The position numbers were made by a program, and so were the translations under genes. DNA of 37,237 bases from Chloroflexota bacterium. Its GTDB lineage: Bacteria; Chloroflexota; Dehalococcoidia; UBA2979. This document shows positions 1 through 37,237 of this stretch, in pieces (position 1 is the stretch's first letter; every line of letters begins with the position of its first letter). Below the pieces are notes generated by a model. That model saw nothing but the letters and a program-made list of their open reading frames with translations. It made no database searches and was not told the origin of the DNA. The stretch covers positions 47,406-84,642 of the forward strand of contig VXMU01000123.1 of NCBI GenBank assembly GCA_009840945.1, read 5' to 3'.

Positions 1-112
1 GGGGGGGGCGGCCGCGGGGCGCGCCGCCCGGGGGGGGGCCACCACCCCCCCCCCCCCCCCCCCCCCCCCGCGGCGCGGGGGGGGCCGGGGCGGGGGGGGC
101 CCCGGCGCCCCC
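1..112. other. Low-complexity poly-G/poly-C contig end, probable assembly or sequencing artefact
   Basis: Almost pure G/C homopolymer runs, abruptly joining normal sequence at ccctcgagtctccgcgag. Confidence 0.85.
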
Positions 113-158
113 CCCTCGAGTCTCCGCGAGTGCGGAGGCGTTACCCGTACGGGTCGTA

Positions 159-2075
159 CTAGGCGCGGCCCTCGATGTCCGGGTCGATCCAGGCACTGGC
201 GACCTGGTCGCCCCAGTCGTAGTACGAGCTGTTGGTGCCGAAGATGCCGCCGAAGCGGATCCCACGCAGCCACGGCTGGTAGATCTCGAAACCGAGGCCC
301 GAGGGCACCGGCGGCCAGAACATCTTCTCGAGGAAGTAGTCCCACATCGTCCGGTGGATTTCCTTGCGGGCGTCCGGGTCGATCTCGGTCTGCTGCGCCT
401 CGGCCCAGGCGTCGACCTGCGGGTCGTTGAGCCGCCAGCGGTTACCCGGCGACTCGGAGTGGACCGAGTTGAAGAAGTAGTTGTCGCCGTCGAAGCCGAC
501 CGTCAGCCAGCCGGACGTCGTCGCCTCTTCGAGCTTCGCGGGCACCCACGAGGAGTTGAACTCCGTGTAGTCGACCGAGCGCGAGTCGAGCTCGATGCCG
601 ACCTGGCGGAAGTGCTCCGTGGTGATGTCGCTGATCTCGGCGAAGTAGTCCGCGTAGCGGTAGTAGATCGAGTCGATCTTGAGGCCCTCGGCGCCGGCAG
701 CGGCGAGCAGCTTCCTCGCCTCGTCCGGGTCGTAGCGGCCGAACCATGGACCGAGCGCCGGGTCGCCAACCTGCGGCTCCGCGTCCAGGACGAAGGGCCA
801 CGGCTGCAGCGGCAGCGTCTTGGCGAGGTTGTCGTAGACGACGTCCTCCATGAACTCGGTGTCCAGTGCCAGCGTCATCGCCTGGCGGATCCGGTCGTCC
901 TGGAACTTCGGGTGCGAGAGGTTCATGCCGAACGGGATACCGCCGTTGACGACGACCCGGTGGTTGATCTGGATGTCCGGGTTCGTCTCGAGCAGCTTCT
1001 CGAGGTCCCCGAGGGTCCCCGCGACGGAGTACCCGTAGTCCAGCTGACCCACGCGGAAGGCCGCGAGGCGGGCCGACTGGTCGGTGACCAGGCGCACGTC
1101 GTGGCCGTCCAGGAGCACCTCGCGCTCCCAGTAGTCCGGGTTCTTGTCGAACGACAGGTGCGAGCCGTCGACGGCCTCGGTGAGGATCATCGGGCCCGTG
1201 CCGACCACGACCGTGTCGATGTTGCCCGCGTCCACGGTCTCGCGCGGGAAGATCGTCTGGTAGCGGCTGGCCAGCGGCAGGATGAAGTCCGCCGTGACGG
1301 TCCCCATCGTGATCTTGAAGGTGGTGTCGTCCGGCGCCTCGGTGGAGCTGATGTTGCGCCAGTAGGACTGGTGCACACCCTCCTGGCCGTAGCGGTCGAA
1401 GGCGAACTTCGCGTCCTCGGCGACGAACTGGCGGCCGTTGAGCGGCGCGATGTTCTGCCAGTGCACGTCGTCACGGATGGTGAAGGTGAAGACCTGGCCG
1501 TCCGGCGTGCGCTCCCACGAGCTCGCCAGCTCCGGCTCCAGCTCGATCAGGAACGGGTCCTTGTTCGGGCCGCCCTTCATCCCGAGCAGGCGGTTGTAGA
1601 CGTAGTTCGGGACCGTGATGGTCCCGCCCGCCGCCGACGTGGTCGGGTCGAAGTTCTGCACGCGGTACGTCGCGGCCACCTGCATGCGGCCACCCGGGAC
1701 CGGCTGCTTGTTCGGCTCGGGGAACTGGTACGGGTACGGCAGGCTGTCGTCGCGGACGAGCTTGCCGATCGAGTAGTCCTCGGTGTCTTCCGTAGCTTCC
1801 TCGGCCGCATCGTCGGCGTCATCGTCGCCGCCGGAGGCCTGCGTCTGGCTGGCCTGCGTGGCGCTGGTGACGGTCGTCGTGCCGGTCGAGCCGCTGCTCG
1901 AGGTCTGCGTCGTGGCGGCGGTGCCGCCATCATCGTCGTCGTCGTCATCGTCGCCGCCGCAGCCGATGAGCGCGGCAGCGGCGAGGCCGACACCGCCGAC
2001 GACACCGCCGCGTAGCAGCGTCCGCCGGTTCAGCTCAACGGACCACCAGCGGCCCTCTCGCTCGATCTCACTCAT
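159..2075 (-). CDS. ABC transporter substrate-binding lipoprotein, peptide/nickel (SBP_bac_5) family, Tat signal
   Basis: Start MSEIEREGRWW with upstream AGGAG; twin-Arg RRTLLRGG, lipobox LIGC then poly-Asp and Ser/Thr linker; SBP_5-type body (FDPTTSAAGG...). The ORF track start at 2141 is probably too far upstream. Confidence 0.9.
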   Translation of the reverse strand: MSEIEREGRWWSVELNRRTLLRGGVVGGVGLAAAALIGCGGDDDDDDDDGGTAATTQTSSSGSTGTTTVTSATQASQTQASGGDDDADDAAEEATEDTEDYSIGKLVRDDSLPYPYQFPEPNKQPVPGGRMQVAATYRVQNFDPTTSAAGGTITVPNYVYNRLLGMKGGPNKDPFLIELEPELASSWERTPDGQVFTFTIRDDVHWQNIAPLNGRQFVAEDAKFAFDRYGQEGVHQSYWRNISSTEAPDDTTFKITMGTVTADFILPLASRYQTIFPRETVDAGNIDTVVVGTGPMILTEAVDGSHLSFDKNPDYWEREVLLDGHDVRLVTDQSARLAAFRVGQLDYGYSVAGTLGDLEKLLETNPDIQINHRVVVNGGIPFGMNLSHPKFQDDRIRQAMTLALDTEFMEDVVYDNLAKTLPLQPWPFVLDAEPQVGDPALGPWFGRYDPDEARKLLAAAGAEGLKIDSIYYRYADYFAEISDITTEHFRQVGIELDSRSVDYTEFNSSWVPAKLEEATTSGWLTVGFDGDNYFFNSVHSESPGNRWRLNDPQVDAWAEAQQTEIDPDARKEIHRTMWDYFLEKMFWPPVPSGLGFEIYQPWLRGIRFGGIFGTNSSYYDWGDQVASAWIDPDIEGRA

Positions 2076-2136
2076 ACACGTCTCCTCTTGCCCCGCCGTC
2101 AAGCGGCTTCGATACGCGTGTCGCGGCGCAGGCCGC

Positions 2137-2157
2137 GACATAGTGCGGGACTATGTC
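2137..2157. promoter_or_regulatory. Inverted repeat GACATAGT-gcggg-ACTATGTC, candidate operator upstream of SBP gene 1
   Basis: Perfect 8-bp arms, 5-bp spacer, about 60 bp upstream of the start at 2075. Confidence 0.4.
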
Positions 2158-2279
2158 ACACGCATATGGCGCCTTACAACACGAACGCTCACGGACACGT
2201 TAGAAGCTCGCGACATCACCCCACGCCGCGCGTCCGTGCCGGGACGCGGCCCACGAGGCACCCCGTTACGGGGCAAGGA

Positions 2280-2305
2280 GAGGGGCGGCCCGGAGGCCGC
2301 CCCTC
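2280..2305 (-). terminator. Hairpin downstream of SBP gene 2
   Basis: GAGGGGCGGCC-cgga-GGCCGCCCCTC, perfect 11-bp stem about 43 nt after the stop at 2348; no clear U-tract. Confidence 0.6.
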
Positions 2306-2347
2306 GAGTCTCCGCGGTAGCGGAGGCGTTGCCTGGTACGGGTCGTA

Positions 2348-4261
2348 CTAGGCGCGCCCGTCGATGTCCGGGTCGATCCAGGCGGCGTGCACCTGGTCGC
2401 CCCAGTCGTAGTACGAGCTGTTGGTGCCGAACAGGCCGCCGAAGCGGATCCCGCGCAGCCACGGCTGGTAGATCTGGAGACCGAGGCCCGAGGGCACCGG
2501 CGGCCAGAACATCTTCTGCAGGAAGTAGTCCCACATCTGCTTGTGGATTTCCTTGCGGGCATCCGGGTCCAGCTCGGTCTGCTGCGCTTCGGCCCAGGCG
2601 TCGACCTGCGGGTCGTTGAGCTGCCAGCGGTTACCCGGCGAGGCCGAGTGGACCGAGTTGTAGAAGTAGTTGTCGCCGTCGAAGCCGACCGTCAGCCAGC
2701 CGGACGTCGTGGCCTCCTCGAGCTTCGCGGGCACCCACGCCGAGTTGAACTCGGTGTAGTCAACGCTGCGCGAGTCGAGCCCGATGCCGACCTGGCGGAA
2801 CTGCTCCGTCGTGATCTCGGTGATTTCGGCGAAGTAGTCCGCGTAGCGGTAGTAGATACCGTCGATCGACAGGTCTTCGGCGCCGGCCGCCGCGAGGAGC
2901 TTCTTCGCCTCCTCCGGGTCGTAGCGGCTGAACCACGGACCGAGCGACGCGTCGCCCTTCTGCGGCTCCTCGTCGAGCACGAACGGCCACGGGTGGAGCG
3001 GGAGGGTCTTCGCGAGGTTGTCGTAGACGACCTCCTCCATGAAGTCCGTGTCCATCGCCAGCGTCATGGCCTGGCGGATCCGCTCGTCCTGGAACTTCGG
3101 GTGCGAGAGGTTCATGCCGAACGGGATACCGCCGTTGACCACCACCGTCAGGTTGACCTGGATGTCGGGGTTGGTCTCCAGCAGCTTGTTCAGGTCCTTC
3201 AGCGTCGACGCGACCGAGTAGCCGTAGTCGAGCTGGCCAACACGGAACGCCGCGACACGCGCCGTCTGATCCGTGATCAGGCGCACGTCAGACCCGTCCA
3301 GGAGCACTTCGCTCTCCCAGTAGTCCGGGTTCTTGTCGAAGGAGATGTGCGAGCCGTCGACGGCCTCGGTGAGGATCATCGAGCCCGTGCCGACCACGAC
3401 CGTGTCGATGTTCCCGGCGTCCACTGGCTCGCGCGGGAAGATCGTCTGGTAGCGGCTGGCGAGCGGCAGGATGAAGTCCGCCGTCACCGTCCCCATCGTC
3501 GCCTTGAACGTGGTGTCGTCCGGGGCCTCGGTGGAGCTGATGTTGCGCCAGTAGGACTTGTGCACGCCCGATTCCGCGTAGCGGTCGTAGGCGAACTTCA
3601 CATCGTCCGCGACGAACTTGCGGCCGTTCAGCGGCGGCAGGTTCTGCCAGTTGACGTCGTCACGGATGTTGAACGTGAAGACCTGGCCGTCCGGCGTGCG
3701 CTCCCAGGACGAGGCGAGCTCGGGCTCGAGCACGATCTCGTACGGGTTGTTGTGCGGCCCGCCCTTGAACCCGATCAGCCGGTTGTAGACGTAGTTGGGG
3801 ACGGTGATCGTCCCACCCGCCGCCGACGTGGTCGGGTCGAAGTTCTGCACACGGTACGTCGCGGCCACCTGCATGCGGCCGCCCGCAACGGGCTTCTTGT
3901 TCGGCTCGGGGAACTGGAACGGGTACGGGAGGTTCTCGTCCCGGACGAGCATCCCGACCGAGTAGTCCTCGGCGTCCCCGCCGGCGTCCGAGGAGTCATC
4001 GTCTTCGTCGCCGCCGGTGCTCTGGGTCTGGCCGGCCTGCGTCTGGCTGGTGATGTTCGACGAGGTGCCCGAGCTGGTGCCGGACGTCTGCGTCGTGGTG
4101 CTGGTGGTAGCAGCACCGTCGTCATCGTCGTCGTCATCGCCGCCGCAGCCGATGAGCGCAGCGGCAGCGAGGCCGGCGCCACCGAGCAGGCCACCTCGTA
4201 GGAGCGTGCGCCGGTTCAGTTCAGCGGACCACCAACGGCCCTCTCGCTCGAATGCACTCAT
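2348..4261 (-). CDS. ABC transporter substrate-binding lipoprotein, SBP_bac_5 family, Tat signal; tandem paralog of 159-2075
   Basis: MSAFEREGRWWSAELNRRTLLRGG...LIGCGGDDDDDDD; collinear and highly similar to the neighbouring gene; GGAGATGCTC RBS. Confidence 0.9.
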   Translation of the reverse strand: MSAFEREGRWWSAELNRRTLLRGGLLGGAGLAAAALIGCGGDDDDDDDGAATTSTTTQTSGTSSGTSSNITSQTQAGQTQSTGGDEDDDSSDAGGDAEDYSVGMLVRDENLPYPFQFPEPNKKPVAGGRMQVAATYRVQNFDPTTSAAGGTITVPNYVYNRLIGFKGGPHNNPYEIVLEPELASSWERTPDGQVFTFNIRDDVNWQNLPPLNGRKFVADDVKFAYDRYAESGVHKSYWRNISSTEAPDDTTFKATMGTVTADFILPLASRYQTIFPREPVDAGNIDTVVVGTGSMILTEAVDGSHISFDKNPDYWESEVLLDGSDVRLITDQTARVAAFRVGQLDYGYSVASTLKDLNKLLETNPDIQVNLTVVVNGGIPFGMNLSHPKFQDERIRQAMTLAMDTDFMEEVVYDNLAKTLPLHPWPFVLDEEPQKGDASLGPWFSRYDPEEAKKLLAAAGAEDLSIDGIYYRYADYFAEITEITTEQFRQVGIGLDSRSVDYTEFNSAWVPAKLEEATTSGWLTVGFDGDNYFYNSVHSASPGNRWQLNDPQVDAWAEAQQTELDPDARKEIHKQMWDYFLQKMFWPPVPSGLGLQIYQPWLRGIRFGGLFGTNSSYYDWGDQVHAAWIDPDIDGRA

Positions 4262-4376
4262 GAGCATCTCCTCATGCCCCGCCGCCATGCGGCATCGATC
4301 CGGATGCAGCGGCCTGAACCGCTACATAGCGCGCAACTCTCGCACACGCGGTCGCTTGTGACAACAGGCGCGAGCC

Positions 4377-4387
4377 TTGTATTACAA
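4377..4387. promoter_or_regulatory. Palindrome TTGTA-T-TACAA in divergent intergenic region
   Basis: Perfect inverted repeat in a locally AT-rich spot between divergent SBP and ABC genes. Confidence 0.3.
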
Positions 4388-4417
4388 ACGGAAATAGAGA
4401 GCCTCCTCCACTCTCGC

Positions 4418-4432
4418 GGCTGTGCCACAGCC
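4418..4432. promoter_or_regulatory. Palindrome GGCTGTG-C-CACAGCC in divergent intergenic region
   Basis: Perfect 7-bp arms with 1-nt centre. Confidence 0.3.
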
Positions 4433-4559
4433 CTGCGTGCAGTCGGGACTTCCGCCTTGTGATGGTACGCACAAACGGGCTCGCCGGATCTCTCGACGTT
4501 CTCGTTCGGCGCTGCCGCCCCGCCGGGGGCTGCGCTACGATGGATGCGAAGGGCCTGCC

Positions 4560-5492
4560 GTGCCGCTCATCGAGACCAACGGCCTCACGAAGCGCTACTC
4601 GCGCGTCACGGCGCTCGACGGCCTCACGCTCGACGTCGAACCCGGCATCATCGGCCTGGTCGGCCCGAACGGCGCGGGCAAGAGCACGCTCATCAAGATC
4701 CTGCTCGGGCTCGTCGACGCCACCACCGGCACCGCCGAGGTGCTCGGACTGGACGCCGCCCGCGAGGGGCTGCGCGTCCGCGAGGTCGTCGGCTACATGC
4801 CGGAGCACGACTGCCTGCCGCCGGATCAGTCGGCGACGAACTTCGTCATCCACATGGCCCGCATGAGCGGCATCCCACCCTCCGCCGCGCGCGAGCGCGC
4901 CTCGGAGGTGCTGCGTCACGTCGGGCTGTTCGAGGAGCGCTACCGCCACATGGGCGGCTACTCCACGGGCATGAAGCAGCGTGTCAAGCTCGCGCAGGCG
5001 CTCGCCCACGACCCGCAGCTGCTGTTCCTGGACGAGCCCACCAACGGCCTCGACCCGCAGGGCCGCGACGAGATGCTGGATCTCGTCGAGCGCACCGGGC
5101 ACGAGTTCGGGATCTCGATCGTCATGTCCTCGCACCTGCTCAGCGAGATCGAGCGCGTCTGCGACGGGCTCATCGTCATCGACGACGGCAAGCTGATGCG
5201 CACCGGCCGCATCGCGGAGCTGACCGACGAGACCGCAGTGCTCGCCGTCGAGGTCGAGTGGGACGCGGACCGCCTCGCGGACATGCTCACCGAGCGCGGC
5301 CTCGAGGTGCAGGTGCTGGGCCGCGAGCTCGAGGTCGCCGGCGGGGGCTCCGACGGCGTCCACGACGCGATCCTCGATGCCGTCGTGACGCTGAACCTGC
5401 CTCTGGTGCGGATGGAGCGGCGTCGCCGCACGCTGGAGGAGCTGTTCCAGCCGGGCGCGGACGGCGCGGAGGCCTCGAATGGCGCAGGCTGA
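4560..5492 (+). CDS. ABC transporter ATP-binding protein
   Basis: GTG start VPLIETNGLTKRYSRV; Walker A GPNGAGKST, signature YSTGMKQRVKLAQAL, Walker B LLFLDEPTNGLDP. Confidence 0.93.
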   Translation: MPLIETNGLTKRYSRVTALDGLTLDVEPGIIGLVGPNGAGKSTLIKILLGLVDATTGTAEVLGLDAAREGLRVREVVGYMPEHDCLPPDQSATNFVIHMARMSGIPPSAARERASEVLRHVGLFEERYRHMGGYSTGMKQRVKLAQALAHDPQLLFLDEPTNGLDPQGRDEMLDLVERTGHEFGISIVMSSHLLSEIERVCDGLIVIDDGKLMRTGRIAELTDETAVLAVEVEWDADRLADMLTERGLEVQVLGRELEVAGGGSDGVHDAILDAVVTLNLPLVRMERRRRTLEELFQPGADGAEASNGAG

Positions 5493-6414
5493 ACCGACCC
5501 CCGGCTCCGGTTCGGCCACCGGCACGATCTACGACCTCGGGTACCAGGCGTACGAGGGCCCTCGCCGCGGGCGCGGCTACGCACTCTGGTCGCTCTACGT
5601 GCTCAGCGTGCGCAATGCCTTCGGCATCGGGCGCGGCGCGCTGCCGAAGGCGATGGCGTTCACGCTGCTGCTGTTCGCGCACGCGCTCGCCATCGTCCAG
5701 CTCATCCTCGGCGCCGTCCTGCCCGTCGACGAGTTCGAGTTCGTCACGCCCGAGGACTACTACGGGCTGATCCAGTTCATCCTCGTGCTCTTCGTGGCCG
5801 CCATCGCGTCCGACCTCGTCGGCAACGACCGCCGCACGAACACGCTCTCGCTCTACTTCTCGCGCCCCATCGAGCGCGACGACTACGCGCTGGCGAAGAT
5901 CGCGGCGCTGTGCAGCAGCCTGCTCGCGCTCACGGTGCTGCCCCAGCTCCTGATGTTCGCCGGCAACGCGCTCGGCGCCAGCGACGGCCTGGACTGGGTG
6001 CGCGACAACGCCGACGAGCTTCCGAGGATCGTCGCGAGCGGCGCGCTGCTGTGCCTCGCGTTCGGCTCGCTGGGCATTCTCATCGCCTCGTACGCGGAGC
6101 GCCGGGCGTTCGCGATGATCAGCGTGATCGCGATCTTCCTGGTGAGCTTCACCGTGGTGGGCGTGGTGGTGTCGGAGATCGACAACGAGCAGATGCGCTG
6201 GGCGATCTTCTTCAGCCCGCTGCACGTGGTCGACGGCTCGACGCAGTACATCTTCGACTCGCTGCCCGAGATCCACGCCGACTCGAGGCGGGGTGAGCCC
6301 TCCGACCAGGTCGCGTGGGCCGACTTCCCCGGCTACGTCTGGCCGATCGCCACGTTCGCCTTCGCCGTGGTCGCCTCGGCGCTCGTCGTGCGCCGCTACC
6401 GGGGGTCCGTCTGA
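5479..6414 (+). CDS. ABC-2 type permease
   Basis: Multi-pass hydrophobic protein overlapping the ATPase gene; NDRRTNTLSLYFSRPI typical of ABC-2 permeases. Confidence 0.85.
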   Translation: MAQAEPTPGSGSATGTIYDLGYQAYEGPRRGRGYALWSLYVLSVRNAFGIGRGALPKAMAFTLLLFAHALAIVQLILGAVLPVDEFEFVTPEDYYGLIQFILVLFVAAIASDLVGNDRRTNTLSLYFSRPIERDDYALAKIAALCSSLLALTVLPQLLMFAGNALGASDGLDWVRDNADELPRIVASGALLCLAFGSLGILIASYAERRAFAMISVIAIFLVSFTVVGVVVSEIDNEQMRWAIFFSPLHVVDGSTQYIFDSLPEIHADSRRGEPSDQVAWADFPGYVWPIATFAFAVVASALVVRRYRGSV

Positions 6415-7337
6415 TGGCCTCCGAGGCGGCCCGGGTCGAAGTCCAGAACGTCTCCCGCTGGTACGGCGACGTCGTGGCCGTGAACGACATCTCGTTCACC
6501 CTCGAGCCCGGCATCACAGGCCTGCTCGGCCCAAACGGCGCGGGCAAGAGCACGCTGCTGCACATGATCTCGGGGTTCCTGCGCCCCTCGGTCGGCGTCA
6601 TCTCGGTGCTGGGCGCGACGGCGTGGCGGAACCCGGAGATGTTTCGCCGTGTCGGCCTGGTCCCGGAGCGCGAGTCCGTCTACTCATTCCTCGGTGCGCG
6701 CGCCTTCGCCGAGGCCAGCGCGCGCCTGCATGGCCTGCCGGACCCCGAGGACGCCGCCCGGCGCGCGATCGCGCGCGTCGAGCTGGAGGACGCGCAGGAC
6801 CGGGCGATGGGGGGCTACTCCAAGGGGATGCGCCAGCGCGCCAAGATCGCCGCGGCGCTCGTCCACGACCCGGAGGTGCTCGTCCTGGACGAGCCCTTCA
6901 ACGGGACCGACCCGCGCCAGCGGCTCCAGCTCATGGAGATGCTGCGCCGCATGGCCGCCGAGGGCTGCACCATCCTCTTCTCCTCCCACATCCTCGAGGA
7001 GGTCGAGCGCCTCGCGGAGAACGTGCTCGTGATCGTGAACGGTCGCCTCGCTGCCTCGGGCGACTTCCGCCAGATCCGCCGCCTGATGACGGACCGCCCG
7101 CACACCTTCGAGCTGCGCACCAGCGACAACCGCGCGCTGGCCGCGGCGCTCGTCGGCCTCCCGCACGTCTCGGCCGTGGAGCTCACGGACAGCCGCCTCG
7201 ACGTGCGCACCACGGACTTCGGCGCCTTCACCGCCGCCATCGCGGCGGCGGTGCGGGACTCCGGCGTCACGCTCCAGCAGCTGCGCCCGGCCGACGAGTC
7301 GCTCGAGAGCGTGTTCTCGTACCTGGTGGGGTCATGA
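6414..7337 (+). CDS. ABC transporter ATP-binding protein
   Basis: TGATG overlap with upstream gene; MASEAARVEVQNVSRWYGD; Walker A GPNGAGKST, YSKGMRQRAKIAAAL, VLVLDEPFNGTDP. Confidence 0.93.
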   Translation: MASEAARVEVQNVSRWYGDVVAVNDISFTLEPGITGLLGPNGAGKSTLLHMISGFLRPSVGVISVLGATAWRNPEMFRRVGLVPERESVYSFLGARAFAEASARLHGLPDPEDAARRAIARVELEDAQDRAMGGYSKGMRQRAKIAAALVHDPEVLVLDEPFNGTDPRQRLQLMEMLRRMAAEGCTILFSSHILEEVERLAENVLVIVNGRLAASGDFRQIRRLMTDRPHTFELRTSDNRALAAALVGLPHVSAVELTDSRLDVRTTDFGAFTAAIAAAVRDSGVTLQQLRPADESLESVFSYLVGS

Positions 7338-8068
7338 CGCTCACGCTGCTCTCGCTGACGGCGCACCAGCTGCTGGGACGGCGGCGCGCGATCCTGATCG
7401 CGCTGCTGGCGCTGATCCCCGTCGGCGTCGCGTTGCTGATCCGCTTCGCCGGGGACACCGGCGACGGACCGGCGTACGAGACGGCGACGGACACCATCGT
7501 CGGCTTCGTGTTCCTCCTGCTGCTGCCCATCGGCGCGCTGGTCTTCGGCACGTCGGCGCTCGGCTCGGAGGTCGAGGACGGGACGGTGGTGTACCTGCTG
7601 GCGCACCCGATCGCGCGCTGGCGCGTGGTGGTGGTGAAGGCCGTCGTGGCGTCGGCCGCGACGATCCTGCTCACCGCGCCCGCGGCGCTGCTGACCGCCG
7701 TGATCATCCTCGGCGGCTTCGACGAGGAGTCGCTGTGGTGGGCTGCGACGGTCGCCACGGTCGTTGGTAGCGTCGTCTACAGCACGCTGTTCGTCGGGCT
7801 CAGCACGGTCACGAGCCGCGCGCTGATCATCGGGCTGATCTACGTCTTCGTATGGGAGGCGTTCATCACCAACCTCTTCAGCGGCACGCGCTGGGTGAGC
7901 GTGCGCGAGTACGTCGAGGGCACCGCCAACGCCCTCACCCCCGTGGAGTCGGTGACCGGCAAGCTCGACGGCCAGGAGGCCGCGATCGCCTCGGTCGTGG
8001 TCGTCGCGGCCTCACTCATCGTCGGGACGTGGTTCCTGACGCGCTTCGAGATCGGCGAGCGCGCCTAG
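7334..8068 (+). CDS. ABC-2 type permease
   Basis: ATGA overlap with ATPase; MTLTLLSLTAHQLLGRRRAILIALLAL..., SEVEDGTVVYLLAHPIARWRVVVVK. Confidence 0.87.
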   Translation: MTLTLLSLTAHQLLGRRRAILIALLALIPVGVALLIRFAGDTGDGPAYETATDTIVGFVFLLLLPIGALVFGTSALGSEVEDGTVVYLLAHPIARWRVVVVKAVVASAATILLTAPAALLTAVIILGGFDEESLWWAATVATVVGSVVYSTLFVGLSTVTSRALIIGLIYVFVWEAFITNLFSGTRWVSVREYVEGTANALTPVESVTGKLDGQEAAIASVVVVAASLIVGTWFLTRFEIGERA

Positions 8069-8089
8069 CGAAGCCGGCGCGTCACATGG

Positions 8090-8224
8090 TCACTCAACCG
8101 CACCGAGCAGCGCGGCGATGACAATCACCCAGAGGACCAACGCCGGGGGGATCAGCAGCAAGGACGCTACTGCCGAGCCGATCGTGAATCCAAAGCCGAA
8201 CCTGAACCCATCGCCTACCGACAT
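8090..8224 (-). CDS. Hypothetical 44-aa single-TM membrane microprotein
   Basis: Manual translation MSVGDGFRFGFGFTIGSAVASLLLIPPALVLWVIVIAALLGAVE*; RBS GAGGAGG 6 nt before ATG; absent from the ORF track, apparently below its length cutoff. Confidence 0.65.
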   Translation of the reverse strand: MSVGDGFRFGFGFTIGSAVASLLLIPPALVLWVIVIAALLGAVE

Positions 8225-8292
8225 CGGTCGCCTCCTCGGCTTGAGCCCATGCAGTGGGCCTCATGTCGCCGCGCGAACGCACACACAACGGC

Positions 8293-8301
8293 TGCTATGA
8301 T
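8293..8301 (+). promoter_or_regulatory. Extended -10 promoter element TGCTATGAT
   Basis: TGn-TATGAT 37 bp upstream of the CoA-transferase GTG; no good -35. Confidence 0.4.
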
Positions 8302-8337
8302 CCGGCCTCACGCCGTACGGGGGACACGGGAGGCGCG

Positions 8338-9553
8338 GTGCAGGCGCTTGACGGTATTCGCGTAGTCGACCTGACCACCGGCGTTGCCGGGCCGCACTGC
8401 ACCAAGCTGCTCGCCGACTTCGGCGCGGACGTCATCAAGGTCGAACCACCCGGCGGCGACCCCACTCGCAACGTCCCGCCCTTCGCCGGCGACGTCCCGC
8501 ACCCAGAGCGCGGCCTGCTGTTCCTGCACCTCAACACCAACAAGCGCTCCGTCACGATCGACCCCGAGACCGAGGACGGCCTCGAGCTGCTCCTCGGCCT
8601 CATCGAGCAGGCCGATGTGGTCGTCGAGGACCTCGACCCTGGGGACGCCGAGGAGCTGGGGTTCGGCTACGAGCAGGTCTCGGCCAACCGCCCGGGGCTC
8701 ATCTACTGCTCGATCACGCCGTGGGGGCAGAACGGGCCGTACGTCGACCTCGGATTCCGCGCCTCGGACATCGTGCTGCAGGGCATGGGCGGTCCGGTGT
8801 CCGCGACCGGCTCGCCCGACCGGGAGCCACTCAAGCTCGGCGGCAGCCTGGCGATGATGCAGGCCGGGCTCGTCGGCGCGTGGTCCGTCGCCATGACGCT
8901 GCTGCGCGTCGAGGCGGGCGGCGAGGGCGACCACATCGACGTCTCGGTCTACGAGACGCAGATGGGCTCGCGCGACCGCCGCACCACGTCGCTCACCACC
9001 TACGCCTACCAGGGCACGCCGAGCAGCCGCCGCGGCGGCGTCGCCGGGCTCGTGCTCGGCGGCGGCGCGCAGCCGTGTCTCGACGGGTACGTGAACATCA
9101 CGGCGATCGGGGCCGAAGATCCACCAGTTCGTAGAGATGATCGGCCTCGGCCACCTCTCCGGCGACGAGCGCCTGATGCAGCCGCCCCTCACCCTCGACC
9201 CCGCGTTCGTCGAGGAGATCTCGACGGCGTACCTCGCGTGGTCGATGTCGCGCACGAAGCGCGAAGCGCTGATCGAGGCGCAGAGCTACGGCATGCTCTC
9301 GGGCGTCATCAACACGCCCGAAGACCTCGTGAACGACCCGGTGTTCCGCGGCCGGGGAGTCTTCGAGGAGATCGAGCACCCCGTGGCCGGCGCCTTCGAG
9401 TACCCGGGCCGGCCGCTGGTGATGGGCGAGACGCCGCGCCAGCAGCCGCGTCGCGCGCCCATGCTCGGCGAACACAACGCCGAGGTGCTGACGGAGCTCC
9501 TCGGCGTGACGGCGGACGACCTGCCCCTGCTCAAGGGCGTGGGCGCGATCTAG
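8338..9553 (+). CDS. Family III (CaiB/BaiF) CoA transferase, interrupted by an apparent +1 frameshift at 9109-9112
   Basis: VQALDGIRVVDLTTGVAGPHCTKLLADFGADVIKVEPPGGD... then (other frame) PKIHQFVEMIGLGHLSGDERLMQ...LGEHNAEVLTELLG; removing one G from GGGG restores a continuous 404-aa protein. Confidence 0.85.
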
Positions 9554-9574
9554 CGAGGCGGAGGGACGCGAGTC

Positions 9575-10906
9575 ATGGGCAATCTCCCGCTCGAAGGCGT
9601 GCGTGTCGCCGACATCACCGTGGTGTGGGCGGGCCCGCACGTCACGCAGCTCCTCGGCGAGTGGGGCGCCGAGGTGATCCGCGTCGAGCCCCGGACCCGC
9701 ATCCAGCCCGCGACGCGCGGAGCGGAGCGGAGGCCGCCGACCCCGGACGAGCTCAAGGCGATGGCCGCGCAGGGCGTGACGCTCGCGGGGTTCCCGGACT
9801 TCGTCGGCCGGCCCGACCCGTGGAACCGCGGCGCCTCCTTCAACTCGCACGGCCGCAACAAGCTGAGCATGACCGCCGACATCACCACGCCCGAGGGCCG
9901 CGAGGCGTTCCTCGACCTCATCGAGCACTGCGACGTCGTGGTCGAGAACAACGTGCCTGAGACGATCGAGAAGGCGGGCATCACCTACGACGTGCTGAGC
10001 CAGCGCAACCCGAAGCTGATCATGCTTCGCATGCCGGGGTTCGGCCTGAACGGCGAGTACAAGAACTACCGCGGCTTCGGGCTGCACATGGAGGCCGTGA
10101 TCGGCCACACCCATATCCGCTCCTACCCCGACGACATCATCGAGGCGGCCGGGGACGTAGTGACCAGCGACGCCATCTCGGGCATCCAGGGCGCGTTCGC
10201 TGTCAGCATGGCGCTGCGCCACGTGCGCAAGACCGGCCGCGGGCAGCTGCTGGAGCAGCCCCTCGCCGAGGCGTTCCTGCCGATCATCGGCGAGTTCCTG
10301 CTCGACTACACCGCCAACGGCCGGGACACCGAGCCGCAGGGCAACCGCCACCGCACCCACGCCCCGCACAACTACTACCCCTGCCGCGGCGACGGCGACT
10401 ACATCGCCATCGACTGCGACTCGGACGAGGCGTGGATGGCGATCTGCGAGTTCCTCGGCGCCGACGACCTGCTGGCGAACGAGGAGTGGATGACGGCCGC
10501 CGGACGCTACCGCGACCAGGTCGCGCTTGACCAGGCGCTCGGCGAGCACACTCGCCGGTTCGACCAGCGCGCGCTGTTCTTCGGGCTGCAGGCGGCCGGC
10601 GTCATCGCCGGCCCGGTGCAGAACGAGGCGGCGGCGTACGCCTGCCCGCAGCTCGCCGAGCGCGGGTTCTTCGAGGAGACCGGGAACACCTCGACGGGTA
10701 CGCACCTCTACCCCGGCCTGAACCTGCGGATGGCGAACACCCCGAACCACATCCGCACCGGCCCGCCGCTCCTCGGCGAGCACAACGAGTACGTCTACCG
10801 CGAGGTGATGGGCTACACCGAAGAGCAGTACCGCGCGCTCGAGGAGATCGAGCAGATCGGCTTCGGCTACGCCCCCGGCGTGGCCCCGTTCGCAGAAGAG
10901 CGGTAG
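9575..10906 (+). CDS. Family III (CaiB/BaiF) CoA transferase
   Basis: GVRVADITVVWAGPHVTQLLGEWGAEVIRVEP; catalytic-type Asp in TSDAISGIQGAFAVSMAL; RKTGRGQ. Confidence 0.92.
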   Translation: MGNLPLEGVRVADITVVWAGPHVTQLLGEWGAEVIRVEPRTRIQPATRGAERRPPTPDELKAMAAQGVTLAGFPDFVGRPDPWNRGASFNSHGRNKLSMTADITTPEGREAFLDLIEHCDVVVENNVPETIEKAGITYDVLSQRNPKLIMLRMPGFGLNGEYKNYRGFGLHMEAVIGHTHIRSYPDDIIEAAGDVVTSDAISGIQGAFAVSMALRHVRKTGRGQLLEQPLAEAFLPIIGEFLLDYTANGRDTEPQGNRHRTHAPHNYYPCRGDGDYIAIDCDSDEAWMAICEFLGADDLLANEEWMTAAGRYRDQVALDQALGEHTRRFDQRALFFGLQAAGVIAGPVQNEAAAYACPQLAERGFFEETGNTSTGTHLYPGLNLRMANTPNHIRTGPPLLGEHNEYVYREVMGYTEEQYRALEEIEQIGFGYAPGVAPFAEER

Positions 10907-10952
10907 CCAGGAGCAAGGCAGTCGCAGGGAATTGATCTGGTACACTCGGTGC

Positions 10953-10993
10953 AGAGCCAGATGTGACGCCCGGGCGGCGTCACTGCTGGCTCT
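10953..10993. terminator. Strong hairpin between convergent genes
   Basis: AGAGCCAG-at-GTGACGCC-cgggc-GGCGTCAC-tg-CTGGCTCT followed on + by TTGATTCTCTT. Confidence 0.75.
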
Positions 10994-11015
10994 TTGATTC
11001 TCTTGCGACCTGACG

Positions 11016-11777
11016 TCACTCTCCTTCCCGGACCTGTTCAGGCGGGTAGTGGGCTCGTTCGGGCATCCTGTACATTCCGGCGAGACGCCCCCGATCCGTG
11101 ACAAAGTCCACACTGAGTTCAGCAACGGTCCGATAGTAGCGGCGCACCGCCGAATGGAAGTCATCTCCAGTAGTCGGCTCTTGAGAGAGTCCCTGTTCCT
11201 CATGGATGCGCACAACGCCCGCGAACATGTCCGCGATTTGAATGCCAACGGTGATTCTTGAGTCTACGTAGTAGGGCGAATCCGCGATCGCCGTGAGCGA
11301 GCGGCCTTCCTCACTCCGAAACAGGAAGCTGTCGAAGCGGCGCGGAAGACCTCCGTACTGTGACCCATCACCGTCGAAGAGCACGGTTACGTGATCTCCG
11401 GACGGGTCGGCCAGATAGTGCGCGCATTGGAGCAGGTACCGGAACTGATCCGGTAACCACGCCTCGTCGTCAGAGACCTCATCAGTTGGTCGATGCATCA
11501 CAACGGAGAACACGGTGAGCGGGAGATTGCTGCAGAGGTCGAAGAACGCCTCGACGAAGTCGCGCTTTTCAGGGATCCGCCGGAACGTCCTTCGGTTGAG
11601 AAGGCTCCGCGCTTTCAGTTCGATGTCAGGATTGGGGAGCAGCTGCTGTTTCAGTCCGTGGATCTGACTGGATACGCGACGAACATCCTGTTCGGCGATG
11701 CAGAGGGCCACGACTACCGGGCGCGTGTTGGCATCGTGCATGTGCGGATGGCCGCTCTCGTCGATGAACACTAGCAT
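11016..11777 (-). CDS. DUF3800 domain-containing protein
   Basis: Start MLVFIDESGHPH (FIDESG motif characteristic of DUF3800) followed by DUF3800-like body ending in QIADMFAGVVRI. Confidence 0.85.
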   Translation of the reverse strand: MLVFIDESGHPHMHDANTRPVVVALCIAEQDVRRVSSQIHGLKQQLLPNPDIELKARSLLNRRTFRRIPEKRDFVEAFFDLCSNLPLTVFSVVMHRPTDEVSDDEAWLPDQFRYLLQCAHYLADPSGDHVTVLFDGDGSQYGGLPRRFDSFLFRSEEGRSLTAIADSPYYVDSRITVGIQIADMFAGVVRIHEEQGLSQEPTTGDDFHSAVRRYYRTVAELSVDFVTDRGRLAGMYRMPERAHYPPEQVREGE

Positions 11778-11854
11778 CGCAACTGCCGATCGTGGCTCGC
11801 CGCGCTTCGCGCACTGACCACGGACGTTGTGGCCACTCAGCCCAGCTATCCGGA

Positions 11855-11912
11855 AAGACAGAGACCGCCACGGGGGCGGTCTCGACCCTACCGTCGAATC
11901 GGTAGGGGGGAT
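11855..11912. repeat. 58-bp double-hairpin direct repeat, copy 1
   Basis: AAGACAGAGACCGCCACGGGGGCGGTCTCGACCCTACCGTCGAATCGGTAGGGGGGAT; hairpins GAGACCGCC/GGCGGTCTC and CCCTACCG/CGGTAGGG. Confidence 0.85.
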
Positions 11913-11992
11913 TGCAAAGAGCCTACGGTGACTATCACCACGCGTCAACGATGGTTGCGGATATCCGTATCGTTATGAATCACGCACGGAAT

Positions 11993-12050
11993 AAGACAGA
12001 GACCGCCACGGGGGCGGTCTCGACCCTACCGGCGAAGCGGTAGGCGGGAT
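11993..12050. repeat. 58-bp double-hairpin direct repeat, copy 2
   Basis: AAGACAGAGACCGCCACGGGGGCGGTCTCGACCCTACCGGCGAAGCGGTAGGCGGGAT; 3 mismatches to copy 1. Confidence 0.85.
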
Positions 12051-12106
12051 ACAACCACGCTAGCCCGAGGGCCCTGCGTCGGTCAACGACGGGACGACAT
12101 CGGGCG

Positions 12107-12508
12107 CTACTCCTCGTCTGGCACCCGCGTCGAGTGGTAGACCACCAGCTTGCTCGTGCCGTCGACATCGACCCAGACGCCTGTGAAGTGGGCGTCGAAG
12201 ATGAGCGGGGGGCGGTCATCGTAGTCGATGCGCATGTGGTTGAGGCCGTTCACGATCGTCGTGTTCGGGTACGTCCGCACGCTCATCTGGTCGAAGTCCA
12301 TACGGGCGCTGCTGCGGCGCTCTTTGCGCCTGGCCTCGATGATTTCGTCCCCAGGCTCCACGAGCCCGTTCATGTGGGTGTAGGTGAAGTCCGGCGCCAG
12401 GAGTTCCTCGAGCGCCTCGGGGTCGCCTTTCAGCATCGCAGCGGAGAACTCGAGCATCCGCGCGATCGCTGCTGCCTCGATGTCCGTTTGTTGTCTGGTC
12501 TGAACCAT
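12107..12508 (-). CDS. NTF2-like/SnoaL-like (DUF4440-type) protein
   Basis: 133 aa; LKGDPEALEELLAPDFTYTHMNG... typical NTF2-like; tandem paralog next door. Confidence 0.8.
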   Translation of the reverse strand: MVQTRQQTDIEAAAIARMLEFSAAMLKGDPEALEELLAPDFTYTHMNGLVEPGDEIIEARRKERRSSARMDFDQMSVRTYPNTTIVNGLNHMRIDYDDRPPLIFDAHFTGVWVDVDGTSKLVVYHSTRVPDEE

Positions 12509-12541
12509 GTGGTTGCTCCGTTCGCCCGACGCCCGCGGCGC

Positions 12542-12940
12542 CTATTCCTCGTCCGGCACCCGCGTCGAGTGGTAGACGACGAGCTTGCTCGCGCCGTCGA
12601 TGTCGACCCATACGCCCGTGAAGTGCGCGTCGAAGGCCAGCGACGGGCGGTCCTCATAGTCGATGCGCATGTGGTTGAGGCCGTTCACGATCGTCGTGCT
12701 CGGGTACGTCCGCACCGCCATGCCCTCGAAGTCCATGCGGTCGTTGTGACGACCGTTGTGCACCGACTCGATCAGCTTGTCGCGAGGCTCCACGAACCCG
12801 CCCATGTGGGTGTACGTGAAGTCCGGCGCCAGCATCTCCTCGAGTGCCGCGGCGTCACCCTTGACCATCGCGCGGGAGAACCTCTGCATGCGCTCGATGG
12901 CTGCTCCCTCGACTTCTGTCATCTGCTCGGACTGGACCAT
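12542..12940 (-). CDS. NTF2-like/SnoaL-like (DUF4440-type) protein
   Basis: 132 aa; shares TTIVNGLNHMRIDY and DAHFTGVWVD.DG.SKLVVYHSTRVPDEE with 12107-12508. Confidence 0.8.
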   Translation of the reverse strand: MVQSEQMTEVEGAAIERMQRFSRAMVKGDAAALEEMLAPDFTYTHMGGFVEPRDKLIESVHNGRHNDRMDFEGMAVRTYPSTTIVNGLNHMRIDYEDRPSLAFDAHFTGVWVDIDGASKLVVYHSTRVPDEE

Positions 12941-12973
12941 CGCTGTCCTCCGTTCGCTCTCGACGCGCCCAGC

Positions 12974-14653
12974 CTACACGGTCGGGACGACCGGCAGGAC
13001 CAGCCGCGAGGGGTGTGCGGCCGAGTGGTGCACGTACTGGTGCGCCGGCACGAAGCGCGTGGCCGACGCGGGCGCCTCGCCGGTGTTGGGGTTGCGGTCG
13101 AAGCGCGGGAAGTTGCTGCTCGACACCTCGAGGCGGACGCGGCTGCCTGCCGCGAACACATTGCTCGTGTTCCGCAGGTCGATCGTCACCGATCGCACCA
13201 CGCCCGGCTCGAAGCGCGCGCGCACGATGCCGTCGCCGAGGTTACGCGCGAACCCGTCCGGTGCGACCTCGACGAGCTTCGCCGTGAAGTCCGTGGACGG
13301 CGCGCTGCTGGCGACGTGCAGCTCGACGCTCAGCGGCCCGCTCACGTCGAGCGGCTCGGCGAGGGGCGCCGAGTCGTAGACGAGCACGTCCTGGCGCTCC
13401 CCGACGCGCCGCTGGTCGAACGCGCCGTCGACGCGGCCGCCGCCGCCGACGGTCGGTACGGGGCGCAGCGGGTGGTACAGGAACTCGTCGGGCGGCTCGT
13501 CGCCGCCGGGCTCGCGTTCGAGGCGTCCGTCGCCGCCCGCGCCGTTCGCGGCGCCGCCGCCGCGCAGGAAGAACGAGGTCGGCCTCGCGTCCGGCGGCGG
13601 CCACGACTCCGACTCGCGCCACGCGTTGGGCCCCATCGTGAAGTAACGGACGGGTGCGCCGAGCTCGGCGGGCGGGTCGCGGTCGAAGAGGTGCCAGTCG
13701 AACCAGCGCAGCGTGCGCTCGGCGAGGTCCACGTCGGCCTCGGGGCCGAAGTCCACCGCGCCGATGGTGCGGAGCGCCGGCAGGGAGTGGTTCCACGGCC
13801 CCACCAGCAGCCGCTGGCCGTCGCGCGCCACCTCGGTCGCGCCCCGCTCGCGCACGGCATTGAAGGTCTGCGGCGGCCCGCCCGCGAAGAGGTCGTACCA
13901 GCCGCCGACGCCGAGCGCGGGGACGCGGACGTTGCCGGCCTGCGCCGAGATGTCGACCGCCTCCCACTCCTCGTCGCGCTCGGGACGCGCGAGCCAGTCG
14001 AAGTAGTACGGCGCGGGCGCGACCTCGCGGTAGAGCGGGAGCTGGTCGAGCGGCGCGAAGGAGCCGGTCGCGCGCAGGCGGGCGAGCGCGCTCATCGCCC
14101 GTGCCTCGCGCTGCTCGTACTCGGCGCGGTCGATGCCGCTGCGTTCGAGGACGCGCAGCGAGAGGTTGGCGGCGACCCAGCCGGTGTTGAAGCCGAGGTG
14201 GAACGCGCCGCCCTCGTACGTCCAGCCCTCGAGGAAGTCGGAGCCGGTCATGAACGTCGCGATTGCTCGCAGTGAGGGCGGGGCGGCGATGGCAGCGAGC
14301 CACGGCGTCGCGCCCATGTACGACATGCCGTACATGCCGACGCGCCCGTCGCACCACGATTGTGCGGCGCACCACTCGACGGTGTCGTAGCCGTCGTCGA
14401 TCTCCTGCAGGAAGGGGTGCAGGTCGCCCTCGGACTCCCCGGTGCCGCGGCAGTCCTGGATCACGACCACGTACCCGCGCGCGACGGCGTCGAAGGGCGC
14501 GAAGACGGAGCCGAACGCGCCTTCCTTCAGGTACGGGGTGCGCAGCAGTAGCGTCGGCGAGGGGCCCACCTGCCCGTCACGCACGACGTCGGCGCGGAGT
14601 ATGGCGCCGTCTCGCATCGATACGGGCACGTCGCGGTCGATGACGATCGTCAC
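12974..14653 (-). CDS. CocE/NonD family hydrolase (X-Pro dipeptidyl-peptidase S15-like)
   Basis: RDVPVSMRDGAILRADVVRD, QDCRGTGESEG, nucleophile GMYGMSYMG, C-terminal PepX_C-like LRVELEVSSSNFPRFDRNPNTGE. Confidence 0.92.
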   Translation of the reverse strand: MTIVIDRDVPVSMRDGAILRADVVRDGQVGPSPTLLLRTPYLKEGAFGSVFAPFDAVARGYVVVIQDCRGTGESEGDLHPFLQEIDDGYDTVEWCAAQSWCDGRVGMYGMSYMGATPWLAAIAAPPSLRAIATFMTGSDFLEGWTYEGGAFHLGFNTGWVAANLSLRVLERSGIDRAEYEQREARAMSALARLRATGSFAPLDQLPLYREVAPAPYYFDWLARPERDEEWEAVDISAQAGNVRVPALGVGGWYDLFAGGPPQTFNAVRERGATEVARDGQRLLVGPWNHSLPALRTIGAVDFGPEADVDLAERTLRWFDWHLFDRDPPAELGAPVRYFTMGPNAWRESESWPPPDARPTSFFLRGGGAANGAGGDGRLEREPGGDEPPDEFLYHPLRPVPTVGGGGRVDGAFDQRRVGERQDVLVYDSAPLAEPLDVSGPLSVELHVASSAPSTDFTAKLVEVAPDGFARNLGDGIVRARFEPGVVRSVTIDLRNTSNVFAAGSRVRLEVSSSNFPRFDRNPNTGEAPASATRFVPAHQYVHHSAAHPSRLVLPVVPTV

Positions 14654-14715
14654 GGCGTGCGCAGTCTAGCAGGGCGGCGTCGCCGCCCAGTGGCCCGGGG
14701 GCAGGTGCGGACGGT

Positions 14716-15276
14716 CTAGCGGAGCTCCGGCGGGAGCCCGCTCTGCGACGCGCCGCCCTTGCCGAGGAGCTGGCGGAGGATGTGGATGTAGCCGAGGTGC
14801 TGGTTGCCGTGCGAGACGACGACCTGCCCCAGCATCGCGCCGCGTGTCAGCTCCAGCATCTGGCCCTCGATGCGCGCGCTCACGCCCTCGGCGAACGACG
14901 CGTCGTCCATCGTCTCGATCTTGGCGACCACGGCCTCCGTGGCGTCGCGGCAGTACCGTTCGAGGCTCTCGACATCCGGGAAGCGCATCCCCTGCACGTC
15001 GGCGAGGTCCATGCCGGTGCCCTGCTCGTTGCGCGGGAAGTCCCACGCCTCCGCCAGGCCCTGCTGCCGCCACACCGGCGGCTCGCGGTGGAAGACGAAC
15101 TGCACGATGTTGTCGGCCGAGCGCAGCACGTGCCACGCGTTGAAGCCGATGGACGTGCTGTCCTCCATGGGGAGGGCGTGCAGCTCGTCGAGCGTCAGGT
15201 CCGTGAGCGAGTGCGTGATCTCGTTGAGCAGCCGCCCGACCATCCGCGAGTACTCGGCTGCCAGCACGTTCGACAT
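14716..15276 (-). CDS. DinB-superfamily protein
   Basis: 186 aa; GFNAWHVLRSADNIVQF and VVSHGNQHLGYIHILRQLLG His-containing helical motifs. Confidence 0.75.
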   Translation of the reverse strand: MSNVLAAEYSRMVGRLLNEITHSLTDLTLDELHALPMEDSTSIGFNAWHVLRSADNIVQFVFHREPPVWRQQGLAEAWDFPRNEQGTGMDLADVQGMRFPDVESLERYCRDATEAVVAKIETMDDASFAEGVSARIEGQMLELTRGAMLGQVVVSHGNQHLGYIHILRQLLGKGGASQSGLPPELR

Positions 15277-15308
15277 CGATACCTCGTTCCCCGCTCGGAG
15301 CCTGCTTG

Positions 15309-15959
15309 CTAGTCGCCGTTGAGCTTCGGGACGTTGAGCTGGTCCATGACCCGCTCGAAGACCTCGTACTCCTGCGCGCCGACGACGGCGTAGCGCTCGT
15401 TGAGGATGAACGTCGGCACGCCGGTCACGCCGACGGCCTGCGCCCAGGCGATGCCGTTGTCGACTTGCTGGCGGTAGCGGCCCGTCTGCAGGGCGTCGCG
15501 CAGGTCGTCCACGTCGAGCCCGACGTCGCCACCGATCTGCAGCAGCGTGTCGAGGTCGCCGATGTTGCCGTCCTCCTCGAAGTGGGTGCGGAACAGCGCG
15601 CGGTGGAGTTCATCGCCGTCGTGGCCGAGCTCCTGCGCGTACTCGGCGGTCTCGAGCGAGAGGTGCGAGTTGGGCGTGAAGGTGCGGCCGCGCCGGAAGG
15701 TGATACCCGCCTGCTCGCCACGCAGTTCGAGCGGGGACGGCGGGTCGCCGGGCTTGGTGTAGGGCTCGCGGGTGCGGCCCTCGGGCGGGATCGACGGGTC
15801 GAGCAGGAAGGGCGCCCAGCGGACGTCCACGTCGTACTGCTTGCGGAGCTTCTCGACCTCGACGAGGCCGACATAACACCACGGTCAGATGAAGTCCGAG
15901 ACGATGATGAGCGAGGTGCGCTCTGCTTCGGCGTCGGGGTTGATGGGGTCGGTGGTCAT
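15309..15959 (-). CDS. DsbA family (FrnE-like) thioredoxin-fold oxidoreductase, probable selenoprotein with UPWC active site (Sec at residue 25, TGA at 15885-15887)
   Basis: Reading through one TGA gives MTTDPINPDAEAERTSLIIVSDFI-U-PWCYVGLVEVEKLRKQYDVDVRWAPFLLDPSIPPEG...; exact CPWCY(V/I)G context of FrnE-like proteins; hairpin just downstream of UGA; the ORF track only gives 15309-15830. Confidence 0.8.
15853..15871 (-). promoter_or_regulatory. Candidate bacterial SECIS hairpin
   Basis: On mRNA: UCGGCCUC-GUC-GAGGUCGA, 8-bp stem (one G-U pair), apical GU, apical G 22 nt after the UGA. Confidence 0.65.
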
Positions 15960-16043
15960 GGAGGAGTCTCCCGCGGCTGCGCGGTCAGTGTACGCGCTTC
16001 GCGCCGAAGGGGGCGCAGTCCGGCCGCCGTCGTCCGGGGACGC

Positions 16044-16970
16044 TCACGGCCCTGAGATCGGCCGGACGTCGACGCTCTCCGCTGCGAGGGCGAACGCCAC
16101 GCCCTCGACGGTGAGGTCGGCGATCTTGGACTGCACGATGCCGATCACGTTGCCGCAGATGTCGATGAGCGGGCCGCCGCTGTTGCCGGGATTCGCCGGC
16201 GCGTCGGTCCGGATGTAGTGCAGGCCATCCTCGACGAACCGCTCCGAGACGACCCCGCGGGTCACGCCCGCCGCGGCCGTGCGGTGACCGAGGCCGTAGC
16301 CGATGACCAGGGTGTCGGAGCCGTACTCGGGCGGGGCGCCCCAGGTCAGTGCGCGGGCGTTGCTGTCGGCGCTCAGCACCGCGAGGTCGCCATCGGCGTT
16401 CGTTCCGATCACCTTCGCGGTGACGTCGAGCGTGGCGTTCGTGAGTTGCACGGTGTCTTCCCCGGACACCACGTGCTCGGCGGTGAGCCAGCGGAAGTTG
16501 CCGACGTAGAAGGCCGTGCCGGCGCGGTCGCCCGCGTGCACCTGGGCGACGCTTGCACTGACCCGCGCGGTGGCCGTTGCGGCGGTGCACTCGGCGAGCG
16601 GCGGGTCCGGGTCGGGCTGCGCGACGCCGTCGCGCCGGGCGATGAGCCGTGTGCCGGCGGGGACGCCGCCCGGGTAGAGCTCGTGGAAGCCCCGGTTGAC
16701 GATGTCCGGGGCGGCGGTGATGAGCGGCACGTAACGGCTCCCGGTCCACGCGTACAGCGCGCGGATGTCCGAGCGGTACGCGCACGACTCCAGCTCCGGA
16801 ACGCTGCCGCCCTCGTACGTCACTGTGAAGAAGCCGTGGCTCAGGGGGCCCTGCAGGCAGGGCGAGGGCGACTGGGCCGCTGTATCGGCCACGCTCGCCA
16901 GGGACACGACGGAGAGGATGGCGAGGGCCGCGACGAGCTTCCGGGCGGCGACCGAGGGTGACGGCTGCAT
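16044..16970 (-). CDS. Secreted trypsin-like (S1C-type) serine protease
   Basis: Signal peptide ARKLVAALAILSVVSLASVADTAAQS; catalytic TAEHVV, DGDLAVL, NPGNSGGP. Confidence 0.85.
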   Translation of the reverse strand: MQPSPSVAARKLVAALAILSVVSLASVADTAAQSPSPCLQGPLSHGFFTVTYEGGSVPELESCAYRSDIRALYAWTGSRYVPLITAAPDIVNRGFHELYPGGVPAGTRLIARRDGVAQPDPDPPLAECTAATATARVSASVAQVHAGDRAGTAFYVGNFRWLTAEHVVSGEDTVQLTNATLDVTAKVIGTNADGDLAVLSADSNARALTWGAPPEYGSDTLVIGYGLGHRTAAAGVTRGVVSERFVEDGLHYIRTDAPANPGNSGGPLIDICGNVIGIVQSKIADLTVEGVAFALAAESVDVRPISGP

Positions 16971-17072
16971 CTCGCGCTTCCCTGCTGCGTCCTGCCTGAG
17001 TTGCGTCCCGGCTGCCGTGGAACGCGACAATCGTACCCGCATGGCGGCGTACCAACGCGCACGCGCGCCCGT

Positions 17073-17078
17073 TATGAT
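17073..17078 (+). promoter_or_regulatory. -10-like TATGAT
   Basis: In divergent region upstream of enoyl-CoA hydratase; no clear -35. Confidence 0.3.
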
Positions 17079-17208
17079 GGGCGCCGTGTGAGGCCCGCCG
17101 CGCGGGGGAGATCGCCTCGAAACACCAACGGCAGGTCCTCGCGCCGCGCCGTCATGGCGCGCCAGCGAGTTGAGCGGAACGCGAACACGCGCGTGAGGAG
17201 TGCCAACA

Positions 17209-18000
17209 GTGGCTGTGCAGACTTTCGAGCTCATCGACTACGAGGTCCGTGACCGGACCGCGTGGATCACCATCAACAACGCCGAGCGGATGAACGCGCT
17301 GAGCATCGGCGTCGTGAACGGCCTGTACGACGCCTTCACGGAGTTCACGAACGACGACGACGCGCTGGTCGCGATCCTCATCGGTGGCGGCGGCCGCGCC
17401 TTCTGTGCGGGCGCTGACCTCGTCGCGATGACGCAGCGCGACCAGACCGAGGGACAGGGCGCGCCCGCTCCCACGCGGCCGGGGCTGGAGGCCGTCTCCG
17501 AGTGCCCGAAGCCGATCATCGCAGCCATCGACGGCTACGCGCTGGCCGGCGGGATGCAGCTTTCGAGCCGCTGCGACATCCGCATCGCGACCGAGAAGTC
17601 GCGGGTGGGCATGCCCGAGGTCCGACGCTCCCTCGTCGCCGTCGGCATGGTCGACACGGCCGAACGGTTCGTGCCGCGCGGCGAGGCGATGTGGATCCTG
17701 CTCACCGCGGACCACATGACCGCCGAGCGCGCCTACGACATCGGGTTCCTGCAGGCGCTGGTGCCCGACCGCGACGCGCTCATCGCCGAGGCGACCCGCG
17801 TCGCCGACGAGATCAAGAAGAACGCGCCGCTGGCGGTGCAGGCGGTCAAGCGGACCATCGTCCACACCAGCCACATGTCGCCGCTGGACGCGATCCACTA
17901 CCGCAACGCTCTCAACGAGAAGGTGGAGCAGAGCGAGGACCGCATGGAGGGCCCCAAGGCCTTCGCCGAGAAGCGCGACCCCGTCTGGAAGATGCGCTAG
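17209..18000 (+). CDS. Enoyl-CoA hydratase/isomerase family protein
   Basis: VAVQTFELIDYEVRDRTAWITINNAERMNALS, GGGGRAFCAGADL, GYALAGGMQLSSRCDIRIAT; GAGGAG RBS (alternative start 17200). Confidence 0.92.
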   Translation: MAVQTFELIDYEVRDRTAWITINNAERMNALSIGVVNGLYDAFTEFTNDDDALVAILIGGGGRAFCAGADLVAMTQRDQTEGQGAPAPTRPGLEAVSECPKPIIAAIDGYALAGGMQLSSRCDIRIATEKSRVGMPEVRRSLVAVGMVDTAERFVPRGEAMWILLTADHMTAERAYDIGFLQALVPDRDALIAEATRVADEIKKNAPLAVQAVKRTIVHTSHMSPLDAIHYRNALNEKVEQSEDRMEGPKAFAEKRDPVWKMR

Positions 18001-18012
18001 ACGATTCCCACC

Positions 18013-18120
18013 GGAGCGGCGTCCGCGGCGGGACGTCGCTCCACACCGGCGGAGGCTGCCGTCCGGGTCTGTCCCGGGCGGCCGCTTCCGCCGTACGGCT
18101 TCCCCCACCTCGCCGGGGGA
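18013..18120. other. Three consecutive strong hairpins in the ECH to CoA-transferase intergenic region
   Basis: 18013-18042 (12-bp stem), 18047-18093 (21-bp stem, one mismatch, two wobbles, loop TCTGT), 18101-18120 (TCCCCC/GGGGGA). Confidence 0.7.
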
Positions 18121-18180
18121 TGCACGCGTCGTTCGAGCAGGCGAGGAGGCCGCCGGGTGCGGCGGCGTGAGGAGGACGCC

Positions 18181-20655
18181 ATGAGCGGGCCATTCGAGGC
18201 GCTGCGGGTCATCGACCTCAGCAGCGGACAGCCGGGGGGCGTCACCACCATGGTGCTCGCCGACTACGGGGCCGACGTGATCAAGGTGGAGCCTCCCGGC
18301 GGCGACCCCGGCCGCGCCGAGCCCGCCAGCCCGATGTGGCTGCGCGGCAAGCGCAGCGTGACGCTCGACCTCTCCGACGCCGCGGACCGCGGCCGCCTCC
18401 ACGCGCTCGTGCGCGGCGCCGACGTGGTCGTCGCCTCGTTCGCACCGGGCGAGGGCGAGGCCGCCGAGGCCGACTACGAGACGCTCTCGGCGCTCAACCC
18501 CGGCCTCGTCTACTGCTCGATCACGGGCTGGGGCCTGAGCGGCCCGTACGCACACTACCCGGCCAGCGAGCCGCTGGTGGCTGCGAAGTCCGGGCGCATG
18601 CAGTCCTTCGCCGGCGTCGTCCGCCGCGAGGGCCCCGCGTACAGCGCGGTCAAGACGGGCACCCACGCCGCGACGCAGTCGGCGATCGCCGGCATCCTCG
18701 GCGCGCTGCTCGTGCGCGACCGGCTCGGCTCCGGGCAACTCGTGGAGACGAGCGTGCTGCGCGGGATGCTGCCGTACGACTTCCGCACGCTCATCGCCGA
18801 GCAGCTCACGCCGCGCTACCCCTCGCTGCTCGCCGACGACCCGTTCGCGCGGTTCGGCCCGGACGGGCTGCCGATGCTCGGCTACCAGCCGGTGATGACG
18901 AAGGACGGGCGCTGGATCCAGTTCGCGAACCTGCTGGAGCACCTCGTGCACTCCAGCCTGGTGGCGATGGACCTCGCCGCCGACGTGCTCGGCGACCCGC
19001 GCTACGCGGGGACGCCGAACGGGCTCACGCCCGAGGCGCGCGAGGAGGTCCGCAACATCATGCTCGAGCGCGTCCAGGAGCGGACGGCCGCCGAGTGGAT
19101 GGAGGCGTTCAGCGAGAACGGGAACGTCGCCGCCGAGATCGTCGGCACGGCCCAGGAGGCGCTCAGTCACCCGGACATGGAGGCGAACCGCGAGGTCGTC
19201 GACATGGAGCACCCGGAGCACGGCACCGTGCGGCAGCTCGGGCTGCTCGCGCGGCTCACCGAGACGCCGGGCGAGGTCGGCGGCGCCGGCCCGCAGCCCG
19301 GCGAGCACACCACCGAGGTGCTCGCGGAGGCGCCGCGCGCCGCGTGGACGCCGCCCTCGACGAACGGCTCGCCGCCGAAGCACCCGCTTGAGGGTGTGAC
19401 GGTGCTGGAGTTCGCGACGATCATCGCCGCGCCGCTCGGCGCGTCGCTGCTCGGCGACATGGGGGCGCGCGTGATCAAGGTCGAGCCGGTCGACGGCGGC
19501 GACCCGATCCGCGGGCTCGGCGTCGGCCTCGGCGCGATGTTCGGCTCCGCCAAGACCACGGCGTCGAAGGAGAGCATCTGCATCGACCTCAAGTCTGAGC
19601 GCGGGCAGGAGATCGTGAGCAGGCTCATCGAGCACGCCGACGTGATCGTCCACAACTACCGGCCGGGCGTGCCCGACCGCCTGGGCATCGGCTACGAGCA
19701 GGCGAAGGCGATCAAGCCCGACATCGTGTGGGTCAGCGTCAACGGCTACGGCCCCGACGGGCCCGGCGCTCGCCGGCCCTCGGCGCACCCGATCCCGGGT
19801 GCGGTCTGCGGCGGGGCGCTCATGCAGTCCGGCGTGGACTGGCCGCCCAACGGCTACAGCTCGATCGACGACATCCGCGAGGCCTCGCGCTGGTTCTCGC
19901 GCGCGAACGAGGGCAACCCGGACCCGAACACCTCGATGTGCGTCGCCACCACGGCGATGCTCGGCCTCATGGCCCGCCACCAGACGGGCAAGGGCCAGCG
20001 CATCTTCCTCAGCATGCTGGGGGCCAACGGCTACGCGAACGCCGAGGACTTCTTGTCCTACGACGGCAAGGCGGAGCGGCCGACGCTCGACCGCTGGCTG
20101 CACGGCACCAGCGCGCTCAACCGCCTCTACCGCTCGCAGGACGGCTGGGTCTTCCTCGCAGCCGATGACGACGCGTCGTGGGGCGCGCTGGCCGCCGCCA
20201 GCGTGAACGGCATCGGCGCCGACGGGCGCTTCGCGACGGCCGAGGGCCGCCGTGAGCACGACGCCGCGCTGACCGAGGCGCTCGAGGCGATGTTCGCCCT
20301 GCGCGACGCCGACGAGTGGGAGCGCGACCTGATCGCCGCCGGCGTCGGCTGCGTCAACGCCGGCGCCTACGACAGCCCTGGCGCGTTCCTCCTGGAGGAC
20401 GAGCACGCGCAGGCCAACGGACTGCTCACCGACGCGCAGCACGCGCTGTGGGGCGAGTACCGGCGGTGGGGCCCGCCCTCGACGTTCAGCGCGACGCCGG
20501 GCAACCCGCACGCGGGCGTGCTCGCGGGGCAGCACACCGACGAGCTGCTGGCCGAAGCGGGCTACAGCCCGGCCGAGGTCGAGGCGCTGCGCGCCGACAA
20601 CGTCGTGTGGTCCGAGGTGCCGATGGAGCTGCCGGAACCCGTGACCGTCGCGTAG
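18181..20655 (+). CDS. Fused double-domain family III CoA transferase (824 aa from this start)
   Basis: Two CaiB/BaiF N-terminal motifs: MSGPFEALRVIDLSSGQPGGVTTMVLADYGADVIKVEPPGGD and HPLEGVTVLEFATIIAAPLGASLLGDMGARVIKVEPVDGGD. Confidence 0.92.
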   Translation: MSGPFEALRVIDLSSGQPGGVTTMVLADYGADVIKVEPPGGDPGRAEPASPMWLRGKRSVTLDLSDAADRGRLHALVRGADVVVASFAPGEGEAAEADYETLSALNPGLVYCSITGWGLSGPYAHYPASEPLVAAKSGRMQSFAGVVRREGPAYSAVKTGTHAATQSAIAGILGALLVRDRLGSGQLVETSVLRGMLPYDFRTLIAEQLTPRYPSLLADDPFARFGPDGLPMLGYQPVMTKDGRWIQFANLLEHLVHSSLVAMDLAADVLGDPRYAGTPNGLTPEAREEVRNIMLERVQERTAAEWMEAFSENGNVAAEIVGTAQEALSHPDMEANREVVDMEHPEHGTVRQLGLLARLTETPGEVGGAGPQPGEHTTEVLAEAPRAAWTPPSTNGSPPKHPLEGVTVLEFATIIAAPLGASLLGDMGARVIKVEPVDGGDPIRGLGVGLGAMFGSAKTTASKESICIDLKSERGQEIVSRLIEHADVIVHNYRPGVPDRLGIGYEQAKAIKPDIVWVSVNGYGPDGPGARRPSAHPIPGAVCGGALMQSGVDWPPNGYSSIDDIREASRWFSRANEGNPDPNTSMCVATTAMLGLMARHQTGKGQRIFLSMLGANGYANAEDFLSYDGKAERPTLDRWLHGTSALNRLYRSQDGWVFLAADDDASWGALAAASVNGIGADGRFATAEGRREHDAALTEALEAMFALRDADEWERDLIAAGVGCVNAGAYDSPGAFLLEDEHAQANGLLTDAQHALWGEYRRWGPPSTFSATPGNPHAGVLAGQHTDELLAEAGYSPAEVEALRADNVVWSEVPMELPEPVTVA

Positions 20656-20667
20656 CGAGGACGTGTG

Positions 20668-21765
20668 ATGGCGGGTGACCGCATCGGCGTCGGGATCGTC
20701 GGCGCGAACGTGCGCTACGGGTGGGGCACGCGCGCCCACCTGCCGGCGCTCGCCGCGCTCCCTGAGTTCGAGGTCGTCGGTGTCGCGACGACGCGGATGG
20801 AGACGGCCACCGAGACGGCGGAGCAGCACGGCATCCCGCACGCCTTCGACAGCGCACAGGCGCTGGCCGAGCACCCCGACGTCGAGCTCGTGCTGGTGTG
20901 TGTGCGCGTGCCTGCCCACCACGAGTTGACCGCGACGGCGCTGCGCGCCGGCAAGCACGTCTTCACCGAGTGGCCCCTGGGCGCGAACACGACCGAGGCG
21001 CGCGAGTTGCTCGACCTCGCGGAGTCGGCGGGCGTGCGGCACATGGTCGGGCTACAGGCGCGCGCCGCGCCGCAGTTCGTGCGGATGCAGCAGCTCATCG
21101 CCGAGGGCTACGTGGGGGATGTCCTCTCCGCCACGATGCGCCAGACGCTGCCGGGCGCGGGGCCGCGCCGCGAGTCCTTCGCGTGGGCCGTCGACGCTTC
21201 CAAGGGCGCCTCGACGCTCTCGATTGCGTCGGGGCACGCGCTGGACGCGCTCGCGTTCTGCCTCGGCGAGTTCCGCTCGGTGAGCGGGACCGTCGCGACG
21301 CGCGTGCGCACCGTCGACGTCATCGACACGGGCGACACCGTCGAGGTGACCTCGCCGGACACGGTGCACGTCTCGGGCGAGACGGAGGGCGGCGCGGCCG
21401 TCTCCGTCGCGATCAGCAGCGTCCCGTCCCACGGATCGGGGCTGCGGTTCGAGGTCCACGGTTCGGAGGGCGTGCTGCTGCTGACCTCGGACGGCATGTC
21501 ACAGATCGCCGCGCTTTCGCTGAGCGGCGCGCGCAGCGGGGACGGCGAGGTCGCCGAGCTGCCGATCCCCGACGACTGCTGGTGGGTGCCACGGGACCTC
21601 GTCGGCCCCGGGCTCAACGTGGCCCAGCTCTTCCGCCGCCTCGGCGAGTCGATCCGCAACGGCGAGCCGGTCACACCCGACTTCGCCCACGCGGTCCGCC
21701 GCCACGAGCTCCTCGACGCGATCCAGCGCGCCTCCGACACCGGGGAGCGGCAGACCATCTCGTAG
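20668..21765 (+). CDS. Gfo/Idh/MocA family oxidoreductase
   Basis: IGVGIVGANVRYGWGTRAHLPALAALPEFEVVGVATT; GKHVFTEWPLGAN. Confidence 0.92.
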   Translation: MAGDRIGVGIVGANVRYGWGTRAHLPALAALPEFEVVGVATTRMETATETAEQHGIPHAFDSAQALAEHPDVELVLVCVRVPAHHELTATALRAGKHVFTEWPLGANTTEARELLDLAESAGVRHMVGLQARAAPQFVRMQQLIAEGYVGDVLSATMRQTLPGAGPRRESFAWAVDASKGASTLSIASGHALDALAFCLGEFRSVSGTVATRVRTVDVIDTGDTVEVTSPDTVHVSGETEGGAAVSVAISSVPSHGSGLRFEVHGSEGVLLLTSDGMSQIAALSLSGARSGDGEVAELPIPDDCWWVPRDLVGPGLNVAQLFRRLGESIRNGEPVTPDFAHAVRRHELLDAIQRASDTGERQTIS

Positions 21766-21821
21766 TGCCGTCGTCGGACGGGTGGCCCCCCAGGTCGTGG
21801 GCGCTACCGCGCTGACCGTAC

Positions 21822-22010
21822 TTACGACGCGAGTGAGACCGACCTGCGTGGCTCGTTGATCACGGCGACGTGCTCGTGCCAGTCCGGCTCACGCTCTGGC
21901 CCGGCGATCTCGTCGCACTCACGGAAGAACGCTTCGAGCTCCGCGTCCGACTCGAAGGGCCGGGAGCGCGCTCGGCCGTCGCGCTCCGGTTCGCGCTGCT
22001 GCTGCTCCAT
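21822..22010 (-). CDS. Small acidic/charged hypothetical protein (62 aa)
   Basis: GAGGAG RBS before ATG; same strand immediately downstream of the SDR gene; MEQQQREPERDGRARSRPFESDAELEAFFRECDEIAGPEREPDWHEHVAVINEPRRSVSLAS. Confidence 0.55.
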   Translation of the reverse strand: MEQQQREPERDGRARSRPFESDAELEAFFRECDEIAGPEREPDWHEHVAVINEPRRSVSLAS

Positions 22011-22047
22011 CGCGCACTCCTCGACCCCGACAGACGTACCTGACTCT

Positions 22048-22797
22048 CTAGTGGACGAACATGCCGCCGTTGACGTTGAACACCGAGCCCGTGATGTAGG
22101 TGCCCTCGGTGACGATGTAGCGGACGAGGCTCGCGACCTCCTCGGGCTCGCCGAGGCGGCCGAGCAGGATCTCGCCCATCAGGTTCTCACGCTGCTGCTC
22201 GTTCAGCCCCGACAGCATGTCGGTCTCGATGAACCCCGGCGCGACCGCGTTGACGTTGATGTGGAAGCGAGCGCCCTCGCGCGCCAGCCCGCGCACGAAG
22301 CCGATCGCCGCCTCCTTCGAGGTGCCGTAGTTGACCAGCCCCAGCCGGCCCGTCTCGCCGACGATCGAGGAGATGCAGACGACGTGCCCGCCGCCGGCCT
22401 CGCCCATCACCGGCCAGACCGGCTTCGTGACGTTGTAGAGCCCGTTCACATTGGTCTCGATGACCGTGTGCCACTCCTCGGGCGTCATGCGCGCGACCGT
22501 GCGGTCCGCGGTGGTGCCGGCGTTGTTGATGAGCACGCGCACCGGCCCGAGGTCGTTCACGACTGCCTCGACCATCGCCTCACATGCCGCGGTGTCGGAG
22601 ACGTCCGCCTGGTAGGCGCGTGCGGAGCCGCCCGCGCCCTCGATCTCGGAGACGACTCCCGCGGCCGCGTCGGCGTTTGCCCGGTAGTTGACCGCGACGG
22701 CCGCGCCCTGGCCCGCGAGCTCCAGCGCGATCGCCCGCCCGATGCCCCTCGACCCGCCCGTGACGAGTGCGACCTGTCCGTCCAGCGCTCCAGCCAT
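22048..22797 (-). CDS. SDR family oxidoreductase, FabG-like
   Basis: GQVALVTGGSRGIGRAIALELAGQG, NNAGTTAD, YGTSK (YxxxK), YITGSVFNVNGG; true start is internal to ORF 22048-23715. Confidence 0.92.
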   Translation of the reverse strand: MAGALDGQVALVTGGSRGIGRAIALELAGQGAAVAVNYRANADAAAGVVSEIEGAGGSARAYQADVSDTAACEAMVEAVVNDLGPVRVLINNAGTTADRTVARMTPEEWHTVIETNVNGLYNVTKPVWPVMGEAGGGHVVCISSIVGETGRLGLVNYGTSKEAAIGFVRGLAREGARFHINVNAVAPGFIETDMLSGLNEQQRENLMGEILLGRLGEPEEVASLVRYIVTEGTYITGSVFNVNGGMFVH

Positions 22798-23020
22798 GTG
22801 ATGCCCTCCTCGGTGTCGTGTTGCGTTGCCGCGCGCACCGTACAGCACCGAGGGCGTGGGCGGGGAGTGGCGAGGCGCTCCGCCGTCGGGCACCAGATCC
22901 AGCCGCCACCGCCTGACGGTGCGACGCCGTATCCTGCTTGGCACGGCCCGGCTACGCGGCCCGCACCAGGGCTGGCTTCCGGGCGCCCCGGCGCTGGCCC
23001 CGCTGCCCCGAGGCCGTACG

Positions 23021-23038
23021 ACCGCCCCCACGGGCGGT
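23021..23038 (+). other. Hairpin just upstream of MFS gene RBS
   Basis: ACCGCCC-ccac-GGGCGGT ending 14 nt before ATG 23053. Confidence 0.45.
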
Positions 23039-23052
23039 GAGTTGGAGCCTGC

Positions 23053-24492
23053 ATGCTCTCCCGCGCGTTCGTCGTGCTGTGGATTGCGATGGCCGTCGCG
23101 GTCATGGGCATCGCGATGGTCTCGCCGCTGCTGCCCGTGTTCGTGCGGGAGGAGCTGCACGCCCCCGAGTTCGCCGTCGCGCTCTCGTTCTCCGCCATCG
23201 CGATCTCGCAGATCGCGACCTCGCCGGTCGTGGGGCGCTTCTCGGACCGGATCGGGCCCAAGCCCTTCATTGTGCTGGGCTTCTTCGTGTACGGCGCGGG
23301 CGGGGTCGGCTTCATCTTCTCGCAGACGTGGGAGCAGGTGATCTTCTTCCGCGCCCTCTCCGGCGTCGGCGCAGCCTCGATGTTCCCAACCACCATGGCG
23401 TACGTCGGCCGTCTCGCCCCGCCGGGCTACGAGGGCCGCTACATGGGGGCGTTCTCGATCTCGTGGATCGCCGGCTTCGGCATCGGCCCGCTGTTCGGTG
23501 GCACGATCCGCGACTTCGTCTCCTCGGACGCGGCGTTCGCCACGATGTCGATGATGCTCTTCGCGGTGGGCGTGGCGGTGTTCCTGCTCCTCCCCGCGGG
23601 ACGGCCCGGCGCGAGCAGCAGCAGCGACTACGAGGAGGACGAGGCCCTCGAACCCGGGCTGCCGATGATCGAGGTGCTGAAACGCCCGATCGTACAGGCG
23701 GCCATCGCCGGCCACCTCGTCGTCTCGGTGGGGTGGGGCGCCGGGTACACGTTCATCGCGGTCTACGTGGTGAGCGCCGACGGCCTGGGGACGGGCAGCG
23801 CGACGTTCGCCGGCGTGCTGCTCGCCTCGCGCGCGCTGGTCACGGCGGCGGCTCAGCTTGTCACCGGCCCGCTCGCCGACCGCATGAACCGCGTGTTCCT
23901 GTCCGTGCTCGGATTCAGCATCGCCGGCGCGGCGCAGTTCGTCGTCCCCGACATACCTGGCGTGACGACCGAGATCTCGATCCTCGGCGGCACGCTCGTG
24001 ATCGTGCCGTGGCTGCTGCTGCTCTTCCTCGTCGTCGGCCTCGGCGAGTCCATCGAGTTCCCCGCCCAGCAGGCGATCTTCGTCGACGCGGGCCGCGCGG
24101 TGGGGATGGGCACGGTGATGGGCATCCAGCAGACGGCGGGCGGGGTCGGCTTCCTGTCCGGCTCGATGTTCGGCGCGCTGGTCGTGGGCCTGTGGGGCCT
24201 AGACGCGGTCTTCCGCTACGCGGGGCTCGCGATGTTCATCGGCGGCTTCGGCTTCTGGCTACTCATGATCCGTGCGCGGCGTGACTTCGCGATGCTCGAG
24301 GCGGCAGCGGCGGCCGACCTCCGCGCGCGTTACGCGTCGGATGGAGCCGGACGCGGCGCGCCGCCCCCGGCGGCGGCGCTCACGGCGGGCAACGGCGCGC
24401 GGCCCGCCCACGTCACCCACTACGGGATGAGCGAGACGACCCAGCCCGACCGGTCGCTGCGTCCCGCCATGTCGGGCGTCGACCGCGAGTGA
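23053..24492 (+). CDS. MFS transporter
   Basis: 12-TM-like; GRFSDRIGPKPFIVLGFFVYG, GPLADRMNRV; C-terminal tail AHVTHYGMSETT. Confidence 0.92.
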   Translation: MLSRAFVVLWIAMAVAVMGIAMVSPLLPVFVREELHAPEFAVALSFSAIAISQIATSPVVGRFSDRIGPKPFIVLGFFVYGAGGVGFIFSQTWEQVIFFRALSGVGAASMFPTTMAYVGRLAPPGYEGRYMGAFSISWIAGFGIGPLFGGTIRDFVSSDAAFATMSMMLFAVGVAVFLLLPAGRPGASSSSDYEEDEALEPGLPMIEVLKRPIVQAAIAGHLVVSVGWGAGYTFIAVYVVSADGLGTGSATFAGVLLASRALVTAAAQLVTGPLADRMNRVFLSVLGFSIAGAAQFVVPDIPGVTTEISILGGTLVIVPWLLLLFLVVGLGESIEFPAQQAIFVDAGRAVGMGTVMGIQQTAGGVGFLSGSMFGALVVGLWGLDAVFRYAGLAMFIGGFGFWLLMIRARRDFAMLEAAAAADLRARYASDGAGRGAPPPAAALTAGNGARPAHVTHYGMSETTQPDRSLRPAMSGVDRE

Positions 24493-24550
24493 GCGGCTTT
24501 CGCGCCGCGGGGTGGTGCGCGTTAGCGCCATCCCTTGTCAAACTGTCGCC

Positions 24551-25519
24551 GTGATCGGCATCGTCCTCGCCACCGACCAGGGTCTGATGCACGTCCTCCC
24601 CGGGGCGGACGCAGAGTTGGCGCTTCCCGGCGTGGTGTGCATCTCGCTCGACTACCGCGACGGCGTCGCGGTGGCGGCGGCGCCGGAGCGCGGCGTGTGG
24701 ATGAACGAGGGCGACGGCTGGCGGGAGGTGTGGGAGGGCAATGCCCACATCGTGCGCCTCGGCGGGGACGGCGTCTGCTACGTCGGCGAGTCGCCTCCGC
24801 GGCTGCACCGCACGCGAGACGGCGGCGAGACGTGGGACGAGCTCGTGAACGTGCCGAGCATCGTGCGGGCGCACGCGGCGCGCCGGCCGGGCGCCTCGCG
24901 CACCGAGGTCACGATCGTCGGCATCACGTTCCCGCAAGGCCAACTGCTGCTCGGTATGCGCGGCATGGGTACGTGGCTGTCGCGCGACCGCGGGCTCTCA
25001 TGGATGCGTGGCGACCAGATCGAGCTGTCGGCCCGCTCGGAGCCGCTGCAGGCGGTGGCGCTGGGCGAGCACCTCAACGGCCTCTGGGACCACCTCGAGC
25101 GCAACGACCGCCTCTACGCGGCGTCGCGGAGCGGGTTCTTCCGCTCCGACGACGGCGGCTTCACCTGGCAGCGCACCCAGCAGGGGCTGGACCGCTACTA
25201 CGCGAACGGCGTCGCCGTGCTCCCCGGCACGCCCGACACGCTCCTGCTCTCGATCGCGGCGAGGGCCGCCGACGCCGAGGAAGGCCCCGAGGCGGCGCTC
25301 TTCCGGTCGGTGAACGGCGGCCTGATGTGGGACCGCGTGGAGCTGGGCGGCGAGGATGAGTGGACGCGTCCGCCGCTAGTGGGCGCGGTCGTCGGCGGGA
25401 TGGACATGCTGTTCGCACAGGCCGGCGACACGATCTGGGCCTCGCACGACAAGGCCGCGCGCTGGCTGCCGATCGCCGAGGGGCTTCCCCCCGCGACCGC
25501 GATGGTCGCCGCGCTGTAG
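24551..25519 (+). CDS. BNR/sialidase-like beta-propeller protein
   Basis: Repeated Asp-box-like TRDGGETW, SRDRGLSW, SDDGGFTW, SVNGGLMW; GTG start inferred. Confidence 0.75.
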   Translation: MIGIVLATDQGLMHVLPGADAELALPGVVCISLDYRDGVAVAAAPERGVWMNEGDGWREVWEGNAHIVRLGGDGVCYVGESPPRLHRTRDGGETWDELVNVPSIVRAHAARRPGASRTEVTIVGITFPQGQLLLGMRGMGTWLSRDRGLSWMRGDQIELSARSEPLQAVALGEHLNGLWDHLERNDRLYAASRSGFFRSDDGGFTWQRTQQGLDRYYANGVAVLPGTPDTLLLSIAARAADAEEGPEAALFRSVNGGLMWDRVELGGEDEWTRPPLVGAVVGGMDMLFAQAGDTIWASHDKAARWLPIAEGLPPATAMVAAL

Positions 25520-25530
25520 GCGGGACGCCC

Positions 25531-25553
25531 TCGCGGGTCGCCCCTACCCGCGA
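25531..25553. terminator. Bidirectional hairpin between convergent genes, overlapping the PTE stop codon
   Basis: TCGCGGGT-cgcccct-ACCCGCGA. Confidence 0.6.
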
Positions 25554-26476
25554 CTGCCTTCGAGGAACGTGCGGGGCGCCTCGAACAGCATCGCTTCGAT
25601 GTCGGCGTCGGAGACGCCGGCCTCGGAGAGCCGCGGGCGGACCTCGTTGACGATGTACGTGAAGCCGCTGGGCGGCTCGTGCGGCCCGTGTCGGCGGTAC
25701 GAGTTGTGCTCCGGCGCATGGTCGTGCGCGAGCATGATGTGGTCCGCCCGGCCCTCGGCGCATAGCGTCGCGATCGCCGCGATCACGTCACCCTCGATGT
25801 CCGGCGTCCAGCTGAAGCGGTCGATCGAGAGGTAGTGCCCGGCTTCGAGCACCTCGCGCAGGTACTCGACATCGCCCGTGTACGAGTGCCCGATAGCCAC
25901 GAGGTGCGGCGCGACGCCCGTGTCGGCGAAGACGCGCATCTGCTCGCGGCCGATGGTGTAGGGGCCGGTGTGCGTGGTGGTCGGGACGCCCGTGCGCGTC
26001 GACGCCTCCGCCGCGCCGCGCAGGATTGCCTCCTCCTGCGGGCCGATGCCCGGCGGGTCGGCGTTCGCGACCTTGATGACGCCGGCGCGGATGTCCGTGC
26101 CGCCGACGCCGACCTCGATCTCGTGCTGGAAGATGTCGGCGTACTCCTCGGCCGTGGCCTCGCGCATCGCGCGCGGCGGGTCGAGCCAGAGGCCACTCGC
26201 GATGACGACGTTGACGCCGGAGCGCTCCGAGACGGTGCGCATCAGCATCGGCATGCGGCCGAGGTCCGGTGTGGTGACGTCGACGATCGTGCTGACACCC
26301 GCCTCGCGCGCCTCGACGAGCTCGGCGGTGGTGTGGTCGAGCTCGGCCTCGGTGTCGAAGAGCCACGGGTAGTAGTCGCGTAGCCCGGCCGAGGTGACGA
26401 AGAGGTGCTCGTGCCCGTACGTGAGGCCGAGCTGGTCGCTGGGCACCGGCCCCAGCACCGTCTGGATGTCGACCAT
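25544..26476 (-). CDS. Phosphotriesterase-family metal-dependent hydrolase
   Basis: VDIQTVLGPVPSDQLGLTYGHEHLF (HxH), GVIKVANADP metal-bridging Lys, TTTHTGPY, IGHSYTGD; GAGGAGG RBS. Confidence 0.9.
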   Translation of the reverse strand: MVDIQTVLGPVPSDQLGLTYGHEHLFVTSAGLRDYYPWLFDTEAELDHTTAELVEAREAGVSTIVDVTTPDLGRMPMLMRTVSERSGVNVVIASGLWLDPPRAMREATAEEYADIFQHEIEVGVGGTDIRAGVIKVANADPPGIGPQEEAILRGAAEASTRTGVPTTTHTGPYTIGREQMRVFADTGVAPHLVAIGHSYTGDVEYLREVLEAGHYLSIDRFSWTPDIEGDVIAAIATLCAEGRADHIMLAHDHAPEHNSYRRHGPHEPPSGFTYIVNEVRPRLSEAGVSDADIEAMLFEAPRTFLEGSRG

Positions 26477-26499
26477 CGTTGCCTCCTCGGTCTACCAGG

Positions 26500-27933
26500 C
26501 TACGGGGCGGAATCTGCCATGCCGGTGTGCGTGAGTCGAGCTTGCGCCGCCGCCCCCGGCAAGGCGGCGCCGTCCGTCGCGAGTGGCGCGGCGGGAGCGA
26601 GGGGCCGGACCGGCGTGGGCGCGGCGGGCGCGGGCATTGCGGGCGCGGGTGGCGGGCCGGCCGCCCGCGCGGCCTGGAGCTCGTTCCACATCGGGCGGCG
26701 CACGATCAGCACGAAGATCGCGCCGCACGCCGCGATGCCGGCGTAGATGGTGAAGATGACGTCGTACGTGCCGGTCTGGTCGAACACGAACCCGGCCAGG
26801 ACCGGCGCGATCATGGTGACGGGCGTCTGGAACATGCTCGCCAGCCCTCGCAGCGTCGCGAAGCGGAGCGTGCCGAAGTAGTCGCCGATGAGCGTCATCT
26901 GCACGACGAGCCAGGCGGCATGTCCGAGCCCGAAGGCCGCGTAGTAGAACGGGATCAGCCACAGCCGTCCGGGCTCGAGCTGCACGAACATCAGCATCCC
27001 GATGCCCAGCAGCACGAAGCCCAGCGCGTAGACACGCCGCCGTCCGAGGGTGTCGGCGATCCACCCGGCGACGATGCGCATCGCTACCTGGAACGCGCCG
27101 TAGAACGCCACGATGAGCGCCGCGAAGCCGGTCGAGAACCCGTTCTGCTCCAGGTGCGGCACCTGCAGCACCACCCACGCCACGATCGCGAACGTGCCGC
27201 ACGCGTTCGCCAGCGCGAGGAGGTAGAAGGCGGGGATCCGCAGCCCGGCCCCGACGGTGTAGCCGGTGAGCGCCGGCGTTGCGATGGGCCCGCCCGTGCG
27301 CTCCTCGGGCGCCTCGCCGTCGGGGAGGTAGCCGTAGGGCTGCGGGCGGTCGCGCAGCAGGAGCGCGAGCGGGAGGCCGACGCAGAGCACGACCGCGGCG
27401 GCGATCATCAGCGTCTCGCGCCAGCCGAGCCACCCCACGAAGAGCGCCACGATCGGGACGACGAAGTAGCCCGCGCCGTTGCCGGCGTTGAGCACGCCCA
27501 TCGCGCGGGCGCGCTTGCGCTCGAACCAGTTCATGACGGCGGCGGAGAACGCCATCAGCGAGCCGATGCTGTTCCCGGTCGCCATGAGCAGGCTGGCGAG
27601 GTAGTAGACCTCGAGGCTGCGGGCCTGCGAGAAGAGCAGCAGACCCAGGCTGAGGATGACCACTCCCGTGGCCGCCATCTTGCGCGGACCGAGGCGGTCG
27701 ATCAGGAAGCCGGTGAAGGGCGCGAGCAGCCCCTGCTCGAGGGTGCCGAGGGAGAAGCCAAACGTGATGGCGGCGGCCGTCCAGCCCATCTCCTCGCGCA
27801 GGGGGCCGATGAAGACGGTCAGGCTGAAGGCGGCGATGCCGATGGTGACGAAGTTGCTGACGGCCCCGCCGTAGGCGATGTACCAGCCGTAGAAGAGCCC
27901 TTGACGCGGCCGGGCCACTGCGGCGTTGGTCAT
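26500..27933 (-). CDS. MFS transporter
   Basis: FYGWYIAYGGAVSNFV..., GFLIDRLGPRKMAATGVVIL; tail ARLTHTGMADSAP. Confidence 0.92.
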   Translation of the reverse strand: MTNAAVARPRQGLFYGWYIAYGGAVSNFVTIGIAAFSLTVFIGPLREEMGWTAAAITFGFSLGTLEQGLLAPFTGFLIDRLGPRKMAATGVVILSLGLLLFSQARSLEVYYLASLLMATGNSIGSLMAFSAAVMNWFERKRARAMGVLNAGNGAGYFVVPIVALFVGWLGWRETLMIAAAVVLCVGLPLALLLRDRPQPYGYLPDGEAPEERTGGPIATPALTGYTVGAGLRIPAFYLLALANACGTFAIVAWVVLQVPHLEQNGFSTGFAALIVAFYGAFQVAMRIVAGWIADTLGRRRVYALGFVLLGIGMLMFVQLEPGRLWLIPFYYAAFGLGHAAWLVVQMTLIGDYFGTLRFATLRGLASMFQTPVTMIAPVLAGFVFDQTGTYDVIFTIYAGIAACGAIFVLIVRRPMWNELQAARAAGPPPAPAMPAPAAPTPVRPLAPAAPLATDGAALPGAAAQARLTHTGMADSAP

Positions 27934-27984
27934 CGGCTCACCCTGACGCGCGCCGGGCGCACGGCACGCGCGCGGCGTGCGCCG

Positions 27985-27990
27985 AGTATA
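27985..27990 (-). promoter_or_regulatory. -10-like TATACT upstream of MFS gene
   Basis: Minus-strand CCTATACTCGG; leader hairpin GGCGCAC/GTGCGCC (27956-27983) follows; weak -35. Confidence 0.35.
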
Positions 27991-28008
27991 GGCGCGTTGC
28001 GAGGCCTG

Positions 28009-29553
28009 TTAGCGCTGGGTCGGGATGGTGGATGCGGCCTCGTGCGCCGGAGCGCCCGCGCCGTTGCCGCCGTTGGGCGTGGCGGGCGCGGCCCACGCGT
28101 CGTCACGGACCTCGACGGTGTCGGCCATGCCGGCGTGGGTGACGATGCCGTTGGTGAGCACGCCGTTGGCGCCGTTCGCCGCGGCGGCGCCGTTCGCGGC
28201 CGCCCCGTTCGTCGCCGCGCCGTTGGCGGCGAGGGCGAACTGGCCGTGTGAGCCGAACGGGCCGCCCGCGGGGGCGCGGGTGTCCACCGGCAGCTCGGGC
28301 TTCTTGGCGAAGGCGAAGAACACCCCGCCCGACAGCGCGAGGATCGCGAGGATGACGAAGCCACGCTGGTAGGAGCCCGTGAGGTCGTACGAGATGCCGG
28401 CCACGACAGGACCGATGATCATGCCGGCCATCATCACCATCGACGAGAAGCCCATGATCTTGCCGAACGACGCCCGCCCGAAGTAGTCGGCGCGCATCGC
28501 CTGGATGAGCGGACCGCGGGTGCCCATCGCCAGGCCGTTGATGACCACGAAGCCGATGACCATCACGACGTTGAAGGAGAACGCCAGCAGCAGCATTGCC
28601 ACCGTGTGCCCGCACATCGCGATGATGATGACCAGGCGCTTGTTCAGGCGGTCTCCCAGCAGGCCGCCGATGCCGACCTGGCCGATCACCATCGACGTGG
28701 TCATGAGCGCCGACATGAACCCGAAGAACGCCAGCGAGTAGCCGAGGCCCAGCGTGAGGTGCGACGCGAAGTACACCATCACTGCGCCGATCACGAGCAG
28801 CGACGAGCTGTGGCCCAGCGCGATGAGCCAGAAGGCGCTGGTGCGTAGCGCCTGACCGGTGGTGAAGTCTCGCTCCGCCGGCGGTGGCGGCTGCCCCTGG
28901 ACGGGCACCTCCCCGTCCATCAGCATGCCGTAGTCCTCCGGACGGTGCCGTACGACTGCAGCGAGCGGCATGCCAATGATGAGGACGAAGATGCCCGAGG
29001 CCGCAGCCATGCCGCGCCAGCCGAGACTCTCCAGCAGGGCGACGACGCCGGGCTGAATCAGGCCACCAGCGGCGAACCCGAGCGAGACGAGCGCAAGCGC
29101 GAGCGCACGCCGCTTGTTGAACCAGTTCACCACCGCGACAGTCACCGGCAGGAACGAGCCGAGCACCGATCCGAGGGCGATGAGCAGGTATGCCAGATAG
29201 AACGTCAGGATCGAGTTGATCTGGCTGAGCGCGAGGAACCCGATAGCGAAGATGACGAGTCCGGTCATCATCACCTTGCGCGGCCCGAAGCGGTCGATCG
29301 CCCAGCCCTCGATCGGACCAAGCAAGCCGCTCTCAATGCGCTGCAGGGCGAAGGCCAGACCGAAGGTGGCCTGGCTCCAGCCGAAGTCCTGCTCGAGCAG
29401 CACCACGTAGGCGCCGAACGAGTGGAAGACGAGAGCCCCGTTGAAGGTGTTCACGATGAACCCGGAGCCGACGATCCACCAGCCGTAGAAGATGCGCGAG
29501 CCGCGTTCGCCCACGGCCTGCTGCTGCTGCCGGAGGTTCGTCATCGCCGTCAT
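28009..29553 (-). CDS. MFS transporter
   Basis: IFYGWWIVGSGFIVNTFNGALVF..., GWAIDRFGPRKVMMTGLVIF; Ala/Asn/Gly-rich tail with IVTHAGMADT. Confidence 0.92.
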   Translation of the reverse strand: MTAMTNLRQQQQAVGERGSRIFYGWWIVGSGFIVNTFNGALVFHSFGAYVVLLEQDFGWSQATFGLAFALQRIESGLLGPIEGWAIDRFGPRKVMMTGLVIFAIGFLALSQINSILTFYLAYLLIALGSVLGSFLPVTVAVVNWFNKRRALALALVSLGFAAGGLIQPGVVALLESLGWRGMAAASGIFVLIIGMPLAAVVRHRPEDYGMLMDGEVPVQGQPPPPAERDFTTGQALRTSAFWLIALGHSSSLLVIGAVMVYFASHLTLGLGYSLAFFGFMSALMTTSMVIGQVGIGGLLGDRLNKRLVIIIAMCGHTVAMLLLAFSFNVVMVIGFVVINGLAMGTRGPLIQAMRADYFGRASFGKIMGFSSMVMMAGMIIGPVVAGISYDLTGSYQRGFVILAILALSGGVFFAFAKKPELPVDTRAPAGGPFGSHGQFALAANGAATNGAAANGAAAANGANGVLTNGIVTHAGMADTVEVRDDAWAAPATPNGGNGAGAPAHEAASTIPTQR

Positions 29554-29656
29554 GGCTGCGGTCGGTTCCTCGTCGTGCCGGGTGCGAAGAAACGCCCGGA
29601 TCGGTGCTGCCGGATCATCACCCCGCCGTGATGGGCACGGGACACGAAGGTGCGCT

Positions 29657-29718
29657 CGGCGCCCGAGATGCTAAGCATGCGCCGACGAGGGTGCTGGTGT
29701 CCAGCACCTCACGTGAGG
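29657..29718. terminator. Double hairpin/palindrome region downstream of fused CoA transferase
   Basis: CGGCGC-ccgag-ATGCT-a-AGCAT-GCGCCG; GGTGCTGG-tgt-CCAGCACC; CCTCACGTGAGG perfect palindrome. Confidence 0.6.
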
Positions 29719-29743
29719 GGAAGCGCTCTCGCGCAGCCGACCG

Positions 29744-32317
29744 CTACCCCGTCCCGTCGCCCCGAGGGCGCCACGGTCCGCCGTCGGCGAGGTCGGCGTT
29801 GTGCTGGCCCGATTCGGGCGCGGGGGCGGCCCCGGCCCACGGCGTGCCGTCCATGCGGAACGGCGCGCCCGGCCAGCGGATGCGGCCGAGCCCCGGCTGC
29901 TCCGCGTCGGACCAGTAGTCGAGCGCGGCGAGGTGCGGATCGCGCAGCATCGCCCCGGTCGGGTTGACCGGCGCGGCCGGGATCCCGCGGCGCTGCGCCT
30001 CCTTGCAGAACTCGTCCGCCTCGTAGCGTCCCGCGAGGCTGTCGACGTACTCCTGCACCTCGTCGTCGTACTGCTTGCGGACCATCGAGGAGGCCCGGAA
30101 GCGCTCTTCGAGCACGCCCTCGGCCCCGGTCTCCTCGTGGATCCAGGAGGCGAGGGCGTCCCAGTGGCCGACGGTGAGCGCGAGCAGGCAGACGAGCCGG
30201 TCGCTGCACGTGTAGTACCCATACGGGCTCGACCCGAGCGCGCTGCTGCCCGTGCGGCGGCGCGGGTTGGCGTCCTCGATCAGCGTCGGCAGCCCCGTCC
30301 CGCCCTGCGAGGTCGATAGCAGCACCTCGTGCGCCGAGACGTCGGCGAGCTGGCCGCGCCCGGTGTGTGTGCGCGCGTAGAGCGCGGCCAGCGCAGCGAT
30401 CGCGCCGACCTGCCCGACGAAGTACTTGGCGAGCATCGCCCCGGGGATGAGCGGCCGCCGGTCGGGGTAGCCGGTGAGCTGGAGGATGCCACTGAGCGCC
30501 CAGAGCGTGAGGTCGTCCGCCGCCCACGCGCGGTACGGGCCCGTCAGCCCGAACGGCGTGACGGCGACCGTCGCGAGCTCCGGGTTCGCCTCGCGCGCGG
30601 CCTGCGCGATCGCGAGCGCGTCCTCGTCGGCGGTGTAGACGAGGTCGGCCGAGGCGCACAGCTCCTCGAACGTAGCGGCGTCGGCGGGATCGTCGAGCGA
30701 GAGCGTGACGGAGCGCTTGCCGCCGTCCATGTAGAGCTGCAGCAGGCTGCGGTTGTCGGCATACGGCCCCTCGTGGCGGATCGAGGCCCCCTCGGGCGGC
30801 TCGACGCGGACCACGTCCGCGCCGAGGTGGGCGAGCAGGCGCGCGCCGTACGCGCTCATCCCGTCGCTGAGGTCGACGACGCGCAGGCCGTCGACGGGGC
30901 CCGCGCCGGCCGGGGACGTGGACGACGAGCCCGGGCGCGCGGGACGGTCTGTGGCGACGCCGTCGGCACCTGCCGGCATGTCGGCGTCGCGGCTCATGCG
31001 GAGCAGCGGGAGCGCCCAGCCGAAGTACGGCCGCTCCGGCTTCGCGTCGCCGGGTGGCGGGTCGGCAGGGGCGCTGACCGCGCCCGTCTCGGCGAGCTCC
31101 TCGATGCGGTCGGGGGAGAGGTCGGCGAGGCCGGCGAGGATGTCCGCGTTGTCACCGCCCAGCGCCGGCGAGGCGTCCTCGTGGCGCACAGGCGTGTCGT
31201 CGAGGTGGAACGGGAGGCCGTCGATCAGGTCCGCGTCGAGCCAGGCGTGGCGGACGAGATGCCAGAAGCGCCGCGCGCGCAGCTGCGGGTCGGCGAGGTG
31301 GTCCAGGTGGTCCTGCACGGGGGCCGCGGCGACACCGGCGGCCTGCAACACGTACGCTGCCTCCTCGCGCGTCCGCCCGGCGCACCACCCGGCGATCGCG
31401 GCTTCGAGCTCGTCCTCGTGCGCGCGGCGGCCCTCGGCGGTCTGGAGACGCGCGTCGTCGGCCCACTCGGGCTGGCCGACGATGCGCGCGAGGGTGCGGA
31501 ACTCGTCGTCGGTGCGGGCGGAGACGGCGACCCAGCGGTCGTCCTCGCTGGTGGGGAAGACGCCGCGCGGCGCCGAGCTCGGGCTGCGGTTGCCCGTGCG
31601 GTCGGGCTCCTCGCCACCGAGCGAGACCTGCCCGATGTACGGCCCGAGGGTGGCGACGGCCGACTCGAACTGCGAGATGTCGATCCACTGACCGGCGCCG
31701 CCACGCTGCCGGTGCAGCAGCGCGCTGATGATCGCCGTCACCGCGTGGTAGCCGGCGATGTAGTCGGGGAGCGGCACGGGTGTCATCGCCGGCTGCCGGT
31801 CGGGGTCCCCGGTCAGGTAGTCGAGCCCGGAGAACGAGGAGAGGTTCGGCCCCCACGACTTGTAGTCGCGGTACGGCCCCTCGCCGCTGCCGTAGCCCGG
31901 CATGCTCACGTAGACGATGTCCGGGTTCACCGCCCGCACGTGCTCGTAGTCGATACGCAGCGAGTTGATGGCGGGCACGCTGAAGTTGGTCAGGAACACG
32001 TCGCTCTGCTCGATGAGCCGGTCGAGGAGGTCGCGCCCCTCGGGCGACTTGAGTTCGAGCCCGACGCCGCGCTTCTGGGCGTTGAAGGTGTTGTTGCCGG
32101 CGAGCATGTCGCCCCCGGCGAGCCCGACGTCGGGCGGCGCCCACGCCGGGGCGCGCATGCCCAGCGCCGCGCTGCGCGAGCGCGACTCGACCTTGATCAC
32201 GTCGGCGCCGAGGTGCGCGAGGTAGCGCCCGGCGAGCGGCCCGGCGATCGCCACGCCGCACTCGACGACGCGCACGCCGTCGAGGGCCCGTACCGGGTCG
32301 GAGCCTGCTGCCGCCAT
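29744..32317 (-). CDS. Fused double-domain family III CoA transferase (857 aa)
   Basis: MAAAGSDPVRALDGVRVVECGVAIAGPLAGRYLAHLGADVIKVE and VDGLRVVDLSDGMSAYGARLLAHLGADVVRVEPPEG; true start is internal to ORF 29744-32845. Confidence 0.92.
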   Translation of the reverse strand: MAAAGSDPVRALDGVRVVECGVAIAGPLAGRYLAHLGADVIKVESRSRSAALGMRAPAWAPPDVGLAGGDMLAGNNTFNAQKRGVGLELKSPEGRDLLDRLIEQSDVFLTNFSVPAINSLRIDYEHVRAVNPDIVYVSMPGYGSGEGPYRDYKSWGPNLSSFSGLDYLTGDPDRQPAMTPVPLPDYIAGYHAVTAIISALLHRQRGGAGQWIDISQFESAVATLGPYIGQVSLGGEEPDRTGNRSPSSAPRGVFPTSEDDRWVAVSARTDDEFRTLARIVGQPEWADDARLQTAEGRRAHEDELEAAIAGWCAGRTREEAAYVLQAAGVAAAPVQDHLDHLADPQLRARRFWHLVRHAWLDADLIDGLPFHLDDTPVRHEDASPALGGDNADILAGLADLSPDRIEELAETGAVSAPADPPPGDAKPERPYFGWALPLLRMSRDADMPAGADGVATDRPARPGSSSTSPAGAGPVDGLRVVDLSDGMSAYGARLLAHLGADVVRVEPPEGASIRHEGPYADNRSLLQLYMDGGKRSVTLSLDDPADAATFEELCASADLVYTADEDALAIAQAAREANPELATVAVTPFGLTGPYRAWAADDLTLWALSGILQLTGYPDRRPLIPGAMLAKYFVGQVGAIAALAALYARTHTGRGQLADVSAHEVLLSTSQGGTGLPTLIEDANPRRRTGSSALGSSPYGYYTCSDRLVCLLALTVGHWDALASWIHEETGAEGVLEERFRASSMVRKQYDDEVQEYVDSLAGRYEADEFCKEAQRRGIPAAPVNPTGAMLRDPHLAALDYWSDAEQPGLGRIRWPGAPFRMDGTPWAGAAPAPESGQHNADLADGGPWRPRGDGTG

Positions 32318-32383
32318 GGTGCACTCCCTGTGTCGCGCGCAGCCTACCAGCGTCGTCGAGGCTTCGGCGCGTCCTCGCGGGGT

Positions 32384-32406
32384 CGAGGTTGTAGACTCCA
32401 ACCTCG
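32384..32406. promoter_or_regulatory. Inverted repeat CGAGGTTG-tagactc-CAACCTCG, candidate operator or leader hairpin
   Basis: Perfect 8-bp arms about 20 nt upstream of ATG 32426. Confidence 0.45.
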
Positions 32407-32425
32407 CAACACACCGGGAGGACAT

Positions 32426-32875
32426 ATGCCAGGTCGCGACGAACTGATACAGGGGCTCCAGGGGCTGAACGCGCGCATCGACGGGCTGGCCGACGCCATC
32501 GTCGCCAACCCCGAGGCGCCGCTGCCCGAGGGTGAGTGGCGCGTGCGCGACGCGCTGAGCCACCTCGCCGCCAGCTCCAACCCCGTCCCGCGCGTCCTCG
32601 AGCGCGCCCGCGGCGGCGAGGGCGGCGGGATGCCGAGCAACGACGAGCAGGTGGCCGAGCGCGCCGACGTCAGCGCGGCCGACCTCATCGCCGAGGTGAA
32701 GGCGGGCCACGAGGCCTCGATCGCCGCGCTCGGCGAGGCCGACGAGGAGCTGCTCGCGGTGGAAATCCCGCTCGGCTTCCGCCCCGGCGACATCGCCGTC
32801 GGCGACCTGCTCGGGATGCTGGTGACGAGCCACGAGTCGGGCCACATCGATGACATCGAGGCGGCCCTGGCGTGA
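32426..32875 (+). CDS. DinB-like/maleylpyruvate isomerase-type protein (149 aa)
   Basis: GGGAGGACAT ATG; EWRVRDALSHLAASSNPVPRVL, SHESGHIDDIEAAL; internal start in ORF 30329-32875. Confidence 0.75.
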   Translation: MPGRDELIQGLQGLNARIDGLADAIVANPEAPLPEGEWRVRDALSHLAASSNPVPRVLERARGGEGGGMPSNDEQVAERADVSAADLIAEVKAGHEASIAALGEADEELLAVEIPLGFRPGDIAVGDLLGMLVTSHESGHIDDIEAALA

Positions 32876-34026
32876 CCTTCACGGGGGCCGACCCCGATCT
32901 CGTCGAGCGCGCGGCCGCCCTCGCCGCCGTCGCGCGCGGCGAGGCCGAGGCGATCGAGCGAGAACGGCGGCTGCCGGACCCGCTCGTCGAGTCGCTGCGC
33001 GACGCGGGCCTGTTCCACATGTGGGTGCCGGGCGAGCTCGGCGGCCTCGACGCGAACGCCGCGACGTTCATGGAGGTCGTGCGCACGCTCGCCGAGGGCG
33101 ACGCGGCGGCGGGCTGGGTCGTGATGATCGCGGCCGAGACGAACGCGCTCGCGCAGTGGATGCCGCGCGCGACCGCCGAGGAGATCTTCGGCGGCGACGC
33201 CCGCCCGATCTGCGTGGGCACACTCAACCCGCCGGCCGGGACGCTCCGGCCGGTCGACGGCGGCTACGTCGCCGAGGGGCAATGGCCGTTCGGCAGCGGC
33301 TTCCCCAACGCCGACTGGCTGATCAGCCGCGCGCGGCTCCTCGACGCGGACGGGGAGCCCGCGCTCGACGACCGCGGCCAGCCGCAGATGCGCGCCTTCG
33401 CCGTGCCCGCCGGGCGCGCCGCGCTCGTCGACACGTGGTCGGTGCCGGGGCTCGCGGGGACGGGCAGCTTCGACTACTCGATGCACGAGGTACACGTGCC
33501 CGAGCGGTTCGTGTTCGAGTTCGCGGCGCCGTGGACGGGCGGGCCGCGCGCGACGCTGCCGATCGGGCCGATCTTCCAGATGGGCCACGGCGCGCACGCC
33601 ATCGGCACGGCGCGGCAGGCGATGGATGCGTTCGCCGGGATCGCCTCGCGCCCCGCGTGGAGCGAGCGCCCGGCCCACGAGGTCGCCCTCGCCCACCACG
33701 CGCGCGGCGAGGCCGAGGCGCTGGTGAGCTCGGCCGAGGCGTGGCTGGACCGCATCCTCGCCGCGATCTGGGAGCGCGCCGAGGCCGGCGAACCGAGTCC
33801 GCCCGAGGCGTTTAACGCGCTCCAGCTCGCGGTCGCGCACACCGTCCACGCCTGCGTGCGCGCCGCCGACCTGCTGTTCGAGGCGGCGGGGGCGCAGTCG
33901 CTCTACCGCTCGAACCGCCTCGAGCGTGCGTGGCGGGACCTGCGCGCCGCGGGCCAGCACCTGCACGCCAAGGACCGCCACTACGCCGACGGTGGGCGCA
34001 GGCTGCTGGCTACCGACTCCTCGTAG
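32872..34026 (+). CDS. Acyl-CoA dehydrogenase family / flavin-dependent hydroxylase-like protein
   Basis: GTGA overlap with DinB gene; DAGLFHMWVPGELGGLDANAATFMEVVRTLAEGDAAAGWVVMI; AAGAQSLYRSNRLERAWRDLRAAGQH. Confidence 0.88.
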   Translation: MTFTGADPDLVERAAALAAVARGEAEAIERERRLPDPLVESLRDAGLFHMWVPGELGGLDANAATFMEVVRTLAEGDAAAGWVVMIAAETNALAQWMPRATAEEIFGGDARPICVGTLNPPAGTLRPVDGGYVAEGQWPFGSGFPNADWLISRARLLDADGEPALDDRGQPQMRAFAVPAGRAALVDTWSVPGLAGTGSFDYSMHEVHVPERFVFEFAAPWTGGPRATLPIGPIFQMGHGAHAIGTARQAMDAFAGIASRPAWSERPAHEVALAHHARGEAEALVSSAEAWLDRILAAIWERAEAGEPSPPEAFNALQLAVAHTVHACVRAADLLFEAAGAQSLYRSNRLERAWRDLRAAGQHLHAKDRHYADGGRRLLATDSS

Positions 34027-34039
34027 CGCTGAGGCGAGG

Positions 34040-35032
34040 TCAGGAGGCGCCGAGGAGCCCTCGAAGCTGCTCCGTGGTGATGTTCGCGCCGGTCAGCACC
34101 AGCACCACGCGTCGGTCGCGGATGCGCTCCCGCGCCTGGACCGCGCCCGCGAGCGCCGACGCGCCCGCCGACTCGACGAGCAGGTGCGCGTGCTCCAGCA
34201 GCTCCACGACGGCCGCGCCGATGTCGGCGTCGTCGACGAGCAGGAAGTCGTCGAGTCGGCCGCGCAGGATCGCCTGCGTGTACTCGAAACCGGTGGCGGT
34301 CGCGAGCCCTTCGGCCATCGTGGTGTTGGCGCGCTCGACCACGCGGCCCTCACGCCACGAGTCGTGGCCCGCGCGGGCCTGCGCCGACTGCACGGCCCAC
34401 ACCTCGCACGCCGCGTCGAGGCCGTCGCGGGTCAGCACCCACCCGCACGCGCCAGAGCCGCCGCCGAGCGGCACGATGACCACCTCGGTGTCCGGCTGCT
34501 GCCCGCCGTCCGGGTCGAGCACCTCGAGCGCGCCGGTCGCGACCCCGGCGATGAGCGTGGGGCCGTCGACCTCCACGTAGCGCATGCCGCGTTCGGCGGC
34601 GAAGTCGACGGCGGCGGCGTTTGCGTCGTCGAAGCGCGCGCCCTCCTCGCGCACCTCGGCGCCGAGGCGGCGGATCGAGGCGATCTTGTCGGGGTTGGCG
34701 CCCTCCGGGACGAAGATCACCGCTTCGAGGCCGTGGAGCGCGGCGCCGTAGGCGATGGACTGGCCGTGGTTGCCCGTCGACGCCGTCACGAGGCCGGCTG
34801 CCTCGCCGCTCGCCGCCAGCTCGCCCGCGAGGGTGACGCCGCCGCGCAGCTTGAACGCGCCGATCGGGTTCGCGAACTCCAGCTTGAGCGAGACGTGCGC
34901 CTCGAGGCGCTCCGAGAGCGCCGGCGAGTAGACGAGGGGCGTGGGCAGCGAGATGTGCTCGCTGAGCGCGTCGGCGGCGCGCCGGATCGCGTCGATGTCC
35001 GGCGGCGCCGCCACGGTCTCGTGCTCCGTCAT
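34040..35032 (-). CDS. Threonine/serine dehydratase-like PLP enzyme
   Basis: SLKLEFANPIGAFKLRGG (PLP Lys), TASTGNHGQSIAYGA, VPLGGGSGACG. Confidence 0.9.
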   Translation of the reverse strand: MTEHETVAAPPDIDAIRRAADALSEHISLPTPLVYSPALSERLEAHVSLKLEFANPIGAFKLRGGVTLAGELAASGEAAGLVTASTGNHGQSIAYGAALHGLEAVIFVPEGANPDKIASIRRLGAEVREEGARFDDANAAAVDFAAERGMRYVEVDGPTLIAGVATGALEVLDPDGGQQPDTEVVIVPLGGGSGACGWVLTRDGLDAACEVWAVQSAQARAGHDSWREGRVVERANTTMAEGLATATGFEYTQAILRGRLDDFLLVDDADIGAAVVELLEHAHLLVESAGASALAGAVQARERIRDRRVVLVLTGANITTEQLRGLLGAS

Positions 35033-35054
35033 CGTGCCGGAGCCCGTCCTGCTG

Positions 35055-35903
35055 CTACCGCGAGCGGGGGCCGCCCGGCTCGGGGATGAACTTGTTGTCG
35101 CGCATCCGCAGGAACGCGGTCAGGCCCTCGTTGCGCTGGACCTCGTAGAGGTCCTCGACCTCCTTCGCGTCGGTCGAGGCGTGGGCGAGGATCGAGATGA
35201 GCCCGCCGGTCTGGAGGGCGTTGCGCAGCCCCATGGCGTGGAAGCCGAGCGTGGTGAGCTTCTTGTTGAGGCGCACCGAGTCCGACGGGACCATCACCAG
35301 CCGCATGGCCATCTCGCGCGCCCGCGTCATCAGCTGGTCGTGCGGGACCACCTCGTTGATGGCGCCGATGCGGACGGCCTCCTCGGGGCCGAAGTGGTCG
35401 CCGGTGAGCGCGTAGCGCGCTGCCACCTTCCAGCCGACGAGGGCCGGGAACAGGAACGAGGTGTTCGACACCATGCGCACCTCGGGCTGCCCGAACGCGG
35501 CCTGCTCCGAGGCGATGGTGATGTCGCAGGCGAGGGTGTACCAGAAGCCGCCGCCGAGCGCCCAGCCGTTGACCGCCGCGATGATGGGCTTGTCGAGCTC
35601 CATGAGGTGCATCACGTGGCTGGTGTGGTTCATGTCCGTGGGCATCCACTGCTTGAGCGCCTCGCTGCGCGTGTCGATGCCCTCGCGCTCGCGGCCGAGG
35701 TCGTAGCCGGCTGAGAACGCCCGGCCGTTGCCGGTGATGATGATGACGCGCACCGAGTCGTCCGCGGCAGCCTCGTCCAGGGCCTCGTGGAGCTCGCGCT
35801 CCAGGTCCGGCGAGATGGCGTTCATCTGGTCCGGCCGGTTGAGCGTGATGGTCGCGATCTGGTCGTCGTCGGTCTCGTAGAGGATGTTCTCGTAGTCGCC
35901 CAC
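35055..35903 (-). CDS. Enoyl-CoA hydratase/isomerase family protein
   Basis: VGDYENILYETDDDQIATITLNRPDQMNAIS; GNGRAFSAGYDL; GAAGGAGG RBS before GTG 35903. Confidence 0.92.
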   Translation of the reverse strand: MGDYENILYETDDDQIATITLNRPDQMNAISPDLERELHEALDEAAADDSVRVIIITGNGRAFSAGYDLGREREGIDTRSEALKQWMPTDMNHTSHVMHLMELDKPIIAAVNGWALGGGFWYTLACDITIASEQAAFGQPEVRMVSNTSFLFPALVGWKVAARYALTGDHFGPEEAVRIGAINEVVPHDQLMTRAREMAMRLVMVPSDSVRLNKKLTTLGFHAMGLRNALQTGGLISILAHASTDAKEVEDLYEVQRNEGLTAFLRMRDNKFIPEPGGPRSR

Positions 35904-36009
35904 GTCGGGCCTCCTTCGCTGGGTGCGGATTACCGCCGATGTGCCGCCCCGCATGATAGACGCCTCGCCGCTGGGCGCAGCGCGCGAGGGGCCCCGGGGC
36001 GCCCTCGGA

Positions 36010-36038
36010 TTGACGTTGCATCGCGCAGCACCTACAAG
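36010..36038 (+). promoter_or_regulatory. Candidate sigma70-type promoter TTGACG-17-TACAAG
   Basis: 17-nt spacer, upstream of ECH start at 36112. Confidence 0.45.
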
Positions 36039-36111
36039 GCATGGGGGCAGTCGCGCGCGCCCGCGCACGATGTCCCGGCAGGCATGCACGCTCACAGGAG
36101 GAAAGGGCTGA

Positions 36112-36882
36112 ATGGCAGACCTCGAGTACGAGAAGAAGGACTTCTACGCGATCTTCACGATGAACCGCCCCGAGCGGCTGAACGCCCTCGGCGGCAACCT
36201 CACGGCGCTGCGCGACGAGGCGCTTGAGGACTTCAACGCCGACCCGAACATGCGCGTCGGCATCGTCACCGGCACTGGCCGCGCCTTCTCGGCCGGCGCC
36301 GACCTCAAGGAGATGGCCGAGCGCAACGCGGCCGGCACGAACTCGCCGCGGCGCGGCGGCTCGATGTCCGGCTGGGGCTACTCGGACAGCCCGAAGCCGT
36401 TCATCGCGGCGGTCAACGGCCTCGCGATCGGCGGCGGCATGGAGACCGCGCTGGACTGCGACATCCGCATCTGCTCGACGGACGCCTACTTCGGGCTGTT
36501 CGAGCCGAAGCGCGGGATCATGGCGGGCTACGGCATCCACCACCTGCCGCGCGTCGTCGGCTTCTCCGCCGCCAACTACATCCTGCTCACCGCTGACCGC
36601 ATCAGCCCCGAGCAGGCCAAGGAGTTCGGCGTGGTCACGGAGATCACCGAGCCGGACCAGCTGGTCCCGCGCGCCGAGGAGATCGCCCAGCTGATCGCCT
36701 CGAACGCGCCACTGTCGATCCAGGGCACGAAGTCGATCATCCAGGCGTGGCGCAAGGCCGGCATCGAGGACTCGATCCGCATCGCCGAGTGGATGAACCA
36801 GGTCGTCCTGTCGTCCGCGGACGCCAAGGAGGGCCCGGCCGCCTTCGCCGAGAAGCGCGACCCGGTCTGGACGGGCAGCTAG
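36112..36882 (+). CDS. Enoyl-CoA hydratase/isomerase family protein
   Basis: MNRPERLNALGGNL; GTGRAFSAGADLKEMAE; GLAIGGGMETALDCDIRI; AGGAGGAAAG RBS. Confidence 0.93.
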   Translation: MADLEYEKKDFYAIFTMNRPERLNALGGNLTALRDEALEDFNADPNMRVGIVTGTGRAFSAGADLKEMAERNAAGTNSPRRGGSMSGWGYSDSPKPFIAAVNGLAIGGGMETALDCDIRICSTDAYFGLFEPKRGIMAGYGIHHLPRVVGFSAANYILLTADRISPEQAKEFGVVTEITEPDQLVPRAEEIAQLIASNAPLSIQGTKSIIQAWRKAGIEDSIRIAEWMNQVVLSSADAKEGPAAFAEKRDPVWTGS

Positions 36883-36907
36883 CCCACCAACCCGGCACCG
36901 AACACCG

Positions 36908-36942
36908 GCGGCGCCGGTCACCCGCAAGGTGGCCGGCGCCGC
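36908..36942 (+). terminator. Hairpin terminator after ECH
   Basis: GCGGCGCCGGTCACC-cgcaa-GGTGGCCGGCGCCGC (15-bp stem, one wobble) then GTTT. Confidence 0.7.
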
Positions 36943-36971
36943 TCGCGTTTCCCCGCTGGTCTGCCGGCCAT

Positions 36972-37085
36972 CTCCTCCGATCCCCTCGCCCCCGCCCGCG
37001 GGGTATCCCCGCGTCGAGGCGAGTCGAGGGCTGCCTCGGCTCGCCGACCCATCCATACAGCGGGGGAGAGGGTGAGGGTGAGGAG
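36972..37085. repeat. Palindromic element with outer imperfect inverted repeat and two inner hairpins (three-way-junction-like)
   Basis: Outer CTCCTC..CCCTCgCCCCCGC / GCGGGGGaGAGGG..GAGGAG; inner CGCGGGG-tat-CCCCGCG and GGCGAGTCGAGG-gctg-CCTCGGCTCGCC. Confidence 0.65.
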
Positions 37086-37146
37086 GTCTGCGCAGGCCTG
37101 ACTTGGCACGTGTCGCGGAGCCATCGAGGAGCCTATCGGACCCTCA

Positions 37147-37237
<91 letters not shown>

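Follow-up and report, generated by a model that had tools for sequence, protein, structure and literature searches.

The window, a 37,237-nucleotide stretch of a Chloroflexota genome, carries on its minus strand a gene for a thioredoxin-fold protein whose catalytic motif is interrupted by a TGA codon. Is this gene broken, or does the TGA specify selenocysteine (Sec)? Our answer, held with a probability of about 0.96, is that the gene is predicted to encode a cytoplasmic FrnE/DsbA-type thioredoxin-fold selenoprotein, in which Sec25 would take the nucleophilic position of the CPWC motif and Cys28 would be the resolving residue.

A predicted UPWC frame that gene calling truncates

The sequence-only reading had proposed a 216-aa UPWC protein at this locus, and its coordinates and translation proved exact. 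On the minus strand, positions 15309-15959 translate as MTTDPINPDAEAERTSLIIVSDFI*PWCYVGLVEVEKLRKQYDVDVRW... up to a TAG codon. The sole internal TGA is residue 25 (15887..15885), at the position of the first Cys of CPWC and in the context ...VSDFI-U-PWCYVG..., and 216 codons precede the TAG when the TGA is read as Sec. The features of the locus are as follows.

15312..15959, minus strand: predicted FrnE/DsbA-type selenoprotein coding sequence, 216 aa with TGA as Sec (frame translation, PF01323, AlphaFold2 model)
15309-15311, minus strand: TAG stop codon of the selenoprotein gene (frame translation)
15885..15887, minus strand: in-frame TGA, Sec25, first position of UPWC (TGA in 65/65 TGA homologs examined, a Cys codon in 49/49 others)
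15876..15887, minus strand: active-site motif U25-P26-W27-C28 (columns 22, 25, 26 and 28 invariant in a 38-sequence alignment with U shown as C)
15853..15871, minus strand: bacterial SECIS-like hairpin, 8-bp stem, loop GUC (pairing kept in TGA genes; longer fold z -3.16)
15414..15416, minus strand: Pro182, at the cis-Pro position of thioredoxin-fold oxidoreductases, in TGVPT (invariant column P182)
14716..15276, minus strand: downstream neighbour, DinB_2 family protein (PF12867, E 5.4e-10)
16044..17234, minus strand: upstream neighbour, trypsin-like protease, ending ahead of the selenoprotein gene (PF13365, E 2.8e-19)

As the sequence-only reading had also stated, the ORF list starts this gene at a GTG at 15830 (173 aa), so the first beta strand and the active site are missing from the called ORF. 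A GC3 screen for TGA codons bridging two coding-like stretches, run on both strands of the window, returned the Sec25 site and one ordinary gene end only, and GC3 on either side of each TGA revealed no further Sec gene in the window.

The selenoprotein gene and the DinB_2 gene lie on the same strand and are possibly co-transcribed. A conserved operon with the DinB gene was considered and rejected, as, of the loci with flanking DNA, only that of the nearest species shows the two genes side by side. Elsewhere in the window, two adjacent minus-strand genes (12107-12508 and 12542-12940) encode closely similar proteins of 132-133 aa, a tandem duplication whose first member matches DUF4440/SnoaL-like proteins. 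On the plus strand, an 832-aa ORF (18157-20655) appears by eye to comprise two tandem CoA-transferase family III (CaiB/BaiF-like) modules; it adjoins an enoyl-CoA hydratase gene (17200-18000), and a CoA transferase-like ORF lies farther away (9575-10906).

Conservation of the TGA and of the hairpin that follows it

Using a six-frame search (E <= 1e-20) of 393 genomes of the same class, we found homologs in 137, and 106 of those 137 carry a form with exactly one TGA. We then mapped 114 loci codon by codon with tblastn, including the window's own copy. At the Sec25 codon, TGA occurs in 65, TGC in 34, TGT in 15, and no other codon is seen, bearing out the expectation that homologs would have Cys where the window has TGA (49/49 non-TGA homologs). 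Homologs with TGA at this same codon come from independent assemblies and reach down to ~30% identity. The homologs returned by a plasmid search all fall below 60% identity. Four genomes (G070, G206, G348 and G358) hold two FrnE-type copies; in G070 and G358 one copy is the Sec form and the other the Cys form, showing that the two kinds of paralog can coexist.

The nearest relative, from 'Chloroflexi bacterium SB0666_bin_12' of the same genus (loci L026 and L055, which are the same), is 94% identical. Between the two, the 24 codons upstream of the TGA differ by 3 synonymous and 0 non-synonymous changes, and the next 59 codons after it by 11 synonymous and 2 non-synonymous changes. Synonymous changes thus prevail on both sides of the TGA, and their pattern upstream indicates that the DNA before the apparent stop is under protein-coding constraint. 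These comparisons bear on two less favored accounts. The first holds that the locus is a pseudogene, an ordinary Cys FrnE with a nonsense mutation, or the product of a sequencing or assembly error, and it would fit the 173-aa fragment without an active site that standard ORF calling yields. Independent assemblies share the TGA, which rules out a sequencing error in the window genome, and the same TGA in 65 homologs refutes the account more generally. Close relatives keep the TGA and show none of the further disruption expected of a decaying gene, the codons upstream are under purifying selection, and the TGA co-distributes with the Sec machinery (below). We regard this account as having almost no chance of being correct.

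The second account is that the real product is shorter, beginning at GTG 15830 or ending at the UGA, with read-through a minor, regulatory event. The 173-aa ORF does possess a start codon, and Sec insertion competes with termination in known systems. Yet the short ORF would lack the first strand and the entire active site, and purifying selection on the 24 upstream codons and invariance of UPWC columns 25, 26 and 28 count against it. A shorter product is very improbable, if by a hair less so than a pseudogene or error. The full-length selenoprotein remains the preferred reading.

The sequence-only reading had placed a SECIS-like hairpin after the TGA, and one is present. Bacterial SECIS elements are stem-loops that closely follow the UGA and whose apical loop begins with a G. 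Numbered from the U of UGA, nt 17-24 pair here with 28-35 around a loop of three bases, the first of which is a conserved G; the hairpin starts 16 nt after the UGA, inside the coding sequence, and a 45-nt fold has a predicted energy of -19.7 kcal/mol (z = -3.16). Both the placement and the apical G fit the bacterial SECIS pattern given in the legend to Figure 3 of PMC1088965. Stem cells are paired at 95% in 63 distinct TGA sequences, versus 70% in 25 Cys genes of the same class and 51% in Cys genes from other phyla, and nt 25 is G in 61/63 TGA sequences versus 11/25 class Cys genes. Compensatory changes in the stem are few: six sequences have U-A in place of C-G at pair 21-31, and twelve have G-C in place of C-G at pair 24-28. 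Because conserved codons run through the upper part of the hairpin, selection on the protein accounts for some of the stem conservation; conservation by itself is therefore weak evidence, and the contrast with the Cys genes, in which the hairpin is not kept, is the informative part. An Rfam scan of the gene matched no SECIS model, which is expected as bacterial SECIS elements are gene-specific. We consider this SECIS-type stem-loop, with a G opening its apical loop, a putative SelB site.

A FrnE-type fold in a genome equipped for Sec

The protein matches the Pfam DSBA family (PF01323, E 2.3e-31, residues 17-204), and its AlphaFold2 model has a mean pLDDT of 94.3. Deinococcus radiodurans FrnE is the closest solved structure both by sequence (E 1.2e-27, ~33% identity) and by fold (TM 0.77-0.82). 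On the strength of PF01323 and these best PDB matches, we assign the protein to the FrnE subfamily of DsbA (COG2761, cd03024), as it combines a DSBA thioredoxin domain with FrnE-type sequence. We take COG2761 to be the FrnE COG. All 38 aligned homologs share residues D22, C/U25, P26, C28, P58, P182 and G194, and columns 25 and 28 with P182 supply the CXXC (here UXXC) active site and the cis-Pro of the subfamily; Pro182 is presumed to be cis, as in the family.

Like D. radiodurans FrnE (DR_0659; PDB 5CNW, 5CO3, 5CP1, 5XWH; PMC8945050), the window protein has its CPWC-type motif at the same place and is of the cytoplasmic type without a signal peptide, with no N-terminal hydrophobic signal seen on inspection. 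It differs in having Sec for the first Cys and in lacking the C-terminal CXXXXC (239-244) needed for regeneration of the D. radiodurans enzyme: besides Sec25, C28 is the only Cys in the 216 aa, and 38 of the 40 TGA relatives tallied likewise have a single Cys. The CXXXXC motif is not strictly defining of FrnE, being found in many but not all members and absent from the S. roseofulvus and D. maricopensis proteins (PMC8945050).

No NCBIfam equivalog was found for the protein. The best match, to the Rcas_1661 family thioredoxin-like (seleno)lipoproteins (NF041057), reaches 46 bits, far under the 190-bit cut-off, and spans residues 93-207 only. That family has known Sec members and its model is the domain given for the DsbG-like protein (PMC13188914), whereas the window protein has no lipoprotein signal on inspection. 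The DsbA-type thioredoxin fold with a helical insert is also shared with 2-hydroxychromene-2-carboxylate isomerase and kappa GST (PDB 2IMD, 3FZ5, 3RPP; TM ~0.7), but identity in the structural match is only 13-18%. These last proteins are presumably not dithiol UxxC/CxxC oxidoreductases.

The window genome (2.53 Mb, 92.5% complete) encodes all four components sought: SelA (E 4.5e-129), SelB (E 2.5e-88), SelD (E 3.4e-109) and tRNA-Sec (73.7 bits), the last with a UCA anticodon by ARAGORN. The selD gene, on the window's contig but outside the window (G000:C79:11233-12165, L022), has one in-frame TGA (...SCGGUAGKLG...) and is a selenoprotein gene too. Of the genomes of the class, 91/106 with a TGA form and 10/30 with only Cys forms have SelA (Fisher p 5.6e-8, relatedness ignored). 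SelB above cut-off or SelD was found in 14 of the 15 TGA genomes without SelA; the fifteenth, G375, which is 75% complete, yielded no Sec gene. None of SelA, SelB above cut-off and SelD turned up in the 12 close relatives with only a Cys form, a group that includes several single-contig genomes. Within the nearest clade, Sec genes (one or more) occur in every TGA row and in no Cys genome. Two genomes, G267 and G279, keep the TGA form of FrnE beside a SelD match without an internal TGA, apparently a non-Sec SelD, which suggests that SelD and FrnE switch independently.

The frame is open whichever residue the TGA encodes, and so UGA might instead be read as Trp or Cys through a variant code or a suppressor. 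UGA is, however, the ordinary stop of the neighbouring protease gene (16044-16046), the genome has a UCA-anticodon tRNA-Sec together with a full Sec pathway, and the TGA always alternates with Cys codons. Such a reassignment is therefore scarcely credible. Sec insertion, as the sequence-only reading had proposed, is favored by the Cys/TGA alternation, the TGA-restricted hairpin, the four Sec components and the undisrupted relatives.

The conserved UGA, hairpin, machinery and fold are read directly from sequence; the steps that would join them follow known relatives. SelB and Sec-tRNA(Sec) would decode the UGA, guided by the hairpin 16 nt downstream within the coding sequence. By analogy with the family, the selenolate of Sec25 would attack a substrate disulfide, Cys28 would act as the resolving residue, via a transient Sec25-Cys28 selenenylsulfide, and, given that the protein has no counterpart of the regenerating CXXXXC of D. 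radiodurans FrnE, a general cellular reductant would restore the active enzyme. Comparison with FrnE makes disulfide reduction or isomerisation under oxidative stress the likely role.

Repeated exchange of Sec and Cys

DsbA-like UxxC selenoproteins of COG2761 have been known since 2005, and the window gene is a new, unannotated case. The new Sargasso Sea selenoproteins of Zhang et al. 2005 include a 'DsbA-like protein, COG2761, UXXC' with 9 sequences (PMC1088965), and the GOS study of 2008 listed 'DsbA 1', pfam01323, UxxC, with 63 sequences (PMC2398784). In a 2016 survey 41 organisms had DsbA-like selenoproteins, and 'DsbA-like protein form 1', PF01323, is among the entries of a review from 2026 (PMC13188914). 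These share the Pfam family and the UxxC motif with the window protein, which may belong to the same subgroup as the published form 1 members (AACY01178397, NIP15863.1), the match being by COG2761/PF01323 and UxxC only. The window gene belongs to a Chloroflexota lineage, and the present set covers a whole class; neither Chloroflexi nor FrnE appears by name in the main text of PMC1088965, PMC2398784 or PMC13188914. Searching the literature for FrnE with selenoprotein, or selenoprotein with SAR202, found nothing relevant, and the connection is the COG2761 of the 2005 paper.

A maximum-likelihood tree of 114 sequences, in which U was coded as C, requires at least 15 changes of the Sec/Cys label; well-supported branches force 11 of them. 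The nearest 51-row clade has five changes, in each of which a Cys lineage is nested among Sec rows on well-supported branches, and by parsimony the direction within this clade would be loss of Sec. In 5/5 independent pairs the Cys partner has lost the Sec machinery; with five pairs, the lowest p that a sign test can give is 0.0625. A comparison over 90 class rows, judged by SelA only, has in a typical pairing ~6 of 10 pairs that agree with this direction and 0.1 that oppose it (median p 0.03). We lean towards the view that FrnE-type DsbA is, in this class, a widely held and probably old selenoprotein that has repeatedly reverted to Cys, each time with loss of the Sec machinery.

If true, this would be an exception to the view that prokaryotic Sec-to-Cys replacement is rare and mainly affects FdhA and SelD (PMC13188914); the present switches would be a modest addition. 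What is added here is the distribution across a class and, within one clade, five well-supported switches between Sec and Cys, each of which coincides with loss of the Sec machinery. Standard gene calling shortens the protein and drops its active site, with the result that in whole lineages what is very probably a selenoenzyme is taken for a broken redox enzyme. Close relatives that differ both in the form they carry, Sec or Cys, and in having or lacking the Sec machinery provide a natural series for the contribution of Sec to a DsbA-type enzyme and for the route by which Sec is lost. Comparison of the two forms is practical, since a structure has been solved for FrnE-type enzymes and they can be assayed simply.
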